From NCBI GenBank assembly GCA_017531225.1, contig JAFXLL010000010.1, forward strand, positions 310,001 to 374,000: a stretch of 64,000 nucleotides of DNA, read 5' to 3'. Under the pieces are notes generated by a model, which saw nothing but the letters and a program-made list of their open reading frames with translations, was not told the DNA's origin and searched no databases. Position numbers and translations under genes: made by a program. Below are positions 1 through 64,000 of the stretch, piece after piece (positions within the stretch are counted from its first letter, which is position 1; the number at the start of each line of letters is the position of its first letter). The stretch comes from Bacteroidales bacterium. GTDB taxonomy: Bacteria > Bacteroidota > Bacteroidia > Bacteroidales > F082.

Positions 1-1
1 G

Positions 2-1732
2 AAAGCTGAAGAGCTAGCCGTGAACGCCCTGTTGCGAGGCGGCACTACAATAGAGGAGCAAGACATCCGAGGCGAGGTGTTTGTGCCTCGTACCGAAGAA
101 GAGATTTGGGCTGAGCTCGACGAATTCATTGGGCTTCAGAGCGTCAAGGACGAGATTCACAAGATCATCGATAATGTCAAGGAAGCCCAACGTGAAGGCG
201 GTCCCAACGCCAAAGCCCAGCTCAAGGACCATTACATCTTTACCGGCAACCCTGGCACCGGCAAGACCACCATCGCACGTATCTTTGCCGACATCCTCGG
301 CGCCACGGGCGTGCTACCCAAAGGCCAATATGTGGAGGTGGCTGCTAAGGACATGATCTCGGAATACATCGGCGGCACCGAGCGCAACGTTCAGGACTAT
401 GTGGATCGTGCCATGGGCGGCGTGCTCTTCATTGACGAAGCATACGGCTTCAACGACGGCAACTTCGGTAAGGCCGGCATTGACAAGTTGGTGCCCATCC
501 TAGAGAACAAGAAAGGCGAATTCGTATGCATCGCCGCAGGCTATCGCGACGACATGAAGGAGTTCCTCAAGATGAATACAGGTCTCCCCTCACGGTTCAA
601 CAAACAGATTGAATTCCCCGACTACAACGCCAAAGAGCTCGAGCTCATCTTCCTCAGCATGGCCACGAAGAAAGGCTTCCGCCTTGACCAAGAAGCCACT
701 GACAAGCTTCATATCGAGTTCGAGAACATGTATAACCGTCGTGGCGACACCTTCGGCAACGCCCGCGACGTACGCAACCTCCTTGACGCCGCCATCGAAC
801 GCCGCAGGATACGCCATCGCGAAATGAGCGAGAGCGAGATCACTCGTGAGGGCAAGCTCCTCACCTACTCTGACATCGCCGGTGAAGGCGTGAACAAGGT
901 CGTCGACATCCAAGAGGTGATGAAAGAACTTGACGAACTCGTGGGATTGGAGAGTGTGAAACGCAGTCTCCGTGACTTAGCAGCCACCATACGCCGTGAA
1001 CAGCAACTCGCCCAACGCCGCAACCGCACCCCCAACATCAACGTCAGCCATTATCTCTTCCTCGGCAACCCCGGCACTGGTAAGACCACCGTGGCACGCC
1101 TCATGGGTAAGATACTGCACGCCTTAGGCGTCATCAGCAGCTCCGATGTGTATGAGGTGACCCGCGAGGACCTAGTAAGCCGCTATCTGGGCGAGACCGC
1201 ACCCAAGACCCGCGAGACGGTGATGAAAGCCATGGGCGCCGTGCTCTTCATCGACGAGGCCTATTCGTTGAGCAACGGCGGTCCCCACGACTACGGCATC
1301 GAAGCCATCAACACCCTCACGCCCATGTTGGAGAACTACAAGGGCAAGTTCGTTTGCATTGCCGCTGGTTATACACAGGACATGATCCGTTTCCTCAATC
1401 AGAATAAGGGATTGAAGTCACGTTTCGACGAGACCATCGAATTTGAAGACTATAACGTCGACGAGCTCTTCCAGATTTTCGTCAACATGGCCAAGAAAAA
1501 AGAGTTCCTTCTCGACGACCAGGCCCTGGCCGCTGCACGGTCGCTCTTCGAGCGAGCCTACGCCGTACGCGACGAGAACTTCGGCAACGCTCGAACCGTG
1601 CGCAAGACCCTCGACCGAGCCATCAAGAACCTCTCAACTCGGACTGCCTACGACGACACCTTGAGCGAAGAAGAACTGATGACCATCAAAGCCGAGGATA
1701 TCAATCAAATTGAATTGGAGGATATACTATGA
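2..1732 (+). CDS. Tandem AAA+ ATPase (CbxX/CfqX, SpoVK type), 5'-partial
   Basis: The frame is open to the left edge of the window, so the true start lies upstream; the first possible internal start is GTG at 20. Two AAA+ modules follow one another. Each has a GNPGTGKTT Walker A (near 248 and 1070) and a VLFIDEAY Walker B (near 424 and 1241), followed by sensor and lid segments with a GNAR(D/T)VR arginine motif. The layout matches CbxX/CfqX-type ATPases such as CbbX, SpoVK and the EccA subunit of type VII secretion, which remodel partner proteins. The stop overlaps the start of the FHA gene (ATGA), so the three genes are translationally coupled. A role in remodelling a phosphorylation-controlled assembly is inferred from the FHA and PP2C neighbours; the actual client is unknown. 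Confidence 0.9.
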   Translation, partial: KAEELAVNALLRGGTTIEEQDIRGEVFVPRTEEEIWAELDEFIGLQSVKDEIHKIIDNVKEAQREGGPNAKAQLKDHYIFTGNPGTGKTTIARIFADILGATGVLPKGQYVEVAAKDMISEYIGGTERNVQDYVDRAMGGVLFIDEAYGFNDGNFGKAGIDKLVPILENKKGEFVCIAAGYRDDMKEFLKMNTGLPSRFNKQIEFPDYNAKELELIFLSMATKKGFRLDQEATDKLHIEFENMYNRRGDTFGNARDVRNLLDAAIERRRIRHREMSESEITREGKLLTYSDIAGEGVNKVVDIQEVMKELDELVGLESVKRSLRDLAATIRREQQLAQRRNRTPNINVSHYLFLGNPGTGKTTVARLMGKILHALGVISSSDVYEVTREDLVSRYLGETAPKTRETVMKAMGAVLFIDEAYSLSNGGPHDYGIEAINTLTPMLENYKGKFVCIAAGYTQDMIRFLNQNKGLKSRFDETIEFEDYNVDELFQIFVNMAKKKEFLLDDQALAAARSLFERAYAVRDENFGNARTVRKTLDRAIKNLSTRTAYDDTLSEEELMTIKAEDINQIELEDIL

Positions 1733-2223
1733 AATGCCCATACTGCAAAGAGATCATTGATGACGACAGCCACTACTGTGACCAGTGCGGCAAGGAGTTG
1801 CGTTTTTGCCCTGAGTGCCACCAACCCAAACGCGGGACGGAGTGCCCAGCCTGCGGTACCGATTTGGTGAGTGCTAAGGAATACTTTAAGCCTAAAGAGT
1901 CTCCGAAGCCCCAAAAGCCAGAAGAGACATCGGCACCTTCCCCATCGGCTCCCGCCCTTCTCGAAGGCGACGGCTTCGGGCTCACCCTTAAAGAAGGCGT
2001 CTTCGGTCGCACCACTGGCATCTATCCCGAGTTCGGCACACAGATCTACATCTCGGGTCGGCATGGAGAGCTACGCTGCATGAATGGGCAATGGCAAATC
2101 CGTGATTTGGGTAGTCACAACGGCACCTTCCTAAATGGAGTCAGGCTGGCACCTAACACGTGGACTGACCTCCACCTGAACGATCAACTGAAGATAGCAA
2201 CTACACACCTTACTGTGAAATGA
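1729..2223 (+). CDS. Zinc-ribbon and FHA domain protein
   Basis: A 164-residue protein. The first 45 residues hold four CxxC pairs (CPYC, CDQC, CPEC, CPAC), i.e. two zinc ribbons. A proline-rich linker (residues about 55-75) follows, then a C-terminal FHA domain (about 80-164) with the GR, SGRHGEL, DLGSHNGTFLNG and hydrophobic end strands that bind phosphothreonine peptides in this family. No signal peptide or membrane segment is visible, so it should be cytoplasmic. It overlaps the AAA+ gene upstream and the PP2C gene downstream by ATGA junctions. FHA readers beside a PP2C phosphatase are typical of Ser/Thr phospho-signalling modules; the matching kinase is not next to it and may lie upstream of the window. 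Confidence 0.9.
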   Translation: MKCPYCKEIIDDDSHYCDQCGKELRFCPECHQPKRGTECPACGTDLVSAKEYFKPKESPKPQKPEETSAPSPSAPALLEGDGFGLTLKEGVFGRTTGIYPEFGTQIYISGRHGELRCMNGQWQIRDLGSHNGTFLNGVRLAPNTWTDLHLNDQLKIATTHLTVK

Positions 2224-2960
2224 TGAAACTCACTATTGAAGCGGTCTGCCAGAAAGGCCCAAAAAGGGATAACAACGAGGATATGGTGTCGTTGGGGGGT
2301 ATCCTGCTGCGCGACGCCGACATGAGTTTCCCCGTGGAGATTGACGAATCCAGCCAGTTTTATCTATTGGTGGCTGACGGCATGGGAGGCCACGAACATG
2401 GAGAACGAGCCAGCCAAGGCCTGTTGGAGTATTTGGATGAGTGCTTCAAGGAAAACCGGTTCCATACCGACACCATCGAAGACGACCTTCGCTTTCAGGT
2501 AAAGACTTTCAGTGACAGGCTCAACGAAGAAGCCAGAGAAGAAGGCCAAGTCCGGCCTATGGGATGTACTCTGACCGGCATGGTTTGGTCGAATGGCAAG
2601 GCCCTGCTGATCAACGCCGGTGACAGCCGCACCTACCGTCTCCGTGACGGCATCCTCCGCAGAATCACCCAGGATGACAGCGCGCGAGGCATTACGGGAG
2701 ATCCCAACGAGAGCCCTTACCTGCTCAACTGTATCGGCGGCGGCGCCAATGGCGACCTCATGGTGGTTGACTTCACCGAGCGCCTCCACGACGGCGATCT
2801 CTTGCTGATCTGTTCCGACGGACTCACCGACATGCTTGACGATGAAGCCATCGAGAAAATTCTCTCAACATCGGAACGACCTGCCAGTGACCTATACGCC
2901 GAGGCTTGCCGCAACGGTGGTTACGACAATATCAGCATTATCCTCGCCAAGATTTCTTAA
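2220..2960 (+). CDS. PP2C-family Ser/Thr protein phosphatase
   Basis: A 246-residue single-domain PP2C/Stp1-like phosphatase. Family motifs appear in order: the RDNNED metal-binding segment near residue 18, VADGMGGHEHGE near 60, a GCTLTG segment near 116, NAGDSRTY near 139, LLICSDGLTDML near 200 and GGYDNISIILA at the C-terminus. The aspartates that bind the two metal ions are all present, so it should be active. ATG at 2220 or at 2223 are both possible starts and both couple it to the FHA gene. It should dephosphorylate Ser/Thr proteins, probably those read by the FHA protein. A long gene-free region follows it. Confidence 0.93.
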   Translation: MMKLTIEAVCQKGPKRDNNEDMVSLGGILLRDADMSFPVEIDESSQFYLLVADGMGGHEHGERASQGLLEYLDECFKENRFHTDTIEDDLRFQVKTFSDRLNEEAREEGQVRPMGCTLTGMVWSNGKALLINAGDSRTYRLRDGILRRITQDDSARGITGDPNESPYLLNCIGGGANGDLMVVDFTERLHDGDLLLICSDGLTDMLDDEAIEKILSTSERPASDLYAEACRNGGYDNISIILAKIS

Positions 2961-2977
2961 TTTTTTTCTTCAAAAGT

Positions 2978-3008
2978 ATTGCGAAAAAAGATTTTTTTCG
3001 TATTTTTG
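2978..3008 (+). promoter_or_regulatory. Bacteroidota-type promoter, TTG-N19-TATTTTTG
   Basis: A TTG at 2979-2981 is separated by 19 bp from TATTTTTG at 3001-3008, which fits the Bacteroidota consensus (TTTG, about 19 bp, TAnnTTTG). It lies just after the PP2C stop and points into a stretch with no credible coding gene that ends in a strong terminator at 3051-3075. Confidence 0.6.
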
Positions 3009-3011
3009 CAA

Positions 3012-3075
3012 CGTAGGACGACACCCGAGAAGGGCTCTTCCCGCACGATTAAAGGCAGGCTCCCTGCCTTTTTTT
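3012..3075 (+). ncRNA. Candidate small RNA, about 60-65 nt
   Basis: A good promoter (2978-3008) and a strong rho-independent terminator (3051-3075) are only about 45 bp apart, with no plausible reading frame between them. A small hairpin of the GAAG/CTTC type sits near 3028-3040. This layout is what a short stand-alone sRNA looks like. It could instead be an attenuator or the tail of the phosphatase operon. No known RNA family was recognised. Confidence 0.35.
3051..3075 (+). terminator. Rho-independent terminator
   Basis: A perfect 9-bp stem, AAAGGCAGG at 3051-3059 with CCTGCCTTT at 3063-3071, encloses a 3-nt loop and runs into seven T residues (3069-3075). It can end both readthrough from the PP2C operon and the candidate small RNA. 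Confidence 0.85.
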
Positions 3076-3242
3076 ATTCCACACCTCTTTCATTTCACTG
3101 TGAAACCAGCCGTATACATCGGGCAAAGCTGTCCAAGAGCCACGCTGTTCCGCATTTCTGATTTTGATAACCCTTTTAGTTTTGATGTTATCTCGGGAAT
3201 GAATTTGTATAATAAAAAAAGCATCAATTCAAATCTTTTTGT

Positions 3243-3250
3243 TATCTTTG
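3243..3250 (+). promoter_or_regulatory. -7 box TATCTTTG
   Basis: TATCTTTG matches the Bacteroidota -7 consensus, but no clear TTTG lies 19-21 bp upstream. It would start a transcript near 3256 that contains the structured element at 3432-3526 and possibly the leader of the 3582 gene. Confidence 0.4.
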
Positions 3251-3431
3251 CATGTCATTAGCCTTAGCTCGTGACAGACATAGTTGAAAAGACGTTGTGC
3301 TTGACGTTTTTATCTGCGGCATGTAGAATCTCGCAAATTCATTAATCGCTCGCAAGGTAAAAGCAGTGGCTGACGTCCATTGTTGTTATATGCCAATTAG
3401 GCTCAATGCGGCCTTGTTTCCATATATTTAC

Positions 3432-3526
3432 AGCGTGGGCCTCAACATTGCTTATCCTCGAGCGATAGGCAATGCGAGAGCCTTACATGCGGGATAAGCT
3501 GAGAGCTGACCCCACGCTTTTCTTTT
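3432..3526 (+). ncRNA. Rod-shaped structured RNA element (candidate ncRNA or leader)
   Basis: Nested exact helices stack into one rod: 3432-3439 with 3511-3518 (8 bp), 3441-3444 with 3500-3503 (4 bp), 3450-3457 with 3492-3499 (8 bp) and 3467-3470 with 3480-3483 (4 bp), with bulges between them. The last strand runs into a U-rich tract (3518-3526), so it can also act as a terminator. It may be the 3' part of a transcript of about 270 nt starting near 3256, or a leader controlling the secreted-protein gene at 3582. Signatures of tmRNA, RNase P RNA and SRP RNA were looked for by eye and not found. A 6S-like RNA is possible from the rod shape but unproven. Confidence 0.45.
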
Positions 3527-3581
3527 GTGTCATTGGTTGGAATTAAATAGTTAACTATGATAGTAACCAAACAACAACGAC

Positions 3582-4601
3582 ATGGAAAGAAAACCATTAC
3601 TCTCGAAAAGGGCTCTGTTTGCTGCCCTGTTCGTCCTGCTGCTGAGCTTGGCAGGAACGAAGAAAGCACTCGCACAAAACAATGTGGCCACACTTCAACA
3701 CGGTAATGACATCAGCACTTTCTACGGTGAATACGCCTATAGGAACGCTTATGACTCAGCTGCTATCGGTGACATTATCACGCTTTCCAGTGGTAGGTTC
3801 AGAAGCGTGGAAAATGTAAACAAGGTCATCACATTACGCGGTGCCGGATGTACCTATGACGCAACGTCGGACACCTACCCGACAGTCATATTCAATTCTA
3901 CCCATTTAGACACCCCGGAAGCCACAACCTCTTTCGCTATTGAAGGGATTTGGTTCGAGGGGGATGTGTATTGCAAGGCAATCGTTGCTCCAAGATTTGT
4001 CAAATGTAACTTTAATAACATACGATCTTATGAGAACGGCAAATATACTCAAGATGCCCAATTCGTCAACTGTATGATTCGAGATTTTTTTAGCTATAGT
4101 AGTGTCAGAGGCGTCCAGTTTATCAATTGCATTGTTCGAGGAAGCTACCAATTGTCAGACCTAACGCAAGCTTCATTTGTCAATTGCATATGGCAGGCCG
4201 GTGGAAATGTTCCATCTGTCCGCGCCAAGAATTGCATTCTTTGGGGATTTGGAGAATCCAACACCAGCCAATTTGAGTATTGTATCGGTAATGGCTATGT
4301 GTTTGTCAACCAACAGAACAGCACCAACTGGAAAGTCGATGATTTGAATGAGGTCTTCAACACTCTAACAGGATTTGAATGTTGTAATAATAGCTTTTTT
4401 ACCGCCGATTATACACTGCTGCAAAGCGTGATCGAGGGTCATCCGGGACACGACGGCACCCAAGTGGGCGTTTTTGGAGGTTTGGCTCCTTATAATCCCC
4501 GTCCGAGCTACATGGTGGTGCAAAGTTGCAATGTGGCCAACCAGTCCACCCAGGACAACAAGTTGAGCGTTGAGATCCAAGTTGTTGGCCAAGGTGAATA
4601 A
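3582..4601 (+). CDS. Exported protein of unknown function, beta-helix-like
   Basis: A 339-residue protein with a signal peptide (residues 1-31, ending LAGTKKALAQ). After cleavage it reads NVATLQHGNDISTFYGEYAY and an IGDIITLSSGRF segment, the usual opening of right-handed beta-helix surface proteins, in which a list of events or sites is followed by short strand repeats rich in N-C and F-V-N-C motifs (residues about 130-240). Its end (VQSCNVANQSTQDNKLSVEI) lacks a T9SS sorting domain, so its location is uncertain. It lies 13 bp before the 1762-aa protein and probably shares its transcript. A truncated copy of its N-terminal region lies at 24524-24685. Function unknown. Confidence 0.8.
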   Translation: MERKPLLSKRALFAALFVLLLSLAGTKKALAQNNVATLQHGNDISTFYGEYAYRNAYDSAAIGDIITLSSGRFRSVENVNKVITLRGAGCTYDATSDTYPTVIFNSTHLDTPEATTSFAIEGIWFEGDVYCKAIVAPRFVKCNFNNIRSYENGKYTQDAQFVNCMIRDFFSYSSVRGVQFINCIVRGSYQLSDLTQASFVNCIWQAGGNVPSVRAKNCILWGFGESNTSQFEYCIGNGYVFVNQQNSTNWKVDDLNEVFNTLTGFECCNNSFFTADYTLLQSVIEGHPGHDGTQVGVFGGLAPYNPRPSYMVVQSCNVANQSTQDNKLSVEIQVVGQGE

Positions 4602-4614
4602 CCCATAACATTGC

Positions 4615-7600
4615 ATGGCCATGAAACGCTACTTACTCATCTTGGGTGGGTTGTTGCTTTCCCTCGCGTTGAAGGCCCAGTCGTCAGGTTATTCTTGCCG
4701 CTATTGGTTCGACATGAGTCATGAGCAGGCTGCCTCCGCAACCTTCAACAGCTCAAACTGGCAGGCGCAACTCGACGTGGGCTCTCTTACCGAGGGCTTG
4801 CACACCATCCACGTCCAAGTCAAGGACAATTCCTTGGACTGGGCGACTCCCAAAACATACCTCTTCTTGAAAGCGGGTGGCTTGGGAACAGACAATACCG
4901 ACATGAGCCAGCCCATTTACCACTGCTGGTTCAACCAAGACTTCGAACACCGACAGACGGCTTCGTTGGGGAATGGGAATTTCCTTTTGAACGTGGACAA
5001 TCTTCCCGACGGGATGCATACCGTTCACATGATGCTGGAAGGTGAACAACTGACATCGGTCAAGCATTACCTTTTCATGAAGACAGGGTCTATAAATGTC
5101 AATCCTTACGACATGAGCCAGCCTAATTACCATTGTTGGTTCGACCAGGATTTCGAACATGAGGTCACTGCATCCTTAGGTAATGGTCACCTCTTGTTGA
5201 ATGTGGAAGACATGAAAGACGGTCTCCACATCTTAAACCTCTTTTTGGAAGGGAATGTGTTGTCCTCCACAAAAAACTATTTGTTCTTGAAGCCGGGTTC
5301 TTTAGTCAGCGATACCACCGACATGAGCGAGATGGACTACTATTGCTGGTTCGACTTGGATTATGAGCATCGCCAGACAGGCGGCTTCTCCAATGCACCC
5401 ATCCTGCTTGACGTGGAAGACCTCCTCCCTGGACTGCACACGCTGCATGTCATGTTGAAAGGCAATGTGGTGACTACTGCCAAAACATATATGTTTGTGA
5501 AAGTACTTCCCGGAGAACCTGAACCTCTGACCGCACTGCAATACCGTTTCTGGTATGATTTGGATGATGACCACGTTCAGACGGGCGCTCTGGGTGGCGG
5601 TGTGTTTCAAATCGATGTCAGCGACCTGACTGATGGTTTGCATACCCTACACGTCCAATTGGACAATGGAAGAGCCACCAGCACACGCAACTTTGTATTC
5701 CTGAAAGCACCTGCCCCGGCTGGCGACTACGGTATTGCCAAGTGGGAATACCTTCTGAATGATGACAATGAGCATCGTCACACCACGGAATTGGATCCTG
5801 CCCTAAGCACTTTGGACATCGTGTCGTTGCTTCCCGTCGAGACATGGCCGATTCGCAGTACCAGCTTCCATTTTCACCCCAACGGTAATTCGCCTTACAT
5901 CAATGCCAAGAACGAAATCAAATTCCGTTTCTATGACAACAACAGTCGCTTTGTTGAGAAAACCTCAATTTATGTGGATATGAATGTACAACAGGCCATT
6001 GAAGCAGATGTATTGGAGCGCAACACCACCACTACTATTGCGGCGCCTACCAACAACCAGATTCATTGGTTCAAGATGGCTGCGGTGGCTGGCGACTCGC
6101 TCTCTTTCAAGTCCAATAAAGCCTGTACCATGCATTTGTTTTCACCTTCGGGAGAGGAAGTTTATACTGTCACCAGCTCTGCTTCGATGAACTTTGGCGG
6201 CTGTCACGCATGGGAAAACGGTGATTATTATTTGGCAGTCCATGACGCTAATGGCAACTATGACAACATTGAAGTGAGCTATCAATGGCTTAACCGCTAT
6301 GCAGTGTTGTCACTTGGCACTCATACTGTGGGCAATGGAGGCTATTCTTCCATAACGGTACTGGGCAATGGCTTCAACAACTTACAGAATGTGTATTTGG
6401 TTAACTCCCAAAATGAAATCATCGACAAACTCGATATCGGGCATGAGTCTATCGTCTCAACATCGATTACTTTTGATTTCAGCGGAGCGTCTCTTGGCGA
6501 TTATGACATGGTGTTCCAGTTTGCGGACGAAACCATCCAAATCGAAGATGCCATCCAAGTGGAAATCCCGAACGACATCTATCTAACAGCCACGGTGTCG
6601 TACCCGACATCATTCTTGAGCGGAAGCGACTTTGCCTATACTTTTGAGGTTACCAACACAGGTAACATGTCTGCCTATGCCATTCCAATCTACTTCAACA
6701 TCACCACGCCAGAGATGGATTACATCACCCATCTTGAAATTGAAGGGCTGCGGTTGCCCTCCATCCTCGACTATCTGGAAGTGGATTGGGATACCGTGAA
6801 CAATGCGGAGACACTGAAGCAACAAGCCCAGAATCTTGGTGATGACCATTATTTCTTCAAGAGAACCCAAACCAGCGAAGGAGAATCGCGAGGCATACGC
6901 AGTGCTTTCTTCTTTGCCGATTTTGGTCCCAATGAGACTAGGACGTTCAAGTTGAACCTTACCGCCACCTCTGGACCTCATGAGCCATTGGAGGCTTGGA
7001 TGACTGTGCCAAGTGGGTTGATCTATCCTCGTACGTCTTCTGGAAGTAGCAACACGGAATATCCCTATTGTTGTGTTCAAGAAAATATTGCCTGTACTTA
7101 CAATGCCTTCCAAACAGGATTCAATGTCGGAACATGGTTCCCGAATTTGTCGCAGACAAGTTTCGACAATTGTATCGGTGGAAAACATTCCGAATATAAC
7201 GAGACCATAAGTCATTTGGTTTGTGTGGCTGACAATAACAATTGGTTTGCAGAAAACCGCATCATTAATCATCGTTCTGTGGTGGGTAGCTTATTGTCTT
7301 GTGCCAGCCAACAAGGTGCCTTTGTTAAAACACGCGACGCCATTAGCTTTGCTGTCAATTTCAACAAGAGCTGGTCTTTCGATGAAATGCTATCGGAAAT
7401 CCCAGACTGTGTCCGCTTATGGAGCCGGAAGAATCCCGACTGCCCAATTGGACAGACTGTAGGTGGTGTTAGTGACGGCCGTACTCCAGGTGACCCGAAT
7501 GACATTTTCGGTTACACCGCTGAATCGGGTAGCCGTTACATGAGACAGGAGATCACGAATGTGTGCTATGAAATTGAGTTTGAAAACGACACGGCTTTAG

Positions 7601-9903
7601 CGACTGCCGCTGCCCATACCATCATAGTACGCGACACGCTCGACGCAACAAAATTTGACCTAAGTTCAGTGGCCGCTCGAAAAGTGACCGTTGGAAGCCA
7701 TGAACTCATTCTCAACGGTGAAAAGACTTTCGTTCGCACCATTGATTTGCGTCCTGATCATAGAGTCATTGCTCAAGTCCAACAGAACTACAATGAAACG
7801 ACAGGCGTTCTCGAATGGGTCATCACCTCGCTGGATCCCATGACCATGGAGCCGGTCACCGACCCCAACATTGGCGTATTGCCCGTGAATTATTATGGAG
7901 ACGGTGTGGGTACCATCACTTATGGTGTCAAGTTGAAAAACGCCTTTGCAGACGGTACACAAATCAGCAACCGTGCTGGTATCATTTTCGACAGCGAGAA
8001 GGTCATCATGACACCCACTTGGACCAATACCGTGGATGCGGTTAAGCCCACTTCAGGGATTGCCAGTGCGACTCCCTTGGCTGACAGCCTTTGTTTCCAA
8101 TTTGCCTCGAATGATGCCCGTTCAGGTATTTGGTGCCATAACCTATACTATCGCAACGAAAACACTTCTTGGGAATGGGAAGTCAAGAAAACACAGATTT
8201 CCGGAAACACATTCGCCACACAGTTGGAAGAACTTGTGACCACAGAATATGCAGTCATTGCAATAGACTCAGCTGGCAATCAAGAAGAGAAGTCATTAGT
8301 GGGTGAATTTATCTTCAATCCAGAGAACTACCACTATTATACACTGACGCTTCAATCCTCACAAGATTGTGGCTCGGTGACAGGCGCTGGAACTTTTGTG
8401 GAAGGCAGCAACATTGTTGTTGAGGCCGTTCCCGGTGAGAGCTGTCATTTCGTGCAATGGAATGATGAAAACACCCAAAATCCAAGAACGGTTTTGATGA
8501 CCAACAACATCACCTTGACGGCGCAGTTTGACATCAACCAGTATCTGGTAGAGGTGACATCCGCCAATGAGTTGATGGGAACCGTCACAGGAGGAGATAC
8601 TTTCGATCATGGCGCGAGTGTGACCGTCATAGCCACCCCGAACTACGGATATCATTTCGCGTATTGGATGGAGGAAGGAAGCATTGTGTCATTCGAGGAG
8701 AGTTTCACCTTCACCGCGACTTGCGAGAGAAGCCTCACGGCTTATTTCGAACAGGGGTCACAAACAATTACTCAGTCTGCGGAATTGGCTTCGGGCTGGA
8801 GCTGGTGGTCAACGTATATCGAACAGAACGGTATCGAGGGATTGACTATACTCGAGGAAGGCCTAGGAGTTGCCGGCGTGATGATCAAGACGAAGAACGC
8901 CTATGCCAGAGTAAACGCAAACCATACGTGGTACGGATCGCTCAAGAGCATCAATAACGAAACGGGTTACAAGATTCAGACATCAGCCGCATGCGACATT
9001 GACATGACGGGTTCCCTGGCAACATCTGGCGACCACCCCATCACCATCGGCAACGGCTGGAACTGGATTGGCTATCCTGTCATGACAGCGCAAAGCCCCA
9101 ATGTTGCATTGTCAGGATTCCAGCCGGAGAACAAAGATGTTATCAAAGGCCAGAGTGGCTATGCTCGATATGATTCCAACTCTGGGACGTGGAAGCCCGC
9201 TTCATTCACATTGGTTCCGGGTCGCTCCTATCTCTATTATTCCAATGCGACGGAAAGCAAATCAATGACGTTTGTCACAGGAAGGAACGAGCGATCCGTT
9301 GAAACGGAGGAGTGCCATTGGACAGGAGACGTCCATGCATTCCCCGACAACAACTGCATCCTTGCCATTGTCAAGGTTGACGGCGTGGAACAGCGTGACA
9401 ACGCTCTTGAACTGGGCGCTTTCGTTGACGGCCAATGCAGGGGCAGCGTGAGGCTGATGCATGACGATGATTACGACCGTTACTTCGCCATGCTCACGGT
9501 CACCGCACAGGACGGCGAGGAGATTCACTTTGGTGTCTTTGACCACCAGAGCGGCGAAGCCAGCATGAATTGTGCCACTAGCATGAACTTTGAGAGCGAT
9601 GCCATCATCGGAGATTTTACAAGTCCGTTCGAGATCAACCTTACCACAAGACGGAATGAGAATGCCAATATGTCGGTCTATCCGAATCCTATGGATCGAA
9701 ATCAATTGTTCTCAATCCAGTTGCTTGATGGAGAGCAAGCCACAGGAGTGACAATCACCGATGCCATGGGCGCGTTGATCAGATGCGAGATGGGCGGTAT
9801 AAACATGACGATGATTGACGGATTCCAAACGGCCGGAGTCTATGTGTTGCATGTCACCTGCGCTTCGGGCAATGTTTATCACCATAAGCTGGTCGTGAAA
9901 TAA
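4615..9903 (+). CDS. Giant T9SS-secreted repeat protein
   Basis: A 1762-residue protein. ATG at 4615 or 4621 is possible; the second gives the cleaner signal peptide (MKRYLLILGGLLLSLALKAQ). Residues about 25-400 hold six copies of a module of about 65-75 residues with the pattern YxCWFDxDFEH, a DGLHTLHV turn and a YLFLK end. A long central region (about 430-1150) has a DUF11-like segment with EIEFENDTALA and ISNRAGIIFDSE, followed by two divergent InlB-type B-repeats (about 1245-1385, GSVTGAGTF and GTVTGGDTF). The C-terminus (about 1685-1762, SVYPNPMDRNQ to HHKLVVK) is a T9SS sorting domain, so the protein should be exported and surface-bound. No catalytic motif was found; an adhesin or structural role is inferred. 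Confidence 0.88.
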   Translation: MAMKRYLLILGGLLLSLALKAQSSGYSCRYWFDMSHEQAASATFNSSNWQAQLDVGSLTEGLHTIHVQVKDNSLDWATPKTYLFLKAGGLGTDNTDMSQPIYHCWFNQDFEHRQTASLGNGNFLLNVDNLPDGMHTVHMMLEGEQLTSVKHYLFMKTGSINVNPYDMSQPNYHCWFDQDFEHEVTASLGNGHLLLNVEDMKDGLHILNLFLEGNVLSSTKNYLFLKPGSLVSDTTDMSEMDYYCWFDLDYEHRQTGGFSNAPILLDVEDLLPGLHTLHVMLKGNVVTTAKTYMFVKVLPGEPEPLTALQYRFWYDLDDDHVQTGALGGGVFQIDVSDLTDGLHTLHVQLDNGRATSTRNFVFLKAPAPAGDYGIAKWEYLLNDDNEHRHTTELDPALSTLDIVSLLPVETWPIRSTSFHFHPNGNSPYINAKNEIKFRFYDNNSRFVEKTSIYVDMNVQQAIEADVLERNTTTTIAAPTNNQIHWFKMAAVAGDSLSFKSNKACTMHLFSPSGEEVYTVTSSASMNFGGCHAWENGDYYLAVHDANGNYDNIEVSYQWLNRYAVLSLGTHTVGNGGYSSITVLGNGFNNLQNVYLVNSQNEIIDKLDIGHESIVSTSITFDFSGASLGDYDMVFQFADETIQIEDAIQVEIPNDIYLTATVSYPTSFLSGSDFAYTFEVTNTGNMSAYAIPIYFNITTPEMDYITHLEIEGLRLPSILDYLEVDWDTVNNAETLKQQAQNLGDDHYFFKRTQTSEGESRGIRSAFFFADFGPNETRTFKLNLTATSGPHEPLEAWMTVPSGLIYPRTSSGSSNTEYPYCCVQENIACTYNAFQTGFNVGTWFPNLSQTSFDNCIGGKHSEYNETISHLVCVADNNNWFAENRIINHRSVVGSLLSCASQQGAFVKTRDAISFAVNFNKSWSFDEMLSEIPDCVRLWSRKNPDCPIGQTVGGVSDGRTPGDPNDIFGYTAESGSRYMRQEITNVCYEIEFENDTALATAAAHTIIVRDTLDATKFDLSSVAARKVTVGSHELILNGEKTFVRTIDLRPDHRVIAQVQQNYNETTGVLEWVITSLDPMTMEPVTDPNIGVLPVNYYGDGVGTITYGVKLKNAFADGTQISNRAGIIFDSEKVIMTPTWTNTVDAVKPTSGIASATPLADSLCFQFASNDARSGIWCHNLYYRNENTSWEWEVKKTQISGNTFATQLEELVTTEYAVIAIDSAGNQEEKSLVGEFIFNPENYHYYTLTLQSSQDCGSVTGAGTFVEGSNIVVEAVPGESCHFVQWNDENTQNPRTVLMTNNITLTAQFDINQYLVEVTSANELMGTVTGGDTFDHGASVTVIATPNYGYHFAYWMEEGSIVSFEESFTFTATCERSLTAYFEQGSQTITQSAELASGWSWWSTYIEQNGIEGLTILEEGLGVAGVMIKTKNAYARVNANHTWYGSLKSINNETGYKIQTSAACDIDMTGSLATSGDHPITIGNGWNWIGYPVMTAQSPNVALSGFQPENKDVIKGQSGYARYDSNSGTWKPASFTLVPGRSYLYYSNATESKSMTFVTGRNERSVETEECHWTGDVHAFPDNNCILAIVKVDGVEQRDNALELGAFVDGQCRGSVRLMHDDDYDRYFAMLTVTAQDGEEIHFGVFDHQSGEASMNCATSMNFESDAIIGDFTSPFEINLTTRRNENANMSVYPNPMDRNQLFSIQLLDGEQATGVTITDAMGALIRCEMGGINMTMIDGFQTAGVYVLHVTCASGNVYHHKLVVK
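4690..5850 (+). repeat. Six tandem coding repeats of about 75 codons
   Basis: Six consecutive copies of the YxCWFDxDFEH...YLFLK module in the 4615 protein. Copies 2 to 4 are nearly identical at protein level and share DNA stretches such as the ATGAGCCAGCC-type start of copies 2 and 3. This is a substrate for copy-number change by recombination. Confidence 0.8.
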
Positions 9904-9949
9904 GAAAACTGAGATTTAACAAAACATCATAAAAAGTCTAGATTAAAAA

Positions 9950-11830
9950 ATGAAAAGAATTCTGTTTTTGACGCTGTGCATGCTCGCTTTTGGATTCGGC
10001 ATGGCCCAGCAACATCATTGGACTCCCGTTGAGAACTTTGAGAACACCATGGACGGCATTGGAATTGTCATTATCGACGGTGTGGAACAGTTCCGTGGTG
10101 ACATTGAACTTGGCGTGTTTTGTGGCGACGAATGCCGTGGATCGGTGTTCCCGGAAGACGAGGTGGAACACTGGTTCTACTATTTCAGCATGGGAGGTGT
10201 GACCAACGAAACGTTCACTTTCCGCTTGTTTGACCATGCCCTCCAGCAAGAATTTGACGTGATATGCGAAAACGAGGCCGTTCCGTTTGTGGCCAACGAT
10301 TTCCTTGGCGATTGGGATGCGCCGTATGAAATTATTTTCACGAGCAACGCATCTCCAACCACCACCAACACCACGTCTGGCGATTGGAGCGATCCTGACA
10401 TCTGGGGAGGCACTGTGCCAACACCCGAAGCCAATGTTGTGTTGGGTGCCAATGTCACCATCGGAGATGGCAGTGCCACAACGGTAACCGTGGCCAACCT
10501 TACCATTCCCGATGGCATCACACTTACTGTTGAGGAAGGCTCAGTGCTTGTTGTTACAGGAGACATGGTTAACAGCTCTGCAACGGGTCTAGTCATCGAA
10601 GACGGAGCCCAGGTCATCAGCACTTCAGACGGTGTCTTAGCTACAGCGAACAAAAGCATCACAGGCTACAGCAAAAGCAGCAGCGGCTGGTATGCCATCG
10701 CCTCGTCAGTCAACAACATGGCCATATCAGGCAGCAGCTTCCTAACACCCGAATATGACTTGTACCGTTACAACGAGACCAGTCTGAACAATCAAGAATG
10801 GGAGAATTACAAGGACACCAACATCTCCGGCTTCACCTCTTTCGAAAACGGCCGAGGCTACCTTTATGCCCACAGTAGCAACCTCACCCCTTCCTTCTCT
10901 GGAACACTGAATTACACCGATGTCACCTACGGCTTGACCTATACCGATCGTACCGACGGACTGAGCGGATTCAACCTCATCGGCAATCCCTTCCCACACA
11001 ACATCTACAAAGGCAAAGGCGGTGCCATCGACAACGACAATCTCGCATCCGGTTTCTACACCCTGACTAATGCGGACGCTTGGGAGCTGCACACCTACGA
11101 AGATGCTATCCAGCCAGGACAAGGTATTCTCGTGAAGACCACCATCGCTGAAAACCTCGTCATCGCCAAGAACACCACGGAAGCCACTACTGAATCAAGC
11201 TCGTCCAAGTCGATCTCTGGACGATTGGATCTCGTCGTGACTAACGCCGACAATGAAGATCGCGCTTTCGTCTATTTCGGCCAAGGCTTCGGCTTGGAAA
11301 AGATGGGCGCCTTCTCCGACAATGTGCCAAGCCTATGGATTCGCAAACAAGACGGCAACTATGCCATCGCCCATGTCGACAACGCCTGCGAGACGCTGGA
11401 CCTCTACTTCCAAAACAAGCTCAATTCCGACTTCACTATTGCCGTCAAGTCGAAAGACACTAACTTTAGCTACCTGCAACTTGTCGACAACTTAACAGGT
11501 GCCGTGGTGGACCTGCTGCATCAACCCGAATATTCCTTCCACGCCAATGGCAACGAAACAACCTCTCGCTTCAAACTGGTCTTCAAAGTAATGGCCGGAG
11601 TCGAAGAAAACATCACGGAGGCCCCATTTGCCTATGTCAGCAACGGACAGCTCATCCTGACCGGTGTGGAAGAGCAATCCTCGCTACAAGTCATTGACAT
11701 GACGGGACGCACCATTCTACGCAAGGATGGCGCCAGCATTATCTCCATTACAGAGATGGCACCCGGCGTCTATGTTCTACGCCTCGTAACCAACAATAAT
11801 GTAAAATCACAAAAAATCGTCATACAATGA
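9950..11830 (+). CDS. T9SS-secreted surface protein
   Basis: A 626-residue protein with a signal peptide (MKRILFLTLCMLAFGFGMAQ). Residues about 25-130 match the segment of the 4615 protein just before its sorting domain (DGVEQ, ELG.F, G.CRGSV, FD, IGD/LGDW.aPyEI). A strand-rich repeat follows at about 135-215 (DWSDPDIWGG, NVTIGDGS, TLTVEEGS). A module shared with the two giant proteins downstream comes next (GYLYAHSS, GFNLIGNPF, SYLQLVDNLTGAVVDLL, SRFKLVF), and a T9SS sorting domain closes the protein (SNGQLILTGVEEQSSLQVID to KSQKIVIQ). The start at 9950 follows an A-rich leader. It overlaps the 97-aa gene by ATGA, so the two are translationally coupled. Confidence 0.9.
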   Translation: MKRILFLTLCMLAFGFGMAQQHHWTPVENFENTMDGIGIVIIDGVEQFRGDIELGVFCGDECRGSVFPEDEVEHWFYYFSMGGVTNETFTFRLFDHALQQEFDVICENEAVPFVANDFLGDWDAPYEIIFTSNASPTTTNTTSGDWSDPDIWGGTVPTPEANVVLGANVTIGDGSATTVTVANLTIPDGITLTVEEGSVLVVTGDMVNSSATGLVIEDGAQVISTSDGVLATANKSITGYSKSSSGWYAIASSVNNMAISGSSFLTPEYDLYRYNETSLNNQEWENYKDTNISGFTSFENGRGYLYAHSSNLTPSFSGTLNYTDVTYGLTYTDRTDGLSGFNLIGNPFPHNIYKGKGGAIDNDNLASGFYTLTNADAWELHTYEDAIQPGQGILVKTTIAENLVIAKNTTEATTESSSSKSISGRLDLVVTNADNEDRAFVYFGQGFGLEKMGAFSDNVPSLWIRKQDGNYAIAHVDNACETLDLYFQNKLNSDFTIAVKSKDTNFSYLQLVDNLTGAVVDLLHQPEYSFHANGNETTSRFKLVFKVMAGVEENITEAPFAYVSNGQLILTGVEEQSSLQVIDMTGRTILRKDGASIISITEMAPGVYVLRLVTNNNVKSQKIVIQ

Positions 11831-12120
11831 GAAAGCTATTATTAACCATTGCAATAGTCATAAGCCTCAACTTCACTGTTTTCGCTCAATACGAGGGTGG
11901 AGGCCTATTCAAATATGGTGAGGTCAAAGAGGAGCCAATTTACGAGTTGAACTTGGACTATTTGGATTTTACTCTAAAACTGGATCCCACCTTACCTAAC
12001 TTGCCATTGCAACACGGTTCTACGGATAGTCAAAGCGCTCCCCTTGGCAACGGAGTGCTACTATTCATCGGATTCGGAGCAGCATACGCCATTCGTAGAG
12101 CAGAAAAACGCCAAGTCTAG
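11827..12120 (+). CDS. Small exported tail-anchored protein (GGLF / PLGxG family)
   Basis: A 97-residue protein with an N-terminal signal peptide (ending NFTVFAQ), then YEGGGLF, a short variable middle, an HGSTD segment and a C-terminal PLGNGVLLFIGFGAAYAIRR: a small hydrophobic helix followed by basic residues. The same layout occurs in the 116-aa protein at 28710 and in the first 90 residues of the protein at 44218. A conserved Pro-(Leu/Ile)-Gly-x-Gly, a hydrophobic span and a KR tail resemble C-terminal sorting tails such as PID-CTERM; that assignment is by memory of the family and not tested. Its stop overlaps that of apbE on the opposite strand. Each copy sits beside a large secreted protein, so a partner role in display is inferred. 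Confidence 0.8.
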   Translation: MRKLLLTIAIVISLNFTVFAQYEGGGLFKYGEVKEEPIYELNLDYLDFTLKLDPTLPNLPLQHGSTDSQSAPLGNGVLLFIGFGAAYAIRRAEKRQV

Positions 12121-13121
12121 TCTGTATTTCGAAAACCCTTGGTGGCAAAGGTCTCCAGCTCATTGCTTTCGTTCACAAAGATGTAATAAGCTTCCACGCC
12201 ATCAAGGGTTTTGATGAGCTCGAGCGAGCGCTCCATGCCCATCACCATGCAAATCGAGGCTAAGGCGTCGGCCCATGTGGCGTTTTCGGCAATCACCGTG
12301 GCGCTCAGCAGGTTGTGCTCCACCGGATAACCCGTCATAGGATCGATGCAATGCGAATAGCGCTTGCCATCGCGCTCCACATATTTGCGATAGCTGCCTG
12401 AAGTGACGATGCCCTTGTCCTCCAACTCCACACGCTGCTGCACCACACGCTCCGAATCCCAATCAGCAGCGGGTTTTTCAATGCCAACCACCCACGGCTT
12501 GCCATCGGGTTTGGTGCCACGGGCGAAAATCTCGCCACCGACATCCACGATGTAGCTCTTGATGCCCTTCGCTTCAAGTAAGGCACCCACGAGATCTGTG
12601 GTGTAGCCTTGTGCTATGGCATTGAAGTCCAACTTCATGGCAGGATTCTCCTTGATCAGCTTGCCATCTTCGATACGAACTTTCCGATAATCTACTAGTT
12701 GTTTGAGGCTATCAATGAGGTGAGAGGTGAGAGGTGGGAGGTGAGGGTTTTTTGCGCTGAAGCCCCATGCCGAAACCAGAGGCGAGATGGTAGGATCGAA
12801 ATAGCCATCGGAGAGGGCAGCTGCTCTCTGAGCGACCTCAAAATTCTCGATGAAGATTTGATCCAGGGCGACATCCTCATTGCGATTGACCTTACAGATC
12901 ACCGAGGTGTCCACCCATAGGTTGACCGACATATCCACTGCGTGAAAGATGGAATCTATCTCTTGTTGGAAATTCCGACCTTCCTCATCATAATAGGTGA
13001 TGGCATAATAAGAGCCTTGAACCAGGCCTTGCAACACCATCTTCTGAGGCTGTTTCGCACATGACACGAACATCATGGCGAGGAGCATCAGCAACGAAGC
13101 AACCCAAACTAATTTTCTCAT
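12117..13121 (-). CDS. apbE: FAD:protein FMN transferase, ApbE family lipoprotein
   Basis: A 334-residue protein with a lipoprotein signal peptide (MLLAMMFVSCAKQ; Cys near residue 21), which would place it at the periplasmic side of the membrane. ApbE transfers FMN onto threonines of subunits such as NqrB, NqrC and RnfG. Visible family features are SYYAITYYDE near the start, a DFNAIAQGYTTDL segment, VDVGGEIFARGTKPDGKPW and the SGSYRKY, DPMTGYPV, ATWADALAS series that binds FAD and the metal. Residues about 120-135 include a PHLPPLTSHL insertion encoded by a short DNA tandem repeat (12719-12749). It is the last gene of an operon with the DUF5686 barrel and the DivIC-like gene, separated from the former by 1 bp. 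Confidence 0.93.
   Translation of the reverse strand: MRKLVWVASLLMLLAMMFVSCAKQPQKMVLQGLVQGSYYAITYYDEEGRNFQQEIDSIFHAVDMSVNLWVDTSVICKVNRNEDVALDQIFIENFEVAQRAAALSDGYFDPTISPLVSAWGFSAKNPHLPPLTSHLIDSLKQLVDYRKVRIEDGKLIKENPAMKLDFNAIAQGYTTDLVGALLEAKGIKSYIVDVGGEIFARGTKPDGKPWVVGIEKPAADWDSERVVQQRVELEDKGIVTSGSYRKYVERDGKRYSHCIDPMTGYPVEHNLLSATVIAENATWADALASICMVMGMERSLELIKTLDGVEAYYIFVNESNELETFATKGFRNTD
12719..12749. repeat. GAGGTGAGAG-type minisatellite inside apbE
   Basis: Four imperfect 7-8-bp copies of GAGGTGAG lie within the apbE coding sequence and encode an extra SHLPPLTSHL-like stretch. The copies keep the reading frame. Short CACCTC-type repeats of this sort are common in Bacteroidales intergenic DNA and are unusual inside a conserved enzyme. 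Confidence 0.55.
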
Positions 13122-13122
13122 C

Positions 13123-15291
13123 TTAAAAAGCGAATGTTACACTGTATTTAAAAGCAAAATTATCAATCACCTTGGGGAAGCTGTAAGCACCATAACGGTA
13201 AAACACGCCGGCACCTATATTCACCATCGGCAAACTCAGCAATCCTCTCACTACCAGACCGCTCTCAAAATAGCCATGTTTCAAAGTGGGCAATCCCCAA
13301 CCGAGGTTGGTCACCAAGCTGAGCTGAGGCTTGAACCATTGTGAGTGCGGATTCCACAGCGTTCCTTGGAAGTCGTGCGACAAAAACAGCGCTACAAAAC
13401 GGTCGCATAAGAACTCATCCTCACGCATCGTAGAGAAGCTACCCGGTGAATAAAGCCCAACCAATTGGTAGCTACCCAAAAGGTCGAAGGTCTCTTGCAC
13501 GGGGCATCCTTTCGAGGCATAACCCGCCTGCAGCAACACGGTCGATTTTCCCACATAATGCGTTTGAAAGTCTTTCTCCAGTTGGAATTTTACCCTATCA
13601 AAGTCATATTCGCCACCCAAAACATTTTTGAACGAATGTTGATAGGAGAGCCAGACCACAGGATAATCGGTACCCAACGAGCGTATTCCTTGTGTGGTGC
13701 CCATAAACTTCTCCTTGTAGGCAAAACGCAACTTCAATTCCGCGATGGTGAAATGCGTGATCGGCATGGCATCGTATGGCGGAAGGAGGTATCTCTTTTG
13801 ATAGGTTCCGAAAGTCATGAAAGCCTTGAAATGACGCGCAAAACGGGTGTTGAAGAACACTTCGGTGTTGTTGCTGCGGATCATCACATTCTCATAAAAG
13901 ACGTAACGGTATTCGTTTTCCGCCAAGGGATTATTGCTCTCACCAAATCCGTTGAACTCACCCAACGTCAACGACTTATGGGAATAGCGGGCGCCAAACT
14001 CCATCTGTCGTTGCCGATCAATCAGCCATTTCCCCTCGAAGCCGTAATCAATGTCGCGCAACCGAGTCCAATAGCCAAAGAAACCACCGAGACGAATATG
14101 GCGTGACAGACGATCGTTAGTGGAGAGATGAAGGCCAAAGAACCAACCACGCGTGAATGAGTAACGGAAAGAACTACCTATGTTCCAATCAATCGGGCCG
14201 AAGCTCAGCGCCATGTCATCCATCAACTTATTGGAGACATTCAACAACCTTTCAATGACATCACTGCCACGAGTCACGGAATCCACCAAATGATAGGTGT
14301 TCAGGACCCTTTCAGTGAGCGAGTCGATACGGTGTTGTGTCCAGAAGGCGTCATCGCGATAGCCGGCGGCCTCATGCACCTGCACTTCCACTTCCGAAAA
14401 TGCTCTGTTGCTGATTTCGGGATTTAATTCGACATGCGTTATATAGCTATTTCCGATGGCCACCATGGGGAAGGCATACCCGTCCAAATCAGCCACTACG
14501 CCAGGAAACAGCAAACTGATATTCAGCTGTTTTGGAAACCAACAGTCGCCATTTTTTTGATAGACCTGCTCGATGCCGATGTTATAGAGACCCGCCTGCT
14601 TGTTGGGAGAAGCCTTCACTTCCTGCAAAGCCCATCCGTTGGCATGAATGACCAAGGTGCCTTGGAGCGCGTTGAACGTCTTGTCAGGCAAGGGATGAAA
14701 CGTAATCACATATAGTGAATCGGTATCGTCGATACGGGTCACCGATTCCAAGCTAAAGTAATAATGGTTCTTACTGTTTCGGCTGATAGGGTTGACGTAG
14801 TCGGTTCCCGCGATATTCACCGTTTCGTCATAAAACGTAGGGCTTTGCATCCTATTGGCCAGGTACACCATTTGTGGTGTTTTGACCCCTGACATCTTGG
14901 TGCCCAATACGTTTTGCCGCAACTGGTTAGGATGGCGAAACAGCACTTCGGAGAAGGTCTCCATAACCATGAGGTCGCTACGTTTCAACACCTCATCGAA
15001 AAATGACTGCACCTTGTTTTCCTGGACCGTGTCGAGCAATGCCCCAACGCCACTGCTGTCGATGGTGAAGACCATCTGGTCATAGATTTGATAGCGATAC
15101 GAGTCAAGGCTATTGGGATTGTTCTGTTTGGCATGGGCCAGCACGCTGTCAATGATGGGATGCGCAGGGTTGACTCCACCATGGATAGTCACCTCGTCGA
15201 GACGGTAAACTGTTGGGATTTCCTGAGAAAAAAGGAAATTAGTCCAGCTAAGCAGGACAAGAAGGAGCAGGAAGTCTCGCAGCGACTTCAT
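13123..15291 (-). CDS. DUF5686-type outer-membrane barrel protein
   Basis: A 722-residue protein with a signal peptide (ending TNFLFSQ). The N-terminal 330 residues resemble the DUF5686 family (LDEVTIHGGVNPAHPIID, conserved KQTPQM and NPISRNS-like segments, with a C-terminal half rich in amphipathic strands). The remainder (about 340-722) alternates aromatic and polar residues and ends in a strand with terminal aromatic residues (YSVTFAF), as expected for an outer-membrane beta-barrel. It overlaps the DivIC-like gene by ATGA and lies 1 bp before apbE. The family is widespread in Bacteroidota and its function is not established; outer-membrane assembly or transport is an inference. Confidence 0.82.
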   Translation of the reverse strand: MKSLRDFLLLLVLLSWTNFLFSQEIPTVYRLDEVTIHGGVNPAHPIIDSVLAHAKQNNPNSLDSYRYQIYDQMVFTIDSSGVGALLDTVQENKVQSFFDEVLKRSDLMVMETFSEVLFRHPNQLRQNVLGTKMSGVKTPQMVYLANRMQSPTFYDETVNIAGTDYVNPISRNSKNHYYFSLESVTRIDDTDSLYVITFHPLPDKTFNALQGTLVIHANGWALQEVKASPNKQAGLYNIGIEQVYQKNGDCWFPKQLNISLLFPGVVADLDGYAFPMVAIGNSYITHVELNPEISNRAFSEVEVQVHEAAGYRDDAFWTQHRIDSLTERVLNTYHLVDSVTRGSDVIERLLNVSNKLMDDMALSFGPIDWNIGSSFRYSFTRGWFFGLHLSTNDRLSRHIRLGGFFGYWTRLRDIDYGFEGKWLIDRQRQMEFGARYSHKSLTLGEFNGFGESNNPLAENEYRYVFYENVMIRSNNTEVFFNTRFARHFKAFMTFGTYQKRYLLPPYDAMPITHFTIAELKLRFAYKEKFMGTTQGIRSLGTDYPVVWLSYQHSFKNVLGGEYDFDRVKFQLEKDFQTHYVGKSTVLLQAGYASKGCPVQETFDLLGSYQLVGLYSPGSFSTMREDEFLCDRFVALFLSHDFQGTLWNPHSQWFKPQLSLVTNLGWGLPTLKHGYFESGLVVRGLLSLPMVNIGAGVFYRYGAYSFPKVIDNFAFKYSVTFAF

Positions 15292-15584
15292 TCTTTGACT
15301 TCAATTTTATAAACCACCTCGTTATCGCGTTTCATGAAATACTTCTCACGGGCAATGCGCTCCATCCCCTCGCGGTCTTCCATCACCATCCTCAGCGAGT
15401 CTTTATACAGCTCGATTCCTTTTTCAAGACTCTGTATTTCAGCCTCTTGTGCTTTCAACTCACGATGAAGATTGATCTGTGTCCTCAGATTGAACTGGTC
15501 GAAAAAGATGATGACCAGCACAAACACCAAAGTTGCGATCACATAGCGGTTGTTGAGTTTTCCTATGATTCTCCAGAAATTCAC
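15288..15584 (-). CDS. DivIC/FtsB-like septum formation initiator
   Basis: A small bitopic membrane protein. The N-terminal residues are basic, followed by one membrane helix (YVIATLVFVLVIIFFDQF) and a coiled coil (ELKAQEAEIQSLEKGIELYK), ending in the MERIAREKYFMKRDNEVVYK segment typical of DivIC/FtsB proteins, which link FtsL to the divisome. The start chosen is GTG at 15584 (98 residues). The longer reading from ATG at 15617 runs through a -7 box (TAACTTTG at 15612-15605), so it is unlikely to be translated. It heads an operon with the DUF5686 and apbE genes. Confidence 0.85.
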   Translation of the reverse strand: MNFWRIIGKLNNRYVIATLVFVLVIIFFDQFNLRTQINLHRELKAQEAEIQSLEKGIELYKDSLRMVMEDREGMERIAREKYFMKRDNEVVYKIEVKE

Positions 15585-15604
15585 GTCACATTTTTTTTGA
15601 AATG

Positions 15605-15641
15605 CAAAGTTATGCAATTTGAAGGATAAAGTTTAATTTTG
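15605..15641. promoter_or_regulatory. Divergent promoter pair for the divIC-like and ridA genes
   Basis: TAACTTTG on the minus strand (15612 to 15605) and TAATTTTG on the plus strand (15634-15641) lie back to back within 37 bp. The plus-strand box has TATG at 15611-15614 about 19 bp upstream as a weak -33 element. The overlapping layout suggests that the two operons compete for polymerase. Confidence 0.6.
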
Positions 15642-15674
15642 CGGACAGAAAAACATCAACAAAAAACGCTAACC

Positions 15675-16049
15675 ATGAAAAAAGCTATCGCTACCACCAA
15701 AGCTCCAGGAGCAATCGGTCCATACAGCCAGGCCATCGCAGCCAACGGCATGTTATTCATTTCCGGTCAACTTCCCATCGACCCAGCCACTGGTGTCATG
15801 CCTGAAGGCATCACTGCCCAAGCCGAGCAATGCATGAAGAACCTTGAGGCCATCCTCAACGAAGCTGGATGCACCTTCGACAATGTGGTGAAATCGACCT
15901 GTTTGCTTGCTGATATGAGCTATTTCGCTGACATGAACGCCGTTTACGGCAAGTACTTCAGTGGAGCTTGCCCAGCCCGCGCCGCATTCGCCGTCAAGGA
16001 GCTGCCTAAAAAGGCCTTGGTGGAGATTGAGATGATCGCCGCCCTGTAA
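15675..16049 (+). CDS. ridA: RidA family enamine/imine deaminase
   Basis: A 124-residue protein. RidA hydrolyses reactive 2-aminoacrylate and related imines made by PLP enzymes. The family pattern is complete: APGAIGPYSQAI near the N-terminus, a LFISGQLPIDPATG segment, a central GCTFDNVVKSTCLL stretch, and the CPARAAFAVKELPKKALVEIE end with the catalytic arginine. The ATG at 15675 is chosen over the upstream TTG at 15639 because the shorter form has the family's length and the extra residues fall between the promoter and a normal leader. Its stop lies 9 bp from the convergent amidase stop. Confidence 0.95.
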   Translation: MKKAIATTKAPGAIGPYSQAIAANGMLFISGQLPIDPATGVMPEGITAQAEQCMKNLEAILNEAGCTFDNVVKSTCLLADMSYFADMNAVYGKYFSGACPARAAFAVKELPKKALVEIEMIAAL

Positions 16050-16058
16050 CCGAGAGGA

Positions 16059-17294
16059 TCACTCCCCTCTTCTATTTCTCTCAAGAGCATCTTCAGCTTC
16101 CCGCATGCTCACACGTTCGCCATTAATAAAGCAAACGACCCAAGCATCGGGATAGCCTTGCTTTTGCACTTCTTTCTGGCGGGCAAAGGCCTCTTCCTTG
16201 GTGTGGAAATTACCCGATGTGTAACGGTAGCTGCCGTTGTATTCGTAATAGTCGACATCCTTGATGTTGGCGATTCGCTTGTCATTGGCAGATACCTTAG
16301 TATCGCTGATAAAGAACTGGACCTTGAAAGAAACTGTCGTTTTTCCGACAGATTTCGCCACAGGCTTTTCTTCGGCAACGGTTTTCTCTATTATTGGTGT
16401 TTCCACTACTACCGGTTTTTCCTCGGCTATCGGCTTCACTTCAACGGTTGGACGGGGTTCCTCAATGGATGTTGTATCCTCTGTCTCGGCTTTGTGCATT
16501 GCGGAATTCTCGCCTTCAAAGCTCATCTTGAAGTCACGGAAAGCTCGGTAAATAGCCGAAGCCATATAGATCTGACCGGATTCAGAAGCCAAGAAGCGTT
16601 CTTCAGCCGCATTGCTGATGAAACCCAACTCGATAAGGATGCTCGGCATAGCCGTTTTCCACAACACGAGGAATCCCGCCTGTTGCACGCCACGGTCCTT
16701 GCGACCCACACGTTTCGAGAACTGCTCCTGCACATTGGCTGCAAGTTGCAGGCTCTGGTTCAGGTATTCCTGCTGGAAGAGCGACAGGGCGATATAGGCT
16801 TCGGGGCTATTCAAATCAAAGTCCCCGTATTGCTCACTGGCATCCTCCTCATAAAGGATGGCGGAGTTCTCGTTCTTAGCCACTTGGAGGTTTGCGGCGT
16901 TTTTGTGTTCACCTAACACAAACGTCTCGGCGCCCATTACTGAAGCGCTTTTGCTATCCGTAGAGTTGCAGTGGATGGAGATGAAGACATCCGCGTTGTT
17001 GCGATTGGCAATCATGGCGCGTTCATTCAGTCCCACAAACACATCGCGTTCACGGGTGTAGATCACATTCACATCAGGTAGATTCTTCTTGATGTAATCG
17101 CCCGCGAGCAATGCCACCGTCAAGTTCAGATCTTTCTCTTTGCTGATGGCTCCCAGCGCGCCGGTATCCTTTCCTCCGTGTCCCGGGTCGATGACAACAG
17201 TCGTAATCTTCTCACCTCGCTGCGCAAATAAGGTAAAAGGAAGCAGAAAAGCGACTAAAAGAATACCAAATTTCAAATTGTTACGTTGTGACAT
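16059..17294 (-). CDS. N-acetylmuramoyl-L-alanine amidase with SPOR domain
   Basis: A secreted amidase (Amidase_3) of about 411 residues from ATG at 17294. Signal peptide ends LLPFTLFAQ. The catalytic domain (about 25-250) shows VVIDPGHGGKDTGA with the first zinc His, a conserved TRERD, a SIHCNS segment with the second His, and SILIELGFISN with the zinc-ligand/catalytic Glu. A proline and glutamate-rich linker (about 255-320, VEVKPIAEEKPVVVE) leads to a C-terminal SPOR domain (about 325-400) with FKVQFFISDTK and YYEYNGSYRYTSGNF, which binds denuded septal glycan. It should cleave septal peptidoglycan during daughter-cell separation. The longer GTG start at 17318 is rejected because it runs through a -7 box. 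Confidence 0.93.
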   Translation of the reverse strand: MSQRNNLKFGILLVAFLLPFTLFAQRGEKITTVVIDPGHGGKDTGALGAISKEKDLNLTVALLAGDYIKKNLPDVNVIYTRERDVFVGLNERAMIANRNNADVFISIHCNSTDSKSASVMGAETFVLGEHKNAANLQVAKNENSAILYEEDASEQYGDFDLNSPEAYIALSLFQQEYLNQSLQLAANVQEQFSKRVGRKDRGVQQAGFLVLWKTAMPSILIELGFISNAAEERFLASESGQIYMASAIYRAFRDFKMSFEGENSAMHKAETEDTTSIEEPRPTVEVKPIAEEKPVVVETPIIEKTVAEEKPVAKSVGKTTVSFKVQFFISDTKVSANDKRIANIKDVDYYEYNGSYRYTSGNFHTKEEAFARQKEVQKQGYPDAWVVCFINGERVSMREAEDALERNRRGE

Positions 17295-17314
17295 AGCCAA
17301 AATTACTAATTTTG
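17286..17314. promoter_or_regulatory. Bidirectional promoter with a perfectly inverted -7 box
   Basis: CAAAATTA C TAATTTTG (17298-17314) is a perfect inverted repeat. It holds a TAATTTTG -7 box on both strands, for the amidase (minus) and lptD (plus). A TTG at 17286-17288 is about 18 bp upstream of the plus-strand box. On the minus strand only three bases separate the -7 box from the ATG at 17294, so the amidase mRNA may be leaderless. Confidence 0.6.
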
Positions 17315-17340
17315 GCACAAAAATAATTGTTTTTTATCAG

Positions 17341-20070
17341 TTGAAGTGGAAATCTGCACATATTTATTCATTGTTGACGGCATTTTTTATGTCGTTGATG
17401 CTGATTACGCCACACGTTTCCGCCTCACAATCTGTTGATTCCATATCCCAATCCTTAGATACCTTGGCTCCTCTCAACGATTCTCTTGTGAGCCTTACGG
17501 ATTCCATCCTTAACCCCGGAGATTCCATCATCACTCCCAAACGAGTCATTAAGCCCAAGAAAAAAAGCGACAACGCCTTCGATACGAAGGTGACCCGTAC
17601 CGCCGCCGACTCTGTGATTCAGGACATGAGCGAGAAGGTCATCTATTATTACGGAAAGGCCGTGGTAAAATACGACGATATCGTGTTGGAAGCCGATTAC
17701 ATGGAGTTTGACCTGAACACCAACGTAGTCCGTGCCAAAGGCATTCCCGATTCCACAGGAAAGCTGACGGGCACTCCTGTCTTCACACAAGGCGAGACCA
17801 AGTTCGAAGCGGAAGAGATGTCGTATAACTTCCAAACCAAGAGAGGCGTCATCCATAAGGTCTGGACCGAGGAAAGCGGTGGCTATCTTCATGGCGACAA
17901 GATCAAGAGGATGGACGACAACACCATTAACATCCAGTCGGGCGGCTTCACAACCTGCAATCTCAAGGAACATCCGCATTTTCAGTTCCGATTCAAAAAA
18001 GCCAAAGTCATCCCCGACGACAAGATTGTAACCGGACCTGTTTATGTCACCATCGCGGATGTTCCCTTACCCATCGGACTGCCTTTTGCCATCTTCCCCA
18101 ATGCCAAAGGACAACGCTCGGGCATCATCGTACCGACCTACGGCGAATCCGAAAACCGTGGTTTCTACCTTGAGAACGGCGGCTACTACTGGGCCATCAA
18201 CGATCATTACGACCTTCAATTATTAGGCGACATCTACACCCGTGGCAGCTGGGCCATCAAACCCACATTTCGCTACAACCAGCGTTACAAGCACAACGGC
18301 TCGTTGGCGCTGGGCTTCGCCGTCAACAAAATCGGTAGCGAGGGTGCCGCTGACTACAGTAAAAGCACCGACTTTAAGATAAAGTGGACCCACAAGCAGG
18401 ATACCAAGGCCCATCCGAGGCACAACTTCTCTGCCGATGTCAACATCATCAGCTCCAACTACAACAAATACAACCCCACCACCTCCAACGAATACCTGAG
18501 CAACACCTTCAAGAGTAGTATCGCCTACCAGACCAATTTCGGAGGCAAGGTGTACCTCACCCTTAACGCCAGCCATAGCCAGAACACGCTGACCAAACAA
18601 GTCACCGTGTCATTGCCTGAGGCAACCGTAACCGTCAACAGATTCTATCCTTTGCAGAAACTCGGCAAAGCAGGCAAGAAGCGCTGGTACAAGGACCTCA
18701 ACATCAACTACACGATGAATGCCAAGAACTACATCTCCGGCATCGACACCTTGCTCTTCCCCGACGATTGGACTAAACACATGTCAGAATGGCTCACCAA
18801 CCTTCAGAGATACACCCAGAGCGGCATCAAGCATACCATCCCGATCAACCTGCCCATCAAGCTGTTCAAGCACTTCAACTGGACCACCTCGTTCACCTTC
18901 AACGACTACATGTACTTCAGCCGTGTTGAGCGTCATTGGAACGAGGCCGACAGCACTCTAGTGCTCGACACCATCATGGGATTCCGCAACTTGGTAGACT
19001 TCAACGTATCAAGCAACATCACCACCAAGATCTACGGCATGGTAAACTTCCGGAAAGGTCCCATCAGAGCCATACGTCATGTGTTCACTCCTACCATCGG
19101 CTTCTCTTACCGTCCCGACTTCAGCGATCCTAAATGGCATATTTATAACACATACGTCGACGGCGCCGGCGATGTCCAGACCTACAACATGTTCATGAAC
19201 ACGCTGTATGGGACCCCGTCGCAGAACAAATCAGGGTTGATCACCTACAACTTCAACAACACCTTGGAAATGAAGGTGCCCTCGAAATCGGACACCGTCA
19301 CCGGATTGAAAAAAATCGTTCTGCTGGAGTCGTTGGGATTCTCAGGCAATTACGACCTCACCAAAGACTCGTTGCGGTTCTCCTATTTGTCGATAAACGC
19401 CCGTACCACTTTGTTCAAAAAGCTGAAAGTGAGCTATTCCAGCGTGTGGGACCCATACGTCACCGACTCATTGGGACAGCGCGTCAACCGATTTGAGATC
19501 ATTGAGAACCGTCGGCTCTTCCATAAGAACAATTCCGCATGGAATTTCAGCCTCAGCTGGACGTTCAGCCAAAACGATTTGAAGAAATGGAGAGAATCCA
19601 GAAACGGCACATCCGATGACTTCCAAGATGAAATCACCAAAAGAGCCCAGGGCAGCGAATTCGTCACCGAGGGCGAGCTGGACGACATCTTGGGCAACCC
19701 GAAATCGTATATCGACTGGGAAACCCCTTGGTCGATATCGTTGAGTTACAACTTGAGGCACTCTTCCAACCTGACCTATGCCGCCTTCATGGGAATCGCC
19801 ACCAACCAAGTGGTGCAAACCCTGACGATTAGTGGCGACATCAGCTTCTCACCCAAATGGAAGGTCTCCTTCTCCACCGGATGGGACTTCACCAACCACG
19901 GCCTGTCATATACCTCCTTGAACATCTACCGTGACCTGCACTGCTGGGAGATGCGCTTCAACTGGATTCCCATCGGAACTTACAAGAGCTGGAACTTCAC
20001 CATCAACGTGAAGGCTCAGGCCCTGCAAGACCTGAAACTGACTAAAAAGAAAGATTTCCGCGATAATTAA
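17341..20070 (+). CDS. lptD: LPS assembly outer-membrane protein LptD
   Basis: About 909 residues from TTG at 17341, which gives a signal peptide (MKWKSAHIYSLLTAFFMSLM, ending HVSAS); an in-frame ATG at 17389 gives only a very short leader. The periplasmic OstA/LptA-like domain lies at about 55-230 (YYYGKAVVKYDDIVLEADYM, KFEAEEMSYNFQTKRGVI). After a PLPIGLPFAIFPNAKGQRSG segment comes a beta-barrel rich in tyrosine and tryptophan strands (about 300-909). The likely role is inserting lipopolysaccharide into the outer leaflet with LptE. Coding-strand frames upstream of 17341 lie inside the divergent promoter and amidase gene, so they are not translated. Confidence 0.9.
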   Translation: MKWKSAHIYSLLTAFFMSLMLITPHVSASQSVDSISQSLDTLAPLNDSLVSLTDSILNPGDSIITPKRVIKPKKKSDNAFDTKVTRTAADSVIQDMSEKVIYYYGKAVVKYDDIVLEADYMEFDLNTNVVRAKGIPDSTGKLTGTPVFTQGETKFEAEEMSYNFQTKRGVIHKVWTEESGGYLHGDKIKRMDDNTINIQSGGFTTCNLKEHPHFQFRFKKAKVIPDDKIVTGPVYVTIADVPLPIGLPFAIFPNAKGQRSGIIVPTYGESENRGFYLENGGYYWAINDHYDLQLLGDIYTRGSWAIKPTFRYNQRYKHNGSLALGFAVNKIGSEGAADYSKSTDFKIKWTHKQDTKAHPRHNFSADVNIISSNYNKYNPTTSNEYLSNTFKSSIAYQTNFGGKVYLTLNASHSQNTLTKQVTVSLPEATVTVNRFYPLQKLGKAGKKRWYKDLNINYTMNAKNYISGIDTLLFPDDWTKHMSEWLTNLQRYTQSGIKHTIPINLPIKLFKHFNWTTSFTFNDYMYFSRVERHWNEADSTLVLDTIMGFRNLVDFNVSSNITTKIYGMVNFRKGPIRAIRHVFTPTIGFSYRPDFSDPKWHIYNTYVDGAGDVQTYNMFMNTLYGTPSQNKSGLITYNFNNTLEMKVPSKSDTVTGLKKIVLLESLGFSGNYDLTKDSLRFSYLSINARTTLFKKLKVSYSSVWDPYVTDSLGQRVNRFEIIENRRLFHKNNSAWNFSLSWTFSQNDLKKWRESRNGTSDDFQDEITKRAQGSEFVTEGELDDILGNPKSYIDWETPWSISLSYNLRHSSNLTYAAFMGIATNQVVQTLTISGDISFSPKWKVSFSTGWDFTNHGLSYTSLNIYRDLHCWEMRFNWIPIGTYKSWNFTINVKAQALQDLKLTKKKDFRDN

Positions 20071-20103
20071 TCAACCTATTCAACACACTAAAATCAATAC
20101 AAT

Positions 20104-21489
20104 ATGAAAAAAACGTTACTCTTTGTTTTTGCGCTGTTGCTGAGCTTTGGCTTGAAAGCCCAATGTCCGCTCACCACTGCCGTTGACTTCACCGCCACTG
20201 ACTGCCACGGCACCAATGTCCACTTGTTCGACATCCTCGATGGAGGCCAATATGTCCTCATCGACTTCTTCTTCACCACCTGCGGTCCCTGCCAACAGGC
20301 TACGCCAAAGATTGTGGAGTCCTATTCCGCTTTAGGCTGCAACATGTACGATGTGTATTACATTGAAATCTCCACATCCGACGGTGACGCCGCTTGCCAA
20401 AACTGGGCAGCCAACTACGGCGTGGAATACCCCACCATCAGCACCGCCGGCGGTGGCAATACCATTTGCAGCCAATACGGCATCCAGCAATATCCTACCA
20501 TTATCTTGATCGCTCCCGATCGTTCCATCGTGATCCAAGACCTTTGGCCCATCAGCAACGCACAAACTGTTATCAATGCGTTGGCTCCTTATGGCATTCA
20601 AGAGCACGATTGCACAACTCCAGTAGGCGAACTCACCATCACCCCTGATACGTTGTGGTTCTACAACATGGGCGATGAGCAGACGTTTACCATCCTAAAC
20701 GAAACCGCTGATGCTGTAACCATCGAGGACGTCATTCCCGAGGGAGGATCCGCCTTGGAAATCTGGCAACCTTCATTCCCTTACACACTCGAAGCCGGAG
20801 CATCTGTCGATGTCGTTGTCGGCTATCAAGTCCCACCTTTGAAAGACGATTTCTCTTCATTCATCATCAACGTGATGACTTCCTTGGGTGAAAGGCAAGT
20901 AGTTGCCATGATACAGAACACCGCACTTGATTTAGGAATAATACTCGGTCCCTATTTCATGGTTGAGTTGAATACTGAGAACCCATCCCTTGACCTGTAT
21001 CTCTCGAACGGCAATACAGGTACGCAAACACCCATTGAAATCAATTCGATTGTGGAAACCCCAAATGAAGGAGGCCCTTATTTGAACATTGATTTATCCT
21101 CTGAACTACCTTACACCTTGAATTACGGTGAGGATTTCCGCTTTACCATCTCACCGCGTTACAAAGGAGGAAAAGACGGAGTGACTACATTCATCGAGGT
21201 CAATCACGATGGAAAAACCGATTATTACAACGTTTGGATTGACGGAGAGTTGCTCACCATCACTGAAATCAATAACGAATGGCGTCTCTTCCCGAATCCC
21301 GCCAACGAAAGCCTGACCTTGAAGGGTGAAAAACTTGGCACGGTGCGCATTTTCAACGCCTTCGGTCAAAAAATGGACGAGTTTGAAGCCAATGGCGACG
21401 AACTCAACATCAACACCGCTGGCTACGCCAACGGCGTGTATTTCATCAAAGTGAACGAATCCACTTTACGTTTCGTTATTTCCCATTAA
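20104..21489 (+). CDS. T9SS-secreted thioredoxin-like protein
   Basis: A 461-residue protein. Signal peptide MKKTLLFVFALLLSFGLKAQ; then a TlpA/AhpC-type thioredoxin fold (about 25-165) with VLIDFFFTTCGPCQQATPKI holding a CGPC redox pair. A second region (about 175-380) has immunoglobulin-like strands with repeated SLPYTL-like segments and T-F-I-N-V stretches of the kind found in surface proteins. The C-terminus (WRLFPNPANESLTLKGEKL to VISH) is a T9SS sorting domain. A surface or secreted disulfide reductase is inferred. The stop lies 68 bp from the convergent histidine kinase. Confidence 0.9.
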   Translation: MKKTLLFVFALLLSFGLKAQCPLTTAVDFTATDCHGTNVHLFDILDGGQYVLIDFFFTTCGPCQQATPKIVESYSALGCNMYDVYYIEISTSDGDAACQNWAANYGVEYPTISTAGGGNTICSQYGIQQYPTIILIAPDRSIVIQDLWPISNAQTVINALAPYGIQEHDCTTPVGELTITPDTLWFYNMGDEQTFTILNETADAVTIEDVIPEGGSALEIWQPSFPYTLEAGASVDVVVGYQVPPLKDDFSSFIINVMTSLGERQVVAMIQNTALDLGIILGPYFMVELNTENPSLDLYLSNGNTGTQTPIEINSIVETPNEGGPYLNIDLSSELPYTLNYGEDFRFTISPRYKGGKDGVTTFIEVNHDGKTDYYNVWIDGELLTITEINNEWRLFPNPANESLTLKGEKLGTVRIFNAFGQKMDEFEANGDELNINTAGYANGVYFIKVNESTLRFVISH

Positions 21490-21557
21490 TCGGCAACCAC
21501 CACGTGATCATCAAAGGACGTCACGAGAAGGCGATTAGGGAATTCATGAATGAAAAC

Positions 21558-23060
21558 CTATTTCTTTAATTGAATTCGGAACGTCGTTCCCTGTCCCAAC
21601 ACAGAAGACTTCACAAAGATCTTCCCTTTGTGGTATTCCTCAATGATACGCTTAGCCAACGACAGGCCTAAGCCCCAGCCACGTTTTTTGCTGGTGTAGC
21701 CAGGCTTGAACACCTGCTTGATCTGTGACTTGGAAATGCCCTTGCCCGTATCGCTCAGGTCGATAAAGACCTCCTCTTCGCTTTCGGTCAATTCCAAGGT
21801 GATCTTACCGTGATCGCCCATGGCATCCACAGCGTTTTTGGTGAGGTTTTCGAGCACCCAGCGGAACAGCGAGGGCACCAACGGCAGCACCAGCGATTCT
21901 TCAGGCAGTCGGATGTCGAATTCAAACTTTTTGGAGAAACGCCTTTGAAGGTATGCCATGGTATCCTTGATCAACGGAATGATGTCAGTAGGCTCCAGCA
22001 CAGGAATAGAACCAATCTTCGAGAAACGATCCGTCACAATCTGCAATCGCTCTATATCCTCTTCCATCTCCTTGGTGCCCGCAAAAGGCTCCTCCTGCAT
22101 CTTCAGCAGCTCCACCCAACCCATGAGCGACGAAATGGGCGTACCCAACTGATGCGCAGTCTCCTTGGCCATGCCTGCCCACACTTGGTTCTGCTCCGAG
22201 CGATGCGCCCAACTGAACAGCAGGTAGGCAATCAGCAGATATAATGCAATGACGATGATTTGGATGATCGGGAAATACTTCATCTGTTCCACCAAGTCGG
22301 AGGTACGGTAGTAGATATAAGCCTTGCCGGTATTCATGAAGTCGATCTCAAGAGGATCGTTTTCGGAGCGCATCACCTCAAGCTGACGTGTCACATAATC
22401 AGAATTTTGCATCATCGTGGAGTCGAGGTTGCCATAGCTTAGGATCTTGGTGCCATCAGCGTTGGTGATGATCACGGGCGCCCCCACGGCGTTCAACGTA
22501 ATCTCTTCCAAGAAATGGTCGATCATGCCTTCAAGCACCGCCTTCAGTTCCGTGTAAATCAACGATTCATTATAGTAAAGCCATTGAATCTGTCCAAAAC
22601 CAGGGTTGATCTTGATTGGCTTAAACTTCGAATAGGCTTGCCTCATCTCGTCATCAAACACCTTCTTGTCGATCTGGTCGTCGGGAAGGTTGTTGGTGAA
22701 CATGATGTTTCCTTTTTCATCCGTGATCACCAAGGGGATGCTGATGTTATTCTTTATGATTTCCAAGTAGATGCCCGTGTTTTCGTTGGTGGAGAAGTCC
22801 AGCACTTGACGGTAAGCCAGTGCTAACAAGTCCACACGCATCTGTTCCTGTTCGCTAACTTTGTTGAAGAACTCTTCGGTCGACTTCATCATGCCGGCAT
22901 GTTGTTCCATAGCGGCCGCCCACATCTTCACTTGGTTGGTTTCCTGCACAGCGATGGAATTCACAAGGTTATTGGTATACCATAGCGAGGCACCCACGAT
23001 GAGGAGCGCCACGATGGCGAGCACCCATTTCCAACGTTTCTTATTGGTGTAGAGGTTCAT
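21558..23060 (-). CDS. Orphan sensor histidine kinase
   Basis: A 500-residue membrane sensor kinase. TM helices lie at about residues 12-32 (VLAIVALLIVGASLWY) and 266-288 (IIQIIVIALYLLIAYLLFSW), enclosing a periplasmic domain of about 230 residues without a recognised name. No HAMP domain is obvious. The phosphoacceptor region reads KETAHQLGTPISSLMGWVELL (H-box), and the ATPase domain holds NLTKNAVDAMGD (N), DTGKGI (G1) and GWGLGLSLAK (G2). No response regulator lies next to it. A -7 box TAACTTTG occurs at 23087-23080, just before the start. Confidence 0.93.
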   Translation of the reverse strand: MNLYTNKKRWKWVLAIVALLIVGASLWYTNNLVNSIAVQETNQVKMWAAAMEQHAGMMKSTEEFFNKVSEQEQMRVDLLALAYRQVLDFSTNENTGIYLEIIKNNISIPLVITDEKGNIMFTNNLPDDQIDKKVFDDEMRQAYSKFKPIKINPGFGQIQWLYYNESLIYTELKAVLEGMIDHFLEEITLNAVGAPVIITNADGTKILSYGNLDSTMMQNSDYVTRQLEVMRSENDPLEIDFMNTGKAYIYYRTSDLVEQMKYFPIIQIIVIALYLLIAYLLFSWAHRSEQNQVWAGMAKETAHQLGTPISSLMGWVELLKMQEEPFAGTKEMEEDIERLQIVTDRFSKIGSIPVLEPTDIIPLIKDTMAYLQRRFSKKFEFDIRLPEESLVLPLVPSLFRWVLENLTKNAVDAMGDHGKITLELTESEEEVFIDLSDTGKGISKSQIKQVFKPGYTSKKRGWGLGLSLAKRIIEEYHKGKIFVKSSVLGQGTTFRIQLKK

Positions 23061-23130
23061 TTTTACATCTATTTACCTGCAAAGTTAATAATATTTCGTA
23101 TATTCGCATCGATGAACCAATGGGGTGATC

Positions 23131-23229
23131 ATGAAAAGATATTTTGTCCTATTCTTGCTATTAACCTTACTGATGCAGCTTACTGGACAGACCTTGGAAG
23201 CCGAACGACGCCATTGCGAGAAAAAATGA
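23131..23229 (+). pseudogene. Remnant of an exported protein, signal peptide only
   Basis: A 32-codon frame starts MKRYFVLFLLLTLLMQLTGQ, a good signal peptide with an AQ-like cleavage site, and stops after 12 more residues. It has no further open frame. It is best read as the 5' end of a lost secreted-protein gene, lying between the histidine kinase and the inserted ATPase. A genuine micropeptide cannot be excluded. Confidence 0.45.
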
Positions 23230-23268
23230 ATTTTTTGTTTTTTCCGCACCTGAGTTTGATTTTTTTTC

Positions 23269-23301
23269 TATTTTTGCATTACAGAATTTCCGTAACGGAA
23301 A
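23269..23301 (+). promoter_or_regulatory. -7 box followed by an operator-like palindrome
   Basis: TATTTTTG at 23269-23276 is followed at 23287-23301 by TTTCCGT A ACGGAAA, a 7-bp-armed odd palindrome over the likely transcript start. Both lie in front of the 23340 ATPase. A repressor site would fit this position. No clear -33 box was found at 19-21 bp spacing. Confidence 0.4.
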
Positions 23302-23339
23302 AGATGTAATGAAAATTAGAAAAAATTAGTATAATAATT

Positions 23340-24470
23340 ATGAAAAAAAAGATTGTAAACCCTTTTATTTGCCAAGGTTACGAAGGACCTGATTATTTTT
23401 GCGACCGCATTGAAGAAACGAAAAAACTATCTTCAACACTCTATAATGGACGAAATGTTACACTAATTTCACCACGCAGATTAGGCAAAACAGGGCTTAT
23501 CTGGAACACTTTTCACCAGATAAAGACCGAAAACAAGGATGCCACTTGCATCTATATCGATATTTTCCCGACAAAAAACCAGAGCGAGTTGGTGCGAATG
23601 CTTGGCACTGCCGTTCTCAACGCAACGCTCTCCAAAACCCGCATGCTCGGACGCAAAGTCCTTGATGTGTTTGCCTCTCTGCGTCCCGTCATCGGTGTTG
23701 ACCCTCTTACGGGCATGCCAAACGTGTCGGTAAGCGTCGAACCGTCGGAATCGGACATTACCATGCGTAACATTTTCGGCTATCTCAACAAAATGCAAGG
23801 GGAGGTTTTCATAGCCATCGACGAGTTTCAGCAAATCAACGAATATCCTGAAACCGGCACTGAGGCATTACTGCGTTCATATATACAGTTTGCTCAAAAT
23901 GCACATTTCATTTTCTCTGGCAGCAAACTACATTTGATGTCAGATATGTTTACATCGCCCAAACGTCCTTTCTACCAAAGCACCGATATTATTAATCTTA
24001 CCCAACTTGACGAAGAAATCTATTACCAGTTTGCCAACAGGTTTTTCGAAGCTAACAAAGGCTTCCTGAGCCGTGAAATTTTCCATGAGCTTTATGGTAA
24101 ATTCGGCGGTTACACTTGGTATATACAGTCCGTTTTAAACAGTTTTTACGAGCAATATAAAAGTATTTCCTCGCTTTCTCAGCTTAATGAAACCATACTT
24201 GCCGTCGTAAAAAGCAAGTCGCCACAGTATGAAAACCTTGTGCTTTTCCTAACCGGAAACCAGTTTGCGTTATTACGCGCCGTTGCTATGGAAGGCATCG
24301 TCGAGCAACCTTTAAGCAAAAACTTTATCAACAAATACAAATTATCAGGAGCCAGCAGTGTAAAAACCGCCTTAGACGTCCTCAATGACAAGGAGCTTTT
24401 ATATCGTTTGCCTGAAGGTTATATCGTTTACGACCGCTTTATGGATCAGTGGCTCAAACGATTGTATTGA
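23340..24470 (+). CDS. P-loop ATPase of the archaeal/bacterial ATPase_2 type
   Basis: A 376-residue protein. It opens with NPFICQGYEGPDYFCDRIEE, the entry motif of this family, followed by NVTLISPRRLGKTGLIWNTF (Walker A) and GEVFIAIDEFQQINEYPE (Walker B). A lid and a sensor arginine near YIQFAQNAHFIFSGSKLHLM follow. The C-terminal 100 residues form a winged-helix type domain (NKYKLSGASSVKTALDVLNDKE, ending FMDQWLKRLY). Proteins of this group are abundant and patchy in Bacteroidota, and their role is unknown. It is flanked on both sides by pieces of broken secreted-protein genes, which suggests insertion. Confidence 0.88.
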   Translation: MKKKIVNPFICQGYEGPDYFCDRIEETKKLSSTLYNGRNVTLISPRRLGKTGLIWNTFHQIKTENKDATCIYIDIFPTKNQSELVRMLGTAVLNATLSKTRMLGRKVLDVFASLRPVIGVDPLTGMPNVSVSVEPSESDITMRNIFGYLNKMQGEVFIAIDEFQQINEYPETGTEALLRSYIQFAQNAHFIFSGSKLHLMSDMFTSPKRPFYQSTDIINLTQLDEEIYYQFANRFFEANKGFLSREIFHELYGKFGGYTWYIQSVLNSFYEQYKSISSLSQLNETILAVVKSKSPQYENLVLFLTGNQFALLRAVAMEGIVEQPLSKNFINKYKLSGASSVKTALDVLNDKELLYRLPEGYIVYDRFMDQWLKRLY

Positions 24471-24523
24471 CCCTGCCGACTCTCATTTTGCAAAATCGAC
24501 TGACAATTTGCATTTTGTTGACC

Positions 24524-24685
24524 GCCACCTTGCAACATGGCGACAACGTGACCGTATTCACAACCCAGACGGCTTTTGCCAATGCATACGCCGCAGCCGT
24601 TGATGGCGATGTGATTACACTTTCTCCTGGACAATTTAATGCGACGAACCTCACCAAATCGGTAAATATCTATGGCACAAAAGCA
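24524..24685 (+). pseudogene. Truncated copy of the 3582 gene's N-terminal region
   Basis: The frame reads ATLQHGDNVTVFTTQTAFAN, AYAAAVDGDVITLSPGQFN and KSVNIYGTKA. This matches the first 50 mature residues of the 3582 protein (ATLQHGNDISTFYGEYAYRN, YDSAAIGDIITLSSGRF, NKVITLRGAG). No signal peptide remains upstream and the frame is lost before the convergent gene at 24693. It is a remnant, not an expressed gene. Confidence 0.7.
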
Positions 24686-24692
24686 AGGCTTG

Positions 24693-25256
24693 TCATTCTC
24701 TCTCCAACTCACACAACCCACCTTTGTTGCCTACCACGAAGTCGACAGGAGGATTGTTGCCTTGGACAAGACGGGAGAGATAAAGCGGCTCGCCGAGAAT
24801 GAAGAGGCTGCAATAGAAGGTGTCGCCCACTTTGAGTTTGGAGTTCTCGGCAGTCTCCACGACGAACTGTTCTTTGCCCAAATAGCGGAAGGTGCAACGG
24901 CGGTTGGGCATCCACGACACTTTGACAAGGTCGCCTTTTTTGAGTTCACTGGCTTTGATGTGCGGCGAGAGCACCTCATTGGAATTGCCTACCTCACTGA
25001 TGCGCTCCACAAACTCGTCCCAATTGGCATAACCCAGAAACCGCGACAGGATTTCCAATGTGCTGTTTCGGGTTTTGTCGGCACCGTCGATGTAACCCCA
25101 AAGGCGTTTCAGCGTGGTGGGACTCATGGTCTCATGAGTGCGCTCCCACACAGCACCGCTGAGGAAGATGAAGTCGGTAGGCGTCTTCATCTTACGTTTC
25201 AAGTTCGCTTCGATGCGGTTCTTGAGTTCAGTGATTTCCGGGCTTGTCTTTTTCAT
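24693..25256 (-). CDS. Bacteroidota HTH-like protein of unknown function
   Basis: A 187-residue protein. The N-terminal half (about 1-90) has the pattern LKNRIEANLKRKMKTPTDF, SPTTLKRLWGYIDGADKTR and NSTLEILSRFLGYANWDEF, a helical domain often seen at the start of Bacteroidota proteins of unknown function. It looks like a DNA-binding or interaction domain. The C-terminal half (about 105-187) is strand-rich (KKGDLVKVSWMPNRRCTFRY, KLKVGDTFYCSLFI). No enzyme motif is visible. Its promoter carries the AAGGACCA tandem element also found in front of the 28710 gene, and it is divergent to the receptor kinase at 25353. It may be the regulator of this set, which is an inference. Confidence 0.75.
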   Translation of the reverse strand: MKKTSPEITELKNRIEANLKRKMKTPTDFIFLSGAVWERTHETMSPTTLKRLWGYIDGADKTRNSTLEILSRFLGYANWDEFVERISEVGNSNEVLSPHIKASELKKGDLVKVSWMPNRRCTFRYLGKEQFVVETAENSKLKVGDTFYCSLFILGEPLYLSRLVQGNNPPVDFVVGNKGGLCELERE

Positions 25257-25260
25257 GCCG

Positions 25261-25307
25261 CAAAAATGCGACTTTTTTCGGATTAAATTTGGTCCTTGTT
25301 GGTCCTT
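25261..25307. promoter_or_regulatory. AAGGACCA tandem element with -7 box, HTH/kinase intergenic region
   Basis: Read on the minus strand, AAGGACCA occurs twice with a 10-bp period (25307 to 25290), followed by 21 bp and a CATTTTTG -7-like box (25268-25261) just before the ATG at 25256. The same 18 bp occur in the promoter of the 28710 gene with 22 bp to its -7-like box. It is also upstream of the divergent kinase gene and could control both. Confidence 0.65.
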
Positions 25308-25352
25308 TTTTCTAGCATGCCAAAAAAAGCCTTATCTTCGCAGCAAAATCGG

Positions 25353-27659
25353 ATGATGACCGACGAAATCAGCACTTCGGGGCCCCTTAACGGGCAGTTT
25401 CTCTCGACCGACGAGGCACTGACCTCGTATGAGCCGTTGGCGAGCCGTGGCTTCAACCAGTTGGTGAAGGTACAGCGGCAGGGTCGATGGTTCCTGCTGA
25501 AAGGCCTGAAGCCGGAGTTCCAACAACAGCCCGTCTATCTGGAGCTGCTGAAGAAGGAATATGCCTTGATGGTGCAGCTCGACCACCCTAACATCGTGAA
25601 AGCCTACGCCAAGGAGGTGAATGACAAGCTGGGGCCCTGCATCGTGATGGAATACATCGACGGTGTGAAGCTTGATGAGTTTCTCGCCGGCAAACCTCCG
25701 CGGCAGGCCCGACGCAAGGTGGTGGACCAGTTGGTGGATGCCTTGTCCTACCTCCACAGCAAGCAGATCCAGCACCGCGACCTCAAGCCGAGCAACATTC
25801 TGGTCACCCGCAACGGCAACAACGTAAAGATCATCGACTTCGGGCTTTCCGATGCCGACGACTACGCCGTTTTGAAGCAATCGGCAGGCACCTTGGAATA
25901 TATGGCGCCAGAACAAATGGAGCAAAGCCAGAAACTGGATTGTCGCGCAGACATTTATTCCTTGGGGTTGCTGTTACGCCTAATTTTCCCTCACCGTTAC
26001 CGCTTTATTGAGGCCAAGTGTATGCGGAAAAATCCCGAGCGGCGCTATGCCAACATGGAAGCGGTACGCAAGGCCTTGGAGCGCAGTGACCGGATACGGA
26101 GAACGGCACCATTTCTGATCGTGCTGCTATTGGCCGTATTTGGCATGTTCCTGTTGGCCAAACCCCCAGTCTTACCCACTGGACAGCCATCTAAAGCCAA
26201 CGTCAGCGGTATGATGTGGGATCACCAACATCTATACTTTGAGCAAACCATTTGGCAAATCAACACTCTACTTCATCCCATTGCCGAGGAAGCCAAAAAG
26301 GGAGAAGAATACCAGGAGGTATTGCTGGCCAGACTGGCAAAGACCAGCGCAGAAATCAAAGTAAGGAGCGAGGAGATGGCATGTCTCTACAAGAGCAACA
26401 GTCCGGAACGGCTGGCTTTTGTTTCAAGGGTTGAAGAAATGAAACAGAATACCGAAATCCACGTCATGGAGGAGATCAACGCCCACTGCAAGTCATACAA
26501 GGAAGACTATCAGAAACATCGGATCAGCCAGACGAAATACGACAGTTTGGAATGGCTCGTCTCCCCCTCTTTGATGACCATGCCCATCACGGAAGTCACG
26601 GCCACCACAGCGATAGGCGGCATCGATTTCCTTGGGAAATGCTATTGTGGAGGAACGGAGCAAGGCCTCTGCTGGGGTATGTTGCGCAACCCCACCATCG
26701 TCAGTCGCCATGCCTGCTGCGACCACGTGGGCGACAGCGTCGTCATGGATGGTTTGCTCCCCAGCACCACCTATTTCGTGAGGGCTTATCTGACAAGCAC
26801 CGCCGGAACCACCTACGGCAAAGAAGTCATGTTCACCACCTTGCCTTCCGATGCTGACGTTCCTTTGGAGGAAGGTGCGTTGCCTGGATGGTTCTCCGTC
26901 AGTGAGGGGAAGCAGGTACATTTTGCAAAAGGCAATTTGCAGTATCAGGCCTCGACAGGCACCTGGCGTTTCGCCGAGCATCAGTGGGATGTGATCGGGA
27001 AGGATAACGAAAAGGTCTCGGAGCGCTACACGGGTTGGATCGACTTGTTTGGTTGGGGCACCAGCGGTTACGACCACGGGGCGGTCAACTGGCAGCCTTG
27101 GAGCAAGGAGAAAAACATCCCCAGCAACACGTTGAATGACGCCTACGGTGATGCATCATGTAATTTGGAGGACAAGACCGGCCAGGCCGACTGGGGCTAC
27201 AACCCCATTGTGAACGGTGGCAACCAGGAGCACCAGTGGCACACGCCGAGTCGTGACGACTGGGTGTATTTGTTCTTTGTGCGCAGGACGGCCTCGGACA
27301 TCCGTTTCGCCAAGGCCACGGTCAACGGCGTTTCGGGCGTGGTGTTGCTGCCTGACAACTGGAACGTCGGCACCTATCAGTTGAACATCCCCAACAACAT
27401 CGAACTCGATTTCAGCAGCAACACGATCAGCCTTTCAGATTGGGAAGGGGTGTTGGAGCCGGCGGGGGCGGTATTTCTGCCCACGGCGGGTGTTCGAACC
27501 ATCGATGGGGTTTACCTGGGTGAATGCTTCTATTACTCTTCAACCACTGCCTGTGAAAGGGTTTATCATTTTCATTGCAACAACGAGTATTTCGACGTGA
27601 GTGTCGGTTCCCACCGGGGTGACGGCATGGCAGTGCGGTTGGTGAGGGAGGTGGAATAA
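25353..27659 (+). CDS. Receptor Ser/Thr protein kinase with FISUMP ectodomain
   Basis: About 768 residues from ATG at 25353 (an ATG 3 bp later is equally possible; upstream in-frame codons read through the promoter). The kinase domain spans about 20-245. It shows a catalytic lysine in WFLLKGLKP, HRDLKPSN at about 141-148, IIDFGLSDAD with DFG at about 162-164, and GTLEYMAPEQ. The glycine-rich loop is degenerate. A membrane helix lies at about 251-271 (FLIVLLLAVFGMFLLAK). The outside part has a helical segment (about 285-400), a fibronectin-like stretch (about 410-490, LLPSTTYFVRAYLTSTAGT) and a FISUMP-type domain (about 510-768) with HFAKGNLQY, WGTSGYD, ADWGYNPIVNGG, TPSRDDWVYLF and GMAVRLVREV. 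It is a plausible signal-sensing kinase. The FISUMP domain is shared with the lipoprotein at 29082. Confidence 0.88.
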   Translation: MMTDEISTSGPLNGQFLSTDEALTSYEPLASRGFNQLVKVQRQGRWFLLKGLKPEFQQQPVYLELLKKEYALMVQLDHPNIVKAYAKEVNDKLGPCIVMEYIDGVKLDEFLAGKPPRQARRKVVDQLVDALSYLHSKQIQHRDLKPSNILVTRNGNNVKIIDFGLSDADDYAVLKQSAGTLEYMAPEQMEQSQKLDCRADIYSLGLLLRLIFPHRYRFIEAKCMRKNPERRYANMEAVRKALERSDRIRRTAPFLIVLLLAVFGMFLLAKPPVLPTGQPSKANVSGMMWDHQHLYFEQTIWQINTLLHPIAEEAKKGEEYQEVLLARLAKTSAEIKVRSEEMACLYKSNSPERLAFVSRVEEMKQNTEIHVMEEINAHCKSYKEDYQKHRISQTKYDSLEWLVSPSLMTMPITEVTATTAIGGIDFLGKCYCGGTEQGLCWGMLRNPTIVSRHACCDHVGDSVVMDGLLPSTTYFVRAYLTSTAGTTYGKEVMFTTLPSDADVPLEEGALPGWFSVSEGKQVHFAKGNLQYQASTGTWRFAEHQWDVIGKDNEKVSERYTGWIDLFGWGTSGYDHGAVNWQPWSKEKNIPSNTLNDAYGDASCNLEDKTGQADWGYNPIVNGGNQEHQWHTPSRDDWVYLFFVRRTASDIRFAKATVNGVSGVVLLPDNWNVGTYQLNIPNNIELDFSSNTISLSDWEGVLEPAGAVFLPTAGVRTIDGVYLGECFYYSSTTACERVYHFHCNNEYFDVSVGSHRGDGMAVRLVREVE

Positions 27660-27777
27660 AAGGGACAAAAAAAACAGACCCGACAGCTTGACGGATCAGA
27701 GGCTGCCGGGAATCAACGATGCAAAATTAAGTAATTCTTTTTAAAAGCACAAGTATTTTGTCGTTTTTTTCATCTTT

Positions 27778-28470
27778 TTATAAATTATTGATTTTGCTAC
27801 AAGCATCACTTACATGGTCCAACCCAAACAACAAGGAAGAACTATTAATATCCATCCAATTAAAGAGGCGTATTATTCGGGTGTATTGATTAAAAGCGTA
27901 TGATGTGTCAATAATTGGATTGGGTCGACTGAAGCATATCGGTTCGTGGTGAGCTATACGGTTTCGAAGTTTGTTAATGTAGTCCAGTTCCTGAAATACA
28001 TAAGAATTGTCATAACGACGCTGACGGGTTGATGTTGGCTTGTTAGGGAAGACATGAAGAAGCGTCTGACCCATCAATGAATAGACAGCGTTAGAGAACA
28101 TGTACTTCCACACGCCAAATTCCATCCCAGACAATAGTTTTGAATGAGTATAGGTGCCATTGTTCACATGTTCGTTATATACGTTCTCAATAATTTTACG
28201 GGTTTTTTCTACGCGACTGTCATAGAACAGTACGCCGCCGGGCAGGACTGCGTCACGAAGCCAGTCCCTTCCGTGCTGTGCTATCATCTGCTTATCGATT
28301 TGGTTTCTTAATGTCACCTCAAAGCAACTGACAAGGGTAAACATTTCCTGCGAAAGCCTCAGGTTGTAACGGTATAGCGTCATGGCTCTTCTTTTGTCAC
28401 CATTGCATGCTGCGATGTATCTACTAATCCTTTCTGAAGAGAAAGCGTTTTCAAAATCCCTAAAATTCAT
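27778..28470 (-). CDS. Abi_2-like protein with HEPN motif
   Basis: A 230-residue protein resembling the Abi_2 (AbiD/AbiF) abortive-infection family. N-terminal SERISRYIAACNGDKRRAM and LYRYNLRLSQEMFTLVSCFEV are the family's opening. Near the C-terminus YINKLRNRIAHHEPICF holds an R169-x4-H174 HEPN ribonuclease motif, with a second HE following. HEPN proteins of this kind are RNases used in phage defence or RNA-based toxicity. No antitoxin gene is adjacent, so it may act alone. A -7 box TATTTTTG lies at 28520-28513, 43 bp upstream of the start. It is bordered by A/T-rich DNA with no gene (28471-28620). Confidence 0.8.
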   Translation of the reverse strand: MNFRDFENAFSSERISRYIAACNGDKRRAMTLYRYNLRLSQEMFTLVSCFEVTLRNQIDKQMIAQHGRDWLRDAVLPGGVLFYDSRVEKTRKIIENVYNEHVNNGTYTHSKLLSGMEFGVWKYMFSNAVYSLMGQTLLHVFPNKPTSTRQRRYDNSYVFQELDYINKLRNRIAHHEPICFSRPNPIIDTSYAFNQYTRIIRLFNWMDINSSSLLFGLDHVSDACSKINNL

Positions 28471-28512
28471 GATTCTTTTTCTTTTGTCTTATTGGTCGAA
28501 CTCTAATTATGG

Positions 28513-28520
28513 CAAAAATA
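28513..28520 (-). promoter_or_regulatory. -7 box TATTTTTG of the Abi-like gene
   Basis: TATTTTTG on the minus strand is 43 bp upstream of the ATG at 28470. No strict -33 TTTG was found, but the flanking DNA is very A/T-rich. Confidence 0.45.
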
Positions 28521-28624
28521 CAATATTATTTTTGATTATTTAAATATGCTAGCGTATTAATATTATCTATTTTAAAAATTATTTATACATATCATATTAA
28601 TAATAATTTTTTTACTCACGAAAT

Positions 28625-28672
28625 AAGGACCAACAAGGACCAGCGGAAATCGGATTTTTTTTAATTTATTTG
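28625..28672 (+). promoter_or_regulatory. AAGGACCA tandem element with -7 box, 28710 promoter
   Basis: AAGGACCA AC AAGGACCA at 28625-28642 is followed by 22 bp and a TTTATTTG -7-like box at 28665-28672. The 18 bp are identical to those at 25290-25307 on the other strand. The -33 position has no TTTG, so the element may be an activator site that replaces it. The first gene is at 28710, about 37 bp downstream. Confidence 0.65.
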
Positions 28673-28709
28673 CAGGCGCAAAAAAATAATCCTATTAAAA
28701 ACAAATCAA

Positions 28710-29060
28710 ATGAAGAAAAACAAACTGAAAAAGAAAGCCTTGGTGTTGCTGGCTGCGATAGCGGTGATGCTGCTTTTGCCGCAACATTTGAGCGCCCAAG
28801 ACGGCGGATTGTTCGGGCTCGGCACATCCTCCGAAGCTACTGAAAACGCCGGTGTTATGGGGCGTGGCTCCAGTGGTAATGGTGGCTACAACATCACCAC
28901 CCAACAGTTCGGCTCCGATGAAAACGGAGGCTACAACATCACCACCCAGCAGTTCGGGCAGGAAACCCCTATAGGCAGCGGCTTCGCCATCCTTGTGATG
29001 GCTGGTGCCGGCTATGCCGCTTTAAAAAGAAAACAAAAGAATCAAAAGTCAAACAAGTAA
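28710..29060 (+). CDS. Small exported tail-anchored protein (GGLF / PIGxG family)
   Basis: A 116-residue protein with a strongly basic N-terminus and signal peptide (MLLLPQHLSAQ), then DGGLFGLGT, a short Gly/Ser stretch, two copies of NGGYNITTQQFG with a 15-codon period, and PIGSGFAILVMAGAGYAALK with a basic KRKQKNQKSNK tail. It belongs to the same family as the 97-aa protein at 11827 and the N-terminus of the protein at 44218. It is followed 21 bp later by the FISUMP lipoprotein at 29082 and shares its promoter. Its function is unknown; a partner role in surface display is an inference from the three positions. Confidence 0.82.
   Translation: MKKNKLKKKALVLLAAIAVMLLLPQHLSAQDGGLFGLGTSSEATENAGVMGRGSSGNGGYNITTQQFGSDENGGYNITTQQFGQETPIGSGFAILVMAGAGYAALKRKQKNQKSNK
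28881..28957 (+). repeat. Two-copy 45-bp tandem repeat in the 28710 gene
   Basis: Copy one starts at 28881 and copy two at 28926, a period of 45 bp. Both encode GGYNITTQQFG. The DNA differs at several third positions, so the copies are not recent. Confidence 0.7.
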
Positions 29061-29081
29061 ACAAAAAGAAAGGAAATCATA

Positions 29082-30704
29082 ATGAAGAAAATCACTTTAG
29101 CCCTGATGGCTGTCATGCTGGTCTTGGGCATGACGCAATGCAAAAAGGAACAACCAACCCCAACTCCCGACCCCACTCCCGATGGTGAAACGGTTTACAT
29201 CTCCATGAAAGTGGAGGAAGGCGGTAAACACATCGTTTATCCTAGCACTGGAGCCTACGTTTTTGAGGACGGTGATAAGATTTATGTGGGTAACAACGGC
29301 CATTATGTCGGCACACTGACCTATGGCAACGGCACCTTCAGCGGTAGCATCACCAGCCCCAGCACAAGCGACTATCTGCACTTCTACTTCACTGGTGGCA
29401 AAGCCCCTGCCTCTAACCCATCAGCAGGAAGCACTACTTCGTTCACTGTGGACATTAGCGACCAAACCAGCAAACTACCTATCCTTTCCTACGGCCGTTC
29501 CCACATCAAATACGTCAATGGCACCACAGCTTACAGCTGCATGCTGGAGAATAAGTGTGGGTTGGTGAAATTCATTATTCCGAACATGACACCTGGTCAA
29601 CAAGAAAGTTCTTTCGCTACAAGACCTATCTCAATAGAAGGAATGAAAACAACAGCTAACATCAACTTTGCTTTAGGAAATGAAGGCATCGCACCAGTTG
29701 ACAATGCTATAGGTGCTGTGACACTATACTCGGTCAGCTCTAACCAATCGTCCACAGCCGAAAAGTGGGCAGTTTTGCTACCACAGGAAGAAGTGACCTA
29801 CCCAGATGCAAAGGTAAATTTTTATGGGCTTATTGCAAATATTGCCAGTGTGCCTGCTGTGACACCAAATATGTATTACACTGAAGGTGTCGTCATCTCA
29901 CGTCCAATTGCTATACAAGCTAAAGCTGGTGGAGATAATGTGTATTTCTCACAAGGTAATCTGCAATTCGTAGACAGTTACAGTTCCACCGATTACTGGA
30001 AGTTCGCTGATAACCAATGGGATATTGTTGGCAATGCGCAACAAAATCCGTATGGGTACAGTCATCCAGAAAAGTATGACCTTTTTGGCTGGGGGACAAG
30101 CGGATGGAACAGTGGTGCCAACAGCAACTCCCCTTATTATTATCAACCTACCTCTAGTGGAACCGGAGCAAAAAATTATGGACCTGGCTCTCATAATCTA
30201 ACAGGAAACTACGCTAATGCTGACTGGGGGTGGTATAACCCTATTAGTAACGGCGGAAATACCGCAAATTTGTGGAGAACTCTAACCAAAGACGAGTGGA
30301 ATTATTTAATCAACACCCGTTCTAACGCCGAATCGCGCCGTGGATTTGGCATTGTGAATGGTGTTAAGGGCTTGATTTTGCTCTTTTCGGGTACTCCCGA
30401 AGGGTTTACTCCAGGCAATAATTCGTGGGAAAATGGAAACAATATTTTCACCTTGACACAATGGCAGCCGATAGAGGCATCAGGAGCGATATTCCTTCCG
30501 CTAACAGGCCGCAGAAATAATGGTTATTATAGCCAGGAGGACTATGGACATTACTGGTCAACAGATGCTGATTATGATTTTTTTGCGTATAGTGTGAATT
30601 TTGACGAAACAGACAAAATTGTGATAAATTCCCAGGATAGAAGCTATGGTTTTTCGGTACGTTTAGTCGCAAAGGTTAACGATCATAATAATGCTAACTT
30701 TTAA
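29082..30704 (+). CDS. FISUMP-domain lipoprotein
   Basis: A 540-residue protein with a lipoprotein signal peptide (MLVLGMTQCKKE; Cys near 20) and a proline-threonine linker (QPTPTPDPTPD). The N-terminal half (about 35-265) is strand-rich and resembles fimbrillin-like domains found in Bacteroidota surface lipoproteins. The C-terminal half (about 270-540) is a FISUMP-type domain with NVYFSQGNLQFV, DLFGWGTSGWN, NADWGWYNPISNGG, LTKDEWNYLIN, GAIFLPLTGRR and SVRLVAKV. It matches the ectodomain of the receptor kinase at 25353 at several motifs. It should be anchored in the outer membrane. It could be a ligand, co-receptor or unrelated paralogue of the kinase's sensor domain. Confidence 0.87.
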   Translation: MKKITLALMAVMLVLGMTQCKKEQPTPTPDPTPDGETVYISMKVEEGGKHIVYPSTGAYVFEDGDKIYVGNNGHYVGTLTYGNGTFSGSITSPSTSDYLHFYFTGGKAPASNPSAGSTTSFTVDISDQTSKLPILSYGRSHIKYVNGTTAYSCMLENKCGLVKFIIPNMTPGQQESSFATRPISIEGMKTTANINFALGNEGIAPVDNAIGAVTLYSVSSNQSSTAEKWAVLLPQEEVTYPDAKVNFYGLIANIASVPAVTPNMYYTEGVVISRPIAIQAKAGGDNVYFSQGNLQFVDSYSSTDYWKFADNQWDIVGNAQQNPYGYSHPEKYDLFGWGTSGWNSGANSNSPYYYQPTSSGTGAKNYGPGSHNLTGNYANADWGWYNPISNGGNTANLWRTLTKDEWNYLINTRSNAESRRGFGIVNGVKGLILLFSGTPEGFTPGNNSWENGNNIFTLTQWQPIEASGAIFLPLTGRRNNGYYSQEDYGHYWSTDADYDFFAYSVNFDETDKIVINSQDRSYGFSVRLVAKVNDHNNANF

Positions 30705-30736
30705 TTAATAAACCCACAAACAAACACCAGACAAAC

Positions 30737-31327
30737 TTGAAAGACAGAATCAACATTATTTTATACGGAGAGGCAAACATTGGCAAAACAACCACCTTGA
30801 TGAATCTGGCAATTTGGCTTGCAGGAAATGGAGTTGAAAACCAAACGATACGGAAAAGTGTCGACAAACAATTCCAAAAGAAAAGCAAAAGAGGTATAAT
30901 ACGATACGACGATGCCCGTATCATGTTGGAGTATAAAGGCAAATGGATTTATATTGCCACGGCTGGCGATACTTGGTCAATATGCAGATGCAACTATCAT
31001 TTTTTTGAAGGAGATTTCGACAAAATGGAAATATGTAAAATTGATGCAAGCGGAGCAACTGTATTATCACCTGCAGAAAAGGAGAACGTCAAAGGTCAGA
31101 AACCCGACATTTGCATTTGCGCCTGTAGCCCAAGCAAGGACGATAAAGGATCCATCAAAGCTATACACTCTTATTGCGAACAGCACATCCTAGATTACGC
31201 ACAACAAATATGGATTAAGAAAGACAAGAACCGCGCTAAACAATCAGAAGAATCTATCATGAAGGAAACAGAGAAGCAAGTTAAGAAAATCATTTCAATG
31301 ATAGATACCATTTACGGTCTTGCCTAG
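30737..31327 (+). CDS. Small P-loop NTPase
   Basis: About 196 residues from TTG at 30737; no ATG precedes the Walker A. Walker A is ILYGEANIGKTTTLMNLA. The region KWIYIATAGDTWSICRCNYHFF resembles a Walker B or switch, and KPDICICACS may position a sensor. The C-terminal third is helical and charged. No partner domain or membrane segment is visible, so it should be cytoplasmic. It lies 32 bp after the FISUMP lipoprotein and is probably on the same transcript. Families of this kind include small GTPase-like and AAA-like proteins; the exact class cannot be fixed by eye. Confidence 0.7.
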   Translation: MKDRINIILYGEANIGKTTTLMNLAIWLAGNGVENQTIRKSVDKQFQKKSKRGIIRYDDARIMLEYKGKWIYIATAGDTWSICRCNYHFFEGDFDKMEICKIDASGATVLSPAEKENVKGQKPDICICACSPSKDDKGSIKAIHSYCEQHILDYAQQIWIKKDKNRAKQSEESIMKETEKQVKKIISMIDTIYGLA

Positions 31328-31368
31328 AAGCTAAAACGTTGCTATCTCAGACATCTTCCACTACAGCA

Positions 31369-31389
31369 CGTCCTTTAAAGAGTAGGACG
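31369..31389 (+). other. Short hairpin between convergent genes
   Basis: CGTCCT (31369-31374) pairs with AGGACG (31384-31389). It lies in the 3' region of the P-loop gene upstream of the terminator and has no T-run, so its role is unclear. Confidence 0.35.
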
Positions 31390-31417
31390 AAGTAAAGATT
31401 GAACTATCTTGATCACC

Positions 31418-31452
31418 GGCGTGGGCCTCTCATGGGCTCACGCCAGTTTTTT
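31418..31452 (+). terminator. Rho-independent terminator
   Basis: GGCGTG (31418-31423) pairs with CACGCC (31439-31444), extended inward by an imperfect GGCC/GGGC arm, and is followed by a run of six T (31447-31452). It ends the 28710-30737 transcription unit. Confidence 0.75.
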
Positions 31453-32593
31453 ATACAATCTCGTCATTCCACAACGCCTTAAAGAAATCCGTCACATAAT
31501 ACAAATCAACATCTCCACTTCGACGGCTGATCCTATCGCGCGACACAAGGATTTGCCTTGCATTGGGATGCTCCTTGGCAAACTCGGCAAGACCCTTCTT
31601 GTGGCTGGGTTGCACCTCTTCGGTCGATTTGATTTCAATGGCTATTCTGGCGTTGCCTATCACGGCATCCACTTCGATATTGTCATAAGTATGCCAATAA
31701 GTCAACTTCTCTTCGCTGTTTTTATATCCCAAAAAAGCCACGATTTCCTGTAAAACAAGATGTTCAAAAGCATGTCCGTACTCGGGCGTCTTTGGAGCTA
31801 AATGATGGCGGCCTGTCAGGTAATTGGCAACACCCACGTCAAAGAAATAAAACCTTGAGGCTTTGGTGAGTTTTCGCTTGATGACTTTCCTGAAAGCGGG
31901 AACCTCAAATCCCAACAAGGTATCGCACAGTATCTTGTAATAGGCCTTGACCGTGTTGGCCGACACGCCACAATCCGCAGCCACGTTCTCGTAATTGAGT
32001 ATTTCACCGTCCGAGATGGCAGCTACTTCCAAAAAGCGGACAAAATCGTCGATGTTTTGAACGGCTGCTTCTTCCAGGATTTCTTCCTTCAAATAGAGTT
32101 CAATATAGGATTTAAGTCGGTTACGTGCATTAGCCACCATATAATGTCGGGGAATCATCCCATTCTGTACGGCTCGATTCAAGTCAAAATCCGGAATTTC
32201 CGCACTAACCAAAGGAAACAGTGTTTCCGGGATAGCGCGTCCCCCGAGGCTGTTGACTCCACTCTTCTTCAACTTACGGGCACTGGATCCACTGAGGATA
32301 AAGAAAAGCCCTTTGTTCACCATCAGCCAATGGACTTCGTCCAACAAATCAGGAACTTTCTGGATTTCATCCACGATGATCAGCGTCTCAGGCGGATACT
32401 TTAGCAGGCTTTCCCTGAATTCCTCAGGATGCTGACGATAGCGATTTCTTAGTTCGGAGTTCAGGAGGTCAAAGTAAATGGCCTTCGGGAAGCGTGCTTT
32501 CAACAGTGTGGACTTGCCCACTTGACGGCCACCGAACAAAAACATCCCCTCGTCTAAACGATTCTCAATATCAAATATTCTATTGTACATCAT
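31451..32593 (-). CDS. AAA-type ATPase with DUF4143 C-terminal domain
   Basis: A 380-residue protein of the ATP-binding plus DUF4143 type. Walker A is FLFGGRQVGKSTLLK near residue 20. Walker B is TLIIVDEIQKVPDLLDEVHW, and a sensor FILSGSSARKL follows. The C-terminal region (about 190-380) has FLEVAAISDGEILNYENVAA (winged helix-like) and the DUF4143 core GHAFEHLVLQEIVAFLGYKN, TYWHTYDNIEVDAVI and IEIKSTEE, a PD-(D/E)XK-like segment. Genes of this kind are abundant and horizontally exchanged in Bacteroidota; the function is unknown. A promoter with TTG (32682-32680) and TAATTTTG (32659-32652) lies upstream, with an A/T-rich hairpin (CGGAT/ATCCG, 32620-32640) in the leader. Confidence 0.9.
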   Translation of the reverse strand: MMYNRIFDIENRLDEGMFLFGGRQVGKSTLLKARFPKAIYFDLLNSELRNRYRQHPEEFRESLLKYPPETLIIVDEIQKVPDLLDEVHWLMVNKGLFFILSGSSARKLKKSGVNSLGGRAIPETLFPLVSAEIPDFDLNRAVQNGMIPRHYMVANARNRLKSYIELYLKEEILEEAAVQNIDDFVRFLEVAAISDGEILNYENVAADCGVSANTVKAYYKILCDTLLGFEVPAFRKVIKRKLTKASRFYFFDVGVANYLTGRHHLAPKTPEYGHAFEHLVLQEIVAFLGYKNSEEKLTYWHTYDNIEVDAVIGNARIAIEIKSTEEVQPSHKKGLAEFAKEHPNARQILVSRDRISRRSGDVDLYYVTDFFKALWNDEIV

Positions 32594-32651
32594 AAATCAA
32601 AATTTCCTTATTATCGTTGCGGATATTTCTGAAAAATCCGAAATGACACTG

Positions 32652-32682
32652 CAAAATTATATAAATGTTAATTATCTCGCAA
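32652..32682 (-). promoter_or_regulatory. Promoter, TTG-N20-TAATTTTG
   Basis: On the minus strand TTG (32682-32680) is separated by 20 bp from TAATTTTG (32659-32652), a good Bacteroidota promoter for the DUF4143 ATPase. Confidence 0.6.
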
Positions 32683-32740
32683 GTCAACAAGTCACAAAAA
32701 AAAACAAAAACAAGTTTCGCAACGATTTTGGAGAATTATT

Positions 32741-32748
32741 TATATTTG
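32741..32748 (+). promoter_or_regulatory. -7 box TATATTTG of leuS
   Basis: TATATTTG matches the -7 consensus and is about 30 bp upstream of the leuS ATG at 32777. The -33 element is weak (TTTC at 32715-32718). Confidence 0.5.
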
Positions 32749-32776
32749 CAGTTTATTCTGACAAATAGCATCTTTT

Positions 32777-35700
32777 ATGGATTATAATTTTACCGAGATC
32801 GAAAAAAAATGGCAGCAATATTGGCGCGACCAGAAAGTGTATAAGGTTGATATTGACCACAATAAGCCAAAATTCTATGTTTTGGACATGTTCCCCTACC
32901 CTTCAGGAGCAGGGCTGCATGTGGGTCACCCATTAGGCTACATCGCCTCTGACATTTATGCAAGATACAAACGCCTGAAAGGCTTCAACGTGCTGCACCC
33001 CATGGGTTACGATGCCTACGGCCTGCCCGCCGAACAGTATGCCATCCAGACAGGCACCCACCCTGCCGTGACCACCGAGAAGAACATCAACCGCTACCGC
33101 GAGCAGATGGACAAGATCGGCTTCAGTTACGACTGGGACCGCGAGGTGCGCACCAGCGATCCGAGCTACTACAAATGGACTCAATGGACCTTCATACAGT
33201 TGTTCAACTCATTCTACTGCAACAAATGCCAAAAGGCCCAGCCCATCAGTAAACTGGTAGCACGCTTCGAGGAAAAAGGCACCGAAGGCCTCAACGTGGC
33301 CGAAAGCAAGCCGCTGAGCTTCACCGCCGATGAGTGGAAAGCCATGAGCGAGAAGGAACAGCAAGAGGTGCTGATGAACTACCGTCTCGCCTACCAAGCC
33401 GAGGCTTTAGTGAACTGGTGCCCGAAACTCGGCACCGTGTTGGCCAACGACGAAGTAGTCGACGGTCTCTCCGTTCGTGGCGGCTATCCCGTAGTGCGCA
33501 AGTCGATGAAGCAATGGCTGCTCCGCATCACCGCCTATGCCGAAAGGCTACTCACCGGTCTGGAGACCGTGGAATGGAGCGAGTCGGTAAAGGAAGTGCA
33601 GCGCAACTGGATCGGCAAGTCCATGGGTGCCTCCGTCATCTTCAAAGTCGACGGTAAAGATATCGATCTGGAAGTGTTCACCACCCGTGCCGATACCTTG
33701 TTCGGCACCACCTTCATGGTGCTGGCTCCTGAGCACGAGTTGGTTTCAGAGATCACCACCCCCGAGCAACGTGCCGAGGTGGAAGAATACATCACCCGCA
33801 CCAAGAACCGCAGCGAGCGTGAGCGCATGGCCGAGGTCCGCAAGGTGAGCGGCGCCTTCACGGGTGCCTACGGCATCAACCCCATCACGGGTGCCAAGCT
33901 CCCCATCTGGATTGCCGACTACGTCCTCATGGGCTATGGCACCGGCGCCATCATGGCCGTGCCCGCCCACGACAGCCGCGACTTCGCCTTTGCCAGACAT
34001 TTCAACTTACCCATCATCCAGGTGGTGAAGAAACCTGGCACCGAGCCGACCGACCCCGCCACCTGGGAAGAGAGCTTCGACGCCAAGGACGGCGAGTTAG
34101 TCAACTCCGGCTTCCTCAACGGCCTCACCGTGAAGAAAGCCATCGAACGCATGATCCAGGAATTGGAGAAACTCGGCGTTGGCACAGGCAAGACCAACTA
34201 CCGCCTGCGTGATGCCATCTTCAGCCGCCAGCGTTACTGGGGCGAGCCTTTCCCGATTTACTACAAGGACGGCATGCCTTACGCCATGGACGAGTCGAAA
34301 CTACCTTTGGAGCTGCCTTCCATCGACGAATACAAACCTACCGAGACGGGCGAGCCGCCTTTGGCCCGTGCCAAGAACTGGGTCACCGAGGAGGGCTACC
34401 CCATCGAGACCAACACCATGCCTGGCTTTGCCGGATCAAGCGGCTACTACCTCCGCTATCAAGACCCACATAACGACAGGGAATACTTCAGCCGTGAAGC
34501 CAACGACTATTGGCAAAACGTCGACCTTTATATCGGCGGCGCCGAACACGCCACCGGCCACTTGATCTACAGCCGTTTCTGGTGCAAGTTCCTGCATGAC
34601 CTTGACTTGTCATGCAAGGATGAGCCCTTCCAGCGCATGATCAACCAGGGCATGATCCAAGGCCGTTCCAGTTTCGCCTATCGTGTCAATCTGGAGAAGC
34701 TGTGCGAATATGACGTTTGGAACATCATCAAGGACAAGCGCTTGGGTGTGGAATTCGTGAGAGACTTCAAGGACGGCCGTCGTCGGTTCGACTTCTTCTG
34801 CCCTGAAAAAGACATCCTCATCGAGATCAACCGTATGGGCAACCTCGAGAAAGTGGCCGAGCCTTGGGAGGAATACGCGGCGTCGAAAGGCTACAAGCTG
34901 CTTTTGGTGCCTAACATCGACGTCTTGAATGATTACAGATCTGGAACCAATATCGTTGAGCAAAAGATCAAGGATTTGATTGCAGGCAAGGAAGTCCCGG
35001 CCTTTGTCGACGGTGAAGAGTACAAGCGAGGCCCCATCTTCGTCTCCAAGAACATCCCTGACCGTGAGCTGTTCAGCGATCCGATTCACGTGGACATCAA
35101 CATGGTGCACAACGACATCCTCGACATTCAAGCATGCCGTCAATGGCGCGACGACCTGAAGGACGCCCACTTCATCAAGGAGAAGGACAAGGACGGCAAC
35201 GAGGTTTATGTGTGCGGTTCGGAAGTCGAAAAGATGTCGAAGTCGATGTACAATGTGCAGAACCCCGATGATATCGTCGAAAAATATGGTGCCGACACAC
35301 TCCGTCTGTACGAGATGTTCCTCGGACCGCTCGAGCAATCCAAACCTTGGGACACTCAAGGCATCGAAGGCACTTTCCGCTTCCTGCGCAAGTTCTGGAA
35401 ACTCTACACCGACGAAAGCAACGAGTTCCGCATCAGTGACGAGCCCGCCACCGCGGCTGAGCTGAAGTGCCTGCACAAGCTCATCAAGAAAGAGGAAGAC
35501 GGCATCGAGAGCATCTCGTTCAACACCGTCGTCTCCGCCTTTATGATTGGTGTGAACGAACTCACCGACCTCAAGTGCAACAAGCGTGAGATTCTGGAGC
35601 CGCTGTGCGTGATGATCTCGCCCTACGCTCCTCACATCGCCGAAGAGCTCTGGCACCTGTTAGGCCATAACGATTCCGTAGTGAAGGCTACCTTCCCCGT

Positions 35701-35914
35701 TTACGACGAGTCGAAGACTGTGGAAAACAGCTTCAACTACCCCATCAGCTTCAACGGCAAGATGCGTTTCAACATGGAACTGCCTGTGACGATGACCGCC
35801 GACGAGGTGCAAGCCGCCGTGCTGGCCGCCCCCGAAGCCGCCAAATGGATCGAAGGCAAGCAGATCCGCAAGGTGATCTACGTACCGAAGAAGATTGTGA
35901 ACATTGTATTATAA
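32777..35914 (+). CDS. leuS: Leucyl-tRNA synthetase with an inserted DUF559-like domain
   Basis: A 1045-residue class I synthetase that charges tRNA-Leu; family members in Bacteroidota are usually about 920-950 residues. The HIGH-type motif is [16 protein letters not shown] (about 38-53), the editing domain lies at about 230-430 ([15 protein letters not shown]), [11 protein letters not shown] and the [16 protein letters not shown] segment are intact, and KMSKSM is near 818. The C-terminal anticodon domain ends [10 protein letters not shown]. Between [12 protein letters not shown] (ends at about 637) and [12 protein letters not shown] (starts at about 769) lie about 125 extra residues resembling a DUF559/PD-(D/E)XK nuclease (D672, E683). 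The normal family sequence continues on both sides, so it is an in-frame insertion, not a frameshift. No intein splice motifs (Cys/Ser start, HN end) are visible. Confidence 0.97.
34691..35071 (+). other. DUF559-like insertion inside leuS
   Basis: Residues about 639-765 of LeuS. The order [58 protein letters not shown] and [11 protein letters not shown] follows the DUF559 pattern: a helix ending in LG.F.R, a DF..PE...IEI core with D672 and E683, a GY.LL.V strand, and a final amphipathic helix. The third catalytic position (usually K or Q) is unclear, so activity is uncertain. Confidence 0.65.
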
Positions 35915-35926
35915 ACCCGATAGATT

Positions 35927-36270
35927 ATGAAAAAGCTTATTTTGGTATTTACGCTCATAGCATCAGTGGCAACAAGTTTCATGGGTTGCAGGAAAACAAC
36001 CAATGATTCAGACACCCACACGCAAAAATACACTTCGGCGACGACCTTCCGACAGGCATCTTTACCTACAATGACAGGGATATCTTCTACATACAGGATA
36101 TGAACCTCACAACGATCAAATATGCCACAAGCGGTGAAATCTCCGTTGCAAAAGAAGGCGACATCTACACCATCGACATGACAGGTTTGACCATTGACGG
36201 CATCTCCGGCACACCGGCCATGCATTATGTTGGAACCATGCCCAAGTTTGATTTCCCTTTCTCTGATTAA
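35927..36270 (+). pseudogene. Frameshifted small lipoprotein
   Basis: ATG at 35927 begins MKKLILVFTLIASVATSFMG C, a lipoprotein signal with its cysteine at residue 21, but the frame stops after about 58 codons. Adding one A to the five-A run at 36024-36028 restores a frame to 36270: about 114 residues with KIHFGDDLPTGIFTYNDRDI and GDIYTIDMTGLTIDGISGTP. The downstream half is clearly protein-like. It lies between leuS (12 bp) and the giant protein at 36279 (8 bp). It is either a real frameshift, a sequencing or assembly error in a homopolymer, or a slippage-controlled gene. Confidence 0.7.
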
Positions 36271-36305
36271 ATATTACTATGACAAAAAAGATTCTTAAAA
36301 ATACT

Positions 36306-39300
36306 ATGACAAAAAAACTTTTACTATTTATCGCTCTGCTGTGCGCGGTTGCACAGGGAGCTTGGGCGCAAAACAGTTGGGACGAAGTCTATGCAATGAC
36401 GCAGACCACCTCGACAGACTGGACGGCCCTTGCAGGCTCCACTACGGGACAGACGCTCGGCAGTGTGGGTAACACGACGTACTATTACGCCAATTCGAAC
36501 CTCAGTTTCACCAACAGCAACGCAGGCGGCAGCGGCCTGACCATCCAGGGCACGGTGTATCTTTACATCCCCTCCGGCACGACGCTGACCTGCACGGGAG
36601 CCAATGCCAGCGGAACCACGGGTGGCGGTGCCGGTATCGAATTGACCGAGGGCAACACGCTCTGCCTCATCGGTAGCGGTACGGTGAATGCCACGGGCGG
36701 TAATGCTGCCAATGGCGGCAACGGCGGCAATGGCGGCAACGCAAGTGGTGTTTGGAATGAATGGACATCTACGGGTGCCGGTGGCAACGGTGGCAATGGC
36801 GGTGGCGGAGCCGGTGCCGGCATAGGCACACGCGGCGGCAATGGCGGCAGTGGCGGTAACGGAGGCAGCGGCTATACGTACAGTGATTGGAAAGCACATA
36901 ATGGAACCAATGGTACTTCTGGTAGTGCTGGTTCTACCGCTGGTGCGATGGGCACGATCTATGTGTATCAGGCTACCGGTACTGCGGTTGCGGTAAATGC
37001 CACCGGCGGCGTAGCAGGTTCAACAGGTGGTAGTGGTGGCAATCGCGGCCGTGGCCGTATAGATGATGAGGGTTATAACTATAGTGTGTCCGGCGGCGGT
37101 GGCGGCGGTGGCGGTGGTTTTGGAGGTGCAGCCAGCAACATCGGTACCGGAGGCCCCGGCGGTGGCGGCGGCGGCGGCGCCGGCGGTGCGCAGGATTGGA
37201 AGTCCTCTGGATACTACGATGTAACAGCCTACGGAGGCCATGGCGGACAAAATGCGAATGGCAGTTATGTTGCCGATGGCACAGAAGCTCTGACAAGTCG
37301 CCTCGCCATGGAGGCAGGCTTGGTAGATACCAATTATGATGGTTGGGATGACGATGACGCAAATCCACCAAGCGGCGCTGCTACTTTTGGCTCGGGCGGC
37401 TCGGGCGGCGGCTGTGGCAATGCCAGCAGCAACGGCTCGGCCGTCAGCCTGGCGTTATGGCCTACCTCAGGCGCAGGCACGGCTGAAAGCCCATACCTCT
37501 TGGACAATGCTGCCGAATGGAACACATTCGCCACAAACGTCAACAATGGCATCTCCTTCAACGGCAAATACATCCAACTGAACAACAGCATCAGCGTTTC
37601 GACGATGGTAGGTTTGTGCGAGGAGAGTCCTTACGCACCCCGTCCCTTCAGCGGCACTTTCCTTGGCAATGGAAAGACACTGACTGTCAGCATCAGCAGC
37701 TCGGCGACAGGCACTGGCACCAATGAGCAGGGCGTGGCACCGTTCCATTACATCAAAGGCGCCACGATCAAGGACCTGACCGTGGCGGGTACTATCGCTT
37801 CGGCCAGCTATTACACAGCGGGTATTGTGGGCTTTGCCCATGGCAGCAACCTGATTGAGGGTTGCACCGTCTCCGCCACGCTCAACATCAGCAACAACTA
37901 TGCTGGTGGTATCATAGGCCATGCCATGAACTCGATTACCACCGTCAAGGATTGTTTCTTTAAAGGCACGTTCAACGGCGTTAGTGGCAGTCGTATCAAT
38001 ATCGGTGCCATTTGGGGTTGGTGCAACAGCGCCATTGGCGTTCTCCAGAACTGTTGGGAGAAGGGCACCTACAACAACATCACCTCCATGCATCCCATGG
38101 GCTTGATGGCCGCAGCGACCACAGGCACCGTCACCACCACAAGCTGCCTTTATGTGAATCAGCAGATAGGCACGCCTACCAACGCCAATACCATTGTGGG
38201 AGCAAGTCAGGTCAGCACCTCAGCACCCGGAAGTGGAATCTACGGCCCAGTAATGACTCCTGACAACTCTGTTTACTATCTGCCCTGCGTGGTTTCTGGT
38301 ATTAAGGACAAATACGTCAGAACAGGTTCGGCTATTGTACCGGACATTGTGGTGACCTGTAACGAAATCGCGCTCGAAAACGGCACCGACTATGAAGTGA
38401 CAATCGCCAATAACGTCAATTTAGGCACCGCTCAAGTAACCGTCACTGGCAAGGGCAGCTACAGCGGCACGGAGAACTTCACGTTCTCCATCGTTGACTA
38501 TGAAATCGTTAATTCAGCGATTACCAGACTGCAAAACAAAGCGTATAAGGTGATTAAGGACACAAGAATAGATTGGGATCGCGTTGTAGTTGAAGGTGAT
38601 GTCATACTGATTCTCGGCGAGGGTACTACCTTAGAAGTCCCGTTTGGCATCGAAGTGAGTGCTGGCAACTCGTTGACCATCGAAGGTCCTGGCACGCTGC
38701 GTATCACCGGCTGGTTAAGCCCATGCGCGGGCATCGGAGCCGATAACCCTGGTACCATCATCATCAATGGCGGCAACATCAATGTTCATGGAGGTATGAA
38801 TTCAGCCGGACTTGGCGGTAGCCAGTCAAGTACCGGCGCAGGACGCGTCATCATCAACGGCGGCGTAGTCTCTGCCAGAGGCGATGGTTATGCTGTTGGC
38901 ATTGGCGCCGGCGGTTTAGGCAAATGCTGCGATATAGTTATCAATGGCGGTCAGGTGACAGCTAAACCCGGAAATTTTGGAAAAAAGGGCATAGGCGTAG
39001 GTGATGACTACGCTGATTTGAGTGGAACGCTGACAATTGGCTGGACCCACCCCGACGATTCCATACGTTCCATTGGTGGTAACAGATTAGCCAATGTTAC
39101 TTTTGTCAACGGCAAGCAGTTCGTATATGAAGGTACACAGGATATAGCTACGGGCGCTAACTTCAATACGGGCGGTGATAAGAAAATAGTGCCTTTCATA
39201 GCAACGGGTACGCTTCCTGGCGATGGCACAGAGGAAAATCCCTATAGTATCAGCACCACTGCCGACTGGAACGCCTTTGTGGCGAATGTCATTACCGGCA

Positions 39301-42300
39301 ACTCCTACAGCGGCAAGTACGTGGCACTGACTGACGACATCAGCGTCACCCAGAAATGCGGCTACGTGTCGCAAACAACACTGAGCAGGGCTTTCAGTGG
39401 CACCTTCCTCGGCAACAACAAGATCATCACTGCCACCATCAACGATATGAGCACCGACTATGGTACGGCTCTCTTCAGCTATATCAACGGCGCCACCATC
39501 AAGAACCTGACTGTGGCGGGTTCCATCACCTCATCCAACAGGTACGCGGCAGGCCTTGTGAGCTATGCCGAGGGCACCAACCTCATTGAAAAATGCTACG
39601 TCACTGCTACGCTGAACATCAAGAGCGACTACGCAGGCGGCATCATTGGCCACGGTATGACATCGGCCACCACCATCAAGGAAAGCATCTTTGCCGGCAC
39701 CTTCAACGGAATTGGTGGCAATCGTGCCAACGTCGGAGGAATATGGGGGTGGAGCACCGATGGTACACCCACCTTGCAGTCCTGCTTGGAAGCGGGTAAC
39801 TACAACAACATCTCGTCCATGCATCCTATGGGCTTGCAAGGCGAAAAGGGCACCATCGAAAACAGTTACTATGTACACACACAGATCGGCTCGCCCGCCA
39901 ACGCCTGCATTGTCAGCGGCGCCCTTCAGGCCTACACCTCGGCTCCTGACAATGAAATCTACTGGCAATTTACAGCTGCCGATAGCCATAACTACTATCT
40001 GACTTGCACCGTCAATGACGTATTGTCATCCTACGAATGGCAGACTGGTTCCCCTGACATCAGCTTTACCCCAGTCGTGAAAGGCGTCACCGGTGAGGCT
40101 CTCACCTTGGGCACCGACTATACAGCCAAGCTGGATGGCAATGCTGTGACGTCATTCCCAATCACCATCAATTCGGCAGGTACCCATACGCTCATCTTCA
40201 CAGGCAAGGGCAATTACTATACCGGATCGAAGACCTTCAGCATAGTGCTGCACGGTCCGTTTGCGGGTGCAGGAACATCTGAGGATAACCCCTACCTTAT
40301 CAACAATGCAACCGACTGGGCATATCTGGCCGACAATGTAGCCTATGAAAAGGACTACAGTGGCAAGTACTTTAAGCTGACCGCCAACATCGAAGTTACT
40401 GAGATGGTGGGCACCATCACACACGACTTCAAAGGCACCTTTGACGGCGGCGGCAAGACGCTGACCTTTACTAAAGGCACGTCTGAAAGACCTTTCGCCG
40501 AAGACCATTGCGCTCCATTCCGCTCTGTTGACGGCGCTACTATTAAGAACCTTAAGGTGACAGGCAATATCTACTCATTCAAAAAGTACGCCGCCGGATT
40601 GGTTGCCCGCAGCAACGGCACTACAAACATCAGCTCTTGCGTCGTCGGCACAGTCATCCATAGCGGCATTACTGGCGACGGCACACACGGCGGCATCATT
40701 GGCCATCCATATGGCCCGCTGACTATTTCGGAATGTGTCTATAATGGCCGTCTGCTCACCTACAATGGCACCACTCAGTGCGGTGGCTTTGTTGGCTGGT
40801 ATAATAACAACAACGTCACTGTCAACAATTCGCTTTATGCCCCCAACACCAGCATCACACCAGCTGCTGGCGAGACGGACATCACCGACGGTGCCACCTT
40901 CGTGCGCGGCAGTAACATAGACGCATACTGCTACTACACCCAGGCATTGGGCGATGCACAGGGGATTCAGGTCTTTGCCACCCTCCCCAGCAATGAAGTC
41001 TGCATACAGGCACAGGCACTCGACGGCAATATGTACTATCATCCTTGCACGGTTAGCGGTGTGGCAGCGACTTACAGTCTGAAAGACAACCCTTCAATCA
41101 CGCTGGCTGTGACAGGACTCAATAGTGCACTTACCCTTAATACCGACTACACGGCTACACTGAACGGTGCTGCAGTGCAACAAAGCACCATCAGCATCAC
41201 CGCAGGGGGCTACTACACACTTATCCTCACAGGCATTCCGGATGACTACACTGGCTCAAAACAAATCACATTTGTAGTGACGCATGATCTTCCTGGCACC
41301 GGTACCGAGGAAGATCCATATCTCATCAGTAGTGCAGCCAACTGGAATCAGTTTGCGGTCAATGTAGCCAGTGGCATGGACTACAGCGGCAAGTATGTGA
41401 AACTGAACGCCGACATCAACGTTACCTCAATGGTGGGTACCAGCGAACACCCCTTCAAGGGTATCTTCCTCGGCGACGACAACTTTACGCTGACATTCAC
41501 GGCAGGCTCGTCATCCGCACCCGTCAACGAGGAATACTGCGCACCGTTCCGCTATGTGAGAGGCGCCACTATTGAAAACCTTAAGGTGGGCGGCGACATT
41601 TACATGTCCAAGAAGTTTGCTGCCGGACTGGTCAGCCGTACCCTCGATACGACGAACATCACAAACTGCATCGTCAGCACCGTCATCCATAGCAGCATTG
41701 CGGGTGACGGCACTCACGGCGGCATTGTATCCATGCCTTCAGCCAAACTGAACATGACAGGCTGCGTCTATGACGGCCGTCTGTTCACCACCAATGGCAC
41801 TAATTGCTGCGCCGGCCTCATAGGTTGGCATAATGGCTGTGTTATCAATTTCAGCAATTCGTTCTATATCCCCAACACAGGCATAACACCGGCTGCGGGC
41901 GAAACGGCTATCACAAACGGTGCCACCATCGTGCGTGGCAGAAACGCAACCCAGACCTGCTACTACGCCGAGACGTTAGGCGAGGCCCAAGGTACGCGAA
42001 TCTATGTCAGCCATGGGAACGATTTCTACAAAAAGATTACGGCCAATAGCCATACCTACTATCAGCTTTGTACGATCAGTAACGTTACTGATGCCTATCA
42101 GTACACGGGCGAGGACATTACCATCGTTCCAACCGTCAAGGCTGCCGACGGCACGAAGCTCACGAATGATACCGACTACACCTATGCTTTCGATCCTACT
42201 CCAGTGAATGAAATTGGCGACTACACCCTGACCATCACTGCCAAGGGTAGCGACTGTGTTGGCTCAAAGAGCATTTCGTTTGCCGTGACAAACATCAAGC

Positions 42301-44198
42301 CCATGACTGCTGAATCGGATACACTGACGACAGGTGAATATATGGTATATGGCGACGTGACCGTCACACAACGCATCAGAATCATCGGCGATGTCGTGCT
42401 GAATCTTGGTGCGGGCAACACGCTTACCGCCAAGAAAGGCATTGAACTGAGCGAGGGCAACAAACTGACCATCAACGGACCTGGCTCACTGATTATCGAC
42501 GACTGCAATGACAACAAATCGGGTATTGGAGCCGTGCGTGTGGGCACCCTTGTCATCAACGGTGGCTACCTCAATGTAAAGGGTCATGCTACAGCAGCCG
42601 GATTGGGTGGCGATTATAACAACACTTCGGGTGGAAGCATCACCATCAATGGCGGCGTGGTCATTGCCGAGGGCGGAGTTTTTTCCGCAGGCATAGGCGG
42701 TGGTGTAAGCGACTTAGACCAGTCTGGTGTATGCGGCGATATCGTCATCAATGGCGGTCAGGTAACTGTAGGTTCTAGCATTGGGTTCTTTGGGATTGGT
42801 ATTGGACCTGGATATAGAATTCTTGGAGGACCTACTAAGAGCGGAACGCTGACCATCGGCTGGACCAACCCCAACGACTTCGTCAAAAGCATCGGTCACA
42901 TTTATAGAGGAGAGACTTTTTTGAATAGCGTTACTTTTGTCGAGGGCAAACGATTCTTCATTGATGGCACACAGACCATCGCCACTGCCGCAGACATCGA
43001 AGGCAATAAGATTGTACCTGCCATGACGACTGTCATTAATGGCTACGTCGAAGGCAACGACGGTTGGGCCTTCATCGCTTCGCCAGTAGTTGAAAACATA
43101 GCTCCTTCGACGGTCGGTAACCTCCTTGGTAATGTGATTCCAGAGTCAAATCCAGTGCAATACGACTTCGACCTCTACCGCTTGAATCCGAGTAGTGTCA
43201 TGTGGGAGAACTACCATCAGCACAACACACAGGAGGATCCTTTCATGCTCGTCAACGGCCAAGGCTACCTCTATGCCACCAGGGAAACCAAGACTTTGAT
43301 GTTCCCCGGCACCTACAACACCGGCACAGAGAAGGTGATTGAGGACTTGCCTAAAGGCTTCAACCTCGTGGGCAACCCGTTCATTGTGGAGGCTTACGCA
43401 AACAGAAGCTATTACAAGATGAATGCCGTAGGCGATGATATTGAAATTGTTGAAAACTATGCTGAAAACCCAATACCAGCCTGCACAGGCGTTGTGGTGA
43501 AAACCGAGACCGCAGGTGAAAGCGTCACCTTCAGAACTTCGGCGCCAAATCAGCAGTCGTCAGCCAATAATGGCAGTTTGCAGATGACTCTTGTGAAAGG
43601 CAGCCTCGACACCCGCGACGCGAAGGTGCACGACAAGGCCATAGTGAGCTTCAACGAAGGCAGCAATCTCGAGAAATTTGTCTTCAATTATGAACACGCT
43701 AAGCTGTATATTCCGCAGAACGGACAAGACTACGCCATCGCCCACAGCGACCAGCAAGGCGAAATGCCGCTCAACTTCAAGGCCGCCACAAACGGCGAAT
43801 ACACGATTGCGGTCAGCCACGAGAACGTGGAATTAGGCTATTTGCACCTCATCGACAACCTCGCCGGCACCGACGTGGACTTGCTGCAAACGCCGAGCTA
43901 CACCTTTACCGCCAGAAATGATGACTACGCCTCACGCTTCCGCTTAGTGTTCGTGTCCAACGACGCCCAACTTGGTGGCGAGGGCAGCGACGACTTCGCC
44001 TTCATCAGCAACGGACAAATCATCCTCACTGGTGTAACCGGCAACAGCGTGCTGCAAGTCATCGACCTCACTGGCCGCGTGCTCGCCTCCTACAAGGGCG
44101 CCAACCGCATCGGCACGAGCGGACTGGTCGCCGGAGTTTATGTTTTGAGAATCATCAACGGAGACGATGTGAAGACTCAGAAAATCGTTATCAAATAA
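36306..44198 (+). CDS. Giant T9SS-secreted adhesin-like protein (paralogue 1)
   Basis: About 2630 residues. ATG at 36306 gives a clean signal peptide (MTKKLLLFIALLCAVAQGAW, ending AQ); an upstream in-frame ATG at 36279 lies inside a 14-bp direct repeat (36276-36289 and 36303-36316) that duplicates the start site. Residues about 120-370 are glycine-rich with GGNGG, GGSGG and GGGG runs. Four copies of a GLUG-like module follow (starting near residues 390, 970, 1315 and 1660), each with a start like AGTAESPYLL or GTEEDPYLI, SGKY.kL, and MVG or CGY. INGG-type beta-helix repeats lie at about 770-900 and 2015-2200 (TIIINGGNINVHGG). YDG/MBG-like strands (VTGKGSYSGTENFTFSI) link the modules. The end has GFNLVGNPF, GYLHLIDNLAGTDVDLL and a T9SS sorting domain (SNGQIILTG to KTQKIVIK). 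It should be exported and surface-bound; adhesion is inferred. Confidence 0.9.
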   Translation: MTKKLLLFIALLCAVAQGAWAQNSWDEVYAMTQTTSTDWTALAGSTTGQTLGSVGNTTYYYANSNLSFTNSNAGGSGLTIQGTVYLYIPSGTTLTCTGANASGTTGGGAGIELTEGNTLCLIGSGTVNATGGNAANGGNGGNGGNASGVWNEWTSTGAGGNGGNGGGGAGAGIGTRGGNGGSGGNGGSGYTYSDWKAHNGTNGTSGSAGSTAGAMGTIYVYQATGTAVAVNATGGVAGSTGGSGGNRGRGRIDDEGYNYSVSGGGGGGGGGFGGAASNIGTGGPGGGGGGGAGGAQDWKSSGYYDVTAYGGHGGQNANGSYVADGTEALTSRLAMEAGLVDTNYDGWDDDDANPPSGAATFGSGGSGGGCGNASSNGSAVSLALWPTSGAGTAESPYLLDNAAEWNTFATNVNNGISFNGKYIQLNNSISVSTMVGLCEESPYAPRPFSGTFLGNGKTLTVSISSSATGTGTNEQGVAPFHYIKGATIKDLTVAGTIASASYYTAGIVGFAHGSNLIEGCTVSATLNISNNYAGGIIGHAMNSITTVKDCFFKGTFNGVSGSRINIGAIWGWCNSAIGVLQNCWEKGTYNNITSMHPMGLMAAATTGTVTTTSCLYVNQQIGTPTNANTIVGASQVSTSAPGSGIYGPVMTPDNSVYYLPCVVSGIKDKYVRTGSAIVPDIVVTCNEIALENGTDYEVTIANNVNLGTAQVTVTGKGSYSGTENFTFSIVDYEIVNSAITRLQNKAYKVIKDTRIDWDRVVVEGDVILILGEGTTLEVPFGIEVSAGNSLTIEGPGTLRITGWLSPCAGIGADNPGTIIINGGNINVHGGMNSAGLGGSQSSTGAGRVIINGGVVSARGDGYAVGIGAGGLGKCCDIVINGGQVTAKPGNFGKKGIGVGDDYADLSGTLTIGWTHPDDSIRSIGGNRLANVTFVNGKQFVYEGTQDIATGANFNTGGDKKIVPFIATGTLPGDGTEENPYSISTTADWNAFVANVITGNSYSGKYVALTDDISVTQKCGYVSQTTLSRAFSGTFLGNNKIITATINDMSTDYGTALFSYINGATIKNLTVAGSITSSNRYAAGLVSYAEGTNLIEKCYVTATLNIKSDYAGGIIGHGMTSATTIKESIFAGTFNGIGGNRANVGGIWGWSTDGTPTLQSCLEAGNYNNISSMHPMGLQGEKGTIENSYYVHTQIGSPANACIVSGALQAYTSAPDNEIYWQFTAADSHNYYLTCTVNDVLSSYEWQTGSPDISFTPVVKGVTGEALTLGTDYTAKLDGNAVTSFPITINSAGTHTLIFTGKGNYYTGSKTFSIVLHGPFAGAGTSEDNPYLINNATDWAYLADNVAYEKDYSGKYFKLTANIEVTEMVGTITHDFKGTFDGGGKTLTFTKGTSERPFAEDHCAPFRSVDGATIKNLKVTGNIYSFKKYAAGLVARSNGTTNISSCVVGTVIHSGITGDGTHGGIIGHPYGPLTISECVYNGRLLTYNGTTQCGGFVGWYNNNNVTVNNSLYAPNTSITPAAGETDITDGATFVRGSNIDAYCYYTQALGDAQGIQVFATLPSNEVCIQAQALDGNMYYHPCTVSGVAATYSLKDNPSITLAVTGLNSALTLNTDYTATLNGAAVQQSTISITAGGYYTLILTGIPDDYTGSKQITFVVTHDLPGTGTEEDPYLISSAANWNQFAVNVASGMDYSGKYVKLNADINVTSMVGTSEHPFKGIFLGDDNFTLTFTAGSSSAPVNEEYCAPFRYVRGATIENLKVGGDIYMSKKFAAGLVSRTLDTTNITNCIVSTVIHSSIAGDGTHGGIVSMPSAKLNMTGCVYDGRLFTTNGTNCCAGLIGWHNGCVINFSNSFYIPNTGITPAAGETAITNGATIVRGRNATQTCYYAETLGEAQGTRIYVSHGNDFYKKITANSHTYYQLCTISNVTDAYQYTGEDITIVPTVKAADGTKLTNDTDYTYAFDPTPVNEIGDYTLTITAKGSDCVGSKSISFAVTNIKPMTAESDTLTTGEYMVYGDVTVTQRIRIIGDVVLNLGAGNTLTAKKGIELSEGNKLTINGPGSLIIDDCNDNKSGIGAVRVGTLVINGGYLNVKGHATAAGLGGDYNNTSGGSITINGGVVIAEGGVFSAGIGGGVSDLDQSGVCGDIVINGGQVTVGSSIGFFGIGIGPGYRILGGPTKSGTLTIGWTNPNDFVKSIGHIYRGETFLNSVTFVEGKRFFIDGTQTIATAADIEGNKIVPAMTTVINGYVEGNDGWAFIASPVVENIAPSTVGNLLGNVIPESNPVQYDFDLYRLNPSSVMWENYHQHNTQEDPFMLVNGQGYLYATRETKTLMFPGTYNTGTEKVIEDLPKGFNLVGNPFIVEAYANRSYYKMNAVGDDIEIVENYAENPIPACTGVVVKTETAGESVTFRTSAPNQQSSANNGSLQMTLVKGSLDTRDAKVHDKAIVSFNEGSNLEKFVFNYEHAKLYIPQNGQDYAIAHSDQQGEMPLNFKAATNGEYTIAVSHENVELGYLHLIDNLAGTDVDLLQTPSYTFTARNDDYASRFRLVFVSNDAQLGGEGSDDFAFISNGQIILTGVTGNSVLQVIDLTGRVLASYKGANRIGTSGLVAGVYVLRIINGDDVKTQKIVIK

Positions 44199-44217
44199 TA
44201 TTTTAGAATTTATAGAT

Positions 44218-47200
44218 ATGAAAAAGTTAGCATTAACTCTCGCAATCATCCTCGGCATCGCCCTCGGCGCATCAGCCCAAAACGGCGGCCTGTTCGGCAA
44301 AGGTCCAAGCAGGGACATGGACTATGAATACGGCACCCGTGAAGGCGAAGGTCCCATGATCAACTTGCCCGGCTCGCATGGCTCCACCGACGATGCCGAC
44401 GTACCCTTGGGCGGCGGCATTGCCCTGCTCACCGGCCTTGGCGCGGCCTACTTAGTGGCCAAAAAGCGCAAAAACGCCCAACGCGGCGCCATGATGGCGC
44501 TCCTCGCCCTGCTCGCTTTCGGGCCGACGGCGTGGGCACAAAACAGTTGGGAGGAAGTTTATGCACTGACGCAGACCACCTCAGGCGACTGGACAGCCAT
44601 TAATCCAGGCTCCACCTCGGGGCATACGCTAGGTAGCACGGGTAACACCACGTACTATTATGTCAATTCAAATCTCAGCTTCACCAACAGCAACGTTGGC
44701 GGCAGCGGCCTTAAAATTCAGGGCACGGTGTATCTCTACGTGCCTGAGGGCGTGACCCTCACCTGCACGGGCGCCAACGCCAACGGACAGACTGGCGCCG
44801 GTGCGGGCATCGAGCTGGCCTCAGGCAACACCCTCTATCTCCTCGGCGGCGGCACGGTGAATGCCACGGGCGGCAACGCTGCCAATGGCGGCAGCGGCGG
44901 CACAGGCGGTGACGCAACAGGATCTAAAGGTGATTGGACCCAAACAGGTGCGGGTGGCACTGGTGGCACTGGTGGCGGCGGCGCCGGTGCAGGCATCGGC
45001 ACACGCGGTGGTGCTGGCGGCAGCGGCGGTAGCGGCGGTGCTGGCTATATGTATAATAACGGTGCACAGGATGATACGCAAAATGGAACCCATGGTTCTG
45101 CAGGTAGTGCCGGTTCTACCGCTGGCGCGATGGGCAATCTCTATTGGCTCCAGTCTTTCGTCCATATGACTGCCACGGGCGGCAGCCAAGGAACAAGCGG
45201 TGGTAGTGGCGGTCAGCGTGGCCGTGGCTATGCATACGATGGATATAGTTATAACGTTTCTGTAGCCGGTGGCGGCGGAGGTGGCGGCGGCGGCTTCGGC
45301 GGTGCAGCCAGCAACATCGGTACCGGTGGCCCCGGCGGAGGTGGCGGCGGCGGCGGAGCCGGCGGCGCACAGGATTGGAAGCCCAACTCTACCGGTGGAT
45401 TTTATGATGTAACTGCCTACGGAGGCAAAGGCGGTCAAAATGCTAATGGTGAATATGCTGCCGATGGTACAGAAGCTGCCACTAATGGTACTGCGAACAA
45501 CCAAGGCTGGGTCACTGTCGAGAACGGCAGCGCTAATAGCTGGTATTCTGCAAGTGGTGCTTGTACTTTTGGCAATGGCGGCAGCGGTGGCGCCTGTGGA
45601 AATACCAGCACCAGTATTACCATAGTCACCAGCGAGATGACCACTATGACCTCGGGCATCTATACGGTATTAACGGATGTCACCATCTCAAATCGTATCA
45701 CCATCGAAGGCAACGTCGTGCTGAACCTCGGCGAAGGTGCCACCCTCCATGCTCCCAAAGGCATCGATGTGAGCATAGGCAATAGCCTGATAATCAACGG
45801 CCCGGGCACACTGACCATCGACGGCTGCGACAATGATAAGGCGGGTATCGGTGCCAAGAATGTGGGCACGCTCACCATCAATGGCGGTATCATCAACGTA
45901 AGAGGCGGAGCAAATGGAGCAGGCATCGGTGGCAACGCGTGGAACGAAGGTGGCGGCACCATCACTATCAATGGCGGCATCGTGAATGCCAATGGTGGTT
46001 ATGGCGCCGCCGGCATAGGCGGCGGTATAAGCGGCGGCAACACCTATAACAATGGACAAGGAACAGGCATGTGTGGCAACGTTTACATCTATGGCGGCCA
46101 AGTGACGGCCGTTGGTGGATCTAAGGCTGCAGGCATTGGCCCGGGTGTGTGTACTGATATTTTTTGTTTGCACCCCCCAATTAGCGGCAATCTCACCATC
46201 GGCTGGACCAATCCTGAAGATTTCCTCTATAACAGTGGTTTCTACTCTCAAAACGGCAGTTATTACAATCAAACATTGAGCGGCATCAGCTTTGTCGAAG
46301 GCAAGCAATTTATCATCGAGGGCCTTGGCGAGATTGCCAATCCATCCCTCCCCACCAACTTCGGCTCCAGGAAGATACTTCCTCTCGTCGACCAGGCCAC
46401 GGCGCTTCCAGGCTCGGGCTCTCTGAGCGACCCATACCGCATCAGCAACCTCTCAGACTGGATGAAACTGGCTGTCAACGTGAATGGCGGCACAAAGAAC
46501 TATAGCGGTGAATATGTGCGGCTTGAGAACGACCTCAGCGTATCAATCATGGTGGGCAAGGACGAGACCAACTCGTTCCAGGGCACCTTCCTCGGCAACA
46601 ACAAGACGCTGACCTTCAGCTATAGCACATGGGAAGAGAACACGGCACCTTTCCGCGTCACCAAAAATGCCACCATCAAGGACCTCAAGGTGGCAGGCAG
46701 CATCAGCACCTCCGCCAAGTTTGCAGCAGGACTCGCCAGCCGCACCTTCGGAACTACCAGTATCACCAACTGCCAGGTGGACACCTATATACATAGCAAC
46801 ATCAACGGCGACGGCACCCATGGCGGCATCGTGGCCATGCCGAGCGGCACACTTAACATTGAGGGTTGCGCCTTCACCGGCCGTCTGCTGACCAACAAAG
46901 GAACCCACAGCTGTGGCGGCTTCGTGGGCTGGCACAACAGCTCAACCATCAGCGTCATCAATTCGCTCTATGCCCCAAGCAGCAGCATACCTTCAGGCTG
47001 GTCGGCCATCACCGGCGGTGCCACCTTCGTGCGCGGCGGCTCGCCAACAATCAACAACTGCTACTACACCGAGAAGCTGGGCGACGTCCAGGGTTCGCTT
47101 GTATTAGTATATCCCTCCGACCCAGGCAATCTAGGCAACGTGGTACAGGCCTACAGCACACTGACGGCATACACCAACGGTATCTTCTGCGACGACATAT

Positions 47201-50067
47201 ATTATTTGAAGGCCGCCACCTTTAGCGGTGCAGGCAATGAGGGCTCCCCATACCTCATCAGTAATGAATTCGAATGGAAGTCTTTCGCCGCCTATGTCAA
47301 TAGCGGCTCCAACACCTACAGCGGCAAGTACATGAAGCTGACCGCCGACATCAGCGTGACTGAGATGGTGGGCAGCAGCGAGGGCAACTCGTTCCAGGGC
47401 ACCTTCCTCGGCGACGGCGTTCACACGCTGACCTTCACCCAAGGCACGTCAGAGAGCGCCTTCAACGAACAAAACTGCGCCCCGTTCCGCTATGTCAACG
47501 GAGCCACTATCCGCGACCTTAAGGTGGCAGGCTACATATACACCTCACAGAAGCTTGCGGCAGGACTTGTCAGCAGACCATACGGCACGACGAACATCAC
47601 CAACTGCCAGGTCAGCACAGTCATCTATAGCAGCGTCAACGGTGACAGTGCCCATGGCGGCATCGTTGCTATGCCAAGCGGCACACTTAACTTCGCAGGC
47701 TGCGTTTACACTGGCCATCTGCTGACCAATAACGGCTCCATAAACTGCGGCGGCTTCCTGGGCTGGTACAACAGCGCGACCGTCAGCGCCACCAACTCTC
47801 TCTATGTCCCAAGTGGCAGCATAGCAGACGGCTGGTCGGCCATCACTGACGGAGTCACTTTCGTGCGAGGAGGCAGCCCAACCATCAACAACAGCTACTA
47901 CACCGAAGCATTGGGAACGGAACAGGGCAAGATGGTTTATACTATCACCACCACTGTCCCTACCAACCTCGGCACCCTTAAGGCGGACTACAGCATGCTG
48001 AAGGCATACACTAACGGCATCCTCTACGACGGCACGTATTACGTTACTCGAGCCCTCAACGGTACAGGCACGGAGGGCAGCCCATACATCATCGCCGATG
48101 CTGACGACTGGGGAACTTTCGTCTATAACGTCAACAATGGCTATAACAACTACAATGGCGAGTTCGTGAGACTGGATGCCAATATCAACATTTCCCAAAC
48201 AATTGGATTACGCGACAACCGTCCATTTAGCGGCACCTTCCTCGGCAATGGCAACACCATCACGGCAAGCATCATCAGCACGACGACCGGCGAGGGTGCC
48301 AATGAGCAAGGTGTGGCTCCGTTCCACTATATCAATAACGCCACTATCAAGGACTTGACAGTGGCTGGTTCCATTGCCTCAGCAAGCTACCACACCTCAG
48401 GAATCGTGGGCTTCGCCAATGGCACCAATACGATAGAGGGCTGCGTTGTCACGGCCACGCTCAACATCAGCAACAACTACGCCGGCGGTATCATCGGTCA
48501 CGGACTGAGTTCCAACACCACCATCCGAGGCTGCGTCTTTGCCGGCACCATCAACGGTGTGGGTGATGACCGTGAGAACATCGGCGGCATCTGGGGCTGG
48601 AGCAACTCCGGCACACCTACCTTAGAAGATTGCTTAGAGGCTGGTACATACACCAATATTGCCTCCATGCACCCCATGGGCTTGCAGAAGGACGCCGGCA
48701 CCATCACCAACTGCTACTACGTAACACCCCAAATTGGCGAGCCCAGCAACGCCTGCACCGTCAGCGGTGCTGTGCAAGCTCTCACCGATGAGGAAATACA
48801 GCCTTTGGGCGAACCTGTCGCCACCTATAGTACCAGCGGCATCAACGTTTACGCAAATGGAATCAGCTACGGCGGCAATTTCTATTATCATCCCGACAAG
48901 AACATCAAGCTCACCGTGCAAGGCTATGGCAATAGCACCGAAAGCGACCATTGGGCGTTCATCGCCTCGCCCGTCGCCGGAAGCATTGGTGCCACGGCGG
49001 TCAGCAATTTGGAGGCTGACAACGCAACCGACTTCGACCTTTACCGCTTCAACCCAAGCGCGGATTTGGAATGGGAAAACTGGAAGCAAGAAGGCAATCA
49101 TCATCATTTCAACCTTGAGAACGGCCAAGGCTACCTCTACGCCACCAAGGAAACCAAGACATTGGTCTTCAGCGGCATGTTCAACACGGGTGACACAAAG
49201 CCCATTGAGAACCTGCCGCAAGGCTTCAACCTTGTGGGCAACCCGTTCACGGTGGATGCCTACGTCAGCAAGCCTTACTATACGCTGAACGAAGACGGCT
49301 CGGTCATCGTGGCCCAACCGAATGGAACCACAACTCCCATCGCGCCTTGCCATGGCGTTATCGTGAAAGTGGACGGAAACGAAAGCGTCACCTTCAGCAA
49401 GACGGCTCCCGCCGCCACTGCCAACCAAAGCCTGTTGAACATCACGGTTGCGGAGCAAAAGTCAGGCACACGCGGCGCTTCGACAGGCTCAGCGACCGCC
49501 ATCGACAACGCCATTGTGCGCTTCGGCGAGGGAGAGCAGTTGGGCAAGTTCCATTTCGGTAATCCAAGCGCCAACATCTGCATCCCGCAGGGCGGAAAGG
49601 AATATGCTGTGGCCAACGTCTCTACAAACGAGATTCCCGTCAATTTCAAGGCCACGAAGGATGGCGAATACACCATTTCCTTCAATCCTGAGAACGTGGA
49701 ATTCGACTATCTGCACCTGATTGACAACCTCACTGGATCGGACGTGAACTTGCTGCAAACGCCGAGCTACACCTTCACGGCACGCAATGACGACTACGAG
49801 AGCCGCTTCCGCCTGGTGTTCGTGGCCAACGACGCCGACCTCGGCGGTGAAGGAAACGATGACTTCGCTTTCATCAGCAACGGTCAATTCATCATCACCA
49901 GCGAAGGCACGTTGCAGATTATTGACATGATGGGACGAGTAATTGTTACAAAGCAACTGTCAACTACAAACTCCCAACTCCCAACTGCCAACTTCAAAGC
50001 AGGTGTCTACGTGCTGCGACTGGTCAATGGCGATAATATTAAAACACAAAAGATTGTTATTAAATAA
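44218..50067 (+). CDS. Giant T9SS-secreted adhesin-like protein (paralogue 2) with small-protein fusion
   Basis: A 1949-residue protein made of two units. Residues 1-90 are a complete small tail-anchored protein: signal peptide (ALGASAQ), NGGLFGKG, HGSTDDADVPLGGGIALLTG, GLGAAYLVAKKRKN. The stop expected there is missing. From about residue 92 the frame runs into a second signal peptide (MMALLALLAFGPTAWAQ), then NSWEEVYALTQTTSGDW, as in the 36306 protein. After the Gly-rich region (about 185-475) come INGG repeats (about 500-700), three GLUG-like modules starting near 725, 1005 and 1285, the shared GFNLVGNPF and YLHLIDNLTGSDVNLLQ segments, and a T9SS sorting domain (SNGQFIITSEGTLQIIDMMG to KTQKIVIK). 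ATG at 44491 or 44494 could start the second unit alone. It lies 19 bp after paralogue 1. Confidence 0.88.
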   Translation: MKKLALTLAIILGIALGASAQNGGLFGKGPSRDMDYEYGTREGEGPMINLPGSHGSTDDADVPLGGGIALLTGLGAAYLVAKKRKNAQRGAMMALLALLAFGPTAWAQNSWEEVYALTQTTSGDWTAINPGSTSGHTLGSTGNTTYYYVNSNLSFTNSNVGGSGLKIQGTVYLYVPEGVTLTCTGANANGQTGAGAGIELASGNTLYLLGGGTVNATGGNAANGGSGGTGGDATGSKGDWTQTGAGGTGGTGGGGAGAGIGTRGGAGGSGGSGGAGYMYNNGAQDDTQNGTHGSAGSAGSTAGAMGNLYWLQSFVHMTATGGSQGTSGGSGGQRGRGYAYDGYSYNVSVAGGGGGGGGGFGGAASNIGTGGPGGGGGGGGAGGAQDWKPNSTGGFYDVTAYGGKGGQNANGEYAADGTEAATNGTANNQGWVTVENGSANSWYSASGACTFGNGGSGGACGNTSTSITIVTSEMTTMTSGIYTVLTDVTISNRITIEGNVVLNLGEGATLHAPKGIDVSIGNSLIINGPGTLTIDGCDNDKAGIGAKNVGTLTINGGIINVRGGANGAGIGGNAWNEGGGTITINGGIVNANGGYGAAGIGGGISGGNTYNNGQGTGMCGNVYIYGGQVTAVGGSKAAGIGPGVCTDIFCLHPPISGNLTIGWTNPEDFLYNSGFYSQNGSYYNQTLSGISFVEGKQFIIEGLGEIANPSLPTNFGSRKILPLVDQATALPGSGSLSDPYRISNLSDWMKLAVNVNGGTKNYSGEYVRLENDLSVSIMVGKDETNSFQGTFLGNNKTLTFSYSTWEENTAPFRVTKNATIKDLKVAGSISTSAKFAAGLASRTFGTTSITNCQVDTYIHSNINGDGTHGGIVAMPSGTLNIEGCAFTGRLLTNKGTHSCGGFVGWHNSSTISVINSLYAPSSSIPSGWSAITGGATFVRGGSPTINNCYYTEKLGDVQGSLVLVYPSDPGNLGNVVQAYSTLTAYTNGIFCDDIYYLKAATFSGAGNEGSPYLISNEFEWKSFAAYVNSGSNTYSGKYMKLTADISVTEMVGSSEGNSFQGTFLGDGVHTLTFTQGTSESAFNEQNCAPFRYVNGATIRDLKVAGYIYTSQKLAAGLVSRPYGTTNITNCQVSTVIYSSVNGDSAHGGIVAMPSGTLNFAGCVYTGHLLTNNGSINCGGFLGWYNSATVSATNSLYVPSGSIADGWSAITDGVTFVRGGSPTINNSYYTEALGTEQGKMVYTITTTVPTNLGTLKADYSMLKAYTNGILYDGTYYVTRALNGTGTEGSPYIIADADDWGTFVYNVNNGYNNYNGEFVRLDANINISQTIGLRDNRPFSGTFLGNGNTITASIISTTTGEGANEQGVAPFHYINNATIKDLTVAGSIASASYHTSGIVGFANGTNTIEGCVVTATLNISNNYAGGIIGHGLSSNTTIRGCVFAGTINGVGDDRENIGGIWGWSNSGTPTLEDCLEAGTYTNIASMHPMGLQKDAGTITNCYYVTPQIGEPSNACTVSGAVQALTDEEIQPLGEPVATYSTSGINVYANGISYGGNFYYHPDKNIKLTVQGYGNSTESDHWAFIASPVAGSIGATAVSNLEADNATDFDLYRFNPSADLEWENWKQEGNHHHFNLENGQGYLYATKETKTLVFSGMFNTGDTKPIENLPQGFNLVGNPFTVDAYVSKPYYTLNEDGSVIVAQPNGTTTPIAPCHGVIVKVDGNESVTFSKTAPAATANQSLLNITVAEQKSGTRGASTGSATAIDNAIVRFGEGEQLGKFHFGNPSANICIPQGGKEYAVANVSTNEIPVNFKATKDGEYTISFNPENVEFDYLHLIDNLTGSDVNLLQTPSYTFTARNDDYESRFRLVFVANDADLGGEGNDDFAFISNGQFIITSEGTLQIIDMMGRVIVTKQLSTTNSQLPTANFKAGVYVLRLVNGDNIKTQKIVIK
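49955..49999 (+). repeat. CAACT/CCAACT short repeats near the sorting domain
   Basis: Several 7-bp CAACTCC- or CAACTAC-type copies lie within the codons of the 44218 protein that link the last strands of its sorting domain (TKQLSTTNSQLPTANF). The reading frame is kept. Confidence 0.5.
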
Positions 50068-50082
50068 TTTAATCAAACTATT

Positions 50083-50871
50083 ATGAAAAAGTTCTTTTCA
50101 TTGGTGTTGGCCGCCACCATTATTTGCGGCGCAATGACATTCACCTCATGTTCAAAAAACAAAGACAATGTGGCCGATAAGATCATCGGCAAGTGGCTTA
50201 ACGTTGAATCAGCCGGATTACCGCTCACCGCTGACATTCTTTCGGTATCAACCTTCGTCAAGGAAGGCTCCGAATACAAGTGCTATTACAGCATATCGGA
50301 GGCGGATTACGATGTGTGGTTTTACAAGAAACAGGCCGATGTGAAGGTTGATGGCAATACCATCATGGTAACCTTGAAAGTGGACAACATCACAACGGTG
50401 GAAGAGATGACCGACATCACCGTTAACGGCGACGACCTATATTACAAAGGCAAGACCACGCTGTATATTAACGGTGAGGAGATTGCTTCATACGGCCCTT
50501 GTCAGGAGCACTACGTCAAGGTTAACGACGACTTCTCTCAAATCGTCATTGGCCGCTGGGAAGGAACCGTCACCAGCGACGAACCGGATTTCACGCCTTA
50601 TCCAATCTGCGAGAAATACCTCGCCGACGGCACTAACATCGAATATGAGCTCGTAGACGGGCAATGGGTGGAAGTAGAAACGGAATACGCCGATTATTTC
50701 GTCGACGGCAGCCTGTTGTGCACGCGCTGGCAATATCCAGGATGTGAAGAAGAACGTGAGAACAGCGTTTTAGTGTCATACTCCAACGATACGTTGATCG
50801 CAAAGGAAGTGGTCCTGCGTCATGGCAATCTTTACACCGAAACCAGTACCCTGACCAAGGTCAGTGAGTAA
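50083..50871 (+). CDS. Lipoprotein of unknown function (lipocalin-like)
   Basis: A 262-residue protein with a lipoprotein signal (MTFTSCSKNK, Cys near 23). It begins the mature part with NVADKIIGKWLNVES, an N-terminal pattern common in lipocalin-like Bacteroidota lipoproteins, and repeats the idea at IGRWEGTVTSDEPDF near residue 155, so the protein may hold two related barrels. Strand-rich segments alternate with short charged turns. It follows the giant protein at 44218 by 15 bp and is followed by a strong terminator. Function unknown. Confidence 0.82.
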   Translation: MKKFFSLVLAATIICGAMTFTSCSKNKDNVADKIIGKWLNVESAGLPLTADILSVSTFVKEGSEYKCYYSISEADYDVWFYKKQADVKVDGNTIMVTLKVDNITTVEEMTDITVNGDDLYYKGKTTLYINGEEIASYGPCQEHYVKVNDDFSQIVIGRWEGTVTSDEPDFTPYPICEKYLADGTNIEYELVDGQWVEVETEYADYFVDGSLLCTRWQYPGCEEERENSVLVSYSNDTLIAKEVVLRHGNLYTETSTLTKVSE

Positions 50872-50896
50872 ATCATGACAATAAATGATACCGTAG

Positions 50897-50925
50897 GGAC
50901 GCGGCGATGCCGCGTCCTTTTTTTT
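50897..50925 (+). terminator. Rho-independent terminator
   Basis: GGACGCGGC (50897-50905) pairs perfectly with GCCGCGTCC (50909-50917) around a GAT loop, followed by eight T (50918-50925). It ends the secreted-protein operon. Confidence 0.92.
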
Positions 50926-50933
50926 ATGCGACA

Positions 50934-50965
50934 TTTGCTTTTCTAATGAAAAAGGGGTAAATTTG
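50934..50965 (+). promoter_or_regulatory. Promoter of the amidohydrolase cluster, TTTG-N20-TAAATTTG
   Basis: TTTG at 50934-50937 and TAAATTTG at 50958-50965 are 20 bp apart. It is among the best promoter matches in the window, about 50 bp upstream of the first amidohydrolase at 51016, whose leader has AAAGGA about 11 bp before ATG. Confidence 0.75.
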
Positions 50966-51015
50966 CGTCTAAAATTAAAAGTGTTTAACTAAAAAATAAA
51001 GAAAGGAAACCCAAC

Positions 51016-52671
51016 ATGAAAGCAGACAAAATCATTAAAAACGCAAAAATCTTCACATCAAACAAAAACAATCCGATGGCAACTTCACTTGTGGTGAAGG
51101 ACGGCAAATTCATATATGTGGGCGACGAGAAGGGTCTCACGAATTACGAAGGCGAGATCACCGACCTCGGTGGCAAGTTTATCATGCCTGGCATCATCGA
51201 CAGCCATGTGCATATCACCATTCCTGTGGGTTTTGAGTACGCGCCAATGGGAGAACGCATTGAGCCGGACGGCAAGCAGGCCGCGCTGGACATGATGGCG
51301 GACTATATCAAGAAGAACCCCGGGGAGAAGCGCTACAGGTTCTACATGGAGAAAAGGTTCCTGAAAGGTGAGGATATTGTCAAGGAGGAGCTGGACGCCA
51401 TCTGTCCGGATGCCGAGCTTCAGATTCAGGAAGGCGAAGGACACAGCATCTGGGTCAACTCCAAGATCCTTGAGAAACACGGCATTACAGACGAAACACC
51501 AGATCCTATACCAGGACTTGCGTATTACGTACGTAAGGACGGACATGTGACCGGAAATATGTACGAGGGCGCAACGGAAGTCCGTATCATTCTGGACAGT
51601 GGGATGGAACTGACCGATGAGCAAGTGGATGCGGCGCTTCAGCGCTGGATCGACTTCTGCGTCGAATATGGCGTTTCTGCGGTATTCGATGCCGGCCTGC
51701 CGGGCGATATGAAGTTCCATGAGAAGGTCTATAAGCGTCTGGTCGAACTGGACAAACAAGGAAAGCTGCCCATTTATGTTGACGGCAGCCTCGTGGTGAA
51801 CGCAGAGCGGGATGCAGAGGAGGGCCTGAAGCAGCTGAAGCGCATACAGCGTGAGTATAACTCGGAGCACCTGAAGGTACATACCATGAAGATTTTCATG
51901 GACGGCACCCAGAAGATCCATACCGCGGCCATGGTCACGCCCTATGTGGATGTCCATACGACGGGATCTACCGCTTTCTCTGCGGAGGGAATCGCAAAGC
52001 TCTTGAAGGAGCTCAACGAAGCCAATCTGGATCTTCACCTTCACACCGTCGGTGAGCGCGCGTCACGCACGGTATTGGATGGCGTTGAGATGGCCAAAAA
52101 GGAGATGGGTGACAAGCTCCACGTAAGAGTCACCTGCGCACATCTTGAAATTGAGTGCGACGACGATCTGGAGCGTTTCGCCAAGCTTGGCGTGTTCGCC
52201 AACTTTACGCCACACTGGCACTCTGGAGACCCCGCCATTGCGGCTACCTGGCTGGGTATGGAACGTGCCTGCAAGCAGTTCCGCTGCAAATCGGTTTGGG
52301 ACAGCGGCGCCACGGTGGCCTGGTCCAGCGACAATATCGTATTTATGGATTTCACCACCTGGAACCCCTACTTAGGCATGGAGGTGGGTATGACCCGCTG
52401 GATTACCGAAAAGACCAGAAACTACCCGTACACCGTAGCTTCCAAAGTATTCCCGCCTGAGAACGAAAGAATGGGCATTGAAGAGATGTTGATAGGCTTT
52501 ACCATCAACGGCGCCAAACAGCTGGGCATCGAGGCGAAAAAAGGCTCCATCGAGGTGGGCAAGGATGCCGATTTCCTGGTGTTCGACAAGGACCTGCTGA
52601 CAGCAGAACCTGAGGGCTTCAGCTACAACTCGCCGAAGGATGTTTATTTCCGCGGAAAGAAAGTGAAATAA
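51016..52671 (+). CDS. YtcJ-type amidohydrolase (amidohydrolase family 3)
   Basis: A 551-residue metal-dependent hydrolase. N-terminal MKADKIIKNAKIFTS and VVKDGKFIYVGDEKGL form the small beta-sandwich, and IIDSHVHIT carries the first pair of metal His. Further motifs are KIFMDGTQKIHTA (lysine region), HLHTVGERASR (third His), TCAHLEIE (fourth His) and WSSDNIVF (metal Asp). The C-terminal DADFLVFDKDLLTAEPEG returns to the sandwich. No signal peptide is visible, so it is cytoplasmic. YtcJ/ExAmide-type enzymes hydrolyse amides or formamides; the substrate here is unknown. It is closely related to the enzymes at 56561 and 59233 (about the same length and first 45 residues). Confidence 0.93.
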   Translation: MKADKIIKNAKIFTSNKNNPMATSLVVKDGKFIYVGDEKGLTNYEGEITDLGGKFIMPGIIDSHVHITIPVGFEYAPMGERIEPDGKQAALDMMADYIKKNPGEKRYRFYMEKRFLKGEDIVKEELDAICPDAELQIQEGEGHSIWVNSKILEKHGITDETPDPIPGLAYYVRKDGHVTGNMYEGATEVRIILDSGMELTDEQVDAALQRWIDFCVEYGVSAVFDAGLPGDMKFHEKVYKRLVELDKQGKLPIYVDGSLVVNAERDAEEGLKQLKRIQREYNSEHLKVHTMKIFMDGTQKIHTAAMVTPYVDVHTTGSTAFSAEGIAKLLKELNEANLDLHLHTVGERASRTVLDGVEMAKKEMGDKLHVRVTCAHLEIECDDDLERFAKLGVFANFTPHWHSGDPAIAATWLGMERACKQFRCKSVWDSGATVAWSSDNIVFMDFTTWNPYLGMEVGMTRWITEKTRNYPYTVASKVFPPENERMGIEEMLIGFTINGAKQLGIEAKKGSIEVGKDADFLVFDKDLLTAEPEGFSYNSPKDVYFRGKKVK

Positions 52672-52708
52672 CATATATTGTCTGACAAGTAGTTCAATCT
52701 GATTATTT

Positions 52709-52715
52709 AAGGAGG
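52709..52715 (+). promoter_or_regulatory. Strong Shine-Dalgarno AAGGAGG
   Basis: AAGGAGG lies 8 bp before the ATG at 52724. Strong SD sites are rare in Bacteroidota leaders, including most others here, which are A-rich. It is a mark of Firmicute-type origin for the next gene. Confidence 0.75.
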
Positions 52716-52723
52716 AATCATTT

Positions 52724-54430
52724 ATGAATAATATTTCCGAAAAGCTGAACCAGGCCGGTTTCCAGTTTGATGTGAAGGACCAGTCCGCCGAGAGGGTCAT
52801 ATACGGTAATTTTTACACGGTGGACAAGGAGCAGCCCAGAGCCGAGGCTGTGGCGATCTTCGGCGGGCACTTCGTCTATGTAGGAGACGCGGAGGGCGTC
52901 AAGGAGTACATCGGTGAGAATACTAAGGTAGAGCACTATGAGGGCGGTCTGATCATCCCCGGCATGTCCGATGGTCATTGCCACTGCTCCGTCGGCGGCA
53001 CGGTGGAGCTCTTCGAGGCAAATCTGCTGAAGGTCTTCGATGTTGACGAATTTATGGGCCGGATCAAGACGCTCATTGAGAAGCATCCGGAATATGAGGT
53101 CTACCAAGGCTTCGGCTTCCTCCCTGTGAAGGAAGTATTCGGCCCCTACGGCCCCACCGCGGATATGCTGGACGGTCTGTCGGACAAGCCCATTGTCCTC
53201 GCGGACATGGGCCTTCACTCCTACCTGGTGAACCATGCCGCCATGAAGCGCCTCGGCATCAGCAAGGATACGCCCGATGTCAGCGACGGCATCGTTGTCC
53301 GATATGAGGACGGCACCCCCACCGGCTGGTTCCGGGAGGGCGCCATGGCCTATATCAAGCCGCTCGTCGGCTTCACGGTGGAGCAGTACAAGGAAGGCTT
53401 CCTGCGTTATCAGGAGGAGTATCTCGCCCATGGCATGACTATTTTCATGGACGCGATCATCAACTGGGACTACACCGACAATGAGGTGGAGGCGCTGCAT
53501 CAGCTTGATGCCGAGGGGAAGCTCAAGATGCACGCCTACGGCGCCTACCAGGTGTTCCAGGCGGAGGGTCACGACACCATCGCGGAGGTCGAGCATGCCG
53601 CAGTCCTCAGAGAGCGCACGAAGGGCCCCATGTTCGATCTGATCAACACCAAGATCCAGCTGGACGGCACGATCTCGCCCACCCTCGGGACCGCCTATAT
53701 GAAGGAGGCCTACTGCGATCCCGAGTCGCAGAAGATTAACAACCACGGACAGCTCCGTATGGACATGGACACTCTCACCGCGGTGTACAGAAGATCCCAT
53801 GAGCTCGGCATGGCGGTGCACCTGCACGCCATCGGCGACGGGGCGCTGGCCATGGCACTGGACGCCATTGAAAAAGCCAATGCGCAGACCGGGCCCTGTG
53901 ATCTCCGGGACGCAGTCGCGCACCTGGAGGTCGTGGACCATGCGGACATCCCCCGCATGGCAAAGCTGGGCGTTGTGGCTTCCACCGACCCGTTCTGGAT
54001 TCCCCTGCCGCCTGAGCTCGAGCCCATCCAGAGCCACGGCCTGGGCAAGGAGCGCACGGCGGCCATGCATCCGATAAAGTCCTTCTTCGATGAGGGCGTT
54101 GTCGTGTCCTCCGCCAGTGATTACCCCATCACCTACCCAGCCTATGCGCTGGATGGTATTCAAATGGGCGTGACACGTCAGCAACCGGGCCGTCCGGACT
54201 CCCTGCATTGCCCATCCGAGCGCGCCACGGTCGAACAGATGATCCAGGCCTGCACTCTTAACGCGGCTCGCCAGTTCCAGTCCGAGGACCGGTACGGCAG
54301 CATCAGCGTCGGCAAGGAGGCGGACATGGTCCTTCTGGAGCGGGATATCACCGCCTGTGATTCCGAGCAGATCCATGATACCCCCGTTCTGCGTACCATG
54401 GTGGGAGGAGAATGGGTATACACCCACTGA
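52724..54430 (+). CDS. YtcJ-type amidohydrolase, likely acquired from a Firmicute
   Basis: A 568-residue amidohydrolase. It has MSDGHCHCSV (first metal His pair), VHLHAIGDGALAMA (third His), VAHLEVVDHADI (fourth His) and ASDYPITYPAY (Asp). The N-terminal VIYGNFYTVDKEQPRAEAVA and the final EADMVLLERDITACDSEQI complete the fold. It is more distant from its neighbours at 51016, 56561 and 59233 than they are from one another. It has a strong Shine-Dalgarno and uses many GC-ending codons. Stretches at 53700-54100 are visibly more GC-rich than nearby genes. Its reverse strand is open over 572 codons, which is a side effect of that codon use. Confidence 0.93.
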   Translation: MNNISEKLNQAGFQFDVKDQSAERVIYGNFYTVDKEQPRAEAVAIFGGHFVYVGDAEGVKEYIGENTKVEHYEGGLIIPGMSDGHCHCSVGGTVELFEANLLKVFDVDEFMGRIKTLIEKHPEYEVYQGFGFLPVKEVFGPYGPTADMLDGLSDKPIVLADMGLHSYLVNHAAMKRLGISKDTPDVSDGIVVRYEDGTPTGWFREGAMAYIKPLVGFTVEQYKEGFLRYQEEYLAHGMTIFMDAIINWDYTDNEVEALHQLDAEGKLKMHAYGAYQVFQAEGHDTIAEVEHAAVLRERTKGPMFDLINTKIQLDGTISPTLGTAYMKEAYCDPESQKINNHGQLRMDMDTLTAVYRRSHELGMAVHLHAIGDGALAMALDAIEKANAQTGPCDLRDAVAHLEVVDHADIPRMAKLGVVASTDPFWIPLPPELEPIQSHGLGKERTAAMHPIKSFFDEGVVVSSASDYPITYPAYALDGIQMGVTRQQPGRPDSLHCPSERATVEQMIQACTLNAARQFQSEDRYGSISVGKEADMVLLERDITACDSEQIHDTPVLRTMVGGEWVYTH

Positions 54431-54548
54431 TGTCATTTATCTTTTGCAGAAGCTCTTGAATAAGCTGATACACCTGCGTAAAATAATCAGGGTGGTCAGG
54501 CAGGAAAGAACAGAAAGGAAGATGAAAATGAAATATTCTTTAAACTAA
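54431..54548. other. Gene-free stretch after the acquired amidohydrolase
   Basis: A 118-bp stretch with a AAAGGAAG site followed by a short frame (MKMKYSLN, stop at 54546-54548). It looks like the cut-off start of another gene with a Shine-Dalgarno. No other feature was seen. Confidence 0.4.
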
Positions 54549-54720
54549 ATGAACATGAACAAGAATCAACCTCTGGATTATTCCAATAAAGCCAATTGGT
54601 ATCAGATTCCGGAAATCACTAAGGATGTCGACACCTTCTATGTATATGTACTATTTCAACAACATCAAGGACAACGTGGCGAAACGCGTCGCCGCCTATA
54701 ACAACAAAAAAATAAAAGAC
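54549..54720 (+). pseudogene. Internally deleted DUF3089 gene remnant
   Basis: ATG at 54549 (or 54555) begins MNKNQPLDYSNKANWYQIPE, matching the start of the DUF3089 protein at 58246. It jumps after TKDVDTFYVY (about 30 residues) straight to the last residues of that protein in another frame, NNIKDNVAKRVAAYNNKK (about 54655-54714). About 265 codons are missing. It cannot make a functional hydrolase. It is a recombination scar between repeated gene units and also explains why the frame at 54625 runs into the esterase. Confidence 0.8.
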
Positions 54721-56268
54721 ATGAATAACGAAAATAAAAAGGCCGTTAAATGTAACAACGGCACCTTCGTCGGCAAGAAGACTGACGAGCTGATTATCTG
54801 GAAAGGCATCCCCTACGCTACTCAACCTGTGGACAAGCTTCGTTGGAAGAAGGCTCTTCCTGCCGCAGACGATGACGGCGTGTATGAAGCGACAAATCCC
54901 GGCCACGTTCCTATTGGACCTCTGAACGACTCGATGGGAACGGCGGAGTTCGGCGAGGACTGCCTCGTGCTGAACGTATATTGCAATACCAGCTGCACTG
55001 ACAGCAAGAAGCCGGTCATGGTGTGGATTCACGGCGGCGGCTTCTGCGCCGAATCCCAAGCGTCGCCCCTCTACGACCTTACCAGCATCGCCAAGCAGTG
55101 CCCCGACATCCTATTCGTATCCATCGACTACCGTCTCGGCTTCATGGGATTCATGAACTTCGAGCGGGTTCCCGGCGGAGAGAACTTCAAGGAGGCAGGC
55201 AACCTCGGTCTGCTTGACCAGCTTGAGGCCCTCAGATGGGTACAGAAAAACATCGCCGGATTCGGCGGCAATCCCGACAACGTGACGATTTTCGGCGAGT
55301 CGGCAGGCTCGGCAAGCGTCACGTTCCTCCCGCTCATCGACGGAAGCGAGGGACTCTTCAAGAGAATCATCGCCCAGAGCGCCAACATCGCCTATTGCGA
55401 CACGATGGAGCACGGCATCCACGTCACGCAGAACTTCCTGTCCGTAACGGGCTGCCAGACCATGGACGAGCTGATGGCACTCACCACCGAGCAGCTTGTA
55501 GACGCCTACCTAAAGGCATACACCATCGACAAGAACTGCCTCCTCGGCGGCGCCAACTTCCCACTCCTCGACGGCGTCACGCTGCCCGAGGACCGTGCGG
55601 ACATGTACAAGATGTGGGGAGACGAGAAGCGGGCCAAAATCGATATGATGATTGGGTCTAACCAGGACGAAATCAGGTACTTCGTTCCGTTTGAAGGCGG
55701 CGAAGAAGGCTTCCTCAACACGCTGAGGTGGATCACCAAGCGGGACCGTGCACTGCTCAACGAGCAGGAGAAGGGCATGTACGACGAGTTCATGGCAACA
55801 CTCGCAAACGAAAGCGAGGGAAGCAGGTTGGAGCAATATTGCAACGACCTCAACTTCCGCGCTGGCAACACCAATATGGCCATCAGACACGCTGCCGCCG
55901 GTGGCAACACTTACATGTACTTCATCAAGAAGCCGGTGATAACCCCCGAGCTTGGTGCGATACACGCTGTCGAGATTACCTACCTGTTTGACACTTGCAC
56001 ATTAGACCCGATGGGGAGCGAAAAGATCGTCGGTACCGACGAGTGCGAGTTCCGCCACGTCGCAAAGGAGATGTGGGCCAACTTCGCCCGGACGGGCAAC
56101 CCCTCCACCGACAAATACGAATGGAAGAAGTTCACGGGTGACGACCGCCAGACGATGGTCTTCGACGATGCCATCGGCATGAAGAAGGATATTTTCGGAA
56201 GGCGGGAAGACCTGATGATGTCCTGGGCAGAGCGCTTGGGGAACGGGTCGTCCAAGAGGGTCTGCTAA
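54721..56268 (+). CDS. Carboxylesterase type B
   Basis: A 515-residue alpha/beta hydrolase. ATG at 54721 (MNNENKKAVKC) fits the family start; the longer frame from 54625 includes the broken DUF3089 tail and is rejected. Visible motifs are WKGIPYATQPV, EDCLVLNVYC, an oxyanion HGGGF, the nucleophile elbow GESAGS with Ser194, a conserved FGGNPDNVTIFGES, and NQDEIRYF, with the His near AIHAVEITYLF. No signal peptide was recognised. It should cleave carboxylic esters. The reading frame is complete, but a second copy of its C-terminal region follows at 56277, so the gene's end may be rearranged. Confidence 0.9.
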   Translation: MNNENKKAVKCNNGTFVGKKTDELIIWKGIPYATQPVDKLRWKKALPAADDDGVYEATNPGHVPIGPLNDSMGTAEFGEDCLVLNVYCNTSCTDSKKPVMVWIHGGGFCAESQASPLYDLTSIAKQCPDILFVSIDYRLGFMGFMNFERVPGGENFKEAGNLGLLDQLEALRWVQKNIAGFGGNPDNVTIFGESAGSASVTFLPLIDGSEGLFKRIIAQSANIAYCDTMEHGIHVTQNFLSVTGCQTMDELMALTTEQLVDAYLKAYTIDKNCLLGGANFPLLDGVTLPEDRADMYKMWGDEKRAKIDMMIGSNQDEIRYFVPFEGGEEGFLNTLRWITKRDRALLNEQEKGMYDEFMATLANESEGSRLEQYCNDLNFRAGNTNMAIRHAAAGGNTYMYFIKKPVITPELGAIHAVEITYLFDTCTLDPMGSEKIVGTDECEFRHVAKEMWANFARTGNPSTDKYEWKKFTGDDRQTMVFDDAIGMKKDIFGRREDLMMSWAERLGNGSSKRVC

Positions 56269-56276
56269 ATAACACT

Positions 56277-56540
56277 ATGGAAAAATTACAGATGTGGACC
56301 AATTTCGCACGCTGCGGCAACCCGTCGACAGATCAGATCGAGTGGAAGGCGTACTCGGCCGACGACCAGAACGTCCTGGTCATCGCCGGACCAGGTGACA
56401 TTCGTATCCAACATGACCTGCTAGCCGACCAGTACAAGGCCGTGCTCCCCTTGCTCGGCTACTACCAGTTCATGGACAAGTTCTTCACGCCCGGCTACCT
56501 TTTGGATATCCTCGCCGCGCGCAAATCAAAACAACAATAA
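56277..56540 (+). pseudogene. C-terminal fragment of a second carboxylesterase
   Basis: An 87-codon frame reads WTNFARCGNPSTDQIEWKAY, closely matching the end of the esterase at 54721 (WANFARTGNPSTDKYEWKKF), then ends DKFFTPGYLLDILAARKSKQ. The catalytic part is missing. It is best read as what is left of a tandem esterase after deletion. It lies 8 bp after the esterase stop and 20 bp before the next amidohydrolase. Confidence 0.75.
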
Positions 56541-56560
56541 AAACGAACAAACGAACAATC

Positions 56561-58213
56561 ATGAAAGCAGATAAAATCATCAAAAACGCAAAAATCTTCA
56601 CTTCAGACTTGAACAATCCACAGGCGACAGCCTTAGTGGTCAAAGACGGAAAATTTGTCTATGTGGGCGACGAGGCTGGCCTCGCAGCCTATGAGGGCGA
56701 AGTCACCGACATGGGCGGGAAGTTCATCATGCCCGGCATCTTTGACAGCCACGTGCACGTAACGCTGCCTGTAGGCTTCGCTTATGCCCCGGAGAGCGAA
56801 CGCTTTGCCTGCAACGGCAAGCAGGAAGCCCTAGACTATATGGCCGACTATATTGGCAAGCATCCCGGCCAACAGTGCTATCGCTTCATCCTGGAGAAAA
56901 AGTTCTTGAATGGCGAGAATCTCACCAAAGAAGATTTGGACGCCATCTGCCCTGACGCGGAGCTACAGATCCAGGAAGGGGAGTTCCACAGCGTTTGGGT
57001 GAACTCCCGGGTACTGGAACGCCATGGCATTACCGACGAAACGCCGGATCCCGTTCCGGGGCTGAGCGTGTATGAGCGCAAGAACGGGAAGCTGACCGGC
57101 TACATCATTGAAGGCTCTGCGGAGGTGCGCATCGTCCTGGACGGTTCCATGGACCTCAGCGACGAGCAGATTGACGCCGCGCTCCAGTCCTGGATTGACT
57201 TCTCTGTCCGCAACGGCGTGTCGGCGGTGTTCGATGCCGGCATTCCCGGCTTCCCGGAGTTCCACGAAAAGGTGTACCAACGCCTGAAAGAGATGGACAA
57301 GCAGGGCAAACTGCCGGTCTATATTGACGGCTGCTATGTGATTGCCGCCAACTGGCAGGCGGAGGAAGGCCTCAGGGAACTCAAGCGTTTACGGCAGGAA
57401 TTTGATACGGAGCACCTCAAGGTCCATACGATGAAGATTTTCATGGACGGCACCCAGAAGATTCACACCGCCGCCATGGTGACGCCATACGTGGATGTCG
57501 ATGAGATGGGAGCCACCGCCTTCAACAAGGAGGACCTCGCCACCCTGATGGTCAAACTCAACGAGGAAGGTCTGGACCTTCACATGCACACCGTAGGCTC
57601 CGCAGCCTCCCGCGTGGCGCTTGACGCCGTGGAGCTGGCCCGGAAGGAAGTGGGCGACAAGTTCCGCATGCGGGTCACCTGCGCCCACTTGGAAGTGCAG
57701 GACGACGCGGATTTGGACCGCTTTGCCAAACTGGGCGTGATCGCGAACTTTACGCCCTGGTGGCATTCTGGTGACTACAGGCTATGGGCTTCCTGGCTGG
57801 GTGAGCCGCGGGCCCGCAAGCTGTTCCGCTGCAAGACGCTTTGGGACAGCGGCGCCCTGGTGACTTGGTCCTGCGACAACGTGGTCTTTGCTTTTGATCT
57901 CTGGAATCCCTATCTGGGTATGGAAGTGGGCATGACCCGCCATATCACGGAAAAGACCAATGCTCCTGATTTCACCAGAAGTGCCGAGGTACTTCCGCCC
58001 GAGGACGAGAGAATGAGCATTGAACAGATGCTCTTGGGCTACACCATCAACGGCGCCAAACAACTGGGCATTGAGGCCACCAAAGGCTCCATCACGGCTG
58101 GCAAGGACGCAGATTTCTTGGTGTTCGACAACGACCTCCTCACGGCAGAACACGAGGGCTTCAGCCGTAACATGCCGAAGGAAGTGTATTTCAGTGGAAA
58201 GAAAATGAAATGA
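56561..58213 (+). CDS. YtcJ-type amidohydrolase
   Basis: A 550-residue enzyme closely related to the one at 51016. FDSHVHVTL holds the first metal His pair, KIFMDGTQKIHTA the lysine region, LHMHTVGSAASRVA the third His, TCAHLEVQ the fourth, and WSCDNVVF the Asp. Its W-S-C-D differs from the W-S-S-D of the paralogues. The end is DADFLVFDNDLLTAEHEG and NMPKEVYFSGKKMK. Codons are GC-rich like those of 52724. It follows the esterase fragment by 20 bp and precedes the DUF3089 gene by 32 bp. Confidence 0.93.
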   Translation: MKADKIIKNAKIFTSDLNNPQATALVVKDGKFVYVGDEAGLAAYEGEVTDMGGKFIMPGIFDSHVHVTLPVGFAYAPESERFACNGKQEALDYMADYIGKHPGQQCYRFILEKKFLNGENLTKEDLDAICPDAELQIQEGEFHSVWVNSRVLERHGITDETPDPVPGLSVYERKNGKLTGYIIEGSAEVRIVLDGSMDLSDEQIDAALQSWIDFSVRNGVSAVFDAGIPGFPEFHEKVYQRLKEMDKQGKLPVYIDGCYVIAANWQAEEGLRELKRLRQEFDTEHLKVHTMKIFMDGTQKIHTAAMVTPYVDVDEMGATAFNKEDLATLMVKLNEEGLDLHMHTVGSAASRVALDAVELARKEVGDKFRMRVTCAHLEVQDDADLDRFAKLGVIANFTPWWHSGDYRLWASWLGEPRARKLFRCKTLWDSGALVTWSCDNVVFAFDLWNPYLGMEVGMTRHITEKTNAPDFTRSAEVLPPEDERMSIEQMLLGYTINGAKQLGIEATKGSITAGKDADFLVFDNDLLTAEHEGFSRNMPKEVYFSGKKMK

Positions 58214-58245
58214 ACAAATAAGCCTAATTAAAAGACTATCAAACA

Positions 58246-59205
58246 ATGAACAAAAATAATCCCATCGACTATTCCCAAAAAGCCAACTGGTACCAGATTC
58301 CAGAAATCACCAAGGAATTCGACACATTCTACGTTTATGCAACCGAGTACATCATGGGCAGCATGGAAGAAGGCGCTCCCGATTACGCGGACTTGGACAA
58401 CGCCGAAATGTTGGAGGGAGCTGCGGGCGAATACTTGCTGCACGCAACCGCTTACGCGGACTCAACTAACGTGTTCATGCCGTACTACCGCCAAGTGGGC
58501 TTGCGGTATGCAGGAGTGGTTTGGAAGAGAGACGGAATCTTTGATGCAGCCATTGCAGATATGCCGTATGGCGACATCGTAGCCGCGCTGGACTACTACT
58601 TCGAACATTACAACAACGGCCGCCCATTCATCATTGCCGGCCACAGCCAAGGCTCAGCCATTGTCAAAATGGTGCTCAAACACTACTTTGCGGAGCATCC
58701 CGATTACTACAAGCGCATGATCGCCGCCTACCCCATTGGATACGCTTTCACCAAGGACGAGTTCAAGGCCTACCCGCACATGAAGTTTGCGACAGGCGAG
58801 TGTGACACGGGCGTCATCATCACCTGGAACACCGAAGGTCCCAAGAACAGGGAGGTGAATGCCAATACCTGCGTGTTGCAACCGGGTTCCATGAGCATCA
58901 ACCCGCTCAACTGGAAGCTGGACGACACCTACGCTCCAGCCAGCATGAACCTGGGTTCGCTCTTCCTGAACGAGAAAACCGGCGAGGTGGAGATGGGGGA
59001 CATTGGCGCTGACGCGCAGGTATTCCCCGACCGAGGCGTGGTGGTGACGCATGCCAAGGGAGAGAAAATGACGGAAGAGAAGGCTGCGGTAGCCACGGCA
59101 TTCTTTGGCCCTGACGGCCGCCATGGCGAGGATTACGCGCTCTTCTACAACAACATCAAAGACAACGTAGCAAAGCGCATCGCAGCCTATAAGGCGAGCC
59201 GATAG
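58246..59205 (+). CDS. DUF3089 alpha/beta hydrolase
   Basis: A 319-residue protein. The family shares an alpha/beta-hydrolase fold with lipases and esterases. Visible features are DYSQKANWYQIPEITKEFDT at the start, MPYYRQVGLRYAGV, a nucleophile elbow FIIAGHSQGSAIV with Ser about residue 134, YAFTKDEFKAYPHMKFAT, and YNNIKDNVAKRIAAYK at the end. No signal peptide is present. A deleted relative lies at 54549-54720. It sits between two YtcJ amidohydrolases. It may act on an ester or thioester of a substrate the amidohydrolases use; this is inferred. Confidence 0.88.
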   Translation: MNKNNPIDYSQKANWYQIPEITKEFDTFYVYATEYIMGSMEEGAPDYADLDNAEMLEGAAGEYLLHATAYADSTNVFMPYYRQVGLRYAGVVWKRDGIFDAAIADMPYGDIVAALDYYFEHYNNGRPFIIAGHSQGSAIVKMVLKHYFAEHPDYYKRMIAAYPIGYAFTKDEFKAYPHMKFATGECDTGVIITWNTEGPKNREVNANTCVLQPGSMSINPLNWKLDDTYAPASMNLGSLFLNEKTGEVEMGDIGADAQVFPDRGVVVTHAKGEKMTEEKAAVATAFFGPDGRHGEDYALFYNNIKDNVAKRIAAYKASR

Positions 59206-59232
59206 AAACAGGTTTAACAAAGGATAACAAAC

Positions 59233-60906
59233 ATGAAGGCAGATCATATCATAAAAAACGCGAAAATCTTCACGGCGGACAAAGACAATCCGCAAGCGAC
59301 TGCCATTGTCGTGAAGGATGGCAAATTCGTCTACGTGGGCGACGAGGCTGGCCTTTCAGCGTATGAGGGCGAAGTCACCGACATGGGCGGAAAATTCATC
59401 ATGCCGGGCATCATCGACACCCATGTGCATATCACGACAGGCACCGCTTTCGAGTATGCTGATTTGGGCGTGTACGTCCCATGCAACAGCAAAAAGGAAG
59501 CCTTGGCTTTTATGTCGGAACATATCGCCAAAAACCCTGGACTGGAGCCTTACAGATTCATGTTGGAGCGCGCAGCCCTGAATGGAGAAGAACTCTTGAA
59601 AGAGGACCTCGACGCCATCTGCCCCGACAGCGGACTCGTAATCCTGGAAGGCGAAGCGCATAGCGTTTGGGTGAACTCCAAGATGCTCGCGCAACACGGC
59701 ATCAACGATGAAACGCCAGACCCCGTGCCCGGACTTGCCTATTACGTGCGCAAGGACGGCCACGTGACCGGAAACGCCTTTGAATCGGCAAGCTGGCCCT
59801 TCCTCTTCGACCAATTGAGAAAGAGCCTGACCAATGAACAGATAGGGACAGCGGTTTCGCGCTGGATCGATTTTTCCAAGGAATACGGCATAAGCGCTGT
59901 TTTTGACGCCGGATTCCCTGAGCACAACGACATCCACGAGCGGATCTACGCCTATATGCGCGATTTGGACAGACAAGGCAAATTGCCGGTTTACGTTGAC
60001 GGATGCTATATCCTCACGAATCCGAAAAAGGTGAAGGAAGCCCTGGAAGAAACGAAGCATTTCAACCGCGAGTTTACCACCGAGCACCTGAAGGTGCATA
60101 CATTGAAGATTATGATGGATGGCACCCTGAAGATTGAGACTGCTGCAATGGTGACGCCATACGAAGACACCGGAGCGGCTGGAGCCACAACTTTCACTGC
60201 CGAGGAAATCGCGGAAATCCTCAAGGAACTCAACAAGGCCGGACTTGACCTTCACGTGCATTGTGTCGGCGAACGCTCGTCGCGCGTGGTCCTTGACGGC
60301 GTTGAATTAGCCAAGAAGGAACTGGGCGACAGCTTCCGTGTGAAAGTCACCTGCTGCCATCTTTGGGTTCAGGACGACGCCGACCTCTCACGTTTCGCGG
60401 AACTTGGCGTGATTGCCAACTACACGCCCGCATGGCACAACGGAAACATGGGCTTGGGCTGCGAACCTTCAGAGTTCTGGCCCAACCTGATTGGCGAGAA
60501 CCGCGCCAAGAAAATGTTCCGCAGCAAGACCGTCTGGGACAGCGGCGCACTGGTGACCTGGTCAAGCGACGACGTCGACTTCGGCGAGTTCCTGACCTGG
60601 AACCCGTATTATGGCATGGAAATCGGCATGACTCGCTGGATCAACGAGAAGACCAAGATCATGGAAAGCCAAAGGACGCTTAAACCGCTCGATCCCGCCA
60701 ATGAGAGAATGAGCATTGAGGAAATGATCCTTGGCTATACCATCAACGGCGCCAAGCAGTTAGGCATCGAAGCCAACAAAGGCTCCATCGCCGTCGGCAA
60801 GGACGCTGACTTTTTGGTGTTCGACAACGACCTGCTCACGGCGGAGCATGAGGGCTTCAGCCACAACATGCCGAAGGAAGTGTATTTCGGCGGAAAGAAG
60901 ATGTAA
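59233..60906 (+). CDS. YtcJ-type amidohydrolase
   Basis: A 557-residue enzyme, the third of a close paralogue group. Motifs: IIDTHVHITTG, KIMMDGTLKIETA, LHVHCVGERSSR, TCCHLWVQ and WSSDDVDF. The glutamine-lysine pair (TQK) of the paralogues is replaced by TLK in the lysine region. The fourth metal segment reads CCHLW instead of CAHLE, so substrate specificity may differ. It overlaps the MATE gene by one base (TAATG), so the two should be co-translated. Its start is 27 bp after the DUF3089 stop. Confidence 0.93.
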   Translation: MKADHIIKNAKIFTADKDNPQATAIVVKDGKFVYVGDEAGLSAYEGEVTDMGGKFIMPGIIDTHVHITTGTAFEYADLGVYVPCNSKKEALAFMSEHIAKNPGLEPYRFMLERAALNGEELLKEDLDAICPDSGLVILEGEAHSVWVNSKMLAQHGINDETPDPVPGLAYYVRKDGHVTGNAFESASWPFLFDQLRKSLTNEQIGTAVSRWIDFSKEYGISAVFDAGFPEHNDIHERIYAYMRDLDRQGKLPVYVDGCYILTNPKKVKEALEETKHFNREFTTEHLKVHTLKIMMDGTLKIETAAMVTPYEDTGAAGATTFTAEEIAEILKELNKAGLDLHVHCVGERSSRVVLDGVELAKKELGDSFRVKVTCCHLWVQDDADLSRFAELGVIANYTPAWHNGNMGLGCEPSEFWPNLIGENRAKKMFRSKTVWDSGALVTWSSDDVDFGEFLTWNPYYGMEIGMTRWINEKTKIMESQRTLKPLDPANERMSIEEMILGYTINGAKQLGIEANKGSIAVGKDADFLVFDNDLLTAEHEGFSHNMPKEVYFGGKKM

Positions 60907-62276
60907 TGTCAGCAAAGGATTCGACATATCAGCTTCCGCAACGTTACTCCTTCAAATCCATCTGGAAGACTACATTCCCCATCCTTGTAGCCTTAGTGAT
61001 GGAGGAGTTGCTGGGCATGACCGACACGGCCTTTCTTGGCCGTGTCGGTGAGGTTGAATTGGGCGCCTCGGCCATTGCGGGTGTGTATTTCAGCATTCTG
61101 TACATGCTCGGCTTTGGCTTCTCCATCGGTGTCCAAATCATCATCGGTTGGCGCAACGGAGAAGCTAATGAGAACGGGAAAGGCTTTGATTCCATCGGGC
61201 GTGTTTTCTGGCAGGGCATTTGGTTCCTGGCAGCCTTGGCGCTCGTGACCATCGTCCTGTCGCACTTCCTGTCGCCGCCGCTTCTTCGTTCGCTCCTGAA
61301 ATCGGATAACATTTTTGAAGCCGCCAAAATCTATGTTGATTGGCGACTTCCCGGATTGCTCTTTGCCTTTATGACAGCGCTGTTCCGTGCTTTCTATGTT
61401 GGGACGCGGAAAACAGCCTGCCTCACATGGAATTCCATCGTATTGGTAAGCTGCAACGTCCTGTTGGACTGGTTGCTCATCTTCGGTCATTGGGGGCTGC
61501 CCGCCATGGGCATCAAGGGAGCCGCGTTGGCATCGACCATCTCGGAAGGCATTTCGTTGCTTTTCTTTGTGATATGGGCTGGCTTTACGGCCAATAAGAA
61601 ATATGGTCTTCAGAAGCCCGTCAAACCTGTGTGGAAGGAACTCAGGCGCATGCTCTCCACCGCCTCTTGGGTGATGGTGGAGTATGTGCTGAACATCTCG
61701 GTGTGGCTGTTTTTCTTCCTCTTCATCGAGCATTTGGGCGAAGAGCAGTTGGCTATTGCCAATATCGTCCGAAGCATTTCCGAGGTGCCGTTTGTATTTT
61801 CGGCGGCCTTTGCCTCTACTGCGGCAACGTTGGTGAGCAACATCATCGGCGAGGGTCATCCCGAAGGCGTGATTCCCATTATCCGACGGGTAGTCGTACT
61901 TTGTGCTCTGACCATGCTGCCGCTGCTGGCCGTCTTCGCCATTTTCCCGCATTGGATTATCAGCCTGTTCACCGACATTCCCTCATTGGTCGAAGGGTCC
62001 GTTGCCACGCTTTGGGTGATGTGCGCCGCCACCCTCGTCACGCTGCCATGGAATGTATATCTGCAATCGGTGGCCGGGACCGGAAACACACGGATATGCC
62101 TCCGTTTCGATGTGGTGGCTTTGTGCATCTACGCCGTATACTGCACCATCATCATCGGCATCCTCAAATCCAGTATTGCGTTGTGCTGGACGGCCGATGG
62201 CATCTATTCGCTTTGCATCTGGATCCAGTGTATCGTGTACATCCACGGGAAAAAATGGCGCAAAAAGACAATATAA
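60906..62276 (+). CDS. MATE family multidrug/metabolite exporter
   Basis: A 456-residue membrane protein with about twelve hydrophobic helices and the MATE repeat (two related halves). It begins with SFKSIWKTTFPILVALVMEE and LGMTDTAFLGRVGEVELGAS, the canonical MatE opening, with related segments in the second half (MVEYVLNISVWLFFFLFIEH and VRSISEVPFVFSAAFA). It couples export to H+ or Na+. Its coupling to the 59233 amidohydrolase by a one-base overlap suggests that it exports the enzyme's product or substrate. Confidence 0.93.
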   Translation: MSAKDSTYQLPQRYSFKSIWKTTFPILVALVMEELLGMTDTAFLGRVGEVELGASAIAGVYFSILYMLGFGFSIGVQIIIGWRNGEANENGKGFDSIGRVFWQGIWFLAALALVTIVLSHFLSPPLLRSLLKSDNIFEAAKIYVDWRLPGLLFAFMTALFRAFYVGTRKTACLTWNSIVLVSCNVLLDWLLIFGHWGLPAMGIKGAALASTISEGISLLFFVIWAGFTANKKYGLQKPVKPVWKELRRMLSTASWVMVEYVLNISVWLFFFLFIEHLGEEQLAIANIVRSISEVPFVFSAAFASTAATLVSNIIGEGHPEGVIPIIRRVVVLCALTMLPLLAVFAIFPHWIISLFTDIPSLVEGSVATLWVMCAATLVTLPWNVYLQSVAGTGNTRICLRFDVVALCIYAVYCTIIIGILKSSIALCWTADGIYSLCIWIQCIVYIHGKKWRKKTI

Positions 62277-62315
62277 TTTGATTTTGAGCAGTTACTAAAC
62301 AAAGAACCTAACAAT

Positions 62316-62963
62316 ATGCGTAAACATAGAATCGTCAGATTATTTGAGTCAAGGAAAGGACATCTTGATTCACGAGTGATGCAGGATTATATCAGTAATG
62401 GAATCGCCACCATTCCTTGCCGCGTTTCCGACTACTACGATATCATCAGCACCTATAGCATCAAGAGTTTTGAGACACTGAATACGGACTTCGTGGAGTA
62501 TCTTAAAATATCCGCCGAGGTGATACCGTCCGAATATCCCCTTGTCTTGGAATTCGTTGAAGACACCCTGTCGCAGGAGGAAAAGAAGACCATCAAAGAA
62601 ACCATCCGCGAGTATTTCGCCTATAATCTCGGCATGGTGGAAAAGCACCTGAAGCGACATACGAAAAGGTTCATCCTTATGTGTATCGGCATGATTCTGT
62701 CTGGAGTGTTGCTGTGGCTTTCGCAAGAAATGGCAGAGGTGCCGCGCGAAATGTTCTATGTCCTGTTCTGGTTTTTGGGCGACACCTTGTGCGACTATAT
62801 CTTCCTGACAGGGTACGATCTTCGCAAGGACAAACGGACGGCCGGACGGCTTGCGAGTGTCAAAGTGAAGTTCTCCAAAAACTTCGACGAGTCCGACTAC
62901 ACGGAAAAAGAAGTGGACAAATTGTATTCCGAAGTTGAAAAAGACGTAAAAGAAACACTATAA
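62316..62963 (+). CDS. Two-TM protein of unknown function
   Basis: A 215-residue protein. The N-terminal 110 residues are soluble and charged (VRLFESRKGHLDSRVMQDYI, DTLSQEEKKTIKETIREYF). Two hydrophobic helices follow at about 122-137 (RFILMCIGMILSGVLLWL) and about 145-165 (EMFYVLFWFLGDTLCDYIFL), then a short basic and acidic tail. No domain was recognised. It lies 39 bp after the MATE gene and 26 bp before the last amidohydrolase, all on the same strand, so it is probably part of the same transcript. Confidence 0.75.
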   Translation: MRKHRIVRLFESRKGHLDSRVMQDYISNGIATIPCRVSDYYDIISTYSIKSFETLNTDFVEYLKISAEVIPSEYPLVLEFVEDTLSQEEKKTIKETIREYFAYNLGMVEKHLKRHTKRFILMCIGMILSGVLLWLSQEMAEVPREMFYVLFWFLGDTLCDYIFLTGYDLRKDKRTAGRLASVKVKFSKNFDESDYTEKEVDKLYSEVEKDVKETL

Positions 62964-62989
62964 AAAAACAAATCATAAAAATTGAAATT

Positions 62990-64000
62990 ATGAAAGCAGA
63001 GAAAATTATTCTTGGGAATGTCATCACAATGGATGCGTTCAAACCCTATGCTGAAGCTATAGCGGTGGCCGATGGAAAAATCATCTATGTCGGAAGCAAG
63101 GATGCTGCCATGAAACTTCAAGGGGATAAGACCATGGTTTTGGATTATGGGAGCAATACCATTTATCCGGGTTTCCTTGAGGCACATTGCCATCCCGGAT
63201 TTGCAGGTAACATCATGTTCGGCAGGGCAAACCTGGCAGAAGGAAACACGCCAGAGGACTACCTGGCCATTCTAAAAAAGTATGTCGAAGAGAATCAGGA
63301 TAAACCACACATAGTGGGTTCGGGCTGGGCAGACGATCTGCTGTATCAGCTCAATGCCAAGCAATTGGATCAGATATGTCCGGACAAGCCCATGATCAAT
63401 CAAAGCAGCAGCGGCCACATGATGTGGGTCAACACCAAGGCTATGGAGGCCTTCGACATCAATGAAGAAGCTGTGAAACAATGGGGAACGGAATGTATCC
63501 ATGTAGATGAGAATGGCAAGCCGAACGGCCTGCTTGCCGAAAAGCCCGCCATCGATCTGGTCAAGAGGGTCCAGCCGGATCTTGCGCAGGCGAAGAAGGA
63601 GCTGTTAGGCTTCCAGCAATACGCTTTTTCAAACGGGTATACGGGTGTATACGACGCCGGTTACCAGCTTCTGACCAAGCATGACCCCCGTGCCTACAAG
63701 GAGCTTGACGATGAAGGCAAGCTGAAGATGTATTCCTTCTGTGGCAGTTTCGTCAACGACAACACAGATACCCCTGAAGAGGACATGGATAGGATTGCTC
63801 AGGAGGCAAAGGAATATAACGGCAAGCATGTGAAGGTAATCGGCGCTAAAGTCTTTGCCGATGGAGTCGTGGAGGGTCATACCGCATGGATGCTGGACGA
63901 CTATGTGGATAAACCAGGGTACAAAGGCGTAAGAAGATTCGATGACCATGACAAGATGGTAAGGCTCGTCAAGGCGGCGGCGACGCACCAGATGAACGTT
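62990..64000 (+). CDS. YtcJ-type amidohydrolase, 3'-partial
   Basis: ATG at 62990 opens a frame that runs to the end of the window (337 codons, no stop). It starts MKAEKIILGNVITMDAFKPY, followed by FLEAHCHPGFAG with the first metal His pair and WVNTKAMEAFDINEEAV. Its order differs enough from the four enzymes upstream to be a separate paralogue. The KVIGAKVFADGVVEGHTAWM segment corresponds to the lysine region in this family. The later His and Asp motifs would lie beyond the window. It follows the two-TM gene by 26 bp. Confidence 0.88.
   Translation, partial: MKAEKIILGNVITMDAFKPYAEAIAVADGKIIYVGSKDAAMKLQGDKTMVLDYGSNTIYPGFLEAHCHPGFAGNIMFGRANLAEGNTPEDYLAILKKYVEENQDKPHIVGSGWADDLLYQLNAKQLDQICPDKPMINQSSSGHMMWVNTKAMEAFDINEEAVKQWGTECIHVDENGKPNGLLAEKPAIDLVKRVQPDLAQAKKELLGFQQYAFSNGYTGVYDAGYQLLTKHDPRAYKELDDEGKLKMYSFCGSFVNDNTDTPEEDMDRIAQEAKEYNGKHVKVIGAKVFADGVVEGHTAWMLDDYVDKPGYKGVRRFDDHDKMVRLVKAAATHQMNV

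Follow-up and report, generated by a model that had tools for sequence, protein, structure and literature searches.

The leucyl-tRNA synthetase (LeuS) gene in the 64,000-nucleotide stretch of Bacteroidales DNA analyzed here (the window) carries a whole nuclease-type domain, inserted in frame within the leucine-specific domain (LSD) of its product. We propose, with a probability of roughly 0.45, that this insert is a homing-like element without a splicing device, which stays in the protein as a permanent loop between two LSD strands. The original prediction had floated three roles for the insert (action on tRNA, a selfish element, or a sensor), and among these the evolutionary data, as drawn from sequence comparison, favor the non-splicing selfish element.

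The gene lies at 32777..35914 on the forward strand and consists of a single open frame of 1045 residues. It scores 943.8 bits with the equivalog model TIGR00396 (cut-off 548.4), which identifies it as a bacterial LeuS, and it is the only LeuS match in the source genome at E <= 1e-50. HVGH at residue 48 and the KMSKS loop at residues 819-823 (35231..35245) are whole, and the LeuS sequence on either side of the insert stays in frame, as had been predicted. The empty LeuS alleles of the order, meaning those that have no insert, have open frames of mostly 917-957 residues. Upstream of leuS, on the reverse strand, is an AAA_14/DUF4143 ATPase gene (31451-32593). On the forward strand at 36279-44198 is a gene for a 2639-residue protein with glycine-rich stretches and repeated segments, recognized by eye, and a weak match to the Por_Secre_tail sorting domain.

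Comparison with insert-less and scar alleles places the insert proper at residues 637-754 (118 residues, 34685..35038), with edges uncertain by a few residues. The site is between GRSSFAYR, which ends at residue 636, and FVSKN, ahead of the LSD strand PIHVDIN. The insert starts with VNLE and ends with RGPI, followed by FVSK, and replaces about six native residues (for example IIGTNK) of insert-less LeuS; an empty LSD typically reads GRSNFVYRI-xGTNKFVSxGLKDxYxTTPIHVDIN. The 5' boundary, directly after the LSD strand SSFAYR (residues 631-636, 34667..34684), is sharp, as judged from sister pairs of insert-bearing and empty alleles: residues 620-635 are 88-100% identical in five such pairs (L176/L227, L180/L230, L177/L232, L184/L233 and L175/L228). 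Residues 755-765 align with the native LSD of insert-less LeuS and thus are outside the insert. The interruption of about 125 residues described in the original prediction is therefore real and its 5' edge was close, but its 3' edge had been set 11 residues too far. An assembly artefact as the source of the insert is ruled out by the agreement of many genomes. The insert is also far beyond chance, as dozens of genomes have a homologous segment in frame at this position.

Three lines of evidence, namely profile search, fold prediction and structure search, agree on the nuclease-like PD-(D/E)XK fold that had been suggested from the DNA. The predicted core (DUF559/Vsr-like; residues 639-735, 34691..34981) runs helix, three strands, helix, strand and two helices, and in the model takes up about 97 of the roughly 118 insert residues. 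The DUF559 pattern also held up: the window's own insert has a borderline score against Pfam DUF559 (PF04480; E 5.7e-4, 20.2 bits, 0.4 bits under the cut-off of 20.6), matches at E <= 0.1 were obtained for 16 of 19 diverse insert members, the best of them at 6.8e-12, and a profile built from the 19 inserts matches PDB 3hrl with an E value of 1.1e-8. A Foldseek search with the predicted structure gave three matches under E 1e-3, two of them to chains of I-Bth0305I, a homing endonuclease whose EDxHD catalytic-domain fold is shared by the predicted insert structure; the same search also returned mitoribosomal proteins of T. gondii and Tetrahymena. These results support the assignment of the insert as a folded nuclease domain of the Vsr/EDxHD/DUF559 type, with the fold itself taken from a model. 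A full-length LeuS model from 39 sequences had a pLDDT of 46.4 and was confident only at residues 631-815, and we claim from it no placement relative to the tRNA or the active site. In the confident part, the modeled insert exits after the LSD strand 631-637 and re-enters before strands 754-756 and 767-772.

Of the D...(D/E)-x-K motif, the insert has the predicted metal-binding residues D672 (codon at 34790..34792) and E683 (34823..34825), both of which are in the core of the insert as originally stated. The third position holds N685; among 35 diverse alleles, 19 have K there and 11 have N. D672 is conserved in all 64 close alleles, a set in which genus genomes are mixed with loci from a collection scan, and in 32 of the 35 diverse alleles; it is lost in some distant members (L186, L189). 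Position 683 is E in 63 and D in one of the close alleles, and E in 33 and D in two of the diverse ones. A third predicted active-site acid, E644 in the first helix (34706..34708), is E in 64 of 64 close and 33 of 35 diverse alleles. The nuclease is, on its residues, probably catalytically competent. The canonical DUF559 Asp and His after E683 are absent here (N685, N689). Because the E-x-D-G..H motif of most other DUF559 copies is not matched (E-x-N or E-x-K at 685, no His at 689), we regard the LSD inserts as a sister branch and not as canonical DUF559 members. We found no accompanying DNA-binding module with the insert domain.

The LeuS search at E 1e-50 gave a match in 91 of the 100 genomes of the genus group and none in the other nine. 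By alignment range the insert is whole in 73 of the 91, cut within by a contig end in one (G089), lacking in 16 and broken at the site in one (G012). Four genomes (G088, G018, G031 and G027) are rated 91-99% complete, yet have no LeuS match at this threshold, and two LeuS matches (G092:C81 and G116:C91) each hold one in-frame stop codon. LeuS was matched in 281 of 295 genomes sampled from the order, but any insert match at E <= 0.001 was present in only 35 of the 295, so the insert is not a standard part of LeuS. The searches thus returned PD-(D/E)XK and DUF559 matches for a segment of restricted occurrence, and neither of the outcomes named beforehand as counting against the prediction was seen. 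An insert at the LSD site was recognized in at least 22 of the 295 genomes, from 14 family groups (f1, f11, f36, f46, f59, f72, f74, f77, f82, f100, f103, f110, f112 and f117), a count in which G307 is cut by a contig end and from which G210 and G390 (f112) are left out. Carriers and non-carriers occur side by side in f59, f74, f100, f103 and f117.

The collection scan gave 67 loci, titled Bacteroidales, Bacteroidia, Bacteroidetes, bacterium F082 or Ca. Limimorpha, with one exception titled Methanobrevibacter. The exception (L064, NZ_JAFSNZ010000003.1), in a Methanobrevibacter MAG, has a Bacteroidales-type LeuS insert with 79% identity and is probably mis-binned. Across 395 genomes sampled from the phylum, the loci examined from the matches listed (29 returned besides this one and 20 chosen matches, one of them a repeat) included no recognized LSD insert outside the Bacteroidales. 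A tblastn search for a phage relative of the insert gave no match, and comparison with known defense and phage families (PADLOC, PHROGs) gave weak and mixed matches only.

A single origin of the LSD inserts is likely from their phylogeny, because 21 of them form one side of a branch (99, starred) in a tree of 73 DUF559 domains, which was a quick tree with few columns and one very long row (L235). The presence of the insert on the LeuS tree requires 18 changes, of which at least 11 are forced by starred branches. That tree, also quick, was made without the insert from 82 rows and 754 columns, with L261, L263 and 19 near copies dropped, and outside the genus the changes may be gains or losses. 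Scars at the site are present in 14 genomes, with at least three events forced: nine genomes have the common VNKDKM...GPLFISKN, four have longer scars and one has a short scar. We read these remnants as in-frame deletion of the nuclease. No second copy of the insert was found in the five scar genomes, of the 14, that were searched.

The insert appears to have a phylogeny partly apart from that of its host gene, and its flank appears to have been exchanged with it, a pattern present alongside background recombination of LeuS. Insert and backbone trees of 35 alleles reject each other (AU p 1.6e-7 one way and 1.1e-5 the other, with 12 near copies dropped and L235 on a very long branch), and purely vertical descent of the insert is rejected by this conflict. 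A second tree test, on 45 of the 64 close alleles after removal of near copies, had the same sign. In that test the upstream and downstream LeuS trees conflicted too, from which we conclude that the LeuS gene recombines in general; because other parts of LeuS recombine too, the exchanges could have arisen by ordinary homologous recombination. The conflict of the insert tree is inflated because the insert evolves faster, with a tree length of 7.4 versus 2.1-2.4 for other LeuS parts. The identities of insert and backbone correlate (0.72 over 2016 pairs), and therefore descent dominates.

Single alleles show swaps of the insert and of the LSD directly. L159 and L162 are 98% identical at residues 150-309, yet only 67, 65 and 37% identical over 637-754, where L159 is 90, 90 and 85% identical to the window's allele. 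Between L161 and L129, a scar allele, DNA identity is 90-100% at 480-599, only 53-78% at 740-819 and again 98-100% at 820-919. L143 and L144 have an empty LSD and are nested in the clade of the window's allele, to which they are 43 and 37% identical at 755-771 and 53 and 57% identical at 772-799, the rest of the gene being mostly 85-98% identical. Over residues 755-799 their LSD is 25-57% like those of the window's allele, L152, L154 and L118, and the remainder is mostly 80-100% alike.

The native LSD downstream of the insert is a divergence hot spot. Residues 772-818 are about 14 points below backbone identity in 1016 insert-bearing pairs with 90-99% backbone identity, compared with -0.3 and +0.8 points in 43 empty control pairs (f61, f109) and +1.2 and -4.4 points in 42 scar or empty pairs from the genus, both controls at 85-99% backbone identity. 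The pairs are not independent, and only 13 sequences make up the empty set (G781, which is split on two contigs, is left out); residues 155-179, 870-894 and 995-1019 are also variable in one or both sets. The empty and scar controls have no such drop and so lend no support to a generally hypervariable LSD as the source of the hot spot. In 45 alleles the trees of the insert and the 3' LSD have 14 of 42 splits in common, compared with 4 to 8 for other pairings of parts, and the 3' LSD data cost 95 log units on the insert tree versus 310-381 on backbone trees. Patristic distances of the insert correlate less well with those of the 3' LSD (0.63) than with those of one of the upstream parts (0.72). 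By these comparisons the native 3' LSD (residues 755-818, 35039..35230) appears to have a tendency to move together with the insert.

The insert is under purifying selection and most genomes of the genus retain it. In 840 pairs from the 64 close alleles (upstream dS 0.1-1.2), finite dN/dS values have a median of 0.083 in the insert, compared with 0.034 in the upstream part and 0.048 in the downstream part. The highest finite value for the insert is 0.28, and about one quarter of its values are not finite as a result of saturated synonymous sites. The domain, judged from these ratios, is not decaying.

In-frame DUF559 units also occur at other sites and in other genes, whose names we assigned from recognized motifs. 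In LeuS itself, they are present in the editing domain of seven Bacteroidota loci (L028, L182, L197, L198, L205, L273 and L276), one of which (L182) also has the LSD insert, and at a second site ahead of ELTTMPG or ELSTMPG in L266, L269 and L270. Two near-identical ValS units just before VATTRPET (L027 and L168, in G012 and G022) are from the same genus as this DNA. MetH (L275, L280, L282, L284), RecG (L204, L206, L207, L283) and HsdR (L211, L220, L267, L274, L278) hold others, with further units in L191 and L195. The MetH and RecG copies form one site-specific clade each across genomes (92 and 94). All 14 kin loci read as DNA have, by eye, hairpins at both ends, and we consider these units a mobile-looking family residing in housekeeping and restriction genes. 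Like the LSD insert, the hairpin-ended units of LeuS, ValS, MetH, RecG and HsdR belong to the DUF559 family, are in frame and occupy recurrent sites. They are mostly E-x-D..H, whereas the LSD inserts are the separate group on the starred branch and are without hairpins; hairpin ends were sought at the window's insert and only two weak inverted repeats were found.

The homing-like proposal also draws on the placement of a DUF559 gene among the EDxHD homing endonucleases in one description (PMC9403480). A loop in the LSD could be tolerated because this domain is described as variable among LeuRS and missing from some of them (PMC6588880, PMC5059758), such as AgnB2 and the Helicobacter enzyme (PMC5059758). 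The LSD would accommodate the loop, and the host enzyme would still charge tRNA normally. The nuclease domain would cut close to the conserved GRSNFVYR site in leuS alleles that have no insert or whose LSD has diverged, and repair from an insert-bearing allele would copy the insert, often with the neighboring 3' LSD. Exchange would in this way be driven by cleavage. Lineages that no longer profit would delete the insert, leaving scars, or would be overwritten by empty alleles. A wider proposal, which we put forward tentatively, is that compact DUF559-type domains are a new selfish class of unspliced loops in essential proteins that spread by allele conversion. The LSD insert would be an old one-site lineage without hairpins, with turnover by way of gains, swaps, scars and empty alleles, and the hairpin-ended units of LeuS, ValS, MetH and RecG would be its more mobile kin.

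The fold could instead be a domesticated accessory domain of LeuRS that binds or cuts tRNA-Leu or other RNA to the benefit of the enzyme, in tRNA quality control or in a stress or phage response. The location of the insert in a domain described as near the tRNA (PMC6588880) fits such a role, as do the mitoribosomal proteins returned by the structure search. So does the RAP domain of FASTKD4, a eukaryotic mitochondrial domain with a Vsr-like fold tied to RNA, which is described as binding without cutting (PMC11879112). The low dN/dS and the retention in most genomes of the genus would also be expected of a useful domain, and rapid turnover is compatible with a defense trait. We nevertheless consider domestication somewhat less likely than the homing-like reading, given the several losses inside the genus that left scars with no second copy in the scar genomes searched, and the scarcity of insert matches in the order. 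With 20 K+R versus 23 D+E the insert lacks a basic character, its catalytic acids are kept as in a cutting enzyme, and its matches to defense families are weak and mixed.

An insert that is merely passive, a former mobile nuclease inserted once, tolerated by the LSD and moved by ordinary leuS recombination with no host function, seems unlikely. Such an insert should have lost its active site, yet the three acids are nearly invariant in the close alleles, dN/dS is far below 1, and the extra divergence of the native LSD was observed only in insert-bearing alleles. The general recombination among these alleles, the LeuRS described without an LSD (PMC5059758) and the loss of D672 in some distant members are what a passive insert would lead one to expect. 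Removal of the insert from the protein or RNA as an intein or intron, leaving a normal mature LeuRS, is hardly credible, even though inteins typically lie in frame at conserved motifs of essential genes and an aminoacyl-tRNA synthetase intein is known in the ThrRS of Candida (PMC5056185). With about 97 of 118 residues used by the nuclease fold, there is no Hint splicing domain; the first position is not Cys, Ser or Thr and the terminal Asn is absent.

The homing-like element that we prefer resembles several known systems in part. The N. gonorrhoeae endonuclease-like protein NGO0050 (PDB 3hrl; DUF559) is not embedded in another protein and has E-x-D-G followed by His, whereas the LSD inserts have E-x-N or mostly E-x-K and no His. 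I-Bth0305I (PDB 3r3p) has a catalytic-domain fold like that predicted for the insert, but is described as a long, multi-domain enzyme, listed with the group I homing endonucleases, that has additional regions for DNA binding and whose target spans nearly 60 bp (PMC3943268), whereas the insert has no intron, splicing part or extra DNA-binding domain. The Vsr mismatch endonuclease (PDB 1vsr) is described as a repair enzyme that stands alone and has a His in its active site (PMC11879112); the insert has no such His. The ThrRS intein of Candida is likewise an in-frame element of an aminoacyl-tRNA synthetase, but it splices (PMC5056185) and the insert has no splicing domain. In the open-licence PMC literature we found no paper joining LeuS with DUF559 or with an in-frame endonuclease domain, which is not proof of novelty, and papers there on insertions in the leucine-specific domain of LeuS have no nuclease in their titles or abstract openings.

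Our results suggest that in some gut Bacteroidales LeuS carries a whole nuclease-type domain that is swapped, lost and passed around, as an unusual non-splicing selfish element. Homing nucleases have been described as needing self-splicing introns or inteins to enter highly conserved genes (PMC3943268). If the homing reading is true, an unspliced nuclease loop in an essential tRNA synthetase would be another route of invasion. If domestication is true, a nuclease wired into tRNA charging would be of equal interest for translation control or defense. The alleles with, without, scarred by and swapped for the insert in one genus would offer natural experiments on the poorly understood leucine-specific domain.
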